A stretch of 64,000 bases of DNA from Peptostreptococcus equinus (GTDB lineage Bacteria; Bacillota; Clostridia; Peptostreptococcales; Peptostreptococcaceae), in contig NZ_CP114052.1 in assembly GCF_027125355.1 (NCBI RefSeq), positions 310,001 through 374,000 of the forward strand, in the 5' to 3' direction. A model generated the notes under the pieces. That model was not told the DNA's origin. It was given only the letters and a program-made list of their open reading frames with translations, and did no database searches. Made by a program: the position numbers and the translations under genes. The stretch's first letter is position 1, and each line of letters starts with the position of its first letter. Below, one piece after another: positions 1 through 64,000 of the stretch.

Positions 1-684
1 GGGATTAGAGAGCGGTCAGATGAATTTGATTATGTGTATAAGGACTATCCTCCATATGAGATATTATCTAATAAATTTATGACATATGAACAAATTTTAG
101 AATTAAAGGATATAGAAGAAATATTGGAAATTTATTATAATTCGAGGAATTTTTCTTTATCTATAGAATACTTACTAGAGAGATATTATGATAGTCCATT
201 TAAATTTTTTAGGGAAATGGCTTCATATTTTAATGAAAATGGATACTTTGATTTAGCTAATGCAAAAAATAAATTATATGAAATTTTACTAGATTTTGCT
301 AAAGAAAGAGTATTTAAATCTAAAAATAAATTAATAGAAAATGATATTTTTAATGAAGTAGTAAAGTTTGACTATATATCTATTGGAAAGGTAACTAGTC
401 TGCCAGTGTTTTTAAATAGGATAGATGTAAATGATTATAAAAACAAAGGACATAAATTCTTGCAAATAGAGGAGAATCAAGTAAAGTATACACCTAATAA
501 TGAATTTCAAGCAGCTAAAAATATAATAAGGCATGTTCACTTTGAAGAATTTAAGTACAATATTATGGATATTAAAAAGGATTTAAAATGTAAAATTGAA
601 CAAAGGCAAAATACAATTTTATTCTATTACAATATAGATAAAATATTTGAAAAATCATATGCTTATGAGGTAATTCTACCTTAA
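1..684 (+). CDS. B12-binding-type radical SAM protein, C-terminal part (DUF4080-like), 5' truncated
   Basis: The reading frame is open from the first base of the window, so only the C-terminal part (about 227 residues) is visible and the true start lies upstream. The segment reads YKDYPPYEILSNKFM and then a helical region ending near residue 216. From memory this resembles the C-terminal DUF4080 region that follows the cobalamin-binding and radical SAM domains in a family of uncharacterised clostridial proteins. The cluster-binding CxxxCxxC motif is not in view, so the radical SAM assignment rests on this tail alone. The GTG at position 34 is internal and is not a plausible start. An extended -10 promoter for the next gene follows the stop codon. 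Confidence 0.6.
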   Translation, partial: GIRERSDEFDYVYKDYPPYEILSNKFMTYEQILELKDIEEILEIYYNSRNFSLSIEYLLERYYDSPFKFFREMASYFNENGYFDLANAKNKLYEILLDFAKERVFKSKNKLIENDIFNEVVKFDYISIGKVTSLPVFLNRIDVNDYKNKGHKFLQIEENQVKYTPNNEFQAAKNIIRHVHFEEFKYNIMDIKKDLKCKIEQRQNTILFYYNIDKIFEKSYAYEVILP

Positions 685-696
685 AATAAATTACTG

Positions 697-705
697 TGTT
701 ATAAT
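697..705 (+). promoter_or_regulatory. Extended -10 promoter element upstream of TPR gene
   Basis: TGTTATAAT is a TGn-extended -10 element placed 32 bases before the ATG at 737. No good -35 is seen 17 bases upstream. The same 9-mer occurs before the CWB2 genes at 1991 and 48976. Confidence 0.45.
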
Positions 706-736
706 AGGGTGTTATAGTTTTGAAAAGAGGTAAATT

Positions 737-1870
737 ATGAAAAATAGAATAGAAAAATACATATTAGAAAAGTCTGAGGAATTGGTCTTTATTACAATAA
801 ATGAATCAAGCGAATTGAATTTGCCAGGCTATGAAATACCCGAAGAAGGATTAAAACTTCCTATAAAAAGTTCTGTATTAGTAAACTCAATAAAAGATAA
901 TAAGGCACAGGAAGAATTAAATTTAGTGTCAATAGTAGATGCTGTCCTATTTTTACAGGGCATAGATAGCGGTTTTTTATACAATGATGAATATGATAAA
1001 TTTATTCAAGCTTTTTCCCAAAGAATGAATTTCAAGCCTTTAGAATATTTGGGGTATATGTCTCAAGAAGCATATAATAGAGGAGAAGTAAGTGATGCAC
1101 TAGTATACATAAAATCATATCTAAGAAGAGATGATAAGGACACGATGGCACTTTATCAGTATGCTATTATTTGTCAAGAATTAAGTATGAGATACCAAAA
1201 AGACGAGGATATAAAAGCTATGAATGATTTTTTGATAGAGGCATCTACTGCCCTTGAAAAAATAATAGACGTAAATCCGGAATTTGCTTTAGCATACTAT
1301 CAGTTAGGTTTTCACTATTCAAATCAAAAACAATATGTGAAATCAAAATTAACATGGCAAAAAGCCATCGAATTGGGTTTAGAAGAGGAACTAAACTCTG
1401 AACTAATAGAAAATTTGGATAGGATGGAATTTAAAGTTCAGTATGAAGAGGGATACAATCTAGTATTCCAAGGTAATGCTGAAGAAGGGCTTGAGAAGTT
1501 ACGTCCCTTAGAAGACGAAAATCCGGATTGGTGGAATTTATTATTTGTAATAAGCCTTGCATACAAATCTCTTGGAGAGAATACAAAGGCAAAATCTTAT
1601 TTGGAAAAGATATTAATTATAAGACCAACTCAGGTAGATACATTAGTAGAACTAGCTTTATCTTATGCAGAGGAAGGTAATCTAAATCAGTCAATTGAGT
1701 TATTGGCAAAGGCAAGTAAAATTAAAAAAGATAATCCAGAAATATTATGTAACTTAGGAATGGCATATTTACATAATGGAGATTATGATAATGCAAAATA
1801 CTATATAGAAAGAGCTTATGAAATTGATCCAACTGATCAAGTTACAATTGCTTGTATGAGTCAGATATAA
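737..1870 (+). CDS. Tetratricopeptide repeat protein
   Basis: This is a 377-residue cytoplasmic protein with no signal peptide or membrane segment. The N-terminal 90 residues are not recognised. From about residue 105 onward it is built of TPR-like helical pairs with the usual small/Tyr/Pro spacing, for example ALAYYQLGFHYSNQKQYVKS, ALSYAEEGNLNQSIELL and LGMAYLHNGDYDNAKYYIE, ending in the AYEIDPTD signature. TPR proteins are protein-protein scaffolds, and no enzymatic motif is visible, so the partner is unknown. The start is supported by AGAGGT seven bases upstream. It appears monocistronic: it has its own extended -10 element, and a separate promoter precedes the next gene. Confidence 0.75.
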   Translation: MKNRIEKYILEKSEELVFITINESSELNLPGYEIPEEGLKLPIKSSVLVNSIKDNKAQEELNLVSIVDAVLFLQGIDSGFLYNDEYDKFIQAFSQRMNFKPLEYLGYMSQEAYNRGEVSDALVYIKSYLRRDDKDTMALYQYAIICQELSMRYQKDEDIKAMNDFLIEASTALEKIIDVNPEFALAYYQLGFHYSNQKQYVKSKLTWQKAIELGLEEELNSELIENLDRMEFKVQYEEGYNLVFQGNAEEGLEKLRPLEDENPDWWNLLFVISLAYKSLGENTKAKSYLEKILIIRPTQVDTLVELALSYAEEGNLNQSIELLAKASKIKKDNPEILCNLGMAYLHNGDYDNAKYYIERAYEIDPTDQVTIACMSQI

Positions 1871-1950
1871 TTTTGCGTGGATATGTGTATTATTAAATTT
1901 GACTAAGGATATTTATAAATAGACTTATTACAGTTTTAATATTTAAATTA

Positions 1951-1959
1951 TGTTATAAT
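1951..1959 (+). promoter_or_regulatory. Extended -10 promoter of CWB2/NlpC gene
   Basis: TGTTATAAT lies 31 bases before the ATG at 1991, with no convincing -35. A GAGGGGGG ribosome binding site follows. Confidence 0.45.
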
Positions 1960-1990
1960 TATTTTAAAACAAAATGAGGGGGGTAAGTCT

Positions 1991-3823
1991 ATGAAAATTA
2001 ATAAAATTAGATTTAAAAGAATAGCTATAAAAATGATTTCATTGTCTATGGCTATTTCTTTATGTTTAGGTACATTTTCTTCTAGTGCAACAAATACATT
2101 TATTAGAGTAAATGGAAATGATAGGTATGAAACATCTAAACTAACATCTGAATACATGAATTCAGATGTTTTAGTTCTTGCGAGTGGATCATCTTTTGCA
2201 GATGCTCTAAGTGCGGTAAATATTTGCAATAAATATAATGCAAAGTTATTATTAGTAAGAGGTGATGAAAACTTAAGAGATTATATTAAAAAAGCAAATT
2301 TTAAGAAAATATATATAGTAGGTGGAAACTCAACAATATCAGCTCAAATTGAAGAAAATATAAAAGGGATTAATATAGAAATAAAAAGATTAGCTGGTAT
2401 TGATAGATATGCTACTAATTTAGAAACATTGAAAGATACTAAATATAAAAATTTAGGTTTAGCTGATGGAACTAATTATGCAGATGCTTTAAGTTCTTCA
2501 AAGTTTTTAAAAGAAAAAGAACTTGGACTTATGTTGATTAATCCAAAAATCAACATATCCCTACCTGAAGGCATGAATGTATCTTACATTTTCGGAGGTG
2601 TAAATAGTGTTCCAGAAATAGGTAAGGGGCAGAGAATAGCAGGAAAAAATAGATATGATACATCTATTGAAATAGCAAGAATGACAGAAAGTATAAATAT
2701 TACATATGTATCAGGAAGAGATTATGCGGATGCACTTAGTGCTGTAAATATTGCAAATAGTAGAAATAGTGATGTAGTATTAGTACCAATAACAAAAAAT
2801 ATATCAACTACAAACCTAAGCGCGGAAGCAGACGAAATTTATGTAGTAGGGGGTCAAGATTCTGTTTGGGAAGCAGCTGTAAATCAAGCGATTAAAGGTA
2901 CAGAATTTGTGCAGATTGATGGCAAATATTCTTATATAACTGAAAATGAAAAAAATTACTTGATAGAAACTTCAACAAATAAAAAATTTAATTATAATGA
3001 TACAAAAAATGGAATAATAAATTTAGATAGTAAGATGTATTTACTCAATACAGATAGTTCGATCAGAAGCGGATGGATTAAAAATGATTCACAAACATTC
3101 TACTCTGAACTAAAAACTGGATTTATAAGAGGTTGGAAAAAAATAGGCAACTCCATCTACTATTTTTCTCCAAGTGATTATCATATGTATTCAGGCGATA
3201 TAATTCAGTCAACGGGTGAAGGAGCATACTGGTTTGGAATAAATGGAGAATTGAAAACAGGAACCAAGGCTCAGGGATATAGACGAAAGAGTGTGAAATG
3301 GTATGGTCCAAATAATATAGAGTTACAAAATGGTTGGCTGAGACAAGAAGATGCAAAATCAAGATTTAGAGGACAAGACATAGTGAATTTTGCTCTACAA
3401 TATGATGGATTACCATTTAAATGGTACGGATCAGATTTAAGAGATTCCAGAGGTGTGTATTGCTGTGGAGCTGTTTATTCCGCTTATAAAGAGTTTGGAA
3501 TTAGAATGATGGGCCCCAATGATATGAATATAAAATTAGAAGGTGGATACATTATGGTGAGGCTTCAATATCAAAAGGCAAATGAATATGGGTTCAAATA
3601 TATACCTACGAACTTTAATAATATGAGACCTGGAGATATAAATTATTCTGCAGCTCCTAATGGAGGTGGATATAACCATGCAGCCCTTTATATAGGAAAG
3701 AATGGAGATAGACCAATGACAATACATGCCACACTAGCAGATGGATATGTTACAGAGCCTATGAGTATAATTACAAATACTTGGGGATATCATTATTTAA
3801 ACACATTAAGATATATAAATTAA
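1991..3823 (+). CDS. Cell-wall protein: three CWB2 repeats, YG-type repeats, C-terminal NlpC/P60-like domain
   Basis: This is a 610-residue secreted protein. A basic start and hydrophobic stretch (residues 10-33) form a signal peptide. Three CWB2 repeats follow at about 38-128, 131-212 and 214-303, each with the (N/K)(N/D)RY(E/A/D)T and (A/D)DALS signatures. In Peptostreptococcaceae CWB2 modules hold proteins on the wall by binding a secondary polymer. Residues 345-455 carry Trp/Tyr/Gly-rich segments like type 1 cell-wall-binding (YG) repeats. Residues 460-610 look like NlpC/P60: a Cys nucleophile in YCCG (C491), PGDI, and NHAALYIG with H563. The usual DCSG is altered to YCCG, so peptidase or amidase activity is likely but not certain. 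There is no sortase motif. It may act as a wall hydrolase next to the pilus island. Confidence 0.8.
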   Translation: MKINKIRFKRIAIKMISLSMAISLCLGTFSSSATNTFIRVNGNDRYETSKLTSEYMNSDVLVLASGSSFADALSAVNICNKYNAKLLLVRGDENLRDYIKKANFKKIYIVGGNSTISAQIEENIKGINIEIKRLAGIDRYATNLETLKDTKYKNLGLADGTNYADALSSSKFLKEKELGLMLINPKINISLPEGMNVSYIFGGVNSVPEIGKGQRIAGKNRYDTSIEIARMTESINITYVSGRDYADALSAVNIANSRNSDVVLVPITKNISTTNLSAEADEIYVVGGQDSVWEAAVNQAIKGTEFVQIDGKYSYITENEKNYLIETSTNKKFNYNDTKNGIINLDSKMYLLNTDSSIRSGWIKNDSQTFYSELKTGFIRGWKKIGNSIYYFSPSDYHMYSGDIIQSTGEGAYWFGINGELKTGTKAQGYRRKSVKWYGPNNIELQNGWLRQEDAKSRFRGQDIVNFALQYDGLPFKWYGSDLRDSRGVYCCGAVYSAYKEFGIRMMGPNDMNIKLEGGYIMVRLQYQKANEYGFKYIPTNFNNMRPGDINYSAAPNGGGYNHAALYIGKNGDRPMTIHATLADGYVTEPMSIITNTWGYHYLNTLRYIN

Positions 3824-3919
3824 TTGTATAAAAAATTTTCATAGGCATAAAAATATAATATTTTAAATTAATAAATTCTCCAAAAATTTGGAATAAAATA
3901 CTTGATTATATATTATCGA

Positions 3920-3967
3920 CCAAATTAAAAAATCCTATCTCAAAAGAGATAGGATTTTTTAATTTGG
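3920..3967. terminator. Bidirectional rho-independent terminator
   Basis: A perfect 22-bp inverted repeat (3920-3941 and 3946-3967) with an AAAA loop has A and T tracts on both flanks. It ends the CWB2/NlpC transcript, about 97 bases after the stop codon. Confidence 0.85.
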
Positions 3968-4395
3968 TAAGTTCATAAAACAATATAGTGTTTGACTTAT
4001 TTTATGCTTATAATTAGCCGTAATTTTGACACAATATGAATATATGTTTAATTATTGGATATATATCTATTGCATTGAAAACTTTGGGAAATTAGTTTAA
4101 TAAAAAATAATTTAATTATTTTAAATAGAATAGTTTACTTTTTAAATAAAAACTGTTAAAATAATAAAAGTGAAATTGAGGCTAATATGAATCAAAAATA
4201 TGGCTATAGTAAATCTAAATAAAGGTTAATTTTGTGTTTGAATTATTAATTATTTTATTAAATATAATAAAGTATGAAAAGTAATAAATAGAAATAATAA
4301 GTATAAAATAATTATAATTCAAAAAATAAAAGTCTGAAGTTTATCTTATTAAAATCTATTAGCAGGCAAATAAAAAATGAAAAGGAGTAAAAGCA
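3968..4395 (+). promoter_or_regulatory. AT-rich leader of the pilus island with candidate promoter
   Basis: No gene is seen in this 428-base stretch. The best promoter candidate is TTGAAT at 4238-4243 and TATAAT at 4263-4268, with a somewhat long 19-base spacing. It would give a leader of about 120 bases before the backbone pilin. No riboswitch fold or clear inverted repeat was recognised. Confidence 0.3.
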
Positions 4396-6483
4396 ATGAG
4401 TAATTCAAGGAAAGAAAAGAGAAGGTTTTTAAGGTTTATTTCTACCTTCTTGGCATTTGTAATGATGCTTACAATTTTAGCGCCTCTAGTATCAAGAGCA
4501 GCAGATGTCGATAATACAACTGATACAGTAACATTACATAAAATGGTATTAGATGATGCTAGTATATCTAGTGACAAGTTCCCAGGAACTACAGGTTTAG
4601 ATGGAACTGTGTACCAAGGAGGTCAAATAGCAGATACTGCAAAGTATTTTGGGCAAAATTCAAAAGAAGTGTCAGGGGTATACTTTGCCTTAAAATTTGC
4701 AGATGACTATTCAGATTCTACTCTTAGAGGTCAATATGTAAAAAAGGATACAGATAATCTGACACCAAAAAAACCACTTGAGGGAACTAATGACATTACA
4801 CAAGCCGTAGGAGGTCTAACACAAAACCAAGGTATTGAATTTAAGACTAGTGGATTAAGAGGTAAATTTGTCATTGTTGAAGATAGAACAAAGTCAACAT
4901 ATAAAGGTGATGACAATAATAAGGAATTAACAAAGATGAAAGCCGTTCCAGTTGAACTTACTTTACCTATAGTTGATAAGACTGGTGTAGTTAAGGTAGC
5001 ACATGTATATCCAAAAAATACTGAGAATGCACCTACTACAACTAAGAAGTTCAATAAAGAATTCACTAATAAAATATCAGTAGAAAATACAGAAATACCA
5101 AGTATAAGTGTGGGTGATGAAGTACCTTATATAATTAATTCTACAATATCTGAAGGATCTACATATAAGACTTTACAGTGGCGTGATGAAATGTCAAAAG
5201 GATTAACATTTAATAAAAATGTAGTTATTAAAATGGATGGTTCTGTTTTTGGAACAGAAAACTACAATATAATAAATACTCAGCACGGATTTATACTTAC
5301 ATTGAATGCAACTGGTTTATCTAAAGTCGAAGCAGCTGCAAAAACTAAAGAAGTTAAATTCACGCTTGAATATTCAGCTACATTAAACAGTGAAGCTCAG
5401 GTAGATGTAAAACAACCAAATAAGGTTATATTTGATTGGGGTAATAGACCTACAGAAAACTCTACTCCTAAATCAGTTAATCCAAGTAACGGTAAAATAA
5501 AAGCTACAAAAACTTGGGGTGAAGGAACAGTTCAAAAAGAAGTAACATTCGAATTATATAAAGAAAGTGATGGTAAATTAATCAATTCTAAGACTACTAC
5601 AACTGGTTCAGTAGAATTTGACAATTTATCAGATACAGAAAAGTACTATGTAATAGAAAAATATGTCGATGGAACAGTAATACCTAATTACTCTAGCTCT
5701 ACTGCAGGGGATGTACAAATAAAGAATGAAAAAAATCCTAATCCTAAACCAATAGAGCCAGAACCAGTAAGTGTAATAACTCATGGTAAAAAGTTTGTGA
5801 AAACTAACAACGAAAAACCAGGTAATGCTACAAAGCCACTAGTTGGAGCTGAATTTGTGGTTACTAATAATGAAGGTAAGTTCCTAACTTATAAGTCTGA
5901 CTCGCAGATGACTGATGAGAAAAACGCATATGAACAAGCAGAAAAAGAGTATAGAGATGAACTCGCAAAAGTAAAAATTGATGAAAATGATACGCTTGTA
6001 TATGAATCTGGTGCAAGTGCTGAAACTATAAAGCAGAAAAAAGATGCACGCGATTTGGCATATAAAAAGGCTAAATTATTCTATGAGTGGAAAGAAATTC
6101 AAGCTACTAGTAATGAAGAATTATCTAATAATACAGTCAACAAGCTAGTAAAACTAATATCTAATGATAAGGGTCAGTTTGAAGTGATTGGTTTATCAAA
6201 AGGTGAATACACATTAAGAGAAATTAAAGCACCAAATGGATATGCACTTACATCAACACAAGAGTTTAAGTTCAATGTTGATTACAATACATATACTAGT
6301 GCAGGAGATATAGACTACGATAATGCTAATACAACTGATAAGAAAGATGCAATGCAGATTAGAAATAATAGAATTTCAATACCAATGACAGGTGGTATAG
6401 GATCTATTATTGTTGTAGTTGCTGGTATAGCAATAGTTGCAGCTGGTGTATATCTTAAAAAGAGAACTTCTAGTATAGAATAA
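4396..6483 (+). CDS. LPXTG-type backbone (major) pilin, SpaH/EbpB-like
   Basis: This 695-residue precursor is the polymerising shaft subunit of a covalent pilus. It has a basic signal peptide ending near VSRA-AD (about residue 35). The pilin motif is AHVYPKN with the polymerising Lys at K207. Next come isopeptide-forming Ig-like domains, a helical Lys/Glu-rich insertion at roughly residues 510-590, and an E-box (YTLREIKAPNGYAL) that closes the intramolecular isopeptide bond. The sorting signal is IPMTG at 662-666, then a hydrophobic span and KKR tail. In this family a class C sortase cleaves after the sorting Thr and joins it to the pilin Lys of the next subunit. AAAGGAG lies nine bases before the ATG. 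It leads the five-gene pilus cluster and is followed by strong hairpins. Confidence 0.9.
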   Translation: MSNSRKEKRRFLRFISTFLAFVMMLTILAPLVSRAADVDNTTDTVTLHKMVLDDASISSDKFPGTTGLDGTVYQGGQIADTAKYFGQNSKEVSGVYFALKFADDYSDSTLRGQYVKKDTDNLTPKKPLEGTNDITQAVGGLTQNQGIEFKTSGLRGKFVIVEDRTKSTYKGDDNNKELTKMKAVPVELTLPIVDKTGVVKVAHVYPKNTENAPTTTKKFNKEFTNKISVENTEIPSISVGDEVPYIINSTISEGSTYKTLQWRDEMSKGLTFNKNVVIKMDGSVFGTENYNIINTQHGFILTLNATGLSKVEAAAKTKEVKFTLEYSATLNSEAQVDVKQPNKVIFDWGNRPTENSTPKSVNPSNGKIKATKTWGEGTVQKEVTFELYKESDGKLINSKTTTTGSVEFDNLSDTEKYYVIEKYVDGTVIPNYSSSTAGDVQIKNEKNPNPKPIEPEPVSVITHGKKFVKTNNEKPGNATKPLVGAEFVVTNNEGKFLTYKSDSQMTDEKNAYEQAEKEYRDELAKVKIDENDTLVYESGASAETIKQKKDARDLAYKKAKLFYEWKEIQATSNEELSNNTVNKLVKLISNDKGQFEVIGLSKGEYTLREIKAPNGYALTSTQEFKFNVDYNTYTSAGDIDYDNANTTDKKDAMQIRNNRISIPMTGGIGSIIVVVAGIAIVAAGVYLKKRTSSIE

Positions 6484-6496
6484 TACTAAAATATAT

Positions 6497-6563
6497 GAGT
6501 TGCCGAGTTTTTCGGCTTCTCAACAAAAAGTTGAATAAAAAGTATTCAACTTTTTGTTGAGAA
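6497..6563 (+). promoter_or_regulatory. Overlapping stem-loops after the backbone pilin gene
   Basis: Two hairpins share sequence. The upstream one pairs GTTG (6499-6502) with CAAC (6521-6524) around a GCCG/CGGC core (6502-6516). The downstream one is a perfect 20-bp inverted repeat, 6517-6536 with 6544-6563, and a 7-base loop. No U-tract follows the second stem, so it is not a classical terminator. It may act as an mRNA-stabilising or processing hairpin, or as a partial attenuator that sets the excess of backbone pilin over downstream genes. Confidence 0.6.
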
Positions 6564-6619
6564 AAAGTATAATTTTGAATTTCAAAAATCGTAAATAGAT
6601 AGGATAGAGGAGAGTTTTA

Positions 6620-7543
6620 ATGAAAAAAAATAAGTGTATTTTAGCTATTATGACTACTTTAGTAGTTGCGTTGACCTTTGTGGCAACAAAAATTCCGGTG
6701 GCCAAAGCCATGGAAAATCAAAGTTCATTATCGATTGAATACGTAAATACAGAAAAAGACGTAAGTGGAAAGAAATTTGGACTAGTGAAAATTAGTGATA
6801 ACACTGATTTTTTTGACAGCGAGAAAAAAGAAAAAATGTTGGAATTAGAAAAATTGGATTTAGATACAATTTTAAAAAAATATTCAGCTAAAGATTTGAT
6901 AGTAGCACCTGATACGGACGAATATGGAAAAGCTAGCATAAATAATATAGACAAAGGTTCATATTATTTGATAGGAATTGAAAAAAAAGATAAGAAATGG
7001 GAAAAGATAAATTTTGCAATACCTTCAATAGTCACAATAAAAACAGAAAAATCAGAGACATGGGTATTTCCTAAGTCAAATGAAGAGCAATTAGCAGGCA
7101 AAGATAAGTTAGATGTAGAAAAAGTGTGGGTTGGAGGAAAATTAAGTAAGGTAGAAGTTCATTTATACGCAAATGACAAAAAGATAAATGAAGTAGAACT
7201 TAATGAAGGAAATCAATGGAAATTCTCTTTCAAAAACCTTGATAGGATAGACCAGAACGGAAAAGATATAAAATATTTAGTGAAAGAGATAGTGCCATCA
7301 GGATACGTTTCAAGTCAAAAATATAATGAAAAAACTAATACATATATAATTACTAATACAAAAGAAAATAACGGCAAGAACGAAAGTGGCATTAATGAAA
7401 ATAATGTTAATAAGGCAAATAACAACAATTCTAAAAATTTAGGCTCACTTATAAAAACAGGAGATAATTTAATTTATTTATTGATTGGTGTTGGTATTAT
7501 AATGATGGCTATAGGTTATAAAATCTATAAAAAGGTAAGATAA
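6620..7543 (+). CDS. LPXTG-type accessory (probably basal) pilin with a Cna-B domain
   Basis: This 307-residue surface protein has a signal peptide of about 31 residues (hydrophobic core, then AKAMEN). The first domain ends with TWVFPK, which resembles a pilin motif and may offer a Lys for linkage. A Cna-B-like domain follows (about residues 113-245, from VEKVWVGG to the E-box-like YLVKEIVPSGY and the closing ITNT). An Asn-rich linker leads to the sorting signal LIKTG at 277-281, a transmembrane span and a basic tail. LIKTG is a variant of LPXTG with Ile in place of Pro. Its small size and single Cna-B domain fit a basal or minor pilin, although the exact position in the fibre is inferred. 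Confidence 0.8.
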   Translation: MKKNKCILAIMTTLVVALTFVATKIPVAKAMENQSSLSIEYVNTEKDVSGKKFGLVKISDNTDFFDSEKKEKMLELEKLDLDTILKKYSAKDLIVAPDTDEYGKASINNIDKGSYYLIGIEKKDKKWEKINFAIPSIVTIKTEKSETWVFPKSNEEQLAGKDKLDVEKVWVGGKLSKVEVHLYANDKKINEVELNEGNQWKFSFKNLDRIDQNGKDIKYLVKEIVPSGYVSSQKYNEKTNTYIITNTKENNGKNESGINENNVNKANNNNSKNLGSLIKTGDNLIYLLIGVGIIMMAIGYKIYKKVR

Positions 7544-7555
7544 AGAGGTAGAAAT

Positions 7556-8464
7556 TTGAATAATATAGATAAAGGCAGTCATTTAAAAGAACATGAGAAA
7601 AAAATAAATATAAAAAAAAATAATAATAAAGTTAAGAAAAAAAAATCTAAAGTAATCAACTATATAGTCAACTCAATGATTATCGTTGGGATTTTAGTAG
7701 TGTCATACCCTTTTCTAAGTCAAAGCTATTATTCTTATTTATCTAAACAAAATGTAGAAGATTTTAATGAGGAAACGAAAAAATTAACTTCAAAAGAAGT
7801 AGAAGAAAGAATGACTTTGGCAAAAGCATATAATGATTCTTTAACCAACAACACAGTTTTTGATCCATATACAAAAAAGAGATTAGATGAAGGAAGAAAG
7901 TCATATGCAAAGATGTTGGAAATAAATGAGAAGATTGGACATGTATCTATACCAAAAATAAAAGAGGATTTGCCTATTTATGCTGGTACTACAGAAAAAG
8001 TACTTCAAAAAGGTGTAGGGCATATGGAAAATACATCTCTTCCTATAGGAGGAAAGGGCACACATTCAGTATTGACAGCTCATACGGGATTGCCAAACAA
8101 CAGGTTATTCACTGATTTAATTAAATTAAAAATTGGAGATACTTTTTATATTACTAATATAAAAGGGACAATAGCCTATAAAGTTGATCAAATAAAAGTA
8201 GTATTACCTACACAGTTTGGAGATTTAGCTATTGATACCAACAAAGACTATGTTACTTTGTTGACATGTACTCCATATATGATAAATACACATAGATTAT
8301 TAGTTAGAGGACATAGAATCCCATATAATCAAGACAAAAAGAATAAAGAAGAAAGTAAATATAAATTTTCAGCTTTAATAAAAATAGGAATAGTGATACT
8401 AGTTTTATTGTTATTAGTGTATTTGCTTTTGAGAAGGAATAAAAAGAAAAAAAGTGTTAAGTAA
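7556..8464 (+). CDS. Class C pilus sortase (first of three)
   Basis: This is a 302-residue membrane transpeptidase that polymerises pilins. It has a cytoplasmic Lys/Asn-rich N-terminus (residues 1-35), a transmembrane helix (about 36-56), the class C lid motif DPY at 103-105, catalytic His H176 in TAHTG, Cys C238 in TLLTC, Arg R247, and a C-terminal transmembrane segment (about 275-293). The two membrane anchors and the lid are class C hallmarks. The start is TTG with AGAGGT upstream, 12 bases after the accessory pilin stop. Two runs of nine A (7612-7620 and 7637-7645) lie inside the cytoplasmic coding segment and could allow slippage. It is about half identical by eye to the next gene, suggesting tandem duplication. 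Confidence 0.9.
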   Translation: MNNIDKGSHLKEHEKKINIKKNNNKVKKKKSKVINYIVNSMIIVGILVVSYPFLSQSYYSYLSKQNVEDFNEETKKLTSKEVEERMTLAKAYNDSLTNNTVFDPYTKKRLDEGRKSYAKMLEINEKIGHVSIPKIKEDLPIYAGTTEKVLQKGVGHMENTSLPIGGKGTHSVLTAHTGLPNNRLFTDLIKLKIGDTFYITNIKGTIAYKVDQIKVVLPTQFGDLAIDTNKDYVTLLTCTPYMINTHRLLVRGHRIPYNQDKKNKEESKYKFSALIKIGIVILVLLLLVYLLLRRNKKKKSVK

Positions 8465-8476
8465 GGATATATTAAA

Positions 8477-9385
8477 ATGCAAAAAAATAATCTATTAGTA
8501 AAATTTGAAAAAATTTACATAAATAAATTTCTAAAATCTAATAATCGCTTTGTGAAAACTTTAAAAAAATATGGATGGATATTAATTATTGTTCTGGGTT
8601 TGTTAATTATGGTATATCCAATGGCTAGTCAAAAGTACTATCAAATCTTACAGACTCAAGAGGTAAATGATTTTGATCAAAGGGCAAAAAAATTGATAAA
8701 TAGTGATGCAGAAAAAAGAATTAAACTAGCGACAGCATACAATCAGACTTTAAAGCCAGAAAAGATCGGTGATCCATTTAGTGAAATACAGAAAAAAGGA
8801 ATAGCAGAATATGCGAGAATGTTGGAAGTTCATGAAAAGATAGGTCATATAAAAATACCTAAGATAAATCAAGATATAATCATAAAAGCAGGTACTAATG
8901 AAAAAGTTCTTCAACAGGGTGCTGGTCATTTTCAAGGAACAAGTCTACCAGTCGGAGGACCTAGTACGCATACTGTAATAACAGCTCATAGAGGTCTACC
9001 ATCAGCTAGATTATTCACTGATTTGAACAAGATGGAAATAGGAGACATATTTTATATTGTAAATATAAAAGAAAAACTCGCATATAAAGTAGATAAAATC
9101 ACTACAGTAGAGCCATCTGATTTTAGGCCTATTAAAATAGTAAAAGATAAAGATTATGCGACATTACTAACATGCACTCCATATATGATAAATACACATA
9201 GGTTATTGGTAAGAGGCCATAGAATACCCCTACCTGATGCAAAGCTAGTGAAAGAACAAGAGAAAAAAGGAATATTAGAAAAATATAAATCAATATTTAT
9301 TTTCTTGATAATATTGTCCTTATTAGCAATATTTTTTAGGAAAAATAGGAAAGTTATAGAACTAATAAGAATTATAAAAAAATAA
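8477..9385 (+). CDS. Class C pilus sortase (second of three)
   Basis: This is a 302-residue paralogue of the preceding sortase, starting 12 bases after its stop. It has a transmembrane helix at about 32-49, the lid motif DPF at 99-101, H171 in TAHRG, C233 in TLLTC, R242 in NTHRLLVRGHRI, and a C-terminal hydrophobic segment at about 272-288. The C-terminal catalytic halves of the pair are nearly superimposable (TLLTCTPYMINTHRLLVRG in both), while the N-termini differ. Paired class C sortases in pilus islands usually divide the work between backbone polymerisation and attachment of minor pilins. Which does which here cannot be read from sequence. Confidence 0.9.
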   Translation: MQKNNLLVKFEKIYINKFLKSNNRFVKTLKKYGWILIIVLGLLIMVYPMASQKYYQILQTQEVNDFDQRAKKLINSDAEKRIKLATAYNQTLKPEKIGDPFSEIQKKGIAEYARMLEVHEKIGHIKIPKINQDIIIKAGTNEKVLQQGAGHFQGTSLPVGGPSTHTVITAHRGLPSARLFTDLNKMEIGDIFYIVNIKEKLAYKVDKITTVEPSDFRPIKIVKDKDYATLLTCTPYMINTHRLLVRGHRIPLPDAKLVKEQEKKGILEKYKSIFIFLIILSLLAIFFRKNRKVIELIRIIKK

Positions 9386-9426
9386 AAAAAGTATTTACTG
9401 ACGTATATACTTGTAAGGGAAATAAA

Positions 9427-10299
9427 ATGAAAAAAAACACAATGAAAATTTTCGCATTGACGATATTTTTGCTTGGATTATTACTAGTTGCTTATCCGTT
9501 TATTAGTATGTCTATAGATGATTATGGTCAGGCTAATAAGAATGAAAAATTTAATAATTTAATTTCAAAAGATAAGAGTATTAGTAATAAATTATCAAAA
9601 CTTGAAAAATTGAACAAGAAAAATATCAAAGATGAAGATTTTCAATTGGAAAATGTATTTACAAGTAAAGATGTAGATAATAAACAATCTAAGTACTCAA
9701 AGCTCGGAATTAACACGAACGATAAAGTTGGATACGTATCAATACCAAAGCTTGGACAGTCTTTTGATCTATATTTAGATGCAAATTATGAAAAGATTGC
9801 AAGGGGTGTTGCAGTATTAAAGGAATCTGATCCACCAATTGGAGGGGCAGGTAAGAGAACTGTAATAGCAGGTCATGACGGATACTATAACAGGATATTT
9901 TTTATGCATATAAAAAAGCTGGATAGAGGTGACAAAATAATTATAAAATTCTTAAATAAAACATTAGTATACTCTGTATATGAAAAAGAAATAATTAATC
10001 CAACAGATTTTGACAAGATTAAAGCTATAGAAAATAAAGATGTTTTGACTCTACTTACATGTACGCAAAGACCATATTATAATAAAAGATTAATTGTAAG
10101 TGCAATTCGAGATGTTAAAAATGAAAATAGTCCTAAAACAACAGATAATGGTTTGTTCACATATTTAGGAAATGATAAGGTACCAATGAATATAAAGCTT
10201 AGAAAAATGGGACCATATTTGATAAGTTTGGTATTTTTTATATTGATTATAAAGATATTAATAAAAATGTATAAATTGATTGAGGATAGAGAAAAATAA
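9427..10299 (+). CDS. Third, divergent pilus-island sortase without the class C lid
   Basis: This 290-residue sortase has an N-terminal transmembrane helix (about 8-25), catalytic H150 in AGHDG, C212 in TLLTC, R221 in NKRLIVSAI, and a C-terminal transmembrane segment (about 262-282). It differs from its two neighbours: the DP(F/Y) lid motif is not found in the expected N-terminal region, the Cys is followed by TQRPYYNKR rather than TPYMINTHR, and the conserved RGHRI end is absent. It may attach the tip adhesin, whose sorting signal YPHTG also differs from the pilin signals, or it may anchor the fibre to the wall. That role is inferred from position directly before the adhesin gene. Confidence 0.85.
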   Translation: MKKNTMKIFALTIFLLGLLLVAYPFISMSIDDYGQANKNEKFNNLISKDKSISNKLSKLEKLNKKNIKDEDFQLENVFTSKDVDNKQSKYSKLGINTNDKVGYVSIPKLGQSFDLYLDANYEKIARGVAVLKESDPPIGGAGKRTVIAGHDGYYNRIFFMHIKKLDRGDKIIIKFLNKTLVYSVYEKEIINPTDFDKIKAIENKDVLTLLTCTQRPYYNKRLIVSAIRDVKNENSPKTTDNGLFTYLGNDKVPMNIKLRKMGPYLISLVFFILIIKILIKMYKLIEDREK

Positions 10300-10315
10300 A
10301 TGAGGAGGGATGAAG

Positions 10316-13300
10316 TTGAAAATATTAAGAAAAATTATAATAATAACCTTGATAATGCTTATGTCAATAGGAAATATACCGACAAAAATGTGGTCAGATA
10401 TTTACAATAAGGTACAGGCAGAGACAGTAAATTACGGTAAGCTAGTAGTAAATAAAGTGAATGAAAACCAAGATAGTTTGGCAGGTGCGACATTTACACT
10501 AGAAGGACAAAATGGTTCTACATACAAGCAAACGCTAGGTGACAGTGAACAACTATCTAAATTTGAGTTCGCTAATTTACAACCAGGAACTTATGTATTG
10601 AAAGAAACTAAATCTCCACAGGATTACAAGATTTCAAATAAGGAATGGATAGTAGTAGTAAGAAGCGATGGTGGAGTATTTGTAGGAGAAAAAAGTGATA
10701 ACATAACACCTATAGAAACAGGTGGAGTAAATGTTGGTTCTAAAATATCTTATACTGGTACTATGAAATATAATGATAGTCCTAGTGAAGGTGTTGTTGG
10801 TTCTATAGATGTTGGAACTGTAGAAAATGACATAAAAATAAATTTGAATTTTTCAACTAGCGAAAAAATCAACAGCGGTGACTATTTTGAATTAGAAGTT
10901 TCTGATACTTTGCACTATAATATGTTACAACCAGATAAATCAACATATCCAAATATTTATGGTTCGAATAATAAAATAATAGCTTATCCCACACTAGTTC
11001 AAGAAGATCCATCCAAAGGGACAGGTAAAGTAGTTAGATATACTTTTACTAGTAATGCAAGTACGTCTGACAAAATAAACTTTTCACTTAACTTAGGTCA
11101 TTCGGTAAATATGAATGTAGCTACACAAAATCAAAATTATAATTTTGAAGTAAAAGTTAGAGAAAGTTCGGATGCCGAAGTTGCTCAAACATGGGGAGTT
11201 AAATATGAGGATGTAAAAAGTTCAGGTAATCTAAATATAAAGGGTGCATTTTTATACACAAATGACCAATTAGGAAAGTATACACAATTATTTTATGTAA
11301 ATACGGATAAAAATGATCTAGGAACTAACCCAAAGTTAACTGTATTTCCAACAGATTTGACTAGAATAAGCACTTTTAACACGGCAGATATAAGTAGTGC
11401 TAAAACAAAGGTAAATATATATATGCTTAAGAGTACTGATAGTTTATCTGATGCACCAATACTAGATAAGAGCAAGTTAGAAGATGTAAGTAGTAGTTTT
11501 ACACCTACAATTACTGATGGCAAATTGGTAATAAATTTTCCTAATAATACAAAAGATACATATGTTGTTACTATTGATAGTGAAATGAAATATCCTGTGG
11601 ATTCAACTGTTAAGACTGCGCTTGTACAGACAGGAGTACTTTCAAACTCTACAAATAAAATAGGTGAGAATTCGGGAATATCTACTAATGTTAGTACATC
11701 TTCTTCAGATATAATAGTTAAACCTAATAACAATGAATTAGTACTTAAAGTTATTAATAGCCCTATAAATTACGGTTCTTTTACAATTTTTAAAAAGGGT
11801 GATAGTCAAGAAAAGCTAAGCGGTGCTAAATTTAACTTAAAATCTGTAAGCGGAGATTATAATAATAGTCTAGAGTCAGATTCTCAAGATGGCAAGATTG
11901 TATTTGATAAGTTACCTCAGGGATCTTATATATTGACTGAAGAAACTCCACCAAATAATTATGATAAGACTGATGAAACTTGGAAAGTTAATGTAGACGA
12001 AAACGGAAAAACTAATATTATCAAAGATAAAGTAGATGGAAAATCTACAATAGATGGAACAAATTTAACTGTTATAAACATTAAAAAAATAACTGCTAAT
12101 ATTGAATTGAAAAAAACAACTAATGATGGAACTAGTTTAGCAGGTGCTAAATTTAACCTTAAAAAGGAAGGTGACCCTAGTTTTAATGCAGATAAAACAT
12201 CAGAAAAAGATACAGGAAGAGTACTTTTTGACAACTTAAAACCAGGAGTATATGTACTTACAGAAACAGAGCCACCGAGTGGATATAAAGAGATTACATC
12301 TGAGACTAGATTTTATGTTAAGGATGATGGTAGTGTGGTTGAATTAAAAAAAACTGATAGTGGAAGTACGGTAGAGGAAGCTGTTGTTCAGCCAATCAAA
12401 ATAGTAAATGAATTGATACCTCCACCAGTAGTGGAGAAAGACAAAGGTCAATTTATTATAAATAAGACTTCTTTGGGTGAACTTATTTCGGGAGCTACAT
12501 TTGATTTATACGATGGAAAGTATACAGAGTTGACTGATCAATCAGCTCCTATTAATTTAGATGCAAAGGGCATCTATAGAGGGGAAATCAGTAAGGGAAA
12601 AATTGAGTTTAGAAATTTACCATCTGGCGTTTATACATTGAAAGAAACTAAGGCTCCAAATGGCTATATAGGTACGGATAGAACTTGGACTGTAAATGTA
12701 TATGAGAATGGTTATACTAAACTGACAGAAAATCCATTAAGTGTACAAAAAGATGATCCTAACCAGATAAATGGAGTTGATTTGTCAGATAAAATAACTA
12801 TATCAAATTATAAGTTTTCTTATTATCCAAGGGGTGGTAATCAAGAGAGTACTACAAATACAATATATCCTAATCAGAGTGGAAGACTTGGAATACAATT
12901 TTCTGGAACTGTAATTGATGGAGCTAATGTCAGCGAAGGCGATTATTTTGATGTCGTCTTGGATCCGAAGGTTGATAATAAAGGTATAGATCCATATACA
13001 GCACCAATAGTAATATATGGTGATAATAATCAACCGCTTGCTATAGGAGAGTTATTGGATAATACAAATACAATTAGATTCAAATTTACTAATTTTGTTT
13101 ATGGTTTAAATAAAATAAACTTTAATGTGAATTTCCCTTTATTCATAAATCGTAATTTAGTCAAAAATAATCAGTACATTAGTATAACAAATAAGTTGGC
13201 AAATACAAATTATAGTGAAAACATAAATATTGACTATGAAGGTTATGGATCTGCAAGAACATCAAATTTAGGTGGTTTGATTACAGAATATGATGAAACA

Positions 13301-13912
13301 AATGGTACGTTTACACAGTATTTATATGTAAACCCACTAAGATTAGGTGCATTCAATACACTTGTATCAATATACGATTATCACTATGAAAAAGAATACG
13401 GACTGGACAGTTCTGCGGATATAAAAAATATAGTGATTTTTGATACAAATGGAAAGAATCCTCCTGCAAGTTATGGAGTGGATACAAGCGAATATACAGA
13501 TGTGACTAAAAATTTTACGGTATCGGGTCCAATATCATATCAGTATGGGGGTACTAGGTATGATATTAACTTTGGGAGTTATGCCTACCAAAAAACATAT
13601 GTTGTGAAAATAACAGGTAATGTCGATAAAACAGGTAAAGATTTGCATTTGAAGGCTTTTATGGATTCAAGTGATTACTATTCTTATAGAGGAGTCTACT
13701 CTTTTGAAACGGGTGTTGAAGTTACTCCAGCAAACGGTACTGGTAATGGTGAAACACAAGAAATAATACCAGAAATAAATGTAGAAAATAAGAAATTGCC
13801 AGAATATCCGCACACTGGAGGAAATGGTACGTATTTATATACAATATTTGGTGCGTTGATACTTGCACTTGGTTTTTTCTCAAAAAGTTTTTACATAAAA
13901 ACATATAAATAA
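10316..13912 (+). CDS. Giant LPXTG-type pilus tip adhesin with CnaB/SpaA repeats and two predicted MSCRAMM-like modules
   Basis: This is an approximately 1,198-residue surface protein. An in-frame ATG at 10310 touches the GAGGAGGG ribosome binding site, so TTG at 10316 (seven-base spacing) is the likelier start; residue numbers here count from 10310. After a signal peptide (to about residue 38) come CnaB/SpaA-like domains at 42-137, 487-592, 596-702 and 712-830, each with a G(A)xFxL strand and an E-box such as YTLKETKAPNGY. Two larger modules at about 145-470 and 835-1140 share GDYF and TQ(L/Y)(F/L)YVN and contain a TYTFTDYVD-like stretch (RYTFTSNA; RFKFTNFVYG), as in N2-N3 adhesins of staphylococci. 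The sorting signal is YPHTG (1166-1170), followed by a membrane span. Last gene of the island; no strong terminator follows. Confidence 0.85.
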   Translation: MKILRKIIIITLIMLMSIGNIPTKMWSDIYNKVQAETVNYGKLVVNKVNENQDSLAGATFTLEGQNGSTYKQTLGDSEQLSKFEFANLQPGTYVLKETKSPQDYKISNKEWIVVVRSDGGVFVGEKSDNITPIETGGVNVGSKISYTGTMKYNDSPSEGVVGSIDVGTVENDIKINLNFSTSEKINSGDYFELEVSDTLHYNMLQPDKSTYPNIYGSNNKIIAYPTLVQEDPSKGTGKVVRYTFTSNASTSDKINFSLNLGHSVNMNVATQNQNYNFEVKVRESSDAEVAQTWGVKYEDVKSSGNLNIKGAFLYTNDQLGKYTQLFYVNTDKNDLGTNPKLTVFPTDLTRISTFNTADISSAKTKVNIYMLKSTDSLSDAPILDKSKLEDVSSSFTPTITDGKLVINFPNNTKDTYVVTIDSEMKYPVDSTVKTALVQTGVLSNSTNKIGENSGISTNVSTSSSDIIVKPNNNELVLKVINSPINYGSFTIFKKGDSQEKLSGAKFNLKSVSGDYNNSLESDSQDGKIVFDKLPQGSYILTEETPPNNYDKTDETWKVNVDENGKTNIIKDKVDGKSTIDGTNLTVINIKKITANIELKKTTNDGTSLAGAKFNLKKEGDPSFNADKTSEKDTGRVLFDNLKPGVYVLTETEPPSGYKEITSETRFYVKDDGSVVELKKTDSGSTVEEAVVQPIKIVNELIPPPVVEKDKGQFIINKTSLGELISGATFDLYDGKYTELTDQSAPINLDAKGIYRGEISKGKIEFRNLPSGVYTLKETKAPNGYIGTDRTWTVNVYENGYTKLTENPLSVQKDDPNQINGVDLSDKITISNYKFSYYPRGGNQESTTNTIYPNQSGRLGIQFSGTVIDGANVSEGDYFDVVLDPKVDNKGIDPYTAPIVIYGDNNQPLAIGELLDNTNTIRFKFTNFVYGLNKINFNVNFPLFINRNLVKNNQYISITNKLANTNYSENINIDYEGYGSARTSNLGGLITEYDETNGTFTQYLYVNPLRLGAFNTLVSIYDYHYEKEYGLDSSADIKNIVIFDTNGKNPPASYGVDTSEYTDVTKNFTVSGPISYQYGGTRYDINFGSYAYQKTYVVKITGNVDKTGKDLHLKAFMDSSDYYSYRGVYSFETGVEVTPANGTGNGETQEIIPEINVENKKLPEYPHTGGNGTYLYTIFGALILALGFFSKSFYIKTYK

Positions 13913-13988
13913 ATCATTTTGAAAGAGTAAATATTTACAGATAATATATATACTTTTTGCAATTTCTTTATAAAAAAGAAAATTATTG

Positions 13989-14017
13989 TTGACAATGATA
14001 AAAAAAACTAATATAAT
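13989..14017 (+). promoter_or_regulatory. Sigma-A promoter of the first arginine T-box
   Basis: Consensus TTGACA (13989-13994) and TATAAT (14012-14017) are separated by exactly 17 bases. Transcription should start near 14024. Confidence 0.85.
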
Positions 14018-14023
14018 AAAAAT

Positions 14024-14264
14024 CAACAAAATAAAGCCGATGATAAAGAGAGTAACATAAGTGGATTTTCAGCGAGTCGAAGTTTGGTGTGAGTTCGATA
14101 TTGAAGTTTATAGTGAAGAGAGCTTTTGAGGTTGCTATAGGAAATTATAGTATTATAGCAGGTCAGCCCGCCTTAAGGGTTTGAGAGGGTAGTATTTATT
14201 CTATCAATAAGAGTGGTAACGCGGAATTTTCGTCTCTTGGACTTTTGTCCAAGAGGCTTTTTTT
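14024..14264 (+). promoter_or_regulatory. T-box leader, predicted arginine specifier AGA
   Basis: The leader has the Stem I landmarks AGTAA (14051), CAGCGAG and GGTGTGAG (14086-14093). The specifier region GAAG-AGA-GC places an Arg AGA codon at 14119-14121. A CCCG/AAGGG stem follows, then the T-box AAGAGTGGTAACGCGG (14209-14224). The terminator hairpin pairs 14234-14242 with 14247-14255 and ends in a T7 run. The specifier reading is supported by the valS leader, where the same context gives GTA. Uncharged tRNA-Arg should favour the antiterminator. It controls the binding-protein gene at 14433 and probably argG-argH. Confidence 0.9.
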
Positions 14265-14325
14265 ATATCATGATTATTGCATTATTTTAATCCGGATGAG
14301 ATAGTGTTTAGAATTATACACCAAT

Positions 14326-14382
14326 AAGAGTGGTACCACGGAAATTTTCGTCTCTTAGGCTTACAGCCTAAGAGGCTTTTTT
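14326..14382 (+). promoter_or_regulatory. Second T-box antiterminator/terminator module, no second Stem I
   Basis: A further T-box motif, AAGAGTGGTACCACGG at 14326-14341, is followed by a terminator hairpin (14352-14360 with 14366-14374) and a T6 run. It lies 117 bases after the first T-box motif. Only about 60 bases separate the two units, too few for a complete Stem I. Confidence 0.8.
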
Positions 14383-14432
14383 GATTTAAGAAAATTCAAT
14401 TAAGAAGAAATTATATTAGTTAGGAGATAGAG

Positions 14433-15272
14433 ATGAAAAAAATATTAAAAAAACTTAGTAAAATAATGTGTCTAGCATTGGTATTATGCCTTTGTATACT
14501 GTCAGTTGGATGTGGATCAAAAGATAAAAATGAATCAGCTTTAAAAGCTATAAAAGACAAAAAAGTGTTGGTAGTGGGTACAGCTCCAGGATATCCACCT
14601 TTTGAATTTGCAACATCTAAGGATGGAAATAGTAAGGTAGTTGGAGCTGATATAGATCTCGCACAAAAATTGGCAGATAAAATAGGAGTAAAATTGGAAA
14701 TTAAATCAATGGAATTTGATGCCTTACTTCCAGCTTTACAAGCAGGAAAAATAGATATAGCGATAACAGCAATGACACCTACAGAGGAACGTAAAAAAGC
14801 AGTAGATTTTTCACAAGTATACTTTGATGGAACTAACTCAGTGATTATAAGTGATTCAAATAAGTCAAAATTAGCTAATGAAGATGATTTGAAAAATTTA
14901 AAAATTGGTGTTCAAAAAGGAAGTACACAAGAAATTTACGCTAAAAACAAATTAAAAGCAAAGACTGTAAAATCATTACCTGCAGTACCTGACTTAGTTA
15001 GTGATTTGAAAAATGGAAATATAGATGCTGTTGTAGTTAGTACAGTAGTTGGTCAAATTAATGTAAAACAATATCAAGGTGTAAAATTAGCTCAAGGTTT
15101 AGAACTTAAATCATATTCAGGTGGAGAACAAGCTGCAATGGCATTTAAGAAAGGAAATAATAAAGAACTAATTCAACAAGCAAATAATTTGATAAAAGAA
15201 TTAAAGGATAGTGGAGAATATCAAAAGATATTAGACAAAAATATAGAGATTGCAAGTCAAACAAGTAAGTAA
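14433..15272 (+). CDS. Amino-acid (probably arginine) ABC transporter substrate-binding lipoprotein
   Basis: This is a 279-residue periplasmic-binding-protein family 3 lipoprotein. The lipobox LSVGC gives a lipidated C27. The mature part has the family pattern VGTAPGYPPFEF, VGADIDLAQKLAD, PALQAGKIDIAITAMTPTEER and IGVQKGSTQE. It is a close paralogue of the binding protein at 26989. No permease or ATPase gene lies beside it, so it probably shares the transporter at 27854-29278. The arginine assignment is inferred from the AGA-specifier T-box and from argG-argH downstream. No terminator is seen in the 119 bases before argG, so co-transcription is likely. Confidence 0.85.
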   Translation: MKKILKKLSKIMCLALVLCLCILSVGCGSKDKNESALKAIKDKKVLVVGTAPGYPPFEFATSKDGNSKVVGADIDLAQKLADKIGVKLEIKSMEFDALLPALQAGKIDIAITAMTPTEERKKAVDFSQVYFDGTNSVIISDSNKSKLANEDDLKNLKIGVQKGSTQEIYAKNKLKAKTVKSLPAVPDLVSDLKNGNIDAVVVSTVVGQINVKQYQGVKLAQGLELKSYSGGEQAAMAFKKGNNKELIQQANNLIKELKDSGEYQKILDKNIEIASQTSK

Positions 15273-15391
15273 AATTTAGCATAGAAAATTTAGCTAAAAG
15301 CAATAAAAATCTAAAAAGTAAAATAATGAAAAAATTTATAAAAGTAGTAATAAACAAAAGAAAATAATAGGATAATTAGGAGGAAAATATA

Positions 15392-16600
15392 ATGACAAAA
15401 ATAGTATTAGCATATTCAGGTGGATTAGACACATCAGTAATCATACCTTGGTTAAAGGAAAACTATGAAGGTAGCGAAGTAATAGCTGTATGCGGAGATG
15501 TAGGACAGGGTGATGAATTAAATGCAGTATATGATAAGGCCTTAAAAAGTGGAGCAAGTAAATGTTATATAGCAGATTTAAAAGAGGAGTTTGTAGCTGA
15601 TTATGTATTTCCAGTTATAAAATCAGGTGCAAAATATGAAGGAAAGTACTTGCTTGGAACTTGTTGTGCTAGACCCTTAATAGCAAAAGCTTTAGTAGAG
15701 GTTGCAGAAAAAGAAGGAGCAGAGTATATATGCCACGGAGCAACTGGTAAGGGTAATGATCAGGTAAGATTTGAGCTGGGAGTAAAAGCTCTTAATCCAG
15801 ATATAAAAATCATTGCACCATGGAGAGTTTGGGACATAAAATCTCGTGAAGACGCTATAGACTATGCTAATGAACATGGAATTGAAGTACCTGTAACAAA
15901 GAAGCGCCCATATAGTATGGATAGAAATGTACTTCATTTGAGTCACGAAGGTGGGGACTTAGAAAATCCTGAAAATGAACCAATTTCTGACCTTTGCTTA
16001 ATTTGCAATAATCCAGAAGATGCACCAGATAAGCCAGAATATATAACTATAGATTATGTAAAAGGTAATCCTGTAGCAATAAATGGAAAAGAATTAAAGC
16101 CACTAGAATTGTTGGAAAAAGCTAATGAAATTGCAGCTAAACATGGAATAGGAATTTTAGATATGGTTGAAAATCGTCTAGTGGGAATGAAATCTAGGGG
16201 GGTATATGAGACTCCAGGGGGAACACTTTTATTTGAAGCACATAAAGCTCTAGAAAGTTTAACTTTAGACAGAAATACAGCTTCATATAAATCACAAGTA
16301 GCTATAAAATATTCAGAGCTTGTATATGATGGACTTTGGTTTACACCTCTAAAAAATGCTTTAGATGCCTTTGTAGATTCTACTCAAGAAACTTGTACAG
16401 GACAAGTAAAGATGAAATTATATAAAGGAAATTGCCACAGTGCAGGAATGACATCTCCATATTCATTATATAGTGAAGAAATAGCAACATTTGGAGAAGA
16501 TAATGTATATGATCAAGCAGATGCAGAAGGTTTTATAAATTTATTTGGTTTACCTCTAAAGGTAAATGCTATGATGAAAAAGAAAAATAATATGAAGTAA
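15392..16600 (+). CDS. argG: Argininosuccinate synthase
   Basis: The 402-residue enzyme joins citrulline and aspartate with ATP to make argininosuccinate. The N-terminal ATP-binding signature [10 protein letters not shown] (residues 7-16) and the length of about 400 residues are typical of the family. The segments [16 protein letters not shown] and [20 protein letters not shown] match conserved parts of the citrulline/aspartate site. AGGAGG lies eight bases before the ATG. It is followed after 71 bases by argH, and no other arginine biosynthesis gene is near, so the pair would recycle citrulline, for instance from arginine deiminase or uptake. Confidence 0.97.
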
Positions 16601-16671
16601 AACAAGTGATATTAAATAAGAATAAACATATTTATTGATATGAAAAATTATAGAGTCAAAAGGAGACATTT

Positions 16672-18045
16672 ATGAAAAAGCTTTGGGGTGGAAGATTTGA
16701 AAAGGATACAAGTAAGCTTATGGAAGATTTTCATTCTTCCATAAGCTTTGATAAAAAATTATATCATTATGACATAATGGGAAGTATAGCTCATGCTGAA
16801 ATGCTAGCTAAATGCAATATAATAGATCTTAAAGATTCTGAGGAAATTATAGAAGCTCTAAGAGAAATAGAAGATGATATAGAAAATGGACAAGTTGAAT
16901 TTTCAGTATCGCAAGAAGACATACATATGAATATAGAGAGCCTCTTAATAGATAAAATTGGAGATACAGGAAAAAAATTACATACAGCTAGAAGTAGAAA
17001 TGACCAAGTGGCATTGGATGTAAGACTTTATACTAGAGATGCAGTATTAGAATTAAAGGAACTGTTAAAAGACTGGCTAAAGGCTTTAATAAAACTTGCA
17101 GAGAACAATTTAGATACAATAATGCCTGGATATACGCACTTACAAAGGGCACAGCCAATAAGCCTAGCTCATACAGTAATGGCTCATGCAGAAATGGCAA
17201 AAAGAGATATTCAAAGGTTAGATGCATGGATGAATATTTATAATGTGATGCCTCTTGGATCTGGAGCCTTAGCTGGTACAACTTTTCCTATAGATAGAAA
17301 TTATACATGCCAAAAATTAGGATTTGATTCAGCTTGTATGAATTCAATAGATGGAGTAAGTGATAGAGATTATATAATAGATATATTGGCAAATGCAAGT
17401 ATAGGAATGATGCATTTAAGTAGATTTTGTGAAGAGTTGATATTATGGTCAAGTCAGGAATTTGATTTTATTGAAATAGATGACGAATTTGCCACAGGAA
17501 GTTCTATGATGCCACAAAAGAAAAATCCGGATGCAGCGGAATTGGTAAGAGGCAAGACTGGTAGAGTTTATGGTGATTTAATGAGCATACTTACCACTAT
17601 GAAAGGCCTTCCTTTATCTTACAATAAGGATATGCAAGAAGATAAAGAAGTTTTATTTGATGGTATTGAAACATGGGAAAAATGTTTGAGAATAATGACT
17701 CCAATGATTACTTCTATGAAAATAAAAAAATATAATATGCTTGAAGCAGCTAAGGGTGGATATACAAATGCAACAGATTTAGCTGATTATCTTGTAAAGA
17801 AAGGTATAAGTTTTAGAGATGCACATAAAATTACTGGAGAAATAGTATTTTATTGCATAAGCAAAAATATATCTTTAGACCAACTTAATATTTTTGAGTA
17901 CCAAGAGTTTTCTCAGAAAATTGAAGTTGATGTGTATGATTTTATAGATGTAAAAACTTGTGTATCAAATAGAAAGTCTATTGGAGGACCTGCAATAGAA
18001 CAGGTTAAAAATAATATTAGAAATTTGAAAAGTTTTTTGAAATAA
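16672..18045 (+). CDS. argH: Argininosuccinate lyase
   Basis: This 457-residue enzyme of the fumarase/aspartase superfamily splits argininosuccinate into arginine and fumarate. It starts with KLWGGRFEKDTSKLMEDFHS, carries TARSRNDQVALDVRLY and TPGYTHLQRAQP-like (MPGYTHLQRAQPISLAH) segments, and has the superfamily signature GSSMMPQKKNPD with the catalytic Ser loop. Length is normal. The start is supported by AAAAGGAG. It completes the T-box-controlled arginine unit. The next gene has its own strong promoter five bases after this stop. Confidence 0.97.
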   Translation: MKKLWGGRFEKDTSKLMEDFHSSISFDKKLYHYDIMGSIAHAEMLAKCNIIDLKDSEEIIEALREIEDDIENGQVEFSVSQEDIHMNIESLLIDKIGDTGKKLHTARSRNDQVALDVRLYTRDAVLELKELLKDWLKALIKLAENNLDTIMPGYTHLQRAQPISLAHTVMAHAEMAKRDIQRLDAWMNIYNVMPLGSGALAGTTFPIDRNYTCQKLGFDSACMNSIDGVSDRDYIIDILANASIGMMHLSRFCEELILWSSQEFDFIEIDDEFATGSSMMPQKKNPDAAELVRGKTGRVYGDLMSILTTMKGLPLSYNKDMQEDKEVLFDGIETWEKCLRIMTPMITSMKIKKYNMLEAAKGGYTNATDLADYLVKKGISFRDAHKITGEIVFYCISKNISLDQLNIFEYQEFSQKIEVDVYDFIDVKTCVSNRKSIGGPAIEQVKNNIRNLKSFLK

Positions 18046-18049
18046 GTTA

Positions 18050-18078
18050 TTGACAATTATTATCATTTAACCTATAAT
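18050..18078 (+). promoter_or_regulatory. Promoter with overlapping Fur box (DUF3793-flavodoxin operon)
   Basis: TTGACA (18050-18055) and TATAAT (18073-18078) are spaced 17 bases. The segment TGACAATTATTATCA at 18051-18065 matches the 7-1-7 Fur consensus TGATAATNATTATCA at all but one position and covers the -35 and spacer. Iron-bound Fur would therefore block RNA polymerase. Confidence 0.75.
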
Positions 18079-18137
18079 GAAAATATAAATTGATTGATAT
18101 AAATAATCAATTGAAATAAAGATGAGGTAGGTTAATT

Positions 18138-18722
18138 ATGACTAATAAAAAATTTGAACGTACATTGGCATATTTTTGTTCTCCTGTATTGTTAAATAAA
18201 AAAGTATCTAACTTAGTTTCTGTGTCAAAATCTGAGATACCTAACTTAAATACAGTAGTAGATTTATATAATGAAAAATTTAATAAATTTGGATTGGAAA
18301 TTTCAAAAATATGCGAGTGCGATAATAGAATGCTTATTTTAGTTTATAAAAAAGCCTCTCTATTGGCTTACTTAAAGAGCGATCAAGTTCAGGCAATGCT
18401 TGCAAATTATGGATATAAAAATATAGATAATTTACAGTATTACATAAACAATTTGAGAATTAGAACAAGGGATTTCAATTTTCCGCATGAGATTGGTTTA
18501 TTTCTAGGATATCCATACAATGATGTAGTAGGATTTATAGAAAATAAAGGTAAGAACTATGAGTACTGTGGTTATTGGAAGGTATATGAGAATACGAAGG
18601 GAGCAAAGAAATTATTTGACCTTTACGATAAACTTAGAATTTATTCTATAACCTTGTTAAATAGCGGTAAGTGTTTAGAGGAGATTTTATTTTGGCCTCA
18701 TCTAAATAAATATGCATTATAG
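18138..18722 (+). CDS. DUF3793 family protein
   Basis: This 194-residue soluble protein of unknown function resembles the DUF3793 family found in anaerobic Firmicutes. The recognisable core is FPHEIGLFLGYPYNDVVGFI (about residues 115-134), then a YCGYWKVYEN segment and a helical end. It has no signal peptide or cofactor motif; an HE dipeptide and a few Cys residues occur, but no metal site can be claimed. It is the first gene of a two-gene unit with a flavodoxin, 12 bases apart, under the Fur-box promoter. A role in iron limitation or in electron transfer to haem or iron enzymes is inferred from that context only. Confidence 0.8.
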   Translation: MTNKKFERTLAYFCSPVLLNKKVSNLVSVSKSEIPNLNTVVDLYNEKFNKFGLEISKICECDNRMLILVYKKASLLAYLKSDQVQAMLANYGYKNIDNLQYYINNLRIRTRDFNFPHEIGLFLGYPYNDVVGFIENKGKNYEYCGYWKVYENTKGAKKLFDLYDKLRIYSITLLNSGKCLEEILFWPHLNKYAL

Positions 18723-18734
18723 GAGGATTGAGTT

Positions 18735-19163
18735 ATGAAGAAAATAGGTATTTTTTATTGGAGTGGAACTGGCAATACTGAAAGTATGGCCAATGCTATG
18801 GCAGACGGTCTAAAAGAAGCTGAAGTTGAATATGATTTAATAAATATTTCAACAGCAAATGCTAGTGTAAGCGACTATGAAAAGCTTATGTTTGGTTGCC
18901 CATCAATGGGTGTTGAGGAACTAGAGGAATCGGAGTTTGAACCATTTTTCCAAGAAGCTCAAAAGTCAATATCTGGTAAAGATGTAGCTTTATTTGGATC
19001 ATATGGATGGGGTGATGGTGAATGGATGAGAACTTGGCAGGATAGAGTAAATGATGCCAATGCAAATTTATATGAAGATGAAGGCATGATTGTGAATGAA
19101 GAACCAGATGCTTCAGCTTTAGAAAAATGCAAGGCTTATTCAAAGGCTTTTGCACAGTCATAA
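18735..19163 (+). CDS. Short-chain flavodoxin
   Basis: This 142-residue FMN protein carries low-potential electrons and can replace ferredoxin when iron is scarce. The phosphate-binding loop is YWSGTGNTESMA near the N-terminus. The 50s loop (FGCPSMGVEELEE) and 90s loop (FGSYGWGDGEWM) supply the Trp/Tyr region around the isoalloxazine ring. Length is typical of the short-chain class. A GGAGG site precedes the ATG. Co-transcription with the DUF3793 gene from a Fur-box promoter agrees with iron-starvation induction of flavodoxins. Confidence 0.93.
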   Translation: MKKIGIFYWSGTGNTESMANAMADGLKEAEVEYDLINISTANASVSDYEKLMFGCPSMGVEELEESEFEPFFQEAQKSISGKDVALFGSYGWGDGEWMRTWQDRVNDANANLYEDEGMIVNEEPDASALEKCKAYSKAFAQS

Positions 19164-19350
19164 TAAATATAAATTAAGAGTAAATTATAAAAATAAGGTA
19201 TGATTATACCGTGAATAATTAAGATAATAGATAGTATTTAAAAAAATAGTAAATATACAAAATTTAGAACTTAAAAACAAGTAAAATAGTTATTTGATGC
19301 AAATTGCATTGATATAAACAAATTTAATACCCTCATTTGTGTTGGAACAT

Positions 19351-19378
19351 AAAAAGCTGGCTTTTAGCCAGTTTTTTT
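19351..19378 (+). terminator. Rho-independent terminator after flavodoxin
   Basis: The hairpin CTGGC/GCCAG (19357-19361 with 19367-19371) is flanked by A5 and T7 runs. It lies about 190 bases after the flavodoxin stop. The 187-base stretch between holds no gene; the only structure noted is a small palindrome, ATGCAAATTGCAT, at 19297-19309. Confidence 0.8.
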
Positions 19379-19379
19379 A

Positions 19380-19408
19380 TTGACTTATATATTTTTTTTA
19401 TATATACT
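19380..19408 (+). promoter_or_regulatory. Promoter of fhs
   Basis: TTGACT (19380-19385) and TATACT (19403-19408) are spaced 17 bases. The start point should be near 19415, giving a leader of about 118 bases. Confidence 0.7.
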
Positions 19409-19424
19409 ATTATTATACATAAAA

Positions 19425-19458
19425 GCAATATAGTTCGTATAAATACGAACTATATTGC
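19425..19458 (+). repeat. Perfect 16-bp inverted repeat in the fhs leader
   Basis: The arms 19425-19440 and 19443-19458 are exact reverse complements separated by two bases. There is no U-tract, so it is not a terminator. It begins about 10 bases after the predicted transcription start and could be a repressor operator or an RNA hairpin. Confidence 0.75.
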
Positions 19459-19532
19459 GGAATATTAAAAATAATATAAGTGAAAATCGTTTTAAATTAT
19501 TTATTAAGGGGTTATAAACTTTAGGAGGTAAA

Positions 19533-21209
19533 ATGTCATTTAAATCAGATATCGAAATAGCTCAAGAAGCAAAACCACAAAATATAGTAGAAATTGCAAA
19601 AAAAATAAATTTATCCGAAGACGATATTGAATTGTATGGTAAGTATAAGGCAAAGATTGATTATAATGTAGTCAATAGAGCTAAGAACAAAAATGGTAAG
19701 TTAATACTTACTACAGCCATAAATCCTACTCCAGCAGGAGAAGGTAAGACAACTACATCTATTGGATTAGCCGATGCTTTAGCAAAGTTGGATAAAAATG
19801 TAATTACAGCTCTTAGAGAACCTTCTATGGGTCCAGTATTTGGAGTAAAAGGTGGAGCCGCTGGTGGAGGATATGCCCAAGTAATACCTATGGAAGATAT
19901 AAACCTACACTTTACAGGTGACATGCATGCTATTGGTGCTGCTAATAATTTACTTGCTGCTATGCTTGATAATCACGTTTATCAAGGAAATGAGCTAAAC
20001 ATTAATCCAAAAAGAATTACTTGGAGAAGATGTGTAGATATGAATGACAGACAACTAAGAAATATAGTAGATGGTCTTGGTAAAAAAGTAGATGGTGTTA
20101 CTAGGGAAGATGGCTTTGATATAACAGTAGCATCAGAGGTAATGGCAACTTTTTGCCTATCTAATAACATAAGTGAGCTAAAAGAAAATCTAGGTAATAT
20201 AGTAGTAGCATATGATTATAAGGGTAAACCAGTCACAGCGAGAGATTTAAAAGCTGATGGTGCAATGGCAGCAATATTAAAAGATGCATTAAAACCGAAT
20301 TTAGTACAAACGTTGGAAGGAACACCTGCTATTATACATGGAGGACCATTTGCGAACATAGCACATGGATGTAACTCAATAATTGCTACTAAGATGGCAC
20401 TTCATATGAGTGATTATGTGGTTACAGAAGCAGGATTTGGTGCAGATTTAGGTGCTGAAAAATTCCTAGATATCAAGTGTAGAAAGGCTGGTATTAGACC
20501 AGATGCTGTAGTAATAGTTGCTACTGTAAGAGCACTTAAATACAATGGCGGAGTTAAAAAAGAACAATTAAACGAGGAAAATCTAGAAGCATTAGAGTTA
20601 GGTCTTCCAAATTTGTTAAAGCACATAGAAAATATAACTCAGGTATACAAATTACCTGCAGTAGTGGCAATAAATAAATTTCCACTTGATACAGAAGCAG
20701 AATTAGAGCTTGTAAGAAATAAATGCAAGGAATTAAATGTAAATGTTGCTTTATCGGAAGTATGGGAAAAAGGTGGTCAAGGTGGTATAGAGGTCGCTGA
20801 GGAAGTTTTAAAATTAATAGACCAATCAGATAATAACTTTGAATATTGTTATACAAATGATATGTCTATAAGGGAAAAATTAGATGCAATATCTAGAAAA
20901 ATTTATGGAGCAGATGGTGTAGACTACACTAAAGAAGCAGAAAAACAGATAGAAGAATTGGAATATTTAGGATTTGGAAAACTTCCTGTTTGTGTAGCCA
21001 AAACTCAATACTCATTGTCTGATGATCAGACAATGCTTGGTAGACCAAGAGGATTCAGAATTTTGGTAAGAGAAGCAAATGTATCTGCAGGTGCAGGATT
21101 TATAGTAGTATTAACTGGTGCTATTATGAAGATGCCTGGATTACCAAAATTACCAGCGGCTCAAAGAATAGATGTAGATGCAAGTGGAGTGATCTCAGGA
21201 TTATTCTAG
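19533..21209 (+). CDS. fhs: Formate-tetrahydrofolate ligase
   Basis: This 558-residue ATP-dependent enzyme makes 10-formyl-tetrahydrofolate from formate, the entry step of the methyl branch of one-carbon metabolism and a source of purine formyl groups. The P-loop-like [15 protein letters not shown] is near residue 68, and the family segments [20 protein letters not shown] and FTGDMHAI are intact. Length matches the family. AGGAGG lies six bases before the ATG. It has its own promoter and terminator, separate from the fchA-folD genes that continue the pathway. Confidence 0.97.
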
Positions 21210-21282
21210 ATTTTATAATTATGTTTTAAATTTAAAGAAATAAAATTTTTAAGTTTTATATAAACAATTTATCAAAAAAATG

Positions 21283-21318
21283 AAAAAAAGTTTGCCAAAC
21301 AAAGGTAGACTTTTTTTA
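21283..21318 (+). terminator. Rho-independent terminator after fhs
   Basis: The stem AAAAAAAGTTTGCC pairs with GGTAGACTTTTTTT (two G-U pairs) and ends in a T-rich tail. Confidence 0.75.
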
Positions 21319-21354
21319 TTTTATAAAGAGGTCGAAATTTTTTTATATATGACT

Positions 21355-21376
21355 TATAATTTATATTGTATACAAT
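21355..21376 (+). promoter_or_regulatory. -10 element and ATTGTATACAAT palindrome before fchA
   Basis: TATAAT at 21355-21360 has a weak -35 (TCGAAA, 17 bases away). A perfect 12-bp palindrome at 21365-21376 sits on the predicted start point, directly before the ribosome binding site. It is a plausible operator. Confidence 0.45.
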
Positions 21377-21386
21377 GGAGGTTTAT

Positions 21387-22031
21387 ATGGATAATAATAA
21401 AAAATATATAGATATGTCGTTAGAAGAATTTTCAAATATTTTAGCAGCTAAGACAACAATGCCAGGTGGAGGAAGTGCGGCAGCTTATGTAGCATCGCTT
21501 GGAAACTCTCTAGCATCTATGGTAGCTAATTTTACTATAGGTAAAAAAGCCTATCAAGAATATGATAAAAATATGGAGGCTATACTAAAAGATACAGAAA
21601 AGTTAAACTTAAGACTTTTAGAATTAGTAGATAAGGATGCAGAAGAATTTCTAAAACTTTCGGCAGCATATTCTTTGCCAAAGGGAAGTGAAGAAGAAAA
21701 AATATTAGCAGATAAAGAAAAGCAAAAATGTTTGAAGTTAACAGCTTCAGTGCCTATGGATTTACTAAAAGAATGCAAGAATATTGTGGATTTACATGAA
21801 AAGTTATCAATTATGGGATCAAAAATGCTTTTAAGTGATGTAGGTGTTGGAGTATTGATGGTAAGGTCAGCAGCTCTGAGTGCAAAAATAAATATCGCTA
21901 TAAATATTAAATATATTTTGGATGAAGATTTTACAAAAAAATATGAGTCAGATATGCAAGTTCTTGTAAAATATATAGAAGAAAAATGTGATAAAATATA
22001 TAATGAAATTTACTATAAAATATGTAAATAA
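21387..22031 (+). CDS. fchA: Methenyltetrahydrofolate cyclohydrolase (cyclodeaminase/cyclohydrolase family)
   Basis: This 214-residue protein belongs to the formiminotransferase-cyclodeaminase C-terminal domain family, as a stand-alone FchA. The N-terminal signature MPGGGSAAAYVASLGNSLA and the all-helical remainder with KAYQEYDKNM are characteristic. It would interconvert 5,10-methenyl-THF and 10-formyl-THF. The longer frame from TTG 21366 contains the GGAGG site, so ATG 21387 (five-base spacing) is the start. FolD follows 64 bases later. Because that FolD seems to lack cyclohydrolase residues, FchA probably carries this step. Confidence 0.9.
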   Translation: MDNNKKYIDMSLEEFSNILAAKTTMPGGGSAAAYVASLGNSLASMVANFTIGKKAYQEYDKNMEAILKDTEKLNLRLLELVDKDAEEFLKLSAAYSLPKGSEEEKILADKEKQKCLKLTASVPMDLLKECKNIVDLHEKLSIMGSKMLLSDVGVGVLMVRSAALSAKINIAINIKYILDEDFTKKYESDMQVLVKYIEEKCDKIYNEIYYKICK

Positions 22032-22095
22032 GCATAAGAATTAATAATTTATAATGTAACATTTTTTAAAATAATAAAAAAGAAAAGAGGTAGTA

Positions 22096-22956
22096 ATGGA
22101 AGAAAAATTAATGTTAGGTAAGACGGTGGCAGAACATCTTACAGATAATATAAAAGTAAAAGTTGAAGATTTAAAGTCTAAAAATATTAATCCTAAATTA
22201 GCAATTTTAAAGCTTGGTTCAAGGAAAGAAGATGATGCTTATCAAAGAGGAGCTATTTCTCGATGCGAAAAGTGTGGAATAGAAACCGAAATAGTTGAGT
22301 TAAGTGAACAGGCAAGTCAGGAAGAATATATAGAAGCACTTGATAAATTGAACAAGGATAATAGTATACATGGAATATTATGTTTTAGACCTTTACCAAA
22401 ACATATTGATGAAGAAGTAGTTAAATATCACATAGCTGAGAATAAAGATGTAGATTGCTTTTCGCCCATAAATTTTGCGAAATTGATGTCAAATGATGAG
22501 ACTGGATTTGCACCATGTACACCTATGGCTGTAATAGAAACTTTGAAATTTTACAAGGTAGATTTACAAGGTAAAAATATTTGTGTACTAGGAAGGTCAA
22601 TGGTAGTAGGCAAACCTCTATCTATGTTATTATTAAATGAAGATGCCAGTGTAACTATATGTCACTCAAAGACAAAAGATCTAAATCAAATTTCTAGTAA
22701 TGCAGACATAATAGTATCTTGTATGGGAAGAGCTAAAATGATAGATTCTTCATATATAGGCACAGATTCTATAGCTGTAGATGTAGGAATTAATTTCGAT
22801 AAAAATGGAAAAATGTGTGGAGATATAAATCTAGATGATGTTATGGATAAAGTATCAATGATTACGCCTGTACCAAGAGGCATAGGAGCGGTAACTAGTA
22901 CAATACTTGCCCAAAATACACTGAAGGCATGTATGCAAAAAAATAATATAAAATAA
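22096..22956 (+). CDS. folD: FolD-type methylene-THF dehydrogenase, cyclohydrolase residues replaced
   Basis: This 286-residue protein of the FolD family oxidises 5,10-methylene-THF to methenyl-THF with NAD(P). The Rossmann segment VLGRSMVVGKPLSMLLL and the C-terminal TPVPRGIGAVTS are well conserved. The first-half catalytic motifs are not. In the usual YxxxK motif Tyr is present (Y49) but the catalytic Lys is Ala (A53, in AYQRGAISR). The usual Gln of VQLPLP is Phe (F97, in LCFRPLP). The Asp of KDVD is kept (D120). Loss of that Lys abolishes cyclohydrolase activity in characterised FolD/MTHFD1, so this is predicted to be a dehydrogenase only. It sits between fchA and a ClC gene. Confidence 0.9.
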   Translation: MEEKLMLGKTVAEHLTDNIKVKVEDLKSKNINPKLAILKLGSRKEDDAYQRGAISRCEKCGIETEIVELSEQASQEEYIEALDKLNKDNSIHGILCFRPLPKHIDEEVVKYHIAENKDVDCFSPINFAKLMSNDETGFAPCTPMAVIETLKFYKVDLQGKNICVLGRSMVVGKPLSMLLLNEDASVTICHSKTKDLNQISSNADIIVSCMGRAKMIDSSYIGTDSIAVDVGINFDKNGKMCGDINLDDVMDKVSMITPVPRGIGAVTSTILAQNTLKACMQKNNIK

Positions 22957-22968
22957 GGAGGAGATTTT

Positions 22969-24576
22969 TTGCTTTCTTATATTAGCAAAAAAATGAAAAA
23001 AAAGAAAATAGAAAAAGAAAAAAGAGAAATGTCAGGAATAGAAGAGATTTTGCATAGTAAAGCCAGAATAAAATATAGGATGATTATTCAATCTTTCTAT
23101 ATAGGAATACTGACATCTATAGTAATAGTATCTTATAGGGTATTTGGGGAAAAATTATTAGAAATGATGGCTACTCTATATAAAAATAGTATAGGAAATA
23201 CTTTGAATCTATTTTTAATATTTATTGGACTAATCGCAATGTCTTTATTTGTTTCTTATTGCGTAAAAAAAGAACCTAATATTTCTGGATCTGGTATACC
23301 TCAAGTTGAAGGAAGTATAGGTAGAAAAATACAGACCAATTGGTTCACCGTATTGGTTTATAAATACTTAGGTGGTATAGTATCAATGGCAGCAGGTCTT
23401 TCAATTGGTAGAGAAGGTCCATCTGTACAAATGGGTGCAGCAATAGGTGAAGGCTATTCAAATTATAGAAATAAATTAGACTATGAACACAAGTATCTTT
23501 TAACTAGTGGGGCTTCTGCAGGTTTGGCAGCCGCATTTAATGCACCGCTTTCTGGAGTAATGTTTGCTTTAGAGGAAGTTCATAAAAATTTCTCACCGAT
23601 AGTTTTATTATCAGCTATGGTATCTGCCATGACTGCAGATACATTAGCAAAATTTGTATTAGGATTTAAGCCAGCACTTCATTTCAGTAGATTACATATC
23701 ATGCCTATAAAATATTACTGGACATTAATCATATTAGGAATTATATTGGGTTTGCTATCATATGTGTTCAATAAAGGTGTAGTAAAATCTAAGAAATTAT
23801 ATAAAAAAATGCCAATAAAAATGGAATTTAAGATAATGATACCATTTTTACTAAGCGCTTTAATTGGCATATATATGCCAATTCTTTTGGGTGGAGGTCA
23901 TAGTCTTATTATGAGCCCACAATTATTAAAAATAGGCCTTATAAGTTTAATAATTTTGTTGGTAATGAAAATGCTATTAACTTTTATAGCTTTTGGGTCT
24001 GGAGTACCAGGTGGTATATTTTTTCCACTATTGGCAATAGGGGCCTTGATTGGTACAATAGTGGGATTTATATGTGTAAGTTATTTTAATATACCAAATA
24101 GATATTTGATAAATTTGACTATATTAGCTATGGCAGGTTATTTTGCAGCTACTGTAAAGGCACCTATAACAGGAATAATATTGATTTTCGAAATGACTGG
24201 ATCATTTGGTCAACTCTTGCCTTTATCAATAGTGGTATTTATTTCATTGATGGTATCAGAGATTATTGGTGTGGAACCAGTATATGAAATGCTGTTAGAA
24301 AATATATTAGAAAATGATGAAGTTAAAAAAGTGAATAAAAGTGATAAAAAAACGCTATTGAATATTTCTGTATGCTTGGGTTCTGATGTCGAAGGAAAGT
24401 TAGTGTCAGAAGTTGATTGGCCAGAAGATATGTTGATAGTATCTATTCAAAGGGGTAATAAAGAAATATTACCTAGGGGTAGGACTATGATTATTGAAGG
24501 AGATATGATTAGTGTAGTTGTAAATAAAGATGAGTCAGCCTTGATGAGAGATTTCTTATTAGAAATATGCTCTTAG
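22969..24576 (+). CDS. ClC-family chloride/proton exchanger with C-terminal RCK_C (TrkA-C) domain
   Basis: This is a 535-residue integral membrane protein. The three selectivity motifs are present: GSGIPQ, GREGPSVQ (gating Glu) and GSGVPGGIFFP. The FALEEVHK segment after APLSG keeps the internal proton-transfer Glu, so H+/Cl- exchange is more likely than channel activity. The last ~75 residues (EGKLVSEVDWPEDM to the end) look like a TrkA-C ligand-binding domain. The start is TTG, six bases after AAGGAGGAG and 12 bases after folD. Such exchangers support charge balance or acid resistance. Confidence 0.92.
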   Translation: MLSYISKKMKKKKIEKEKREMSGIEEILHSKARIKYRMIIQSFYIGILTSIVIVSYRVFGEKLLEMMATLYKNSIGNTLNLFLIFIGLIAMSLFVSYCVKKEPNISGSGIPQVEGSIGRKIQTNWFTVLVYKYLGGIVSMAAGLSIGREGPSVQMGAAIGEGYSNYRNKLDYEHKYLLTSGASAGLAAAFNAPLSGVMFALEEVHKNFSPIVLLSAMVSAMTADTLAKFVLGFKPALHFSRLHIMPIKYYWTLIILGIILGLLSYVFNKGVVKSKKLYKKMPIKMEFKIMIPFLLSALIGIYMPILLGGGHSLIMSPQLLKIGLISLIILLVMKMLLTFIAFGSGVPGGIFFPLLAIGALIGTIVGFICVSYFNIPNRYLINLTILAMAGYFAATVKAPITGIILIFEMTGSFGQLLPLSIVVFISLMVSEIIGVEPVYEMLLENILENDEVKKVNKSDKKTLLNISVCLGSDVEGKLVSEVDWPEDMLIVSIQRGNKEILPRGRTMIIEGDMISVVVNKDESALMRDFLLEICS

Positions 24577-24595
24577 GACAAAGTTAGGAGGGAAT

Positions 24596-26476
24596 ATGGA
24601 TATACTTAATAAGAATCAAAAAATAGCTGTAGAGCATGTAAGTGGTCCATGTTTAGTACTAGCAGGGCCTGGTTCAGGAAAAACAAGGGTTATAGCACAT
24701 AGGATTATAAATTTAGTGAAAAATAAAAATGTAGCACCAACTAGAATTTTGGCAATTAGCTTTACCAAGGCTTCATCAATGGAGATGAAAGCTAGAACTT
24801 TGAAAATGGGCGTAGACAATGCTTTTAATAAAGTTAATTTTGGAACATTCCATGCTACATTTTTTAGAATTTTAAGAAAATATCAGGGGCTAGGTTTAGA
24901 GAGCATAATATCGGAAATAGACAGATATAAATTAATAAAATCTATTTTAAAACACTTAAATATAAGTGATTATAGTGATGATGACATAAATGATGTTTTA
25001 TCTGAAATTTCTTATGTAAAAAATGAACTTATGAATTATATGGATTTTAATTCTCAAATTTTTAATAAAGATGAATTTCTAGAAATTTATAGACTATATG
25101 AAAAAGGAAAAAAGCAGTATAATAAGATAGATTTCGATGATATGTTGATTATGACATATGAGCTTTTAAACACAAATAATGATGTGCTATCAATAGTTAG
25201 ACAAGTTTTTAAATATATATTGATAGATGAATTTCAAGATATTAATAGGGTTCAGTTTGAAACAATAAGGTTAATAGCACACCCTAATAATAATATTTTT
25301 GTGGTAGGTGATGAAGACCAAAGTATTTATGGGTTTAGAGGAGCCAGACCAGATTTTATGTTGAATTTCTCAAAATACTTCAAAGGCGCACAAGAAATTG
25401 TTCTAGATACAAATTATAGGTCAAAGAGAAATATTGTAGATTGTTCTCAAGGATTAATAAAAAATAATAAAGATAGATATGATAAAAATATAGTAGCAAA
25501 GAGCACAAATGAAGGTTTGATTAAGACTATTTATCCAAAAGATACAGATGATGAGGCTATATTTATAGGAAAAGAAATTTTAAATGTTGTAAATGATAAA
25601 AATGCTGGTTTTGAATATAGTGACTTTGCTGTTATATACAGAACTAATAGGCAAGCAAGAGCTTTTGTAGATGCATTTTTGGACCTTAGAATACCGTTTG
25701 TATTAAAGGATTCTGCAAAAACTATATATGATCATTGGGTTTCGCTTGATATATTAGCTTATCTAAGAATAGCGATGGATATTGGTACAACTGATGATTG
25801 GATTAGGATTATTAACAAACCATTTAGGTATGTTTCGAGAGATTCTATAAGTAAGGCCAGTAAAGGTCTAAACTTTTTTGATCAATTGATGGAAGATGAT
25901 AGATTAAAATCATATCAGAAAAAAGACTTAAATGATTTGCTAGAAGATTTAAATTATATAAAAGGATTAGCACCAGGATATGCTATATCTTATATTAGGT
26001 CTACCTTGGATTATGATAGATATATTTTAGAATACTGTAATCAGAGAAAGATAAAATCAAAGCAGATAGTGGAAATTTTGGATGAGATTGAGACTTCGGC
26101 AAAGGTATATAAAACTAATCTCAAATTTTTTGAACATATTGATGAAGTTAGAGAAGAAGTAAAAATTAGAGCAAATAAAAACGCTAATCAAATAAACTCT
26201 GAAAGTCAACGAGATGGTGTAATATTATCTACTATGCATAGCTCAAAGGGACTTGAATTTAGAAATGTATACGTAGCAGGTGTAAACAAAGGAGTAATTC
26301 CATATAACAACAATGATGATGAAAATATGTCAAACTCAACTTTGGAAGAAGAGAGAAGATTATTATATGTTACAATTACTAGAGCTAAGGAAAATCTTAC
26401 AATAAGTTCACCTCAAAAAAGATTCGGAAGAAAAATTGATAAGTCTGAGTTTTTAAAAGAAATAAAATTTAGCTAA
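24596..26476 (+). CDS. UvrD/PcrA-like superfamily 1 DNA helicase
   Basis: This is a 626-residue 3'-5' DNA helicase with the full SF1A motif set: NKNQKIAV (Q motif), LAGPGSGKT (Walker A), DEFQDIN (Walker B), VGDEDQSIYGFRGA, DTNYRS, TMHSSKGLEF and LLYVTITRA. It is about 100 residues shorter than typical PcrA: it stops soon after motif VI and lacks the C-terminal RNA polymerase-binding Tudor domain. That suggests a paralogue rather than the housekeeping PcrA. It is 20 bases after the ClC gene. The frame reads cleanly to its stop, so it does not look truncated by mutation. Confidence 0.9.
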   Translation: MDILNKNQKIAVEHVSGPCLVLAGPGSGKTRVIAHRIINLVKNKNVAPTRILAISFTKASSMEMKARTLKMGVDNAFNKVNFGTFHATFFRILRKYQGLGLESIISEIDRYKLIKSILKHLNISDYSDDDINDVLSEISYVKNELMNYMDFNSQIFNKDEFLEIYRLYEKGKKQYNKIDFDDMLIMTYELLNTNNDVLSIVRQVFKYILIDEFQDINRVQFETIRLIAHPNNNIFVVGDEDQSIYGFRGARPDFMLNFSKYFKGAQEIVLDTNYRSKRNIVDCSQGLIKNNKDRYDKNIVAKSTNEGLIKTIYPKDTDDEAIFIGKEILNVVNDKNAGFEYSDFAVIYRTNRQARAFVDAFLDLRIPFVLKDSAKTIYDHWVSLDILAYLRIAMDIGTTDDWIRIINKPFRYVSRDSISKASKGLNFFDQLMEDDRLKSYQKKDLNDLLEDLNYIKGLAPGYAISYIRSTLDYDRYILEYCNQRKIKSKQIVEILDEIETSAKVYKTNLKFFEHIDEVREEVKIRANKNANQINSESQRDGVILSTMHSSKGLEFRNVYVAGVNKGVIPYNNNDDENMSNSTLEEERRLLYVTITRAKENLTISSPQKRFGRKIDKSEFLKEIKFS

Positions 26477-26572
26477 AGCAAAAAATAAAAGTAGGATAAA
26501 AATATGAATAACAATTAAATTAATATAATTTATAAACAGATTATTTTTCTATATTAAATTATTAATTATCCA

Positions 26573-26601
26573 TTGACAATCAAAATAAAAAGATTTATAA
26601 T
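26573..26601 (+). promoter_or_regulatory. Sigma-A promoter of the second arginine T-box
   Basis: TTGACA (26573-26578) and TATAAT (26596-26601) are spaced 17 bases. The arrangement is the same as in front of the first arginine T-box. Confidence 0.85.
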
Positions 26602-26607
26602 ATATAT

Positions 26608-26845
26608 CAATAAAATATAAATCTGAGACGAAGAGAGTAACTTAGATGAATTTACAGCGAGTAAGGGCGTTGGTGTGAGCCTTATATTGGATTCTATAGT
26701 GAAGAGAGCTTTTGAGATTGTCGTAAGAAATTTTAGTATTTCGACAGGTTTCCCGCCTTAAGGGTTTGAGTGGACATAATTTTTGTCAAAAAGAGTGGTA
26801 ACGCGGTATATTCGTCTCTTGGTTTTTAACCAAGGGGCTTTTTTT
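26608..26845 (+). promoter_or_regulatory. T-box leader, predicted arginine specifier AGA
   Basis: Stem I landmarks are AGAGAGTAAC, CAGCGAG and GGTGTGAG (26672-26679). GAAG-AGA-GC puts the AGA specifier at 26705-26707. The T-box AAGAGTGGTAACGCGG is at 26791-26806. The terminator pairs 26816-26824 with 26828-26836 and ends in T7. It is clearly homologous to the leader at 14024. It controls the ABC transporter genes that follow. Confidence 0.9.
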
Positions 26846-26863
26846 ATACAATGATGAAGATAG

Positions 26864-26925
26864 TGTCAAAAAGAGTGGTAACGCGGTATATTCGTCTCTT
26901 GGTTTTGACCAAGAGGCTATTTTTA
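26864..26925 (+). promoter_or_regulatory. Duplicated T-box antiterminator/terminator module
   Basis: A second T-box motif (26871-26886) and terminator (26896-26903 with 26908-26915, tail GCTATTTTTA) lie 80 bases after the first. The 43 bases 26784-26826 recur exactly at 26864-26906, so this is a recent tandem duplication. There is no room for a second Stem I. Confidence 0.85.
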
Positions 26926-26988
26926 TGAAATGGGTTATAAAAACACCAAGGAAATCATTATAAAATTATTTTAAAAAGGAGAATTAAA

Positions 26989-27819
26989 ATGAAAAAAGGT
27001 CTTAAGAAATTATTAGCTTTAAGTTTAGTTGCTGTAATGGCAGTAGGTATGGTTGGTTGTTGGTCTGATAAATATGCAGATACAGATGCACTAGATCAGA
27101 TTAAAAAGAACGGTAAAATAATTGTTGGAACTTCACCAGATTATCCACCATTTGAATTTTTAGTGTCTGAAGGTGGTAAGAGCAAGGTAGTAGGTGCTGA
27201 TATAGATATGGCACAAAAGTTAGCTGATAAAATGGGGGTAAAATTAGAAGTTAAAACAATGGATTTTGATGCTTTAATACCAGCTTTGCAGGCTGGAAAA
27301 GTAGATGCAGTAATTACAGGTATGTCACCAAATGAACAACGTAAAAAATCAGTAGATTTTTCTGAAATATACTTTAAGGGAGAAAATGGTGTATTAGTTG
27401 CAGAAAAAAATGTTAATAAAATAAAATCAGAAGATGAATTAAAGAAGATGAAACTAGGTGTTCAAAAAGGTTCTACTCAGGAAACTTATTTAAAAGATAC
27501 ATTAAAGCTTAAAGATTATAAAGCTTTAACAGCTGTTCCAGACTTAGCTATGGATTTAAAAAGTGGTAAGTTAGATGCGATAGTTTTAAACAGCAAGGTT
27601 GCAAAGATAAATGAAGGTAAATATGAAGGCATAAAGGTTGCGAATGTTAAGCTTACTGGCGGTGGAGAAGAAGAAGCCATGGCAATAGCTGTTAAAAAAG
27701 GAAACAATGCTAAGTTAATAAAGATGCTTAATGATGGAATTAAGGAATTAAATAAGAGTGGCGAATATGATAAGATATTGGCTAATGCCGTTGAAATGGT
27801 AAGCAAAGAAAAGAAATAA
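26989..27819 (+). CDS. Amino-acid (probably arginine) ABC transporter substrate-binding lipoprotein
   Basis: This is a 276-residue family 3 solute-binding lipoprotein. The lipobox MVGC puts the lipidated Cys at C24. It shares with the 14433 protein the runs VGADID, QKLADK and VQKGSTQE and most of its length, and both keep the ER/QR-KK segment before the hinge. It is the first gene of a complete ABC operon (permease 34 bases after, then ATPase). Specificity for arginine is inferred from the AGA T-box specifier; other cationic amino acids remain possible. Confidence 0.92.
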   Translation: MKKGLKKLLALSLVAVMAVGMVGCWSDKYADTDALDQIKKNGKIIVGTSPDYPPFEFLVSEGGKSKVVGADIDMAQKLADKMGVKLEVKTMDFDALIPALQAGKVDAVITGMSPNEQRKKSVDFSEIYFKGENGVLVAEKNVNKIKSEDELKKMKLGVQKGSTQETYLKDTLKLKDYKALTAVPDLAMDLKSGKLDAIVLNSKVAKINEGKYEGIKVANVKLTGGGEEEAMAIAVKKGNNAKLIKMLNDGIKELNKSGEYDKILANAVEMVSKEKK

Positions 27820-27853
27820 TAGAAGTGATGTAGAGAAATAAGGAGATTAATTG

Positions 27854-28519
27854 ATGGATTTTATAACAGAGTACTATGGTTCTTATTTATCAGGAACTGG
27901 GATAACAATAGGAATATCGTTCATAGCCCTATTTGTAGGATTTTTTGTAGGTTTGATTGCATGTATAGCTAGAATCTCAAATTCTAAAATTTTGAGATTT
28001 ATATCAGGTGCATATATAGAAATAATTAGAGATACACCACTATTGGTACAGTTATCATTAATAGCATTCGGTTTACCGACTATTGGAATTAACTTTCCTA
28101 GTATATTTGGACTTAGTCCAGAGTTCTCAGCGGGAGCATTCGCCCTTACTCTTAACTCAGGTGCTTATATAGCAGAAATTATGCGTTCTGGTATACAGGC
28201 AGTTAATAAAGGGCAGATGGAGGCCAGTCGTTCACTTGGTTTAAATTATTGGCAGTCAATGAGACATGTTATAGTGCCTCAGGCTATAAAAAATATACTA
28301 CCAGCACTAGCAAATGAGTTTGTAACACTTGTAAAAGAATCATCAATTGTTTCTTTTGTGGGAATTACTGATTTGATGTTTATATCAAACTCAATAAAGA
28401 ACTCAACTTATAATGCCTTTGGACCTTATATATTTGCAGCTTTAATTTACTTTATAATAACATTTACACTTTCTAAGCTAGTTGGAGTATTAGAAAAGAA
28501 AATGTCTACAGATAGATAG
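27854..28519 (+). CDS. Polar amino-acid ABC transporter permease
   Basis: This is a 221-residue permease of the His/Glu/Gln/Arg/opine family with about five membrane helices. The EAA loop that contacts the ATPase is MEASRSLGLNYWQSMRHVIV, followed by PQAIKNILPALANEFVTLVK. The ATG at 27854, seven bases after AGGAGA, is preferred to the overlapping TTG at 27851. With only one permease gene the transporter is probably a homodimer in the membrane. Confidence 0.93.
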   Translation: MDFITEYYGSYLSGTGITIGISFIALFVGFFVGLIACIARISNSKILRFISGAYIEIIRDTPLLVQLSLIAFGLPTIGINFPSIFGLSPEFSAGAFALTLNSGAYIAEIMRSGIQAVNKGQMEASRSLGLNYWQSMRHVIVPQAIKNILPALANEFVTLVKESSIVSFVGITDLMFISNSIKNSTYNAFGPYIFAALIYFIITFTLSKLVGVLEKKMSTDR

Positions 28520-28528
28520 GAGAAGGAT

Positions 28529-29278
28529 ATGAACGTAATTAATGAAAAAGAAACATTATTGAAATTAGATAATCTTCAAAAAAGCTTTGGAGACTTACAA
28601 GTATTAAAAGGTATAGATTTGGATATTAAAAAGGGCGAAATATTAGTAATAATTGGTCCATCAGGATCAGGTAAAAGTACGGTTCTAAGATGTATGAATT
28701 TGTTAGAAGTTCCAACTGGTGGAGATGTAATATTTGAAGGACATTCAATAACCAATCTAAAAACAATTGATAAAAATAGAGAAAAAATAGGTATGGTATT
28801 CCAGAATTTTAACCTATTTCCAAACAAGACTATTTTAGAAAATATCACACTTGCACCTATAAAGGTGAAGGGATTAAGTAAGGAAATGGCAACTGCAAAG
28901 GCAGAACAGTTACTTACTAGAGTAGGTTTAATAGATAAGATAAATTCATACCCAGGTCAACTATCAGGTGGACAGCAACAACGTATAGCAATAGCTAGAG
29001 CATTGGCAATGGAACCAGATATGATGTTATTTGATGAACCAACTTCTGCGCTTGACCCAGAAATGGTAAAAGAAGTTTTGGACGTAATAAAAGAACTTGC
29101 TATTGAGGGAATGACAATGGCAATAGTAACTCATGAAATGGGATTTGCTAAAGAAGTAGCTGATAGAGTGATATTTGTTGATGGGGGAAAGATAATGGAA
29201 GAAGGTACTCCTGAAGAAGTATTTAATAACCCAACAAGTGATAGAGCGAAAGATTTCTTTAATAAAATATTAATATAA
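28529..29278 (+). CDS. Polar amino-acid ABC transporter ATP-binding protein
   Basis: This is a 249-residue ATPase of the GlnQ/ArtP type. It has Walker [11 protein letters not shown]-loop [10 protein letters not shown], signature [17 protein letters not shown], Walker [15 protein letters not shown] and the switch His in VTHEMGFA. It starts nine bases after the permease stop, with AGGAGAAGG as its site. The operon ends at a strong hairpin. It probably serves both arginine-T-box binding proteins in the window. Confidence 0.95.
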
Positions 29279-29325
29279 TTTGATAAAAATCCATTTAATC
29301 TCTGTGGTAAACAGAAACTTATCAC

Positions 29326-29358
29326 AAAAAAACTGCTATAGTAATATAGCAGTTTTTT
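29326..29358. terminator. Bidirectional terminator between convergent genes
   Basis: A perfect hairpin has arms 29327-29340 and 29345-29358 and a GTAA loop, with A6 and T6 flanks. It ends the ABC operon on the + strand and the AEC transporter gene on the - strand. Confidence 0.85.
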
Positions 29359-29379
29359 ATATGTTTTTATAATTAAATA

Positions 29380-30333
29380 CTATATCAAGCCCATCGATTT
29401 TAATATAAATATCCAAAGTGTAAATGTAACTGATGAAAATAGTGTTGTCATTACTATAATATTAGACATTAGTATGTAGTCGTTATCCATAGCTCTTGAC
29501 ATTACATAGCCAGATATAGCAGATGGAGCTCCTAACATTACTAAAATTGCTATTAATTCACTTCCTTTAAAGCCCATATAAACTGCAAATGGCATAAATA
29601 ATAAGGGTAAAAAAATCAATTTTATTGAAGTAGCCCAAGCTGAAATTTTAAACTTTGCTCCAAGATTGCCGATTTTAAAATCTGCACCTAGAGATAGTAA
29701 CATAAGTGCCACTGCTGTATTTCCTATAGTATTCATAGGTTTTACTATTATTGGCGGAAGTTGCCAACCAAAAATGCAAAATGGAAATCCGAGAACGATA
29801 CCTATGATCAAGGGATTTTTTGATATAGACTTTACAAGCATTTTGGGATCAATTTTCCTTTTATTACCTCGTAAATTAGATTTTGCCCCAAGTGCCAAAA
29901 TTATTACCGATATAGCATTAAAGAGTGGTACAGATGCAAGTATCATAAGTGGTACCATACCTGCATTTCCATATATATTATATACAAATGGAAGTCCAAG
30001 AATTGCAGCGCTACCTCTAATAGATCCCTGTGCAAATGATCCTACCATAGTTTTATCTTTTATAAATATATTTGCTATTATCCATCCTAGAGTAAACATA
30101 ATTATTGTGATAAAAAAGCAATATAAAATAAACTTTATATTTTGATTAAAATCTATTTTCATTGAAGATATATCTTTAAATAAAACTAGTGGCATAGCTA
30201 CATAAAATGCGAATTTATTTGATACAGAGGCCCAAGATTCATTTATTATACCAAGTTTAATAAAAAATTTTCCTGCTAATATTACCAAAAAAACTGGCAT
30301 GGTAGCATTTAAAGCAAAAATAAAATTATCCAA
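29380..30333 (-). CDS. AEC-family transporter (auxin efflux carrier fold)
   Basis: This is a membrane protein of about 317 residues with ten predicted hydrophobic helices. It starts as is usual for AEC proteins (LNATMPVFLVILAGKF) and has the central PLVLF and PSAISGYVMSRAM segments. The family includes malate, malonate and other organic-acid carriers in bacteria, and the substrate cannot be told. The longest frame begins with GTG at 30342, but that codon follows AGAGGG without spacing. TTG at 30333, eight bases downstream, is the better start. It is a single gene, convergent with the arginine transporter. Confidence 0.85.
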   Translation of the reverse strand: MDNFIFALNATMPVFLVILAGKFFIKLGIINESWASVSNKFAFYVAMPLVLFKDISSMKIDFNQNIKFILYCFFITIIMFTLGWIIANIFIKDKTMVGSFAQGSIRGSAAILGLPFVYNIYGNAGMVPLMILASVPLFNAISVIILALGAKSNLRGNKRKIDPKMLVKSISKNPLIIGIVLGFPFCIFGWQLPPIIVKPMNTIGNTAVALMLLSLGADFKIGNLGAKFKISAWATSIKLIFLPLLFMPFAVYMGFKGSELIAILVMLGAPSAISGYVMSRAMDNDYILMSNIIVMTTLFSSVTFTLWIFILKSMGLI

Positions 30334-30425
30334 ATAAATCACCCTCTATAAACATAATTTAATACCTATTACTAGGTGTTCGTCTAAAGTATAGCATATA
30401 ATTATTTTCTATTCAATGCAATGTA

Positions 30426-30434
30426 TGGTATAAT
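30426..30434 (+). promoter_or_regulatory. Extended -10 promoter of nifS-thiI operon
   Basis: TGGTATAAT lies 26 bases before the ATG at 30461. No clear -35 is present. Confidence 0.45.
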
Positions 30435-30460
30435 TAAAGATTATAAAGGGGTTGAATTAC

Positions 30461-31618
30461 ATGCAAGTATATTTGGATAATAGTGCTACTACAAAGCCAT
30501 ATAAGGAAGTTGTAGATGAAATGATAATATCACTTAGTGATGAATTTTATAATCCGTCTGCTGCTTATAGAAATGGATTTGAAGTAGAAAAAAAGATAAA
30601 ATCAATAAGAAAAAATATAGCCAATACTTTGGCTGTTGAAGATAAAAATATAATATTCACTTCAGGAGGTACAGAGTCAAATAATGCCATAATTAGAAGT
30701 GTATGTAAAAATAATAAAAAAATGAATCATATTATAACAACTGAAATTGAGCATCCTGCTGTATTAAATACAGTGAAAGACTTAGAGGATAAAGGCTATA
30801 GGTTGACGATTCTTAAGGTTGATAATAAAGGAATTATTGATTTAAAAGAATTAGAAGATTCAATAGATGAAAATACAGCTCTTGTAAGTGTAATGTTTGT
30901 AAACAACGAGATAGGTTGTATAGAGCCTATTTCCAAAATTTCAAAAATAATTAGAGGTAAAAATCCTAATACTAAATTTCATGTAGACGCTGTACAGGCC
31001 TATGGAAAAATAAATTTCAAATTAAATGACTTAGATATAGATTTTATGAGTGTTAGTTCTCATAAAATACATGGTCCTAAGGGAATTGGATTTATGTATA
31101 TAAAAGATATTAATAAATTTAATGCTTTTTTAACTGGTGGCGGACAAGAATCTAATTTAAGGTCGGGAACTGAAAATGTGCCAGGCATTTATGGAATGGG
31201 TAGGGCTATAGATATTTTATATAAAGACTTAGATAAAACTATAGAAAAAATAAGAGATAATAAAATTTATCTATATAATTCTATAAAAGAAAATATAAAA
31301 GATATAGTAGTAAATTCAGATGTAGAAAATGGAGTTTGTCATGTGTTAAATATCACTTTTAAGGGAGTAAAGGGAGAAGTTCTCTTACATTTTTTAGAAG
31401 GTGATGGAATATGTGTGTCTACAGGATCAGCATGCTCAGCAAAGAAAAAAGGTAGTCATGTACTAAATGCCATTGGACTAAATGAGGCTGATATCGATGG
31501 AGCTATTAGATTCAGCTTGTCAGAGGATAATACGAAAGAAGAAATAGATTATGTAGTTGAAAAACTTAAAAATCATATAGAAGATATTAGATTACTATCA
31601 AAATTTAAAAGAAGATAA
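30461..31618 (+). CDS. Cysteine desulfurase (NifS/IscS-like) paired with ThiI
   Basis: This 385-residue PLP enzyme takes sulfur from cysteine and passes it on as a persulfide. It has YLDNSATT at the N-terminus, TSGGTESNN, the PLP Lys in [10 protein letters not shown] (K202) and the catalytic Cys loop [12 protein letters not shown] (C325). The frame is open from TTG 30452, but AAAGGGG lies nine bases before ATG 30461, which gives the family-typical start MQVYLDN. thiI follows 26 bases later. The pair resembles the NifZ-ThiI module of Bacillus, in which a dedicated desulfurase feeds tRNA 4-thiouridine synthesis. Confidence 0.92.
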
Positions 31619-31644
31619 TAAAAGAAAATTTGAAAGGGATAAAT

Positions 31645-32823
31645 ATGTATAATATTTTAATAGCCAAGTACGGCGAAATAGGAGTAAAGGGAAAAAATAG
31701 ATATATCTTTGAAAATAAATTAATAAGAAATATCAGAACAATGTTGAAAGCAATAGGGGAATTTAATGTATATAAAGAGTACGGCAGAATATATATTGAT
31801 GTAGACGATACAAATTATATGCAGGTGGCTCAAGAAGTAAGAAAAGTGTTTGGTGTAGTAGGGGTATGCCCAGCTGTAAAAAAAGAAAAAGATTATGAAC
31901 TATTAAAAGAGACAGCACTTAGTATGCTAAGTGAAGAAATAGAAAAAAATGATGTAAAAACATTTAAGATAGCTTCAAAAAGAGGAGATAAAACATTTAA
32001 ATTTACATCACAAGAAATGAGTATAGATATAGGTGCTTATGTACTTAAAAACTTAAATAATGAAAATGTGAAAGTCGATGTTAGAAACCCAGATGTAATG
32101 ATAACTTGTGAATATAGAAATGAACATATACTAGTATACTCTAGCTCAATAGAAGCTTATGGAGGACTACCTCTTGGAACAAATGGTAAGGCAATTAGTC
32201 TTTTATCAGGAGGTATAGATAGTCCAGTTGCATCTTGGTTAGTTGCAAAAAGAGGTGTGGATATAGAAGCTGTACATTTTCATTCATATCCATTCACTAA
32301 TGAGAGATCTCAAGAAAAAGTTAGAGAACTTGCAAAGATACTTTCTAAATATTGTGGACCAATAAAACTTCATATGGTAAATACTTTAGATATACAAAAG
32401 GCTATAGCTGAAAAATGTAATGAAGAAGAAACTACTATACTCTCTAGAAGATTTATGATGAGAATAGCTGAGGAAATAGGTAAAACTAGATATTGCGATG
32501 CACTTATTACAGGTGAAAGTATAGGACAGGTTGCTTCACAGACTATGCAAGGTTTAGTATGTACAAATGCATCAGTTTCTATGCCAGTTTTTAGACCACT
32601 AATTGCAATGGATAAGGTTGAAATAATAAAAATAGCTGAAGAAATAGGAACTTATGAAACTTCAATAATGCCAGAAGTGGATTGTTGTTCTTTATTCTCT
32701 CCTAAAAAACCAGTCACAAAGCCAAGATTGGAGAGAATAGAAAAATCTGAAACTAAGTTAGATGTAGAAGGATTAATTAAGTCAGCAATAGAAAATGCGA
32801 CTATGGAAGTAATTTCATACTAG
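31645..32823 (+). CDS. thiI: tRNA 4-thiouridine synthetase ThiI, without rhodanese domain
   Basis: This 392-residue enzyme adenylates U8 of tRNA and inserts sulfur; the family also supports thiamine thiazole synthesis. It contains an N-terminal ferredoxin-like/THUMP region (to about residue 160) and a PP-loop ATPase domain with [11 protein letters not shown] (188-198). The C-terminal rhodanese domain of the E. coli enzyme is absent, as in most Firmicutes; there the neighbouring desulfurase supplies the sulfur. ATG 31645 follows AAAGGGA with normal spacing and is preferred to TTG 31630. Confidence 0.94.
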
Positions 32824-32831
32824 GAGATGAC

Positions 32832-33713
32832 ATGGATAATTTAGATGTAGAAAATATAGCTTTGATATTTGAAGGAGGAGGTATGCGTTGTGCCTTTAGT
32901 GCCGGAATATCAAATGTTTTGGTAGAGAATAAAATAAATTTTAAATACGTAACTGGAATATCCGCAGGTTCTTCAATATTGGTAAACTACGTAATAAAAG
33001 ATACTATTAGGACCAAGAAAACTTTTGTGGATATAGCAGCTGATAAGAATTTTGGTGGTTGGAAGACTTTTATGTCTGGGAAGGGATATTTCAATTCTGA
33101 CTATATTTATGAAGAGTCTAGTCAACCTGGACAAATTTTAGAATTTGACTTTCAAAAACTTATGGCCACTGATATTAGATTTAAGATAATAGCCTTTGAT
33201 ATTGAAAGTGCACAAGGTAGAGAGTTTACTAATGAAGATGTTAACTCTAGTGATGATATAATAAAAATAGTTAGAGCATCATCATCTTTACCAATTTTTA
33301 TGAAACCCACACACTATCAAGGAAGAGATTTCTATGATGGTGGCTTGACGGGTGGCATAGCCATAGAAAATGCAATAAATGATGGATATGAGAAATTCTT
33401 TATAGTTAGGACTAGGCCTAGAGGCTATAGAAAAGAAAAGCCAAAACGCACTAAGTTATTAAAAAAACACTATAGAAATTATCCCAAAGTTTATCAGGCA
33501 CTAATAACAAGATATGAGAATTATAATAGACAATGTGATTTAATAGATAAATTAGAAAAAGAAGGAAAAGCCTATGTAGTCTATCCGGATGATATGAAAA
33601 TAAATCAGAGAGAATTAGATTTATTTAAACTAGAAAATACATATAAAGAAGCATTTTATCAAGGACAAAAAGAACTTGATAAATGGATAGAATTTATCAA
33701 GAATAATAAATAA
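32832..33713 (+). CDS. Patatin-like phospholipase
   Basis: This is a 293-residue protein of the bacterial patatin family. The oxyanion loop is EGGGMRCAFSAG, the nucleophile Ser lies in GISAGS (S44), and the catalytic Asp lies in YDGGLTGG (near residue 167). There is no signal peptide, so it is probably intracellular or membrane-associated and would hydrolyse acyl esters of lipids. It starts eight bases after thiI with AGGAGA upstream, so it is translated from the nifS-thiI transcript. No functional link to sulfur transfer is evident. Confidence 0.9.
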   Translation: MDNLDVENIALIFEGGGMRCAFSAGISNVLVENKINFKYVTGISAGSSILVNYVIKDTIRTKKTFVDIAADKNFGGWKTFMSGKGYFNSDYIYEESSQPGQILEFDFQKLMATDIRFKIIAFDIESAQGREFTNEDVNSSDDIIKIVRASSSLPIFMKPTHYQGRDFYDGGLTGGIAIENAINDGYEKFFIVRTRPRGYRKEKPKRTKLLKKHYRNYPKVYQALITRYENYNRQCDLIDKLEKEGKAYVVYPDDMKINQRELDLFKLENTYKEAFYQGQKELDKWIEFIKNNK

Positions 33714-33785
33714 GATCAGTAAATAATAAATGGAAAAAGTAAGGAAAATAAATATAAATGAAATAGGAAATTGCTAAAAATTAGT

Positions 33786-33822
33786 AACCAAGTATTTAAT
33801 TATTAAATACTTGGTTTTTTAT
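33786..33822 (+). terminator. Rho-independent terminator after patatin gene
   Basis: AACCAAGTATTTAAT pairs with ATTAAATACTTGGTT (33786-33800 with 33802-33816) and is followed by a T run. Confidence 0.85.
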
Positions 33823-33916
33823 ATTTTAAAACCATTATCAAAGTGTTAAAATATAATTAGGATAAAAAACTGAAAATTATGTATATTATCCTAAATACTT
33901 ATAAAGGAGCGTGTTT

Positions 33917-35911
33917 ATGAAATATTCAGAGCTATTTAGCCCTATTTCTATAGGAAATGTAAAAATCAAGAATAGATTTGCCATGGCACCTATGGGTCCA
34001 CTGGGATTAGCTGATACTGATGGCGGATTTAATCAAAGAGGAATTGACTATTACGTTGAAAGAGCAAAAGGTGGAACTGGATTAATAATTACTGGTGTAT
34101 CTTTTGTAGATGAAGAAGTAGAGCATCACGGCTCACCAACATGTCCATCTTCTACAATGAATCCATTGCATTTTATCAGAACCAGCAAAGAAATGACGGA
34201 AAGAATCCATGCATATGGTGCTAAAGTTTTCTATCAGATGTCAGCTGGATTTGGTAGAGTTTCAATACCAAATGTTATAGGTGAGCACGATCCAGTTGCT
34301 CCATCAGTAATACCGCATAGATTTATAGATAGAAACTGTAGAGCAATAACTAAAGAAGAAGTAAAAATGATGGTAAGAAAATTTGGTGAAGGAGCGGTGA
34401 ACTGTAAAAAAGCAGGATTTGATGGTGTTCAAATACATGCTGTTCACGAAGGTTACTTACTTGACCAATTTGCTATAGCATTTTTTAATCATAGAGAAGA
34501 TGAATATGGTGGTTCTTTAGAAAATAGACTGAGATTTGCAAAAGAAATAGTAGAAGAAATAAAGAGAAGATGTGGTGAAGACTTTGTAGTAACTCTTAGA
34601 TATTCACCAAAATCATTTATAAAAGATTGGAGAAAAGGAGGTCTTCCTGGAGAAGTATTTGAGGAAAAAGGAAGAGATATAGAAGAAGGAAAGGAAGCTG
34701 CAAAGTTATTAGTAGAATACGGATATGATGCACTTGACGTAGATGTAGGTTCATATGATGCTTGGTATTGGAGCCATCCGCCAATGTATCAAGAAAAAGG
34801 ACTATACAGACCTTATGCAAAAATTATGAAAGAAGTGGTAAACGTACCTATAATTTGTGCAGGTAGAATGGACAATCCTAAAATGGCTTTAGAAGCTATT
34901 CAAGATGGAACTTGTGATATGATAAGCTTGGGTAGACCACTACTAGCTGATCCAGATTATGCAAATAAGATAAGAACTGGCAGAGTTGATCAGATTAGAC
35001 CATGTATATCATGTCAAGAAGGTTGTATGGGTAGAATACAAGAATATTCATTGATAAATTGCGCTGTAAACCCATTAGCTGGTAGAGAAGCTGTAACACA
35101 TTATAAACCTATATGTAAACCTAAAAAGGTAATGATTGTTGGTGGTGGACTGGCTGGCTGTGAGGTTGCTAGAGTACTTGCTATAAGAGGTCATAAGCCT
35201 ACGATATTTGAAAAAACTGATAAATTAGGAGGTGTACTTCATGCAGGAGGTGCACCATCCTTTAAAGAAGACGATATATTACTAGCTAATTGGTATTCTA
35301 GACAGATAGAACTATTAGATATACCTGTATTGTTTAATACAGTAGTCGATAAGGATATGATCAAAAATTCAGAAGATTTTGATGTGCTAATTTTAGCTAC
35401 TGGGTCAAAAGCAAAGGTATTTAGCCTAGGTTGTGATGAAAAAACTTTTGAGGCAATGGATGTACTGTTGGGCAAAAAAGATGTAGGTAATTCTACTGCT
35501 ATAATTGGTGGTGGTTTAGTTGGCTGTGAACTTGCCCTACATTTGAGAGAGTTAGGAAAAGAAGTAACAATAGTAGAAGCGCTAGAAGATATAATACTTG
35601 TAAATGGACCAACTTGTCATGCAAATCACGATATGCTCCACGCCTTAATACCATTCAAGGGAATTAATACCATATTTAATGCTAAAGCAAAGTCTTATGA
35701 CGGAAAAACACTTAATATAGATACAAAAGAAGGAAGTAAATCTATAGATGTGGATAGTGTGATCCTTGCAACAGGGTATATATCAGACCAAGATTTATAT
35801 AAACAGGTAGAAGAAGATATTCCAGAAATATATCTATTAGGAGATTCAAAGAATGTTTCTAATATTATGTATGCTATTTGGGATGCGTTTGAAGTAGGAA
35901 ATAATATATAA
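33917..35911 (+). CDS. 2-enoate reductase-like flavoprotein (old yellow enzyme family, Fe-S)
   Basis: This is a 664-residue three-cofactor enzyme. The N-terminal FMN TIM barrel begins KYSELFSPISIGNVKIKNR and has HAVHEGYLLDQF in its active-site region. A Cys cluster CISCQEGC plus a later Cys binds 4Fe-4S. Two dinucleotide domains follow, marked by IVGGGLAGCE and IIGGGLVGCE. The order matches 2-enoate reductases of Clostridium, 2,4-dienoyl-CoA reductase and BaiCD. The barrel text is especially like the clostridial 2-enoate (cinnamate) reductase used in reductive Stickland metabolism of aromatic amino acids, but the substrate is inferred. GTG 33911 is only one base from AAAGGAG, so ATG 33917 is chosen. 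Confidence 0.88.
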   Translation: MKYSELFSPISIGNVKIKNRFAMAPMGPLGLADTDGGFNQRGIDYYVERAKGGTGLIITGVSFVDEEVEHHGSPTCPSSTMNPLHFIRTSKEMTERIHAYGAKVFYQMSAGFGRVSIPNVIGEHDPVAPSVIPHRFIDRNCRAITKEEVKMMVRKFGEGAVNCKKAGFDGVQIHAVHEGYLLDQFAIAFFNHREDEYGGSLENRLRFAKEIVEEIKRRCGEDFVVTLRYSPKSFIKDWRKGGLPGEVFEEKGRDIEEGKEAAKLLVEYGYDALDVDVGSYDAWYWSHPPMYQEKGLYRPYAKIMKEVVNVPIICAGRMDNPKMALEAIQDGTCDMISLGRPLLADPDYANKIRTGRVDQIRPCISCQEGCMGRIQEYSLINCAVNPLAGREAVTHYKPICKPKKVMIVGGGLAGCEVARVLAIRGHKPTIFEKTDKLGGVLHAGGAPSFKEDDILLANWYSRQIELLDIPVLFNTVVDKDMIKNSEDFDVLILATGSKAKVFSLGCDEKTFEAMDVLLGKKDVGNSTAIIGGGLVGCELALHLRELGKEVTIVEALEDIILVNGPTCHANHDMLHALIPFKGINTIFNAKAKSYDGKTLNIDTKEGSKSIDVDSVILATGYISDQDLYKQVEEDIPEIYLLGDSKNVSNIMYAIWDAFEVGNNI

Positions 35912-36010
35912 ATTCATTTGATATAAGTAATGAATTCTTATAATATATAGAAATTTGTCTACGAAAATTTTCTAAACATAAACTTTATATTAAAAATTAA
36001 TAAATAAAAT

Positions 36011-36043
36011 AAAGAGGTATTAGATGATCTAATGCCTCTTTAT
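36011..36043 (+). terminator. Hairpin terminator after the enoate reductase-like gene
   Basis: AAAGAGGTATTAGA pairs with TCTAATGCCTCTTT (one G-U pair). The U-tract after it is short. The remaining AT-rich stretch to 36241 holds no gene. Confidence 0.65.
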
Positions 36044-36184
36044 TAATGTAATATTATATATTTGCTGTATATAAAAATTATGAAAACAATTTTTATATTA
36101 TTTAACTTAATATAATAAATCTATAAAAATAGCTTAAAAAATTAAAAAATAAAGATAAAAAATTTAAAAAAATTAAAAAGTATC

Positions 36185-36213
36185 TTGCTATTATAGTATT
36201 TTAATAGTATAAT
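36185..36213 (+). promoter_or_regulatory. Promoter of DEAD-box helicase gene
   Basis: TTGCTA (36185-36190) and TATAAT (36208-36213) are spaced 17 bases. Confidence 0.6.
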
Positions 36214-36241
36214 AGTAAGGTATGTTAAGAAAGGTAGATAT

Positions 36242-37897
36242 ATGGAAATAACACAATTTAAAGATTTAGAAATAAAAGAAGAATTACAGAGAGCAATTGA
36301 AGATTTAGGATATGAACAAGCATCACCAATACAAGCAAAGGCAATACCTGCTGTATTATCAGGAATAGATGTAATAGGGCAGGCACAGACAGGTACAGGT
36401 AAAACTGCTGCATTTGGTATTCCACTTCTTCAGAGAATAGATCCAAATAACAAAAATTTACAAGCTATAGTATTATGTCCAACAAGAGAACTTGCAATAC
36501 AGGTGTCTGAAGAATTAAGAAAGCTGGCCAAGTACCTACAAGGAGTGAAAACACTTCCAGTTTATGGTGGACAACCAATAGATAGACAGATAAAGGCATT
36601 GAAAAGTGGTGTACAAGTAGTAATAGGAACACCAGGTAGAGTAATTGATCATATAAATAGAAGAACACTAAAAACAGGGATGGTTAATATGGTAGTTCTA
36701 GATGAAGCAGATGAAATGCTTGATATGGGATTTAGAGAAGATATTGAGACTATTCTTAGTTCAGTTCCTGAAGATAGGCAGACAAGTTTATTTTCGGCTA
36801 CTATGCCAAAAGCTATTTTAGAATTAACTAGGAAATATCAGAACAATCCAGAACATATAAAGGTAGTTAGAAAAGAATTAACTGTATCAAACATCAAACA
36901 ATTTTATATAGAAACTAGATATTCAAATAAATTAGAAGTACTGACTAGATTGATAGATGTATATAATCCAAAGCTATCGGTAGTATTTACAAATACTAAA
37001 AAAGGTGCAGACGAATTAGTATCAAGCCTACAGGCAAGAGGTTATGGAGCAGATTCATTACACGGAGATTTAAAGCAGGCTCAAAGAGACATAGTAATGG
37101 ATAAATTTAGATCAGGTACTATTGATATTCTAGTAGCAACAGATGTAGCTGCAAGAGGAATAGATGTAGATGATGTAGAGTGTGTATTTAACTATGAGTT
37201 ACCACAAGACGAAGAATATTATGTTCATAGAATTGGTAGAACTGGTAGAGCTGGGAGAGACGGCTTAGCATTTTCTTTTGCCTTTGGTAGAGAAATGAGA
37301 AAGTTAAAAGATATAGAAAGATATACGAAATCGAAAGTAATGAAGCATGCCATACCTACAGTAAATGATGTAGAGCAAAAGAGAGCAAATCAGTATTTTG
37401 AAGAAATAAAGAAAATTTTAGATGAAGGTAATTTTGCCAAACATTTACAGTTAGTGGAAGATTTCCTTAATGAAGAAGATTATTCTTTGATTGATGTATG
37501 TGCAGCCATAGTTAAAAATAGTTTAGGTGATGAAGAAAAACAAGAAATAAAAGAAGAATCAAGCGATAATAGAAGGAATAAGAATAGAAGTAGAAATGAT
37601 GCTGATATGACAAGATTATTCTTAAATGTAGGCAGAAAACAGAAAGTACAAGCTAAGGATATATTAGGTGCTATAGCTGGTGAGACAGGAATAAGCAGTA
37701 ATAAGATAGGCAGTATTGATATATATGATAAATATTCATTTGTTGATGTATCAAATAGTGCAGCGAAGACAATAATTGAAAAAATGAAGAGTAGAAAAAT
37801 TAAAGGAAATAAACTTAATATAGAAAGAGCTGGAAAAAGAGATAATACTTCTAGAAAAAGAAATTCGAATTTTAGTAAAAAAAGAGATAGAATGTAA
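36242..37897 (+). CDS. DEAD-box RNA helicase with C-terminal DbpA-type RNA-binding domain
   Basis: This is a 551-residue ATP-dependent RNA helicase of the DeaD/CshA group. Motifs in order are the Q motif (YEQASPIQAKAIP), AQTGTGKT, PTRELA, GTPGR, DEAD, SAT, and HRIGRTGRAGR. After a basic, Arg/Asn/Ser-rich linker the last ~75 residues (TRLFLNVGRKQKVQ to LNIERAG) form a DbpA RNA-binding fold, and the end is Lys/Arg-rich. In Bacillus and E. coli such proteins act in ribosome assembly, mRNA decay and cold growth. Single-gene unit with its own promoter and terminator. Confidence 0.94.
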   Translation: MEITQFKDLEIKEELQRAIEDLGYEQASPIQAKAIPAVLSGIDVIGQAQTGTGKTAAFGIPLLQRIDPNNKNLQAIVLCPTRELAIQVSEELRKLAKYLQGVKTLPVYGGQPIDRQIKALKSGVQVVIGTPGRVIDHINRRTLKTGMVNMVVLDEADEMLDMGFREDIETILSSVPEDRQTSLFSATMPKAILELTRKYQNNPEHIKVVRKELTVSNIKQFYIETRYSNKLEVLTRLIDVYNPKLSVVFTNTKKGADELVSSLQARGYGADSLHGDLKQAQRDIVMDKFRSGTIDILVATDVAARGIDVDDVECVFNYELPQDEEYYVHRIGRTGRAGRDGLAFSFAFGREMRKLKDIERYTKSKVMKHAIPTVNDVEQKRANQYFEEIKKILDEGNFAKHLQLVEDFLNEEDYSLIDVCAAIVKNSLGDEEKQEIKEESSDNRRNKNRSRNDADMTRLFLNVGRKQKVQAKDILGAIAGETGISSNKIGSIDIYDKYSFVDVSNSAAKTIIEKMKSRKIKGNKLNIERAGKRDNTSRKRNSNFSKKRDRM

Positions 37898-37954
37898 GAT
37901 TATAAATATAAAAAGTATTAGAAGTTATGCCAAATATTTTAAATAATAATATGT

Positions 37955-37990
37955 AAAAATAGAGTAGGAAATTTACCTACTCTATTTTTG
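37955..37990 (+). terminator. Terminator of DEAD-box helicase gene
   Basis: AAAAATAGAGTAGG pairs with CCTACTCTATTTTT (37955-37968 with 37976-37989), followed by G/T-rich sequence. Confidence 0.85.
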
Positions 37991-38011
37991 TTGCCTGATA
38001 CTAGCAATATA

Positions 38012-38041
38012 AAAACTCTCAAGATTTAACTTGAGAGTTTT
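38012..38041 (-). terminator. Terminator of the class A PBP gene
   Basis: AAAACTCTCAAG pairs with CTTGAGAGTTTT. On the - strand it is followed by T residues. It forms a back-to-back pair with the helicase terminator. Confidence 0.8.
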
Positions 38042-38051
38042 GTATAATAAA

Positions 38052-40823
38052 TTATCTATTTCTATATCTTGTATTTCCTGCAGCACCTGGTGTAGTTCCA
38101 GTAGTACCACCAGGGTTTGGTGTAGTTCCAGTAGCTCCTGGACCAACATTTACACCACCATGATTATTGTTTAAACCGCCATTTCCATTGTTATTTAAAG
38201 TGCCATCCTGAGTTTGAGGATTTTGCTGTTTTGTAGTAGTTTTTTTCTTTCTCAAGAAGCCAGTATAACTGTATCTATCAGGTGCTGTTCCATCTATAAA
38301 AGCTGCTGACACACCGAAAGATGTCCTACCACCATCCATTGGATTTATAGTTGTCATATATATCTTATCTGGCTTGTTAAAATCTTTATATTCAAGATTT
38401 TCATGAACATCACTCATTATAGATCCCCAGAGTTTAGCAGATGACATTGCTGCACCACCCTCTATAGGTCTTCTTTCAACAGTTGTTCCATCTTCTTTCT
38501 TAATACCAGCATCATCACCAATATATACTGAGCCCACATAATAAGGAGTGTATCCTACAAACCAAGTGTCTAAGTAACTATTTGTAGAACCTGTCTTACC
38601 AGCTACTGGCATATTAGAAATTGCAGCATTTTTACCAATACCTTCAGTTACAACAGCCTTTAGCATATCAGTCATTACATAAGCAACTTCTGGATCGACC
38701 ACTTTGTGAGTTTTAGGAGTATTCTTAACTATAATTTCACCGTTATATGAAGTTACGGTAGTGAAAACTTGTGGCTCAACATATATACCACCATTTGCTA
38801 AAGTACCAAATGCAGCCGCCATTTGTAATGGACTTACTCCTCTTGTAAGACCACCTAGTACTAATGAGTTGAAGTGTCTATCACTACTCTTCATACCTGC
38901 TTTATTTTCTTCTTTGAAATCTAATATAGTCGTAATACCAAAGTTTCTTAGGTAATCCATCATTACGTCGATTGAGTCATCATAAGTTGGTCCTAATAAT
39001 TCTCCAGTCTTATAAGCTATAGTATTTGATGATGTGGCTACGGCTCTTCTTAGTGACATAGAACCTGAACCAGATGTTGTAGTATTAGGATTATCAGCTC
39101 TATTTTCCTTAAATCTGTATCCGCCTCTTACATCAGACATTAGAGTAGATTGAGTAACTTTCTGCGTATCGATTGCTGGTGTATATACTGATAAAGGTTT
39201 TATAGTAGAACCTGGCTGGAATGGTGTTATAGCTCTATTTAGAGTTTTTCTAGCCTTAATATTTCTACCACCAATTAATCCCTTAATATTACCAGTTTTA
39301 TAATCTATTATTACTGATGCAGACTGTGGCTGACTTAAGCCGTTTGGAGTAACTGTATTATTAGGGAAGTTAGAAGCATCTGAATATTGTCTTTCAATAA
39401 CTTTTTGTATCTTCGGATCTATAGTTGAATTTATTATTAATCCACCGTTATAATACATATTTCTAGCTTCTGATTCAGTCTTTCCTTGTTCCATTAAAGC
39501 ATCGATAACATCATATTCTATTAAACTTTCCACTGAATTTGCTACTTCTTCCTTATCATCAGGGAACTGTATATCGATTCTTTCGTTAACAGCAGAAACA
39601 TATTGCTTTTCTGTGATAACATTTAAATCCTTCATCTTCTTTAAAACAGTTTCCTGTCTTTTTTTAGCTTCAGGATTATTTATTGCTTTTCTGATAACCA
39701 AATCCCCAGCCTTTAGCTGTTTATATGTATCATTATCCACTAAATCCCATTCCTGTAATTTTTCATACATATCTTTTTCTGTGCCATTAGCTGCATCCAA
39801 GCCTTCACTAGGCATAAAGAATAATAATTTGTGATCTAGGTCTTTTCTAGATTCGTCACCAGTTATTCTAGCAGTTGAGTAAGGTGCATATTTAGATGGA
39901 TTTCTAGTAACACCGGCTAACATTGCTGATTCTGCCAAAGTTAAATCTTTGGCACCTTTGTTGAAGTATCCTCTAGCACCTGCTTCAGCACCACATAGTC
40001 CCTTACCAACAAAATAGTTGTTTAAATAAGTTTCGAGTAATTTATCCTTGCTCACTGTTTTGTTCATTTCAAGGGCATAGTAAATATCTTTTATTTTTCT
40101 GCTGATAGTCTGATCACTACTTGTAAGTAACATTTTAGATACCTGCATAGGAATTGTACTACCACCTTGCTTGCTTCCTGCGAGTGTTTTAATAGTAGAT
40201 CTTCCTAGTCCCCAATAGTCAACACCACTATGTGAGTAAAAACGTTCATCCTCTATTGATACTATAGCTTTCCTTAAGTAAGGAGAAATATCACTTAGAG
40301 GTATTGGAGTCTTTTTGTACAAAGTAGGTGCCATTGACATTGTTTCACCATTTGCGAATTTTATTGTGGTTGTTTGGTGAGTCATTTTATCAAGTAAGGT
40401 TTCGTTTACTGGTTTGACATCTTTAAGAGATGCAAATACTAAACCTAGTCCTGCTGCTGTTATAACAATAAAAAAAGCAATTATAAATGCTATAATCTTT
40501 CTTTTTTTCTTTGTTTTTCTCTTCTTTTTTAAGTTTTTTGAAGTATTAGTTCTTCTTTCATTTTTTGTATTGTTTTCAGATCTAGCTGATGCGCTTACAG
40601 ATCTTGTTTTCGATGAGTTGTTTGTTGAAGATTTCCTCTGCGTTGAAGAGGATCTTCTTCTATTATCAGTACTAGAAGAGGCTTTAGCTCTTTCAGATGG
40701 AAGAATTATATCCTGTCCACTATAAGACTCAGATTTACGGTCGCTTGCCGATCTTCTACTGTTAGAAGAGTTTACGCTACGTCTTCTAATCTTATTTTTA
40801 TCTTCAGGTTTTTCTTTTTTCAT
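38052..40823 (-). CDS. Class A penicillin-binding protein (PBP1A-like)
   Basis: This is a 923-residue bifunctional peptidoglycan synthase. A Ser/Arg/Lys-rich cytoplasmic tail (1-108) precedes one membrane helix (110-132). The glycosyltransferase has SIEDERFYSHSGVD (catalytic Glu near E191/E193) and GGSTIPMQ. The transpeptidase has SxxK at S539-K542 (GSTIKP), SxN at S598-N600 (SSN) and KTG at 743-745 (KTGS). The last ~70 residues are Gly/Asn/Thr/Pro-rich low complexity, typical of clostridial class A PBPs. A promoter on the same strand and AAGGAGG precede the start. The gene converges with the helicase gene. Confidence 0.95.
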   Translation of the reverse strand: MKKEKPEDKNKIRRRSVNSSNSRRSASDRKSESYSGQDIILPSERAKASSSTDNRRRSSSTQRKSSTNNSSKTRSVSASARSENNTKNERRTNTSKNLKKKRKTKKKRKIIAFIIAFFIVITAAGLGLVFASLKDVKPVNETLLDKMTHQTTTIKFANGETMSMAPTLYKKTPIPLSDISPYLRKAIVSIEDERFYSHSGVDYWGLGRSTIKTLAGSKQGGSTIPMQVSKMLLTSSDQTISRKIKDIYYALEMNKTVSKDKLLETYLNNYFVGKGLCGAEAGARGYFNKGAKDLTLAESAMLAGVTRNPSKYAPYSTARITGDESRKDLDHKLLFFMPSEGLDAANGTEKDMYEKLQEWDLVDNDTYKQLKAGDLVIRKAINNPEAKKRQETVLKKMKDLNVITEKQYVSAVNERIDIQFPDDKEEVANSVESLIEYDVIDALMEQGKTESEARNMYYNGGLIINSTIDPKIQKVIERQYSDASNFPNNTVTPNGLSQPQSASVIIDYKTGNIKGLIGGRNIKARKTLNRAITPFQPGSTIKPLSVYTPAIDTQKVTQSTLMSDVRGGYRFKENRADNPNTTTSGSGSMSLRRAVATSSNTIAYKTGELLGPTYDDSIDVMMDYLRNFGITTILDFKEENKAGMKSSDRHFNSLVLGGLTRGVSPLQMAAAFGTLANGGIYVEPQVFTTVTSYNGEIIVKNTPKTHKVVDPEVAYVMTDMLKAVVTEGIGKNAAISNMPVAGKTGSTNSYLDTWFVGYTPYYVGSVYIGDDAGIKKEDGTTVERRPIEGGAAMSSAKLWGSIMSDVHENLEYKDFNKPDKIYMTTINPMDGGRTSFGVSAAFIDGTAPDRYSYTGFLRKKKTTTKQQNPQTQDGTLNNNGNGGLNNNHGGVNVGPGATGTTPNPGGTTGTTPGAAGNTRYRNR

Positions 40824-40851
40824 ATTTATATAAACCTCCTTACTATCAATA

Positions 40852-40880
40852 ATTATACTTGAAAAATGTGCATATTACAA
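40852..40880 (-). promoter_or_regulatory. Promoter of the class A PBP gene
   Basis: Read on the - strand: TTGTAA (40880-40875), 17 bases, TATAAT (40857-40852). Confidence 0.6.
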
Positions 40881-41086
40881 TAATTTTACTTGAATAATAT
40901 CCTAAATAATAATATGATATATGTTGGAGTAAAAATTATATTAATTAAAGTGATATTTTAACTAGATAGAGTATATAAATAAAATAATAATGTTAAAAGG
41001 GAATGATTTTAAATATATTATTGTAAAAAAGTAAGTAATATATTGATAGAGGTAAAAAGTAAATATAAATAAATAAGGAGGAATAG

Positions 41087-42637
41087 ATGTTAGTAGTAGA
41101 TAAAGTGAGTCATGGTTTTGGTTCTAGAACTATATTAGAAGATGTATCTTTTAGAATCAGAAGAGGAGAGCATATTGCTCTTGTAGGACCAAATGGTGAG
41201 GGTAAATCAAGTTTTTTAAATATAATTACTATGAAATTAACTCCAGATGCTGGAGATATAAAGTGGTCAAACAGAGTAACAGTTGGTTATTTAGATCAGC
41301 ACACAGTACTTGCAAAAGGTAATACTATTAGGGATATACTAAGAGGAGCTTTTTCTCATATGTTTGACCTTGAAAAAGAGATGCTTGAAATTTATGACAA
41401 AATGGCTGATGCAAGTGATGAAGAAATGGAAAAATATTTGGAGGATACAGCTGACATTCAAACCGTACTAGAACATAGTGGTTTTTATACAATTGATGCG
41501 AAGATTCAAGAAGTTGCGAATGGATTGGGTCTAGGTGAAATTGGTCTAGATAGAGATGTGGAAGATCTTTCTGGAGGTCAGAGAACAAAGGTATTACTTA
41601 CAAAACTGCTTTTGGAAAATCCTACGATATTAGTACTTGATGAACCTACTAACTTCCTTGATGAAGAACATATAGTTTGGTTAACTAGATACTTACAAGA
41701 ATATGACAATGCTTTTGTGCTTGTATCACATGATATACCATTTATAAACGATACTTGTAATGTTATATACCATCTAGAAAATGGAGAACTCAATAGATAC
41801 AAGGGTAATTATGATGAATTTGAAAGACTGAATGAAATCAAAAAGAGACAAGAAGAACAGGCATATGAAAAACAGGTTGAAGAGAGAAAAAAATTAGAGG
41901 ATTTTATAGCAAGAAATAAGGCTAGGGTAGCGACAAGGGGCATGGCAAACTCTAGACAAAAACAATTAGATAAGATGGAAATTTTAGAAAGGCCAAAGGA
42001 AAAAATAAAACCTACATTTGAATTCAGAAATGCTAGAACTTCAGGAAAAGTAGTTTTCGAAACAGCTAATTTAGTTCTTGGATATGATGAAGCTCTTACT
42101 AAGCCACTTAATTTTAGACTGGAGAGGGGAAATAAGATTGCTCTTAAAGGTATGAATGGTATAGGTAAGTCAACATTATTAAAAACTTTATTAGGAATAG
42201 TAAAACCATTTGGAGGTTCATTAAAGCTAGGAGATTATTTAGAAGTTGGATACTTTGAGCAGGAGAGTTCACATGAAAATACTAATACAGCTATGGAAGA
42301 AGTTTGGAATGAATATCCTGGGCTAGATAATATAGATGTTAGAAGAGCATTGGCAAAATGTGGTCTCACAAATGATCATATAACTAGTCAAATGAGAGTA
42401 TTATCAGGTGGTGAAGCCGCTAAGGTGAGATTGTGTAAGATAATGCTAAAAGACATAAATTTTCTTGTATTAGACGAGCCTACTAATCACTTGGATGTAG
42501 AAGCAAAAGAAGAATTAAAAAAGGCAGTTAAAGAATTTAAGGGTACAGTATTATTAGTAAGTCATGAGCCTGAATTTTATAATGATGTAGTAAATGACGT
42601 ATGGAATATTGAAGATTTTACCACAAAGATAGTATAA
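41087..42637 (+). CDS. ABC-F family ATPase
   Basis: This 516-residue protein has two ABC ATPase domains in one chain and no membrane segment. The first has Walker A GPNGEGKSS, signature LSGGQRTK and Walker B LVLDEPTNFLD. The second has GMNGIGKST, LSGGEAAK and LVLDEPTNHLD. A charged helical linker (about residues 240-305, KKRQEEQAYEKQVEERKK) is the ABC-F interdomain linker that reaches the ribosomal peptidyl-transferase region in studied members. It looks like a housekeeping translation factor (YkpA/YbiT-like) rather than an antibiotic-protection member, but the subfamily cannot be settled by eye. AAGGAGG precedes the ATG. Confidence 0.9.
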   Translation: MLVVDKVSHGFGSRTILEDVSFRIRRGEHIALVGPNGEGKSSFLNIITMKLTPDAGDIKWSNRVTVGYLDQHTVLAKGNTIRDILRGAFSHMFDLEKEMLEIYDKMADASDEEMEKYLEDTADIQTVLEHSGFYTIDAKIQEVANGLGLGEIGLDRDVEDLSGGQRTKVLLTKLLLENPTILVLDEPTNFLDEEHIVWLTRYLQEYDNAFVLVSHDIPFINDTCNVIYHLENGELNRYKGNYDEFERLNEIKKRQEEQAYEKQVEERKKLEDFIARNKARVATRGMANSRQKQLDKMEILERPKEKIKPTFEFRNARTSGKVVFETANLVLGYDEALTKPLNFRLERGNKIALKGMNGIGKSTLLKTLLGIVKPFGGSLKLGDYLEVGYFEQESSHENTNTAMEEVWNEYPGLDNIDVRRALAKCGLTNDHITSQMRVLSGGEAAKVRLCKIMLKDINFLVLDEPTNHLDVEAKEELKKAVKEFKGTVLLVSHEPEFYNDVVNDVWNIEDFTTKIV

Positions 42638-42660
42638 GTTAATATAGTATAATTAAATAT

Positions 42661-42702
42661 AAATTAAAAGCTGTAATCACAAATGATTACAGCTTTTAAT
42701 TT
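42661..42702. terminator. Bidirectional terminator between convergent genes
   Basis: A perfect 19-bp inverted repeat (42661-42679 with 42684-42702) and CAAA loop separates the ABC-F gene from the hydrogenase gene on the other strand. Confidence 0.85.
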
Positions 42703-42708
42703 ATTAAT

Positions 42709-44259
42709 TTATATTTGTTTTTCTATATGCCAGTTGTCAAACCATGAGTCATCCATTTTTTCTAATAAATCTGCATACTTACTTTCATCTGCAAACTGAA
42801 TTTCAGCATTCTTTTTATAAGTATTTACATTTGCTGTACTCTTTTTAACTGGTTGTATAGTACCTGTACCGGCTACACAACCTCCTGGGCATGCCATACC
42901 TTCTAACAAATAACCATTTCTTTTACCGGCTTTTGCTAGCATTAGCATATTTTTACATTCCTTTAAACCATCAGCACTATCGATTTTGACATCCATTTCT
43001 GGGTGATGTTTTTTTATTACATCTGCGACTGCTGCTGCAACTCCTCCAGATACTGCAAAACCTCTACCAGCACCAGTACCATAATTCATTTTATCAGATG
43101 GTTCAATTTCTTCTAAATTTATATTTTTGGCTTCAAACATACCCATTACTTCTTCATATGTTAAAACATAATCTACATGACTCTTTACAGATTTTCTAGT
43201 TGCTTCTGATTTTTTAGCAACACATGGTCCTATGAACACAACCTTTGTATCTGGGAATCTTTGTTTTATGAATCTCGCAGTAAATACCATAGGAGTCATT
43301 GCCATAGATATATTTTCTTTAAATTCAGGAAATTGTTTTTTAGCCATAACAGACCATGCAGGGCAACATGAAGTAGCCATAAAATCTAATTTTTCAGGAA
43401 CTTTTGACATAAAGTCTTCAGCTTCTTCTATAGTGCAAAGATCAGCACCTATTGCAACTTCCACTACATCATAGAATCCTAATTCTAGTAGAGCAGCTCT
43501 TAATTTGGAAGGAGTGACTTTTGGTCCAAACTGGCCTACAAAAGCTGGTGCTATTTCAGCTATTACTTTACCACCAGACTTTATTTCATTTATTAGTTGG
43601 AATATTTGAGTCTTATCGGCAATTGCCCCAAAAGGACATGAAGACATACAAACACCACATGATACACATTTTTCATAATCTATAGAAGCTCTACCATACT
43701 TATCTGAACCTATAGCATCCATACCACATGCTTTGGCACAAGGTCTTTCAAGTTTTGCAATTGCTCCATATGGACAGACTGATTTACATCTGCCACATTT
43801 AATACATTTCTCTTGATCTATAAAAGATTTGCCATTTACCATTGAAACAGCATTTTTTGGACAGACTTCAATACAAGGACTAGCAAGACATCCTCTACAT
43901 ATATCTGTTGTAAAATACTTGTTGTCAGGACATGAATTACAGGCGAATTTAATTATGTTAACAAATGGTGGCTTGTAAATAGTGTTGGCCACAGTTTCCT
44001 CATCTATTCCTGTAGATAGAGCGGCATGTTCTGAAACTTTTCTAAGTGGTAGACCCATTGCAAGTCTAACACGTTCTCCTACAATTGCTCTTTCTAGAAA
44101 AATACTTTCTCTATGTGAAGCTATTTCACCAGGAATGATATTAAATGGAATTTGTTCTAAATCATTATAGTCTTCACCTTCATAAGCAAATTTTGCAACC
44201 TCAGTAAAAACATCTCGTCTTACTTTGTCAATAGTTGTAAAAATACCTTTTAAACTCAT
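42709..44259 (-). CDS. [FeFe] hydrogenase, monomeric, group B-like
   Basis: This is a 516-residue iron-only hydrogenase. The N-terminal third holds several Cys clusters: CxxC at 107-110, CRGCLASPCIEVCP, CIKCGRCKSVCP, CAKACG and CVSCGVCMSSCP. The H-cluster motifs are TSCCPAW (296-302), GPCVAKK (344-350) and EGMACPGGCVAGTG (453-466), so all four H-cluster Cys are present. The third motif has AGTG where the well-studied group A enzymes have GGG, and the second has GPC in place of MPC. These are features of group B enzymes, whose physiological role is less clear. A CGGAGG site precedes the ATG. No maturation genes are in view. Confidence 0.88.
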   Translation of the reverse strand: MSLKGIFTTIDKVRRDVFTEVAKFAYEGEDYNDLEQIPFNIIPGEIASHRESIFLERAIVGERVRLAMGLPLRKVSEHAALSTGIDEETVANTIYKPPFVNIIKFACNSCPDNKYFTTDICRGCLASPCIEVCPKNAVSMVNGKSFIDQEKCIKCGRCKSVCPYGAIAKLERPCAKACGMDAIGSDKYGRASIDYEKCVSCGVCMSSCPFGAIADKTQIFQLINEIKSGGKVIAEIAPAFVGQFGPKVTPSKLRAALLELGFYDVVEVAIGADLCTIEEAEDFMSKVPEKLDFMATSCCPAWSVMAKKQFPEFKENISMAMTPMVFTARFIKQRFPDTKVVFIGPCVAKKSEATRKSVKSHVDYVLTYEEVMGMFEAKNINLEEIEPSDKMNYGTGAGRGFAVSGGVAAAVADVIKKHHPEMDVKIDSADGLKECKNMLMLAKAGKRNGYLLEGMACPGGCVAGTGTIQPVKKSTANVNTYKKNAEIQFADESKYADLLEKMDDSWFDNWHIEKQI

Positions 44260-44289
44260 TGTTTACCTCCGAAAATTATTATTATGAAC

Positions 44290-44343
44290 TTGAGGAATAC
44301 CTCAATAGTTAAATATTACTCAATTAGCATATAAAGTATAACA
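44290..44343 (-). promoter_or_regulatory. Extended -10 and inverted repeat upstream of the hydrogenase gene
   Basis: On the - strand TGTTATACT (44343-44335) is an extended -10. Between it and the gene, TTGAGG-AATA-CCTCAA (44290-44305) is a 6-bp inverted repeat in the leader and a possible operator. Confidence 0.4.
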
Positions 44344-44449
44344 TATTGTAAGATTAAAATAAACAATAAAAATACTATTAGATAATATGCAAACGATTGA
44401 CATAACTAATAATATTTGGTTCATTAAAGAAAAGATTAATATATTCGAT

Positions 44450-44503
44450 TTAATATAAACTTTACAATTCATTAATTTTAGCTTAACAAAGACCGGCTAT
44501 ACT
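44450..44503 (+). promoter_or_regulatory. Pho box and -10 element of the pst operon
   Basis: Four TTAACA-like hexamers recur every 11 bases: TTAATA (44450), TTTACA (44461), TTAATT (44472) and TTAACA (44483). A -10 TATACT (44498-44503) starts ten bases after the last hexamer, where a -35 would otherwise be needed. This is the layout of PhoP-activated promoters in Bacillus. Confidence 0.75.
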
Positions 44504-44578
44504 TATAAATGTACAAGGGAAAAGATCCCTAAATTAATATGGAAATAATAAAAATTTATTAAATAATTGGAGGATATC

Positions 44579-45469
44579 ATGTTAAAGAAGAAAATAGGTT
44601 TAATTACATTAACAGTAGTTTTATCTGCATCTGCATTAGTTGGATGTGGTGGATCAAATGACAAAAAATCTGATACGGGAAAAGATTTAAAAGGTAATAT
44701 CACTGCAGTTGGATCATCTGCTCTACAACCCTTGGTTGAAGCAGCATCATCAGGATTTACTGAAAAAAATCCTAACGTTAAAGTAAATGTGCAAGGTGGA
44801 GGTTCTGGACAAGGTCTTAGCCAGATATCATCTGGTACAGTTCAAATAGGTAACTCTGATGTATTTGCGGAAGAAAAGAAAGTAAAAACTGATAATTTAG
44901 AAGACAATAAAGTAGCAGTAGTAGGTATGGGGCCGGTTGTCAACAAAGAAGTTAAAGTTGATAATATAACTAGCCAACAGTTAGCAGATATATTTACTGG
45001 AAAGATTAAAAATTGGAAAGAAGTTGGTGGAGCAGATCAAGAAATTGTTGTAATAAACAGGGCACAAGGTTCTGGTACAAGAGCTACTTTTGAAAAGTTT
45101 GCATTAAATGGACAGCAGTCTGTTAAAGCACAGGAACAAGACAATTCAGGATCAGTACAGAAAATAGTGGGACAAACCCCTGGTTCTATATCATATCTTG
45201 CATTTTCATACTTTAAAGGAGATATTAAACCGTTGAAGGTTGATGGTGTTGAACCAAAAGCTGAAAATATAGCTGATAACAAATGGAAGATATGGTCATA
45301 TGAACATATGTACACTCAGAAAAAAGCTGATGAAGCTACAAAAGCATTTATAGAATATATGAAGAGTGATGATGTACAGAATAAATTAGTATCTAAATTA
45401 GGTTATATATCAATAAACCAGATGAAAATAGAAAGAGATGCCAATGGAAAGGTGTCTGAGGTTAAATAA
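44579..45469 (+). CDS. pstS: Phosphate ABC transporter substrate-binding lipoprotein
   Basis: This 296-residue phosphate-binding lipoprotein has the lipobox ALVGC (C23). Phosphate-site segments are GSSALQPL, GGGSGQGLSQ, IGNSD and NRAQGSGTR. The frame is open from TTG 44567, but the GGAGG site lies inside that extension. ATG 44579 is the start, with normal spacing. It is first in a pstSCAB-phoU operon; its TAA overlaps the ATG of pstC. Expression should rise under phosphate limitation through the Pho box. Confidence 0.96.
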   Translation: MLKKKIGLITLTVVLSASALVGCGGSNDKKSDTGKDLKGNITAVGSSALQPLVEAASSGFTEKNPNVKVNVQGGGSGQGLSQISSGTVQIGNSDVFAEEKKVKTDNLEDNKVAVVGMGPVVNKEVKVDNITSQQLADIFTGKIKNWKEVGGADQEIVVINRAQGSGTRATFEKFALNGQQSVKAQEQDNSGSVQKIVGQTPGSISYLAFSYFKGDIKPLKVDGVEPKAENIADNKWKIWSYEHMYTQKKADEATKAFIEYMKSDDVQNKLVSKLGYISINQMKIERDANGKVSEVK

Positions 45470-46356
45470 TGAAAAGTAAAGCAAGATTGGAAAAGCGTGG
45501 TAAGTTTCTTACCATGCTTTGCACGTTAATAATGTTAGCAACAGTTGTTGGCATAATAGCCATGGTTGCAGCAAAGGGACTATCAGTTTTCTTTGTAGAT
45601 AAGGTATCTATAGTAGATTTCTTATTTAAATCAGAGTGGAGTCCGTCGAGTGTAGATTCTAGCGGAAAACACTTGGTAGGGGCTCTACCCATGATAATAG
45701 GTTCTTTTTCAGTAACGCTATTATCTACACTATTAGCTACACCATTTGCGCTAGGTGCAGCAATATATATGAATGAAATTTCAGGAAATAGAGGTAAAAA
45801 GATTCTTCAGCCAATAATAGAGCTTCTAGTAGGTATACCATCTGTCGTTTACGGTATGATTGGTTTATCTACTATTGTGCCTTTTATTAGATCTTTTGCA
45901 GGAGGTAGTGGTTTTGGTATTTTAGCTGGTACTTTGGTATTAACTATTATGGTTCTGCCTACAATCACTTCATTGAGTGTAAACGCAATTTCAGGTGTTG
46001 AACAATCGCAAAGAGAGGCAGCACTTGCTCTAGGAACTACTAGATGGCAGACAACTTATAAGGTTGTGCTAAAAACCGCTTTACCAGGTATTATGACAGC
46101 GATTGTTTTAGGTATGGCAAGAGCATTTGGTGAGGCATTAGCAGTACAAATGGTAATAGGTAATACGACTGTAATACCTAAATCACTTACTACACCAGCT
46201 AGTACACTAACAAGTATATTGACTATGAGCATGGGTAATAGTATACCAGGACAGCTTGAAAATAATATATTATGGGCATTAGCTTTGGTACTTATGTTGA
46301 TGTCATTATTATTTATTATGATTATACATTTTATTGGAAATAGAAAAAAAGTTTAG
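45469..46356 (+). CDS. pstC: Phosphate ABC transporter permease PstC
   Basis: This is a 295-residue permease with six hydrophobic helices, forming the channel with PstA. Conserved segments include GIPSVVYGMIGL and the EAA-type loop EQSQREAALALGTTRWQTTYKVVLK. Its ATG overlaps the pstS stop (TAATG), so translation is coupled. PstC usually comes first of the two permeases, and the long loop between the first helices fits PstC. Confidence 0.94.
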   Translation: MKSKARLEKRGKFLTMLCTLIMLATVVGIIAMVAAKGLSVFFVDKVSIVDFLFKSEWSPSSVDSSGKHLVGALPMIIGSFSVTLLSTLLATPFALGAAIYMNEISGNRGKKILQPIIELLVGIPSVVYGMIGLSTIVPFIRSFAGGSGFGILAGTLVLTIMVLPTITSLSVNAISGVEQSQREAALALGTTRWQTTYKVVLKTALPGIMTAIVLGMARAFGEALAVQMVIGNTTVIPKSLTTPASTLTSILTMSMGNSIPGQLENNILWALALVLMLMSLLFIMIIHFIGNRKKV

Positions 46357-46371
46357 AGGAGAGGTTAGAAT

Positions 46372-47265
46372 ATGACACCAAAACAAGCAGATAAATTGGC
46401 AACTGGAGTAATATATGCTATAGTTGCAATAATTTGTGCAGTATTAATATTTATCTTGGCCAAGGTATTGGTAGAAGGGCTTCCAAATATTACATTACAT
46501 TTCTTAACAGCTCCATCTGAATCATTTACAGCGGGTGGAGGTATAGGAGCTCAGCTATTTAATTCATTTTACTTGCTGGTAATCACATTGATAATTAGTG
46601 TTCCACTTTCTATGGGAGCTGCTATTTATTTGTCTGAGTATGCACCAGCAAATAAATTGACAGATGCAGTTAGAACAGCTATAGAAGTTCTTAGTTCTTT
46701 GCCATCAATCGTGGTTGGTCTATTTGGATTTTTATTGTTTGTAATTAAATTGGGATGGAATTTTTCTATCCTATCTGGAGCATTGGCATTAACAATATTC
46801 TCTTTACCTACCCTTGTTAGAGTAATTGAACAGGCTTTAGAAAAAATACCAGATGATCAAAGAGAAGGAGCATTAGCCCTTGGACTTACAAGATGGGAGT
46901 GTACCAAAAATATACTTATGCCATCGGCTTTACCAAGTATTGTGACTGGCATAGTACTTGCGGCAGGAAGAATATTTGGCGAAGCAGCTGCATTAATTTA
47001 TACATCAGGACTTAGCGCACCAGCACTTGATTTTACTTCTACTGATTTTGCATCAATTTCAAATCCATGGAATTTGATGAGACCGGCAGAGACTTTAGCA
47101 GTACATATATGGAAAGTTAACAGTGAGGGGATAATACCAGATGTATCAGTAGTGTCAAGTGGATCGGCAGCAGTACTTATATTAGGAATTTTAGTATTTA
47201 ACTTGTTAGCTAGATTATTAGGTAATGTTTTATACAAAAAGATGGTAGGATATTCAGATAAATAG
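46372..47265 (+). CDS. pstA: Phosphate ABC transporter permease PstA
   Basis: This is a 297-residue permease with six hydrophobic helices. SSLPSIVVGLFGFLLFV and the cytoplasmic loop KIPDDQREGALALGLTRWEC match the PstA family. It starts 15 bases after pstC with GGAGAGG upstream, and is followed by pstB. Confidence 0.94.
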   Translation: MTPKQADKLATGVIYAIVAIICAVLIFILAKVLVEGLPNITLHFLTAPSESFTAGGGIGAQLFNSFYLLVITLIISVPLSMGAAIYLSEYAPANKLTDAVRTAIEVLSSLPSIVVGLFGFLLFVIKLGWNFSILSGALALTIFSLPTLVRVIEQALEKIPDDQREGALALGLTRWECTKNILMPSALPSIVTGIVLAAGRIFGEAAALIYTSGLSAPALDFTSTDFASISNPWNLMRPAETLAVHIWKVNSEGIIPDVSVVSSGSAAVLILGILVFNLLARLLGNVLYKKMVGYSDK

Positions 47266-47287
47266 GACAAGGAAGGAATAGAAATAA

Positions 47288-48043
47288 ATGAGTACAATAA
47301 TAGAAGCCAAAAATCTAGATATATACTACGGAGATTTTAAGGCAATAAAAAATGCTAATTTAGCATTTGATAAAAATACGGTAACAGCACTTATAGGGCC
47401 GTCCGGATGTGGTAAATCTACATTTTTAAGATCATTAAATCTGATGAATAGAGAAGTAAGTGGATGCAGATTGGATGGAGAAATCATCTATAGTGGAAAA
47501 GATATTCTAGGTGATGATGTAGATATTTATGAAACTAGAAAAAATATAGGTATGGTTTTTCAAAGGCCAAATCCATTTAACATGACAATATATGATAATA
47601 TTACATATGCATTAAAATGCCATGGAATAAAAGATAAAAATTTATTAGATGAAGCAGTTGAAACAGCTTTAAAACAAGCTGCTTTATGGGAAGATGTAAA
47701 AGATAATCTCAAAAAGAGCGCACTATCTTTATCAGGTGGTCAGCAACAAAGACTTTGTATAGCTAGGACATTAGCCATGAAGCCAGATATTATATTACTT
47801 GATGAGCCTACAAGTGCACTTGATCCAATCTCAACATCAAAAATTGAAGAAATGATATTGAGTTTAAAGGAGCAATATACTATTATTATAGTAACACATA
47901 ATATGCAACAGGCTGCCAGAATAGCTGATAAAACGGCATTTTTCCATTTAGGAGAAATAATAGAATATGATAATACAGATGTAATATTCTCAAATCCTAA
48001 GGAAAGAAAAACTGAAGACTATATTACTGGTAGATTCGGTTAA
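47288..48043 (+). CDS. pstB: Phosphate ABC transporter ATP-binding protein PstB
   Basis: This is a 251-residue ATPase. Walker A is GPSGCGKST, the Q-loop is [16 protein letters not shown] (typical of PstB), the signature is [17 protein letters not shown], Walker B is [13 protein letters not shown], and the switch is VTHNMQQA. It powers phosphate uptake by PstCA. Length and motif spacing are normal. The site AAGGAAGG is used before the ATG. Confidence 0.97.
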
Positions 48044-48063
48044 GATTAGAAAAGAGGTATTTT

Positions 48064-48735
48064 ATGGAGCAATTTGTAAAAAAAGGCAGAACAATTTTAA
48101 ATGCTGAATTAGTAGGTATGAACCATGAAGTAATAAAGATTAGCCAGAGAGTGAGTCTTGCCATACTAAAAGTAAAGTCAGCTTTAATCAATCAAGATAT
48201 TGATGTAGCACTGGAAGTTGTAAATGAAGATGAAGAAATAAATAATCTATGCATAGAGTTGGAAAAACATGCTTATAGAGTAATAGCGTTGCAACAGCCT
48301 ATATCAGCAGACTTGAGGCAAATAATAGCAATAATAAGGTTGATACCAGACTTAGAAAGAATTGGCGATCATGCTAAATCAATAGCTAAAGTTATTCCAG
48401 AAACCAATGGATTAGATGTAGAGGAATCTTTAGAACAAATGGCTGAAGGTTTAGGTCTATTAAAAGAAAGGTTGGATAGGGCTACTGAAGCATTCGTAGA
48501 TAGAGATGATTCGTCTGCGAGAGAAATAGCTGCAGGAGATAAAGATATTGATGCTGTTAGTAGACAAATTTTAAGGGAAGTAATAAGAGAAATGAAGCAG
48601 GATGTAGACCACATAAAAAAAGTTTCAAAGCTACTATTATTGGCAAAGAGCGTAGAGAGAATGGGAGATTACATAGTAAATATATGTGAGAGCACAGTAT
48701 TCTTATCTACCGGAGATATAGTAGAATTGTTGTAG
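48064..48735 (+). CDS. phoU: Phosphate signalling/transport regulator PhoU
   Basis: This 223-residue all-helical protein is made of two PhoU repeats (about residues 20-105 and 120-210). The metal-binding-type motif appears as DLERIGDHAKSIA and again as VERMGDYIVNICE. PhoU links the Pst transporter to the sensor kinase in phosphate signalling and limits uptake. It is the last gene of the operon. The cognate PhoR/PhoP genes are not in this window. Confidence 0.95.
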   Translation: MEQFVKKGRTILNAELVGMNHEVIKISQRVSLAILKVKSALINQDIDVALEVVNEDEEINNLCIELEKHAYRVIALQQPISADLRQIIAIIRLIPDLERIGDHAKSIAKVIPETNGLDVEESLEQMAEGLGLLKERLDRATEAFVDRDDSSAREIAAGDKDIDAVSRQILREVIREMKQDVDHIKKVSKLLLLAKSVERMGDYIVNICESTVFLSTGDIVELL

Positions 48736-48762
48736 TTAACACTATTATTTAATAAAGGATTG

Positions 48763-48803
48763 ATAAAATAACCATGTAGAGGATTACTGCATGGTTATTT
48801 TAT
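48763..48803 (+). terminator. Terminator of the pst operon
   Basis: ATAAAATAACCATG pairs with CATGGTTATTTTAT (48763-48776 with 48790-48803) around a 13-base loop. Confidence 0.8.
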
Positions 48804-48892
48804 TGAAAATATTCACTATTTCAATAAATGCTAATCATAGATATTGTCTATAAATTCGTATCAGTAAATAGAACAATAGAATCCTCAAAGTA

Positions 48893-48921
48893 TTGTGGTT
48901 ACTTATTTTAAATGTTATAAT
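48893..48921 (+). promoter_or_regulatory. Promoter of the large CWB2 gene
   Basis: TTGTGG (48893-48898), 17 bases, then TATAAT (48916-48921) with a TGT extension. It lies inside the longest open frame, which rules out a start at 48895. Confidence 0.7.
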
Positions 48922-48975
48922 GTTGAAAAATTGGTAAGCGTTTTCAATTATAAAATTAAAAAATGGGGGATTAAA

Positions 48976-51900
48976 ATGGTAAAAAAATTAAAATTTTCAA
49001 AGAAAGTAGCAGCAGTATTTTTGAGTATAAATATGTTTGTTTCTATGTCATCATATTCTATTAATGCATTAGAAGGCTCAATAAATACATATAAAAAACA
49101 GTCATACGACAATAAGAAGGTATTTGATACCAAAGAAATGAAAATACTATGTTCTAATAAAAAAGTTAATGATGAACTTACTTTTGTTTTTAAAAGTAAA
49201 GGTAATGAAGAATATGGGCTTGAAAATCCTAAAGATCAATTTGAAGTAAAGACAGTAAATGGTTTGCTACCATCTTTTAAATTATTGGATAATGGGTATG
49301 ATGAAAGTTATGTTTATGAAGTAAGTTTAAAAGAAAATAATAAGTATACAATGAAGCCCATTAACATATTTTCTTTTTTAAATGGACAATTTCCAATTCA
49401 AGCAGATGGGAATCAACTTGAATTAGCAGAATTTACCGTTGAGAAAAAGCAAACAGAAGATTCCCAAGGAGAAAATGATCAAGAAGTATCACCACCAATA
49501 GCGGAAACGAAGGCTTACAAAGCTAGAAGATATCTTTCAGTAAAAGAAGGGAATAGTGATATATCTGATGAAGCTAAACTAAGATTTGAACTCATAGACG
49601 AAAATAGTAATGTGATAGATTCTAAGGATTTTGCCAGTGGAGATGAAGTAGGTTTTTCGTTTATAGAAAATAAAAAATATACAATAAAATTAGTAGAGAA
49701 TCCTTTATATGAAATGGAAGAATTAAAGCTAACTTTTAAGAAAACAGGCCAATATAATGATGAGTTTCCTGAATTAGTATTAGAGGATGGAGGAATAGTT
49801 AGAGAAATTAAAGTAAAGAGAAAAACAGGTGGAGCTAATATTAAAATAGCTTCTATTAATGTTGTGGATGAAAAAGGGAAAAGTATCAAAAATGGGATCG
49901 AATTTGAAGTTTATAATATGAATGATAAGGATGACATTAAAACTTATAAAGTAGTTGATGGTAAACTATCAGGAATTTTATTAAAAAAGGGTATAAGATA
50001 TAAAATCGGGCCTAAAAATTTAGAAAAATATACTATGTCAGAAAGTAATGATTTAGTAGAAATACTTAATTATAAAAATATTTATGAGAATGGTGAGGAT
50101 AAGCCTGCTGTCGAAACAGATTTAGAAGGGATAGAAAGAAAAGGTAATATTCAAAAATTAATATTAGTAGAAAATGGAAATTTAATAGGAGAAAAACCTA
50201 AAGAAGACAATTATATAGACATAAATTTAGGCGTAAAAGATATAAGAAAAAATGATTTGCTTTTAAAAGATAAAATAGAATTTGAAATTATTGGTGCAGG
50301 AGAAAAAAAACTAGTTTCAAGCACAGAAGGAAGACTTAAAAACAAACTACATAAAAATCAAGTATATTATATTAGATTAATTCCAAGTGTTTATCATAAT
50401 TATAAAATGAAAACTATAAAAATTAAAATTGATAGCAATGGAAAAGTAATTAATTTACATGATGGAAAAGAACTTTCAAATATAAGTTTATTCCAAGGAA
50501 CATATATTATGAGATTATATGTATTAGACGAAGGTTTTGTAGTAAAACCAGGATACAAATTTGATATTATAGGTGATGATAATTCTATACAGACCGTTGA
50601 AAATACATTAGGTTGGTTGACATTTAGAGCAAAGAGAGATGTTAAGTATATAGTAAAAATTCACGAAAATAATACTTATAATTTAAAAGAAATACATTTT
50701 AAAATAAGAAAATATAAAGACTCATATTATGCTCTATTGGAAAATGAAAAAGAAGGAAAAGATATATTATTAACTGATATTTCATTATATAGAAAACCTG
50801 GTATTCCTAATCCTAATAAAGGAATGGAAAGAATATTTGATCCCAATGCAGTTTACGAAGATGAAGAAGGTAGTGGATGTGGATGTGGTCCTTGTAAACT
50901 TTCAAATGAAAAAATAAAGACTCCAGAAATAAATGTTTTTCTAAATAAAGACAATAAAATGTTAGCAGTAAATAGAAGCATTAAATTCAAATTATTTAAT
51001 TCTACTAGGCAAAAATACGAAGGTGAATATACTGCGAAAAATGGTAAATTGCAAGAAATGGATGTAACAAAAGGAGAGATATATATATTATATAGTGTTG
51101 ATCCAGAACTATATATGTATAATATCTATTTTGAAATCAAAATAGATGGGAAAAAACCATATAATTTTAAGACAAAAGAATCAGTTAGCAGTATAATTTT
51201 AGAAGAAAGAAGGAAAAATAATCCTGTAGATAATAGAGTTGCAGTAGAATTTCCTATTAAAATCGATGGAAAAATATTAAAAGAATCATTGGATTTTGAG
51301 TTTATTAGTGCTTTTGATAAAGTAAAAGCAACAAGCAAAGAAGGTAAGATTAATGTAAGATTAAATGAAGATGAAACATATTTAATAAAAGTTAAAAATA
51401 AAGACTATGACATATTCAAATTTCCTTTAGTTATAAAAGATAAGTCAGAATATGGTTTACATAAGTATGCATATAATCATTCAACATGTGAGCAGGTTCA
51501 AGAGTTAAATTTAGTTAAAAAAGGCATGGTAGAAGAATTAAAGTCAATAGTGTGCCCATCAGGAAAGACTGAAATAAAAGGATTTAAGTTTAATAATCTC
51601 AATTTATTGGTTGAAACTTTAAATAAATCTGATTTTGAAGAGTTAAAAAATAAAGATGTTGATATTTTTCAAATGAATTTGATGAATCCTTTTAGATGTG
51701 AAGTATCTAAATTGGCAATAGGTGATTATAATATCACAAGAAACTTGCAAAATGAAAAAGAAATAAAGGATGTATATCATATAAAAGATGAGGGACATGT
51801 AGAAAAGTTAAAGTTCAAAAGACAAGGAAATAAAGTTGTTATTAGTACGAACAGTATATCAGTATATCCAATAGTAGTAGAATATAAAAAAGAAACTGAA

Positions 51901-52797
51901 AAAAAAGAAAAGATATTAAGAATTGCGGGAAAAGATAGAATAGACACATCAGTAGCAGTTTCTAATAGATATTATTCAAAAGCAGAAAACATAATAATTG
52001 TAAGACAAGACACATACTCAGATGCTCTTGCGGCATCTTCTTTAGCAAAAAATATGAATGCACCTATTATTTTATCAGATAGTAAGAATTTAGATTCGAG
52101 ATTGATAAATGAAATAAAAAGGTTACAAGCTAAAAAGATAATCATAATTGGTGGACTGGAATCAATAGGAAAAAATGCTGAAGACCAATTAAGAAAATAT
52201 TCAAACAATGGCATAGAAAGAATTTCAGGTAAGGATAGGTATGAAACTTCAGTAAAGATAGCCCAAAGATTACTTAATTTAAATGGGAAATTTAATGGAG
52301 CAGTAATATCTTCCGGAGAAAATTGGGCAGATGCTCTATCTTCCGGAGCACTTGCAGCTAAAGAAGATATACCGGTATTACTTGTAAGAAAAAATAATAT
52401 TGATACGGGAGTCAAAAATTTTATTAAAAACAACAAAATAAAAAATGTTTATATTATAGGGGGATTTAAATCTGTTTCAAAAAATATAGAAAGCTATTTG
52501 CCGAAAAATATCATTAGAATATCAGGTAAAGATAGATATGAAACATCTTTAAAATTGGCACAGTTAAAATTTGCTAATTCAGACAATATATACTTAGCTT
52601 CGGGTGAGGTTTTTGCAGATGCTTTATCTATTGGTCCAATAGCAGGTGGAAGAGAAAATTCTCCTATATTACTAACAGGTAGTAAAAGTATAAATGAGGA
52701 TATTTCTACATTTATTAAAGAAAAAGATAAAAATATTATAATAATTGGTGGAGTTCAAGCTATTGATAAAAATGTGGAAGATAAAGTTAAAAAATAA
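48976..52797 (+). CDS. Large surface protein: six unrecognised repeats, Cys cluster, three C-terminal CWB2 repeats
   Basis: This is a 1,273-residue secreted protein. The signal peptide (residues 1-34) ends near SINALEG. Six degenerate repeats begin near residues 202, 308, 434, 527, 669 and 772. Each has a (I/L)xFE-like strand, a short SxxGxL turn, then YxIK and a Tyr, like a transthyretin/CnaB-type beta sandwich. CGCGPC (635-640) sits between repeats four and five. Three CWB2 repeats (from about residue 980, each AGKDR or SGKDRYETS with DAL) anchor it to the wall. There is no sortase motif. ATG 48976 follows GGGGGA and lies downstream of the promoter. Function is unknown; an adhesin or S-layer-associated protein is plausible. 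Confidence 0.85.
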   Translation: MVKKLKFSKKVAAVFLSINMFVSMSSYSINALEGSINTYKKQSYDNKKVFDTKEMKILCSNKKVNDELTFVFKSKGNEEYGLENPKDQFEVKTVNGLLPSFKLLDNGYDESYVYEVSLKENNKYTMKPINIFSFLNGQFPIQADGNQLELAEFTVEKKQTEDSQGENDQEVSPPIAETKAYKARRYLSVKEGNSDISDEAKLRFELIDENSNVIDSKDFASGDEVGFSFIENKKYTIKLVENPLYEMEELKLTFKKTGQYNDEFPELVLEDGGIVREIKVKRKTGGANIKIASINVVDEKGKSIKNGIEFEVYNMNDKDDIKTYKVVDGKLSGILLKKGIRYKIGPKNLEKYTMSESNDLVEILNYKNIYENGEDKPAVETDLEGIERKGNIQKLILVENGNLIGEKPKEDNYIDINLGVKDIRKNDLLLKDKIEFEIIGAGEKKLVSSTEGRLKNKLHKNQVYYIRLIPSVYHNYKMKTIKIKIDSNGKVINLHDGKELSNISLFQGTYIMRLYVLDEGFVVKPGYKFDIIGDDNSIQTVENTLGWLTFRAKRDVKYIVKIHENNTYNLKEIHFKIRKYKDSYYALLENEKEGKDILLTDISLYRKPGIPNPNKGMERIFDPNAVYEDEEGSGCGCGPCKLSNEKIKTPEINVFLNKDNKMLAVNRSIKFKLFNSTRQKYEGEYTAKNGKLQEMDVTKGEIYILYSVDPELYMYNIYFEIKIDGKKPYNFKTKESVSSIILEERRKNNPVDNRVAVEFPIKIDGKILKESLDFEFISAFDKVKATSKEGKINVRLNEDETYLIKVKNKDYDIFKFPLVIKDKSEYGLHKYAYNHSTCEQVQELNLVKKGMVEELKSIVCPSGKTEIKGFKFNNLNLLVETLNKSDFEELKNKDVDIFQMNLMNPFRCEVSKLAIGDYNITRNLQNEKEIKDVYHIKDEGHVEKLKFKRQGNKVVISTNSISVYPIVVEYKKETEKKEKILRIAGKDRIDTSVAVSNRYYSKAENIIIVRQDTYSDALAASSLAKNMNAPIILSDSKNLDSRLINEIKRLQAKKIIIIGGLESIGKNAEDQLRKYSNNGIERISGKDRYETSVKIAQRLLNLNGKFNGAVISSGENWADALSSGALAAKEDIPVLLVRKNNIDTGVKNFIKNNKIKNVYIIGGFKSVSKNIESYLPKNIIRISGKDRYETSLKLAQLKFANSDNIYLASGEVFADALSIGPIAGGRENSPILLTGSKSINEDISTFIKEKDKNIIIIGGVQAIDKNVEDKVKK

Positions 52798-52877
52798 TAA
52801 AATATTTATAAAATATCATTATTGATTTTAGTAAAAACTTTAAAAAATATGAAAATAATAAAATATTTATAAAATAT
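52791..52877 (+). repeat. 26-bp direct repeat, 61-base offset
   Basis: The 26 bases 52791-52816 (covering the stop codon of the CWB2 gene) recur at 52852-52877. The unit is made of A and T only, so function is doubtful; it marks a local duplication. Confidence 0.6.
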
Positions 52878-52892
52878 TGATAGAATTGGATA

Positions 52893-52921
52893 TTGCAAAG
52901 GTTCAATATTTATTATATAAT
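52893..52921 (+). promoter_or_regulatory. Promoter of the valine T-box
   Basis: TTGCAA (52893-52898), 17 bases, TATAAT (52916-52921). Confidence 0.65.
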
Positions 52922-52927
52922 CAATTA

Positions 52928-53176
52928 AGTTAAAATATATAGACAGTGATAAAGAGGAGTAGACAAATCTAGTTTTCAGAGAGAAAATCAACGGTGGAAG
53001 ATTTTTAATGATGTTTTGTTGAAGGTAGCTTTTGAGTTTGTCAGATGAAAAAGCATTTGATAGTTTGACACGGGTGACTTCGTTAAAGGTTTTGAGAGTT
53101 GTTTATCTATTTAGATAAGCAAAATTAAGGTGGTAACGCGAGCTTTTCGTCCTTTTGGATGAGAAGCTCTTTTTTA
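52928..53176 (+). promoter_or_regulatory. T-box leader, valine specifier GTA
   Basis: Stem I landmarks include GAGTAGAC, CAGAGAG and GGTGGAAG (52993-53000). GAAG-GTA-GC puts a Val codon at 53025-53027. The T-box AAGGTGGTAACGCGAGC is at 53127-53143. The terminator pairs 53140-53148 with 53161-53169 and ends in T6-7. It is followed by valS, which confirms how the specifier context should be read. This leader has a single terminator module. Confidence 0.92.
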
Positions 53177-53211
53177 TTTAAGAAATTATATGATAAGTAG
53201 GAGGAAGAAAA

Positions 53212-55866
53212 ATGGAAAATAACTTGCCAAAAAATTATGATCCAAAGGAATTCGAAGACAGAATTTACAAAGAATGGATGGAAAAAGGGTGTTTTAAATC
53301 AAATGTAGATAAAAATAAGGAATCTTTTACAATAGTCATGCCTCCTCCAAATATTACAGGACAATTACATATGGGACATGCCCTAGACGATACATTACAA
53401 GACATTCTAACTAGATGGAAGAGAATGGATGGATATGAAGCATTATGGATACCAGGAACAGACCATGCATCAATAGCTACAGAAGTAAAAGTTGTAGATA
53501 GAATCAAAAAAGAAACTGGAAAAACTAAGTACGAAGTAGGAAGAGAAGAATTTTTAAGACGTGCTTGGGAATGGAAAGAAGAATTTGGAGGAAAGATAGT
53601 AAATCAAGTTAAAAAGCTTGGAGCTTCATGTGACTGGGATAAGGAAAGATTTACTATGGATGAAGGCTGTAATAAAGCGGTTACTAAATTTTTTGTGAAA
53701 TTATACGAAGAAGGACACATATACAGAGGAAACAGAATAATCAACTGGTGTCCAGATTGTAAAACTACATTGTCAGATGCAGAAGTTGAACATGAAGATC
53801 AAGAAGGCAATTTCTGGCATATAAAGTATTTAATTAAAGATAGTGACGAATATTTGGAAATAGCTACAACTAGACCAGAAACAATGCTTGGAGATTCTGG
53901 TATTGCAGTACATCCAGAAGATGAAAGATATAGCCATTTAGTAGGAAAGTATGCAATACTACCATTAGTAGGTAGAGAGCTATTAATTGTTGCTGATGAT
54001 TATGTTGATAAAGATTTTGGAACTGGTGCAGTTAAAATGACGCCAGCCCATGATCCTAATGACTTTGAAGTAGGAAAAAGACATAATCTTGAAGAAATAA
54101 ATGTTATGAATGATGATGGCAGCATGAATGAGCTTGCTGGTAAATATCAAGGTTTGGATAGATACGAATGTAGGAAAGCTCTAGTTGAAGATTTAGATAA
54201 TCAAGGTTACCTAATAGCTGTTAAAAAGCATGACCATGCAGTGGGAACTTGCTATAGATGTGGCACAACAATAGAACCAAGGCTTTCGTTACAATGGTTT
54301 GTAAAGATGGATGACTTAGCTAAACCAGCTATAGAAATATTAAAGAATGACGAACTGGGATTTGTTCCTGATAAATTTGACAAGACATACTTACAGTGGC
54401 TAGAAAATATTAGAGACTGGTGTATTTCTAGACAGTTATGGTGGGGACATCAAATACCAGCTTATTACTGTCAAGATTGTGGAGAAGTAATAGTATCTGA
54501 AGAAAAACCTCAGACTTGTCCAAAGTGCGGTTCTGAAAATATTAAGCAAGATGAGGATGTATTAGATACATGGTTCTCTTCTGGACTATGGCCATTTGAA
54601 ACATTGGGTTGGCCTGAGAAAAATGAAGAATTAGATTATTATTTCCCAACAAGTGTTTTAGTAACTGGTTATGATATTATTTTCTTCTGGGTAGTAAGAA
54701 TGGCCTTTTCATCTCTATTCTGTACAGGGCAAAAACCATTCTCTAAAGTTCTAGTTCATGGCCTAGTAAGAGATGCAGAGGGGAGAAAAATGTCTAAGTC
54801 CCTTGGAAATGGTATAGACCCACTTGAGATAATTGACCAATATGGAGCAGATGCTCTGAGATTTACACTTACTACAGGAAATTCTCCGGGTAATGACATG
54901 AGATTTTATATGGAGAGAGTAGAATTCGCACGTAACTTTAACAATAAATTATGGAATGCATCTAGATTTGTATTTATGAATTTAGAAGATAAATCTTTAC
55001 TTAGAGACTTAACTAGAGAAGCAGTTGAAAAAGATTTAACTTTAGCTGATAAATGGATTATATCTAGATCTAATAGAATGGTAAAAGAAGTTTCTCAGAA
55101 TATGGACAACTTTGAATTAGGTATAGCACTTCAGAAAGCCTATGATTTTGCTTGGTCTGAATATTGTGACTGGTATATAGAGCTTGTAAAACCTAGACTA
55201 TATGCTGATGATAAAGATGCAAAAAGAGCAGGTCTGTATACTCTAACTTATGTATTAGAAAAAATACTAAAGATGTTACATCCATTTATTCCATTTATAA
55301 CAGAAGAAATTTACTCCTATTTACCAACAGTAGAAGGTATGATTATAAGAGCTCAATATCCACATTATTGTGAAGAAGATAATATGGAATCTGAAGAAGA
55401 AAAAATGAATCTAATAATGGATGGAATTAGAAATGTTAGAAATGTAAGAACTGAAATGGATGTTCCACCATCAAAGAAGGCAAAAATTATCATAGTACCT
55501 AATCATGAAAAGAAAGAAGCTATGGAAGATGGTAAAGAATATTTCAAGGCTCTAGCATCTGCTTCTGAGGTTGAAATTCTTGAATCGAAAGAAAACATAC
55601 CAGAAGATGCTGTATCAGTAGTAATTGATGGGGTTGAACTATTCATACCACTTGATGAGTTGGTTGATTTTGAGAAGGAAAAAGAACGATTAAATAAGGA
55701 AAAGAAAAAGGCTATATCTGAAATAAAAAGAGTAGAAGGCAAATTAAATAACCAAGGATTCATGTCAAAGGCTCCTCAAAAACTTATAGAGGAAGAAAGA
55801 GCTAAAAAAGAAAAATTCGAGGAAATGCTAAAGACTATAGAAGAAAGACTAGAAAAACTTAATTAG
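53212..55866 (+). CDS. valS: Valine-tRNA ligase
   Basis: This is an 884-residue class I aminoacyl-tRNA synthetase. The HIGH motif is HMGH (53-56, in [16 protein letters not shown]) and KMSKS is at 526-530. The editing (CP1) domain lies between them with [10 protein letters not shown]. Two CxxC pairs (CYRCG; CQDCG with CPKCG) suggest structural zinc. The last ~70 residues ([16 protein letters not shown] onward) are a coiled coil that contacts tRNA, as is usual for ValRS. AGGAGGAAG precedes the ATG. The T-box makes expression respond to uncharged tRNA-Val. folC follows 17 bases later. Confidence 0.98.
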
Positions 55867-55883
55867 TTTTGGGTATTTAAATT

Positions 55884-57275
55884 ATGAAATATGAAGAAGC
55901 ACTAAGTTATATACATAATATTAGCAAATTAGGTATGGTATTTGGATTAGACTCTGTAAAAGAATTATTAAGAAGATTAGGAAATCCACAGGACAATATG
56001 AAATATGTTCACATTGCAGGTACCAATGGTAAGGGATCTACAGCGAGCTTTATAGCAAATGCTCTTATTGAATCTGGGTATAATGTTGGTCTATATACAT
56101 CTCCTTACTTAGAGAGATTTAATGAAAGAATTAGGCTAAATAATGAAGAGATAGAAGACCAAATATTAGCAGACTGTGTAGAGGTTCTAAAGAAACATAC
56201 CGATCAAATGTTAGCAGAAGGATTAAAACATCCAACTGAGTTTGACTTTGTCACAGCTTTAGCCTTTTACTATTATTCAATGAAAAAAACAGAAATTGTA
56301 GTATTGGAAGTAGGATTGGGCGGAAGATCAGATTCTACAAATGTAATAAAAGAATCTTTATTAAGCGTTATTGCTTCTATATCTTTAGACCATATAAATA
56401 TATTAGGCAATACTATTGAAGAAATTGCCTATGAGAAAGCTGGAATTATAAAAGAAAATTCAGCAGTGATGGTATATGGGCAAGAAGAATCGGTAATTGA
56501 AGTAATCAAAAAGGAGGCTGATTTGAAATCATCTAATATGATGGTTTCAAATCCTAGTCTTATTGAACTTAAAAAATCTAATTTAAATAATCAAATTTTT
56601 GATTGTACGTTATATGATGAAAGAAATTTAGATAATGTCAAAATTAGATTGATAGGCAAGCACCAAGTAAAGAATGCACTATTATCTTTAAATGCACTAG
56701 AATATTTAAAAAATGGAGCAGGACTAGATAGATTAAATGATGAGTCCATTTATAAGGCCTTTTTAAATACTAAATGGCCGGGAAGGTTTGAGATGATTAG
56801 CGATAATCCATATTTTGTAATAGATGGTGCTCATAATAAAGATAGTGCAAGATGTTTATCTGAAGAAGTAGGTAGGCTAGTAGATCCATCTTGGGAAAAG
56901 ATATTAGTACTTGGACTATTAAAAGATAAGGATGTAGATTCTGTAGTAAAGCTAATGGTTCCAAAGTTTGATTACGTAATTCTTACAAAGCCAGAAAATC
57001 CTAGAGCTATGGAAGTTGAGGAATTAGCATATAGAGTAGGAATGTATACTGAAAATATAATATGTATAGAAGATGTTGAAGACGCTTGTAAGTATGCTAT
57101 AGAATTAGCTAATTCAAAGTCAAATCTATATGTAGCTAATAATACAAAAAAGGTTAAGTCAAATCGAATTAAAAGTACATCGAAAGATAAGAAAAAAAAT
57201 AAAATAGTATTTGTAGCTGGTTCACTTTATTTAGTTGGAAAAGTTAGAACAGTGGTAAATAAAACATTAAATTAA
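55884..57275 (+). CDS. folC: Folylpolyglutamate synthase / dihydrofolate synthase
   Basis: This 463-residue Mur-ligase-family enzyme adds glutamate to folates. The ATP loop is HIAGTNGKGSTASFI near residue 44. GLGGRSDSTNVI and the N-linker DFVTALAF follow, and the C-terminal domain has DGAHNKDSA. Length is slightly above the usual 430, mainly through a basic insertion near the C-terminus (KKVKSNRIKSTSKDKKKNK). The valS-folC order is common in Firmicutes, so it is probably also under the valine T-box. It supports the one-carbon genes at 19.5-23 kb. Confidence 0.94.
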   Translation: MKYEEALSYIHNISKLGMVFGLDSVKELLRRLGNPQDNMKYVHIAGTNGKGSTASFIANALIESGYNVGLYTSPYLERFNERIRLNNEEIEDQILADCVEVLKKHTDQMLAEGLKHPTEFDFVTALAFYYYSMKKTEIVVLEVGLGGRSDSTNVIKESLLSVIASISLDHINILGNTIEEIAYEKAGIIKENSAVMVYGQEESVIEVIKKEADLKSSNMMVSNPSLIELKKSNLNNQIFDCTLYDERNLDNVKIRLIGKHQVKNALLSLNALEYLKNGAGLDRLNDESIYKAFLNTKWPGRFEMISDNPYFVIDGAHNKDSARCLSEEVGRLVDPSWEKILVLGLLKDKDVDSVVKLMVPKFDYVILTKPENPRAMEVEELAYRVGMYTENIICIEDVEDACKYAIELANSKSNLYVANNTKKVKSNRIKSTSKDKKKNKIVFVAGSLYLVGKVRTVVNKTLN

Positions 57276-57280
57276 TATAT

Positions 57281-57312
57281 AAAAAACTCTCAAATAATTT
57301 TGAGAGTTTTTT
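57281..57312 (+). terminator. Terminator of valS-folC
   Basis: AAAAAACTCTCAAA pairs perfectly with TTTGAGAGTTTTTT around TAAT. Confidence 0.88.
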
Positions 57313-57431
57313 ATATTTACTGACGTTTGGTTGCATCTGCAACATATTTTTATATATAAAAAATATATAATAAATTCATAAGTTAAAACAAAAAAATAAA
57401 AGTGGTAAAAATACTTTAATTATATGTAAAT

Positions 57432-57477
57432 ACGAAATAAAAAATTGAAATATTATATTTCGTGGTAGCAATATAAT
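57432..57477 (+). promoter_or_regulatory. Inverted repeat and -10 element upstream of hcp
   Basis: ACGAAATA (57432-57439) and TATTTCGT (57456-57463) form an 8-bp inverted repeat with a 16-base gap. It overlaps the -35 region of a TATAAT at 57472-57477, which has no consensus -35. This layout suits a transcription factor site. Confidence 0.4.
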
Positions 57478-57510
57478 AAGTAAGTATATTTTAAAAAAGG
57501 AGTTATTAAA

Positions 57511-59151
57511 ATGAAGGATTTAAACATGTTTTGTTATCAATGTCAGGAAACAGCTGGATGTTCAGGCTGTACAGTTAAGGGGGTTTGCGGAAAAACACCA
57601 GAAGTTGCAAGAATGCAAGATTTATTGGTATATGTTACTAAAGGGCTATCAGAAGTGACTACAAAATTAAGAGCTGAAGGCAAGATAATAAGCAAAGAAG
57701 TTAACCATCTAATAACCCTAAACTTGTTTACAACAATTACAAATGCTAACTTTGATTTTGATGTATTTGTAGATAGAGTAAATAAAACTTTAGATGTTAA
57801 GAAAGAAATGATAGAACAGTTAAACAGCAAAGAAAATCTTGGTGAAGCTGCTATGTGGGACGAAAGAGAATTAAGCGTAATGGAAGAAAAAGCCAAGAAA
57901 GTTGGTGTATTAGCTACTGAAGATGAAGATGTAAGATCTCTAAGAGAGCTTACAATTTATGGATTAAAGGGTTTATCAGCTTATTCAAAGCATGCCAATA
58001 TGTTATACCATGATAGTGAAGAAGTAGATGCATTTTTACAGGAAGCTCTTTACAAGACTACTCAAGATTTAAGTGTTGACGAATTAATAGAATTAGTTCT
58101 TGCTACAGGTGGTGCAGGCGTTAAGGGAATGGCATTACTAGATGGAGCAAATACAGATACATTTGGTAACCCAGAAATAACAGAGGTAAATATAGGAGTT
58201 AGAAATAATCCTGCTATATTAATATCAGGACATGATCTTTCAGATCTTAAGGCTCTATTAGAACAGACTAAAGGAACAGGAGTAGATGTTTATACGCATT
58301 CAGAAATGTTACCAGCAAATTACTATCCAGAATTCAAAAAGTATGATAATTTAGTAGGTAACTATGGAAATGCTTGGTGGAAGCAGAAAGAAGAATTCGA
58401 AAGTTTTAATGGACCAATATTGATGACAACTAACTGTATAGTTCCTCCAAAGGATTCATATAAGGATAGATTATATACAACTGGTTCAGCAGGATATCCA
58501 GGTTGTAAGCACTTCCCAGGAGAAGCAGGATCAACTAAAGATTTTTCAGCTATAATTGAACATGCTAAGAAATGTCCTCCTCCTACTCAAATAGAAGATG
58601 GAACTTTAGTTGGTGGATTTGCTCACAATCAGGTAATATCTCTTGCTGATCAGATAGTAGAAGCAGTAAATACTGGAGCTATCAAGAAGTTTGTAGTAAT
58701 GGCTGGTTGTGATGGTAGACATAAATCAAGAGATTACTATGCTGATTTTGCTAAGGCTTTACCACAGGATGCAGTTATTATGACAGCAGGATGTGCTAAA
58801 TATAGATACAACAAGTTAGGTTTAGGCGATATCAATGGTATACCTAGAGTATTAGATGCAGGTCAGTGTAATGATTCATACTCATTAGCAGTAATTGCTA
58901 TGAAATTACAGGAGGTATTTGGCTTAGAAGATATAAATGAATTACCTATAGTATTCAATATTGCTTGGTATGAACAAAAAGCTGTTATAGTATTATTATC
59001 ATTACTATACTTGGGTGTAAAGAATATTCATCTTGGTCCAACTCTACCAGCATTTTTATCACCAAATGTAGTTGATGTATTAGTCAAGAACTTTGGAATA
59101 GCAGGTATAGGTACTGTTGAAGATGATATAGAACTTTTCTTCAACAACTAA
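57511..59151 (+). CDS. hcp: Hydroxylamine reductase (hybrid cluster protein), class I
   Basis: This is a 546-residue Fe-S protein that reduces hydroxylamine in vitro and acts against nitrosative stress (NO) in vivo. The N-terminal cluster Cys are C8, C11, C20 and C26, with CX2CX8CX5C spacing ([21 protein letters not shown]), the class I pattern of strict anaerobes. Hybrid-cluster ligand segments include [38 protein letters not shown] and [10 protein letters not shown]. Length is normal. A monocistronic gene with AAGGAG; no Hcr reductase gene is adjacent, as is usual in clostridia. Confidence 0.97.
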
Positions 59152-59229
59152 TAACTTTTAAATATATAAAAATTTCTAAATAACATAAATTTGATAATAA
59201 AATAACTAATAATTATTTATAAAAATTAT

Positions 59230-59276
59230 AAACTAAAGTCTTTTTTAAAAAAAATAGACTTTAGTTTATTTTTTTA
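59230..59276 (+). terminator. Terminator of hcp
   Basis: AAACTAAAGTCT pairs with AGACTTTAGTTT (59230-59241 with 59256-59267), followed by a T-rich tail. Confidence 0.85.
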
Positions 59277-59388
59277 TCTAAAATAAATTAAAATTAATTA
59301 TTTTGAATTTTTAAAAATTTACTCTATCAAATTTTTGTTAAAAATTGTATAATATATGTATAGAAAAAAGGGTAAAGAGGAGATAATT

Positions 59389-60003
59389 ATGGAACACAAC
59401 ACCAATACAAATGAGAAAATCTATGGAAGAATATTACAACAGGAGAAGTTTATAGATGGTATTATATTGAAGTCTGAGGAAGAAATGATGGATATCGATC
59501 TTAGAAAAAATATAAATGAAAGGTTTCCTAAGATAGAACTAAAAAATCAGAGAGAATTTGAAGATAGAATAAAAAGTGAAGAAGGTTTTTTGGATAAAAT
59601 TTTGGAAAACGTTGAGATGAGACTACTATTTGCAATAAAATGTGTAATTGAAATTGATGAATCTCAGATAGTAAATTTGAAGAGTGTATTTTATGAAGAG
59701 GGAAAAGATATACCTGCTCATTATGAAAACCAGCCTATAAAGAGTGTTTATGATTCAATAAGAAATTCTTTATTAGATGGTGGAAAAAGTGAGGAAATAA
59801 ACCAGATAATAAATGAAGAATATGATGAGATCATATGGAAAAGAGAAATACCTACTACTAAATATTATTGGGATAAGATGGGAGTAGATTTTCAAAAATA
59901 CTATTTGGGTCTAAGAGAAACATTTATAAAGGGTTTGCTTGAAAAGACTGATGTTAAATTTACAAAGCTTGATGATACTGTATGCGTATTGACTAGAAAT
60001 TAG
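59389..60003 (+). CDS. Hypothetical protein, unrecognised
   Basis: I do not recognise this 204-residue acidic protein. It has no signal peptide, membrane helix, Cys motif or nucleotide-binding loop. It is rich in Glu, Lys and Ile, is mostly helical in character, and has two mildly conserved-looking segments (IYGRILQQEKFIDGI at the N-terminus; FQKYYLGLRETFIKGLLEK near the C-terminus). ATG 59389 follows AAAGAGGAG and is preferred to ATG 59356, which lies upstream of that site and only three bases after a TATAAT -10 at 59348-59353. It is a single gene converging with the DUF4364 gene. Confidence 0.7.
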   Translation: MEHNTNTNEKIYGRILQQEKFIDGIILKSEEEMMDIDLRKNINERFPKIELKNQREFEDRIKSEEGFLDKILENVEMRLLFAIKCVIEIDESQIVNLKSVFYEEGKDIPAHYENQPIKSVYDSIRNSLLDGGKSEEINQIINEEYDEIIWKREIPTTKYYWDKMGVDFQKYYLGLRETFIKGLLEKTDVKFTKLDDTVCVLTRN

Positions 60004-60044
60004 TTAATTTGATTAAAAAATATCGAGTATTATTATAGAAAAAT

Positions 60045-60128
60045 AAAAAAAGGATTATGCGCAGACTTACAAATTTTTAGATTTTTAGACATAAATTTTG
60101 GTCGTAATCGCAATAATCCTTCTTTTTT
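60045..60128. terminator. Long hairpin between convergent genes, probable bidirectional terminator
   Basis: AAAAAAGGATTATGCG pairs with CGCAATAATCCTTCTTTTTT (one bulged A and a mismatch) around a loop of about 47 bases. The loop can pair weakly with itself (GAC/GTC, AAATTT/AAATTT). A and T tracts flank both sides. The loop is longer than in ordinary terminators. Confidence 0.6.
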
Positions 60129-60133
60129 ATTTT

Positions 60134-60664
60134 TTACTTTTGTAAAATACTTAAAATTTCTTCATATTTATCTGATAATTCATTTGTCCATGAATTACAA
60201 ATAGATTTTGCTATTTCTTCATTGTCAACATTTAAATTAATTGACATCATATCATTTTTACCTTTGATTGCTAATAAAGTTACTATACAAGTAGTATCAC
60301 TTTGAACAATATAATTAGCCTGTTTTTTTAAATGTTCAGAATATAATTCTTCTTCATTTTCTATTAAGTAAGCATCAATTTTTTTCTTGAATATATCAGG
60401 TATTCTATTTTGAAAATATATTAATACCTCCATGCCACTTCTAGTTATTGCGTATAGGTCTGTATTATACTTATTATAAGTGGTTATAAAGTTAGCTTCT
60501 ATAATTTTAGGCACTAGAGTTTGGAGTGTAAAATAATCCATAACTTCTGTTTCCAATATTATTTGTGTAAGCTGTGTTGAGTTAATATCTTTCTTTATAT
60601 TATTTAAAGTATATAATACTAGTAGTTTTTCTAAAATTAAATCATCTGTAGAATTTTCAAACAT
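60134..60664 (-). CDS. DUF4364 family protein, predicted winged-helix regulator
   Basis: This 176-residue soluble protein resembles the DUF4364 family of Firmicutes. The N-terminal ~85 residues (LVLYTLNNIKKDINSTQLTQ, VMDYFTLQTLVPKIIEAN, YAITRSGMEVLIYFQNRIP) have the pattern of a winged-helix DNA-binding fold: a three-helix unit and a T/RxxG wing. The rest is a helical/beta domain of unknown role. The function as a regulator is a prediction from fold. AAAGGAGA precedes the ATG. Confidence 0.75.
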   Translation of the reverse strand: MFENSTDDLILEKLLVLYTLNNIKKDINSTQLTQIILETEVMDYFTLQTLVPKIIEANFITTYNKYNTDLYAITRSGMEVLIYFQNRIPDIFKKKIDAYLIENEEELYSEHLKKQANYIVQSDTTCIVTLLAIKGKNDMMSINLNVDNEEIAKSICNSWTNELSDKYEEILSILQK

Positions 60665-60822
60665 ATTAAAATCTCCTTTTTATATAATTATAACATATTA
60701 AGATACAAAAAGGAGATTTTCTGAATTAGTATTGGTTATCAATTCATTCATGTAAAATAATATATAATATTTATTACAAAATGTTCACAATTTTGTATAT
60801 ATAAACACAAAAGATATAAAAA

Positions 60823-60831
60823 TGGTATAAT
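60823..60831 (+). promoter_or_regulatory. Extended -10 promoter of the carboxypeptidase gene
   Basis: TGGTATAAT lies 33 bases before the ATG at 60865, with no clear -35. Confidence 0.45.
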
Positions 60832-60864
60832 AATAATTGGCATAATATGTAGGGGGTAGATGTA

Positions 60865-62127
60865 ATGAATATTTTTATTAATAAATTTAAAAAAATATCA
60901 ATTGTGACCATATCGTTATTAATATGTATTGGCCCTATGTCGCAAGCCGAAAGTAGGTATAGTGATCATTATTCTGATTCTGCAATAATATCAGATTATA
61001 AAACCAATAGAATAATTTACGAAAAAAATGCAGATAAAAAAACAGCAATGGCGAGTTTATCTAAATTAATGACTCTATTAATTACTTTTGACTCTATAAA
61101 GGAACATAATGTTAGCAAAGAAGATATAGTTAAGATTGAAGCTGGAGATTACAATAGAGAAGGTACTAATATGAAGCTTGTACCGGGTGAAGATGTAAAA
61201 TTAGGACATATGATGGATGCTTTGATGATAATATCTGCTAATGATGCGGCTTTGGCAATTTCTAGGCATGTAGGAGGAGATTATGGACATTTTGTAAATC
61301 TTATGAATCAGAAAGCCAAGGAAATCGGTATGAAAGATACAGTTTTTTATAATCCTAATGGTCTTCCTATGAAAATGAACATAAATAATAAGAGTTTAGT
61401 GGTGGAAAATCATACCACAGCAAGAGATGTTCTTGAATTATGTAAATTTATATATAAAAATTACCCTGATGAACTGACTGAAATAACAAATAAAACAGAT
61501 TTTGTAGATAAAGCAAAATCTATAAATGAAGAAAATACTAATCCATTATTGCCTTTGATTCCACAGGTAGATGGATTAAAAACTGGATTTACTACCGCAG
61601 CAGGATATTGTCTTACTTACTCAATGCCTATTAGAAAAGATTCAAATAATGATGTAAATAATAGAATAATTGGTGTGAGTATGGGAGCTCCAAGTAAGGA
61701 AGCAAGAAAAATGGCTTCATACGAAGCTTTGAACTATATAAATAAACATTACTATTCGAAATCATATAAAAAGGCTAACCAATCCGTTGTCAAAACAAAG
61801 ATAAATGGAATGGGTAATTTTGAAACAAATTTAGTATCAAAAAAAGATATAATATTTGTTAAAAAGAATGGAGAAGACATAAAACAGGAAATAACTTATT
61901 ATAGAGTTAAATTATCTGAAAGCCCACAATCACCTTTAGCAAAATTAGTACTAAAAGATGGGCGTGGAAATATAATTGCTAGCTCAGATTTATATTCAGA
62001 AATACAAGCACAGAGTTTAGGCATATTTGCTAAATTAGAACTGCTGATTTCTTCTTGGTTTGTAGATGATGATAGAAAGGCAGAAAATCAATATTTACTT
62101 GATTTTCCAGTATATGAAGTATTCTAG
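60865..62127 (+). CDS. D-alanyl-D-alanine carboxypeptidase (low-molecular-weight PBP, DacF-like)
   Basis: This is a 420-residue secreted serine peptidase that trims the last D-Ala from peptidoglycan stem peptides. The signal peptide ends near QAES (about residue 29). The active-site motifs are SxxK at S64-K67 (ASLSKLMT), SxN in ISANDAA and KTG in VDGLKTGFT. A C-terminal beta domain (about 300-390) and a semi-hydrophobic segment near FAKLELLISSWF could provide membrane attachment. AGGGGGT precedes the ATG. It is a single gene ended by a strong terminator. Confidence 0.94.
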   Translation: MNIFINKFKKISIVTISLLICIGPMSQAESRYSDHYSDSAIISDYKTNRIIYEKNADKKTAMASLSKLMTLLITFDSIKEHNVSKEDIVKIEAGDYNREGTNMKLVPGEDVKLGHMMDALMIISANDAALAISRHVGGDYGHFVNLMNQKAKEIGMKDTVFYNPNGLPMKMNINNKSLVVENHTTARDVLELCKFIYKNYPDELTEITNKTDFVDKAKSINEENTNPLLPLIPQVDGLKTGFTTAAGYCLTYSMPIRKDSNNDVNNRIIGVSMGAPSKEARKMASYEALNYINKHYYSKSYKKANQSVVKTKINGMGNFETNLVSKKDIIFVKKNGEDIKQEITYYRVKLSESPQSPLAKLVLKDGRGNIIASSDLYSEIQAQSLGIFAKLELLISSWFVDDDRKAENQYLLDFPVYEVF

Positions 62128-62200
62128 ATGAAAGATAGGTTTATAAACTAATATAAGGGATAGAAAATAAGTGAATACAAATAATAAAATAAAGTATAAT

Positions 62201-62235
62201 AAAAAATGGTCATTCTAAGTGAATGACCATTTTTT
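62201..62235. terminator. Bidirectional terminator between convergent genes
   Basis: A perfect 15-bp inverted repeat (62201-62215 with 62221-62235) with a TAAGT loop and A6/T6 flanks. Confidence 0.9.
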
Positions 62236-62240
62236 GCATT

Positions 62241-63557
62241 CTATTGAAGTTTAATAAATTCCCTATATAGATTATAGTCAACTTGATCTAGTGAGACTAC
62301 CAACTCAATACCATTTTCTATATATTCATATTTATCAACTACATATTTTTCCTTTATCTTACTAAATAAATCGCCTCTTTGAAATGGAAGTAATAAATTA
62401 ACTGTATAAAGATTTTTGCATAGATTTTTTTCTATAAGTTTCATTAATTTATCTGTATTTATATGTTTTTTTGCAGACATATATATAATGTCATCTTGAT
62501 TTTTTGGATATATATCAAGATCTAATTTATCTATTTTATTGTATACTGTTATAGTATCTTTTTCGTCAACACCCAGATCTTTTAGTACAGATAGAGTAGT
62601 TTCTTGTTGTATATCTGAACTAGAGTTAGTAGAATCGACAACATGAAGTATTAAATCTGCATATTTAACTTCTTCAAGTGTAGATTTGAAAGCATCAATT
62701 AAATCATGTGGTAACTTGCTCACAAAACCTACAGTATCAACCAGTAAAAATTCTCTTTTGTTAGGAAGCAGTGCCTTTCTAAGGGTTACATCCAGGGTTG
62801 CAAATAACATATCTTTAACAAACACATTCTTTTCAAGCTCGTAGTCTGGATGAGATTGAATTAATTCATTTAAAAGAGTAGATTTACCTGCATTAGTATA
62901 CCCTACTAGAGCAACAATGGGTACGCTATTTTTACTTCTTTGGGTTCTTTGGACCTCTCTATTTTTAGAGATTTCTCTCAATTCTTTTCTAATATTTGCA
63001 GCTCTATTTAAGATATGTCTTTTGTCTTTTTCTAACTTTTGTTCACCAGGGCCTCTAGTACCAATACCAGCACCAGTTCTAGACATTTGTTCACCCATAC
63101 CATATAATCTTGGAAGGCGGTATTTCAATTGAGCAAGTTCAACCTGCAATTTACCTTCTTTACTTTTTGCTCTTTGGGCGAATATATCCAATATAAGCAT
63201 AGTTCTATCGACTATTTTCTTGCCTATAATATCTTCTATATTTCTTAATTGGGCGCCAGATAATTCATCATTAAAAATAATAATATTTGCATCTAGAGAA
63301 TCAGCGTAAACTTTTATTTCTTCTATTTTTCCACTTCCTAGATAAGTTGCTGTATCTATGTTGTTTTTATTTTGTATAATTGAACCTACAACATCAGCGC
63401 CTGCAGCTTTTGCAAGTTCTTTTAATTCTTCCATAGAATCCTCTATATCAATATCTGAGGATTTTTTTATTGTGCTCGTTAGATTCAATCCAACGCACAA
63501 TGCTTTTTCTTCAATATTTGTGTTAGTATCATTTAGTATTGTTTTCTTTGAACTCAT
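62241..63557 (-). CDS. hflX: Ribosome-associated GTPase HflX
   Basis: This 438-residue GTPase splits stalled 70S ribosomes in studied bacteria. The N-terminal HflX domain has ATYLGSGKIEEI and FNDELSGAQLRN, then a Gly-rich helical linker LYGMGEQMSRTGAGIGTRGPGE (written here in part: GIGTRGPGE). The GTPase domain has P-loop GYTNAGKST (219-227), DTVGFVSKLP (G3) and NKID (G4). ATG 63557 is chosen; TTG 63566 nine bases upstream is only two bases from AAAGGA. The start is on the - strand, divergent from the Cys-rich gene. Confidence 0.95.
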   Translation of the reverse strand: MSSKKTILNDTNTNIEEKALCVGLNLTSTIKKSSDIDIEDSMEELKELAKAAGADVVGSIIQNKNNIDTATYLGSGKIEEIKVYADSLDANIIIFNDELSGAQLRNIEDIIGKKIVDRTMLILDIFAQRAKSKEGKLQVELAQLKYRLPRLYGMGEQMSRTGAGIGTRGPGEQKLEKDKRHILNRAANIRKELREISKNREVQRTQRSKNSVPIVALVGYTNAGKSTLLNELIQSHPDYELEKNVFVKDMLFATLDVTLRKALLPNKREFLLVDTVGFVSKLPHDLIDAFKSTLEEVKYADLILHVVDSTNSSSDIQQETTLSVLKDLGVDEKDTITVYNKIDKLDLDIYPKNQDDIIYMSAKKHINTDKLMKLIEKNLCKNLYTVNLLLPFQRGDLFSKIKEKYVVDKYEYIENGIELVVSLDQVDYNLYREFIKLQ

Positions 63558-63668
63558 AGTTAGCAAAGTCCTTTCAATTTTATATATATATTATATCATA
63601 TTAGTAAAGAATATGTTTTTATTGAAGATACAAAGATTTTTGAAGTATGTGTTTGAGTATATCTATTA

Positions 63669-63677
63669 TGGTATAAT
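63669..63677 (+). promoter_or_regulatory. Extended -10 promoter of the Cys-rich gene
   Basis: TGGTATAAT lies 34 bases before the ATG at 63712. Confidence 0.45.
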
Positions 63678-63711
63678 AAAAATATTAAATTATTATAAAG
63701 GAGAATTTATT

Positions 63712-63969
63712 ATGAATTCCTATAAATTTTTTTCTAATAAGGAGTGTGAATTTTTTCCATGTCACAATACAGGTGATATAGAAGGATTTAATTGTCTATT
63801 TTGTTTTTGCCCCTTGTATACATTAGGTGAATTTTGTGGAGGAAATTTTAGATATAATAAAAAAGGAATAAAAGACTGTAGTGACTGTAATTTACCTCAT
63901 AAAGCAGAAAATTATGAGTATATAATGTCTAAGTTTAAATTGCTAAGTGAACTAGCTAGAAGGAGGTGA
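63712..63969 (+). CDS. Cysteine-rich small-domain protein
   Basis: This is an 85-residue protein with nine Cys and two His. The pattern FFSNKECEFFPCHNT, CLFCFCPLY, FCGGNF, CSDCNLPHK matches the Cys-rich small domain (zf-like) family, which is thought to bind metal and is often found near cobalamin biosynthesis genes. The much longer open frame upstream is antisense to hflX and is not coding. AAGGAGAA precedes the ATG. The next gene starts five bases after its stop. Confidence 0.85.
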   Translation: MNSYKFFSNKECEFFPCHNTGDIEGFNCLFCFCPLYTLGEFCGGNFRYNKKGIKDCSDCNLPHKAENYEYIMSKFKLLSELARRR

Positions 63970-63973
63970 TTTT

Positions 63974-64000
63974 ATGCATAAAAAAAATGAATCAAAAAAG
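63974..64000 (+). CDS. Start of a further gene, cut by the window end
   Basis: A perfect AGGAGGTGA site (63961-63969, overlapping the previous stop) precedes ATG 63974. Nine codons are visible (MHKKNESKK). The product cannot be named; by position it is co-transcribed with the Cys-rich gene, and a cobalamin-pathway gene is one possibility. Confidence 0.6.

Follow-up and report, generated by a model that had tools for sequence, protein, structure and literature searches.

Partially tandem arginine T-box leaders of Peptostreptococcaceae carry a second module that appears to borrow the Stem III strand of the first

One promoter, one Stem I and two terminators ahead of arginine genes

The window analyzed here is a stretch of 64,000 nucleotides from the genome of Peptostreptococcus equinus (contig NZ_CP114052.1), and all coordinates below are positions within it unless stated otherwise. 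The leader under study (14024-14382) lies in front of a gene for the substrate-binding protein of an amino-acid ABC transporter, with argG and argH further downstream. Directly upstream of it is a pilus-like cluster (7556-13912) with three proteins that look by eye like class C sortases and a 1200-residue surface protein with SpaA domains and an LPXTG anchor. The parts of the leader and its genes are as follows.

13989-14017, forward strand: promoter TTGACA-17-TATAAT, matching the consensus at 12 of 12 positions
14031-14240, forward strand: complete T-box leader (Stem I, Stem II, Stem III#1, antiterminator 1), RF00230 match of 130.8 bits
14119-14121, forward strand: specifier AGA (Arg), from the Rfam alignment, comparison with the valS leader and the genomic tRNA-Arg(UCU) with A73
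14183-14187, forward strand: RRRxG purines GAGAG ahead of the shared strand (motif as given in the parts of PMC7583486 consulted)
14188-14201, forward strand: putative shared Stem III 5' strand (GGTAG), then its loop
14201-14205, forward strand: Stem III 3' strand #1 (CTATC)
14213-14224, forward strand: T-box 1, GTGGTAACGCGG
14232-14264, forward strand: terminator 1 and its U run
14265-14280, forward strand: spacer piece able to pair with 3' strand #1 and T-box 1, at z -0.36 no better than shuffled spacers
14310-14322, forward strand: Stem III 3' strand #2, AGAATTATACACC, with a bulge and a small loop in its predicted pairing with the shared strand
14330-14341, forward strand: T-box 2, GTGGTACCACGG
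14350-14382, forward strand: terminator 2 and its U run
14433-15272, forward strand: SBP_bac_3, amino-acid ABC transporter substrate-binding protein
15392-18045, forward strand: argG (15392-16600) and argH (16672-18045)

A previous sequence-only reading had described this leader as one promoter and one Stem I followed by two complete T-box/terminator modules, and had named a hidden Stem I between the modules as the finding that would speak against this. The Rfam scan returned a single full T-box (RF00230, 14031-14240, model positions 1-219, 130.8 bits against a cut-off of 93), and AGAGTGGTA is present twice, at 14210 and 14327. The terminators at 14232-14257 (11 pairs) and 14350-14376 (12 pairs) are the two longest among four sites found by a search that yields a mean of 0.5 sites on shuffled sequence. 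The first U run ends at 14264, and about 62 bases separate it from the second AGAGTGG. Scanned alone with the covariance model, the stretch from 14241 to 14440 gave a 5'-truncated match (model 88-219, 32.5 bits, E 5.7e-6, cut-off 93) that contains no part of a Stem I. The partial doubling at this locus is thus confirmed: one promoter and one complete arginine T-box are followed by a second module that lacks a Stem I. Hits to PyrR, trpB and the like in scans of module 2 stretches lay far below their Rfam cut-offs and were dismissed as chance.

The arginine specificity proposed earlier was likewise borne out. Where the leader reads GAAG-AGA-GC, the valS leader of the window reads GAAG-GUA-GC, and the alternative specifier GAG (Glu), directly after GAA, was rejected because the valS leader places its GUA one base later. 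The genome further encodes a tRNA that ARAGORN calls Pyl(cta), with anticodon loop CTTCTAA, anticodon TCT and the end A-CCA, i.e., a tRNA-Arg(UCU) with A73. ARAGORN reads the anticodon one base too far at two places in this genome's own tRNA cluster (L192:945-1021 and 2572-2647), so that tRNA-Arg(UCU) is named tRNA-Pyl(cta) there.

Rfam finds 3 T-boxes in the window and 15 in the genome (1,995,029 bases in one contig), and a second T-box motif is present, with 1500-base flanks read, at only two of these 15 loci. One is the leader described above and the other is a second arginine leader of the window.

26573-26601, forward strand: promoter TTGACA-17-TATAAT, read from the sequence
26616-26822, forward strand: second Arg T-box leader, module 1, with specifier AGA at 26705-26707; RF00230 match of 114.2 bits (cut-off 93)
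26773-26786, forward strand: putative shared Stem III 5' strand and loop
26855-26917, forward strand: module 2, with 3' strand #2 at 26855-26867, T-box 2 from 26875 and terminator 2 to 26917
26989-29278, forward strand: amino-acid ABC transporter (substrate-binding protein, permease, ATPase)

This leader (26616-26822) has the same architecture as the first, with T-box 2 located 80 bases past T-box 1, and its module 2 also comes without a Stem I, given that 26823-26990 matches only model positions 146-219 and stays below the Rfam cut-off. By covariance score and by the match of specifier and discriminator, both arginine leaders of the window qualify as transcriptional T-boxes with a predicted response to tRNA.

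Partial tandems are common among the arginine leaders collected from the family

A DNA query with 14024-14390 against 71 genomes of the family Peptostreptococcaceae gave matches in 69 of them. The leader pool was composed of 30 loci and 80 further stretches among the family matches listed, together with 22 loci from a pattern scan of the order; for L042 and L043, two of the 30 loci, the leader lies beyond the stretch taken. Parsing for the T-box motif followed by CG[TC]C, a U run and the AGA specifier resulted in 70 double and 27 single distinct leaders. From the doubles we removed L052 (Pro), leaving 69, and from the singles L007 (a Met leader) and L117 (its second module had been parsed as the first), leaving 25, one of which (L143) has a degenerate second T-box.

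There are thus at least 69 double arginine leaders from at least 46 of the 71 family genomes and at least 16 of 23 genera, with T-box to T-box distances of 80-259 bases (median 117). Both T-boxes contain UGGU in all 69, which fits A73 of tRNA-Arg(UCU). The genes 3' of these leaders include substrate-binding proteins, argG and argH according to BLAST as well as ArgC and an ornithine carbamoyltransferase recognized by eye.

Beyond the family, a pattern of two T-boxes 65-125 bases apart was found in 22/393 genomes across the order, 15 from this family and 7 from others (reversed control 2/393), and in 8 of 391 genomes of the class (reversed control 1/391). Twelve partial-tandem leaders from eight other families were collected, with L053 left out as an apparent coding sequence and six distant relatives from a contig scan not used. 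Judged by eye throughout, five of the twelve have a UGG (Trp) specifier, two precede PutP-like genes, three precede other sodium/solute symporter-like genes, one precedes argG and one is unassigned; Trp and Pro are thus among the specificities represented. L184/L190 (G509:C1, ca. 1083262-1083433, minus strand) has three T-box/terminator modules on one Stem I in front of a sodium/solute symporter-like gene, and the 3' strands of its modules 2 and 3 are both complementary to one Stem III 5' strand.

The partial tandem therefore recurs, and it is common among the arginine leaders collected from this family and rare elsewhere. The search of related genomes that the sequence-only reading had suggested turned up the same architecture in 69 arginine leaders of 46 genomes and in 12 leaders of eight other families. 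As judged by the pattern scans, repetition of only the 3' half is indeed unusual among bacteria in general, as the earlier reading had stated, but not in this family, in which the collected arginine leaders are 69 double versus 25 single.

The second module appears to use the Stem III 5' strand of the first

Across the 69 double leaders, module 2 seems to have retained Stem III only as its 3' half, with module 1 providing the 5' half. A local 5' strand of at least 4 bp flanked by RRRxG is present for module 1 in 69/69 leaders and for module 2 in 0/69; because the motif anchoring the shared strand itself contains AG[AT]G, the RRRxG count of 69/69 and the control on module 1 partly follow from the anchor. 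Independently of this anchor, like the 0/69 for module 2, an AA follows both 3' strand #1 and 3' strand #2 in 69/69. With the purines ignored, a local 5' partner of at least 5 bp exists somewhere in the spacer of 8/69 leaders.

The shared strand, anchored by a motif that is blind to 3' strand #2, pairs with this strand over at least 5 contiguous bp in 63/69 leaders, almost perfectly in L085 and L045. (An earlier anchor by the longest hairpin, with at least 5 bp in 59/70, was replaced because it misplaced the shared strand, e.g., in L014, L027, L030, L058 and L076.) On a scale with a maximum of 10, the mean contiguous pairing of the shared strand is 7.8 bp with 3' strand #2, 7.0 bp with 3' strand #1 and 0.94 bp at 4185 other spacer positions. 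When bulges are allowed, its pairing with 3' strand #2 averages 10.7 bp and -8.4 kcal/mol over the 69 leaders, compared to -2.3 kcal/mol for 3288 spacer windows and -3.3 kcal/mol for 3750 pairings with the strands of other leaders, and in 63/69 no spacer window beats the leader's own 3' strand #2 site. The duplex with #2 is more stable than that with #1 in 45/69 leaders and not more stable in 24/69, with both equal in 3.

Six leaders, including the queried one, have fewer than 5 contiguous bp with 3' strand #2 and use bulges, mismatches or small internal loops instead. The queried leader is a weak example in that its shared pairing is less perfect than in most others, though the shared strand reaches -5.9 kcal/mol with 3' strand #2 versus -2.9 kcal/mol with #1. 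A local Stem III replacing the shared one had been considered for this leader and for L033, but it was dropped since both pair with the shared strand once a bulge is allowed. The spacer of the queried leader also contains an 11-pair hairpin of its own (14279-14307, around ATCCGGAT) that, folded in isolation, takes part of 3' strand #2 as well, and CCGG pieces are also found in the spacers of some leaders of the same genus (L017, L018, L020 and L023).

A module 2 that completes its Stem III with the 5' half from module 1 would also depend on the decoder of module 1. This bears directly on the earlier suggestion that module 2, lacking a Stem I, might sense the acceptor ends of uncharged tRNAs in general and read no codon: module 2 has no Stem III 5' half of its own either, the borrowed half would tie it to the decoder, and an antiterminator without Stem III hardly binds tRNA according to the parts of PMC7583486 that we consulted. 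With the comparative evidence pointing to a borrowed strand, we consider sensing without a decoder extremely unlikely.

The fit of the two strands is also visible in how they evolved. Along a FastTree phylogeny of the Stem I-II region, same-branch changes that keep a pair over eight positions number 25 for #2 and 11 for #1, and at six control positions there are 19 for #2 compared to 0, 1, 1 and 3 for slid partners. The value of the leaders' own pairs was reached by 0/5000 permutations and, with 38 distinct shared strands, by 0/20000 permutations; ranked by fit to a given 3' strand #2, the 5' strand from the same leader comes first of the 38 in only 16 cases and among the top three in 26. At the sequence level, 3' strand #2 and the shared 5' strand of Stem III#1 thus covary. 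One could object that 3' strand #2 fits the shared strand merely as a duplicate of 3' strand #1 or as a copy kept in the same way, given that both stem from one module and that their last six bases are identical in 19/69 leaders. Yet these bases differ in the other 50, of which 44 keep at least 5 bp with the shared strand, and among the 17 leaders whose shared position 2 is G, the partner in strand #1 is mostly U (13, with C in 4) and the partner in strand #2 mostly C (13, with U in 4), giving G-U pairs with #1 but G-C pairs with #2 in most of them. Strand #2 moreover pairs beyond the stem into the loop of Stem III#1, with 58/69 at position 7 and 57/69 at position 8 (38.6 and 40.5 when shuffled), fading by position 12 (36 versus 30.4). 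Passive copying is already disfavored by these observations and, in our view, very unlikely.

The loop of Stem III#1 is a possible toehold for strand #2, and the design of the double leaders may include a Stem III short enough to be displaced. Many single arginine leaders (e.g., L125, L140 and L141) have a Stem III hairpin that is longer than in the doubles, with up to 11 bp.

Predicted refolding upon synthesis of the second 3' strand

We folded transcripts of growing length, a model that takes in the leader without tRNA, Stem I/II and kinetics. Stem III#1 is predicted in 69/69 leaders up to T-box 1 and in 68/69 through terminator 1. Once 3' strand #2 is included, Stem III#2 is predicted in 69/69 (0.97 and 1.0 for the two arginine leaders of the window) with #1 then near zero, and forcing #1 costs a mean of 5.4 kcal/mol (range 0.6 to 10.7). 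The predicted end state is one long arm with the shared strand and 3' strand #2 at its base and terminator 1 far out. Among single arginine leaders as a control, Stem III#1 is kept in 23/25, and the two failures may reflect misplaced anchors.

The 12 leaders from outside the family are predicted to fold alike with a probability of #2 of at least 0.89, including the step to module 3 in the triple leader, though L055 (a spacer window pairs better) and L054 (a local Stem III as well) are less clear. For L061 (G026:C253), which is the leader of leuS and whose second module is degenerate, the predicted value of #2 is only 0.01. Its second T-box motif comes without a good terminator or shared pairing and resembles a decaying partial copy.

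The stretch past terminator 1 tends to be antisense to the region from 3' strand #1 to AATAAGAGTGGTAACGCGG, with a mean z of -1.34 relative to shuffled spacers and values below -2 in 19/69 leaders. Own spacer pairs do better on average than those with other leaders, with a residual of -1.21 (0/5000 permutations), or -1.30 (0/5000) after thinning to 33 leaders; the negative residual is missing in 20/69, and the antisense tendency is unremarkable in the two arginine leaders of the window (z -0.36 for the queried one and +0.51 for the one at 26616).

A proposed mechanism: one decoder for two charge checks in series

We propose, with a probability of around 0.65, that, by strand exchange, the module already used becomes part of an extended Stem III, allowing a single Stem I to serve two successive checks of tRNA charging. 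One decoder (Stem I/II) would feed two 3' platforms, of which the first is complete and the second comprises only a Stem III 3' strand, the AA, an antiterminator and a terminator. After the polymerase has moved beyond terminator 1, this terminator would fold and the spacer of many leaders would pair with T-box 1. Strand #2 would then displace strand #1 on the sole Stem III 5' strand with its RRRxG purines. This would turn platform 2 into a complete discriminator and leave module 1 as the distal portion of the lengthened Stem III. Antiterminator 2 would thereby come to lie beside the Stem I already used and, probably, beside the tRNA bound there, so that the free CCA end of this tRNA would be tested a second time, and a charged tRNA at either check would stop transcription. 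Three elements of this scheme are inferences: an exchange taking place while the RNA is being transcribed, the hand-over of one tRNA, and the need to pass both checks.

The hand-over is the most far-reaching part of this proposal. Exchange on the one Stem III strand, with the loop as toehold, would pass the decoder between platforms two or three times and so re-test one bound tRNA. This would amount to kinetic proofreading of tRNA charging during a single round of transcription, in use for several amino acids and in several bacterial families; we see about even odds that this is how the leaders work. With the same strand exchange, the first tRNA might instead leave and a fresh one be bound for module 2, giving two independent samples of the tRNA pool in a manner closer to ordinary tandems. 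Refolding of module 1 could indeed eject the tRNA, and PMC12452182, in the parts consulted, reads complete tandem T-boxes as requiring two uncharged tRNAs. Two tRNAs cannot sit on one decoder, however, and the exchange presumably need not break the contacts of Stem I/II to the tRNA, which makes us regard sampling of a fresh tRNA as unlikely.

The second module could also be a back-up terminator, i.e., a copy that catches leakage past terminator 1 with no tRNA response needed and with its T-box and 3' strand as leftovers. Terminators 1 and 2 are both strong (mean -15.9 kcal/mol each), but a plain terminator needs neither the UGGU nor the AA seen in 69/69 leaders each nor a 3' strand that covaries with a strand more than 80 bases upstream, and terminator 2 would block expression without antitermination. 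We judge this explanation to be unlikely as well; like passive copying and sensing without a decoder, it fits the data less well than strand exchange. The tighter control and the successive tRNA binding that the sequence-only reading had offered as options are both compatible with the data.

Comparison with known systems

Partially tandem T-boxes are named in PMC7583486 with an unknown mode of action in the parts consulted, and the architecture at the queried locus most likely belongs to this class. We claim as new, within the literature searched, only the shared-strand mechanism. It was not found in that literature, though Vitreschak 2008 and Gutierrez-Preciado 2009 may describe partial duplications, and the consulted parts of PMC11477304, PMC7778990, PMC2494555 and PMC10907184 contain no such mechanism. 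The shared Stem III strand suggests how partial tandems work as a model that is testable base by base, and it would explain why the 3' part alone is repeated and how one decoder could control two terminators. If one tRNA is truly tested twice, these leaders would represent natural proofreading inside a riboswitch and show how several platforms can be designed onto a single aptamer.

With transcriptional T-box riboswitches (RF00230), the double leaders share a Stem I with specifier, Stem II, Stem III, antiterminator and terminator as well as downstream amino-acid genes, but they add a second discriminator and terminator without a Stem I or a Stem III 5' half of its own. The partially tandem T-boxes of PMC7583486 have the same repeated 3' part on one Stem I with not all parts doubled; the consulted parts offer no mechanism, whereas a shared Stem III strand is proposed here. 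PMC9413887, as far as consulted, discusses double T-boxes with a perhaps sharper response, and the tandem T-boxes in the parts seen of PMC12452182 are complete units. Like the leaders studied here, the latter place two terminators in series ahead of one operon with an expected switch-like response, yet each unit has its own Stem I in contrast to the one decoder for both modules here. Tandem riboswitches with several expression platforms (PMC9481103) similarly make serial termination decisions, but with one aptamer per platform, and a single aptamer with two platforms was not seen in the parts consulted. Finally, structural work summarized in the consulted parts of PMC7583486 describes RRRxG-Stem III-AA as an indispensable part of the charge-sensing discriminator; unlike that discriminator, module 2 has no RRRxG and Stem III 5' strand of its own (0/69) and would be completed by the strand upstream.
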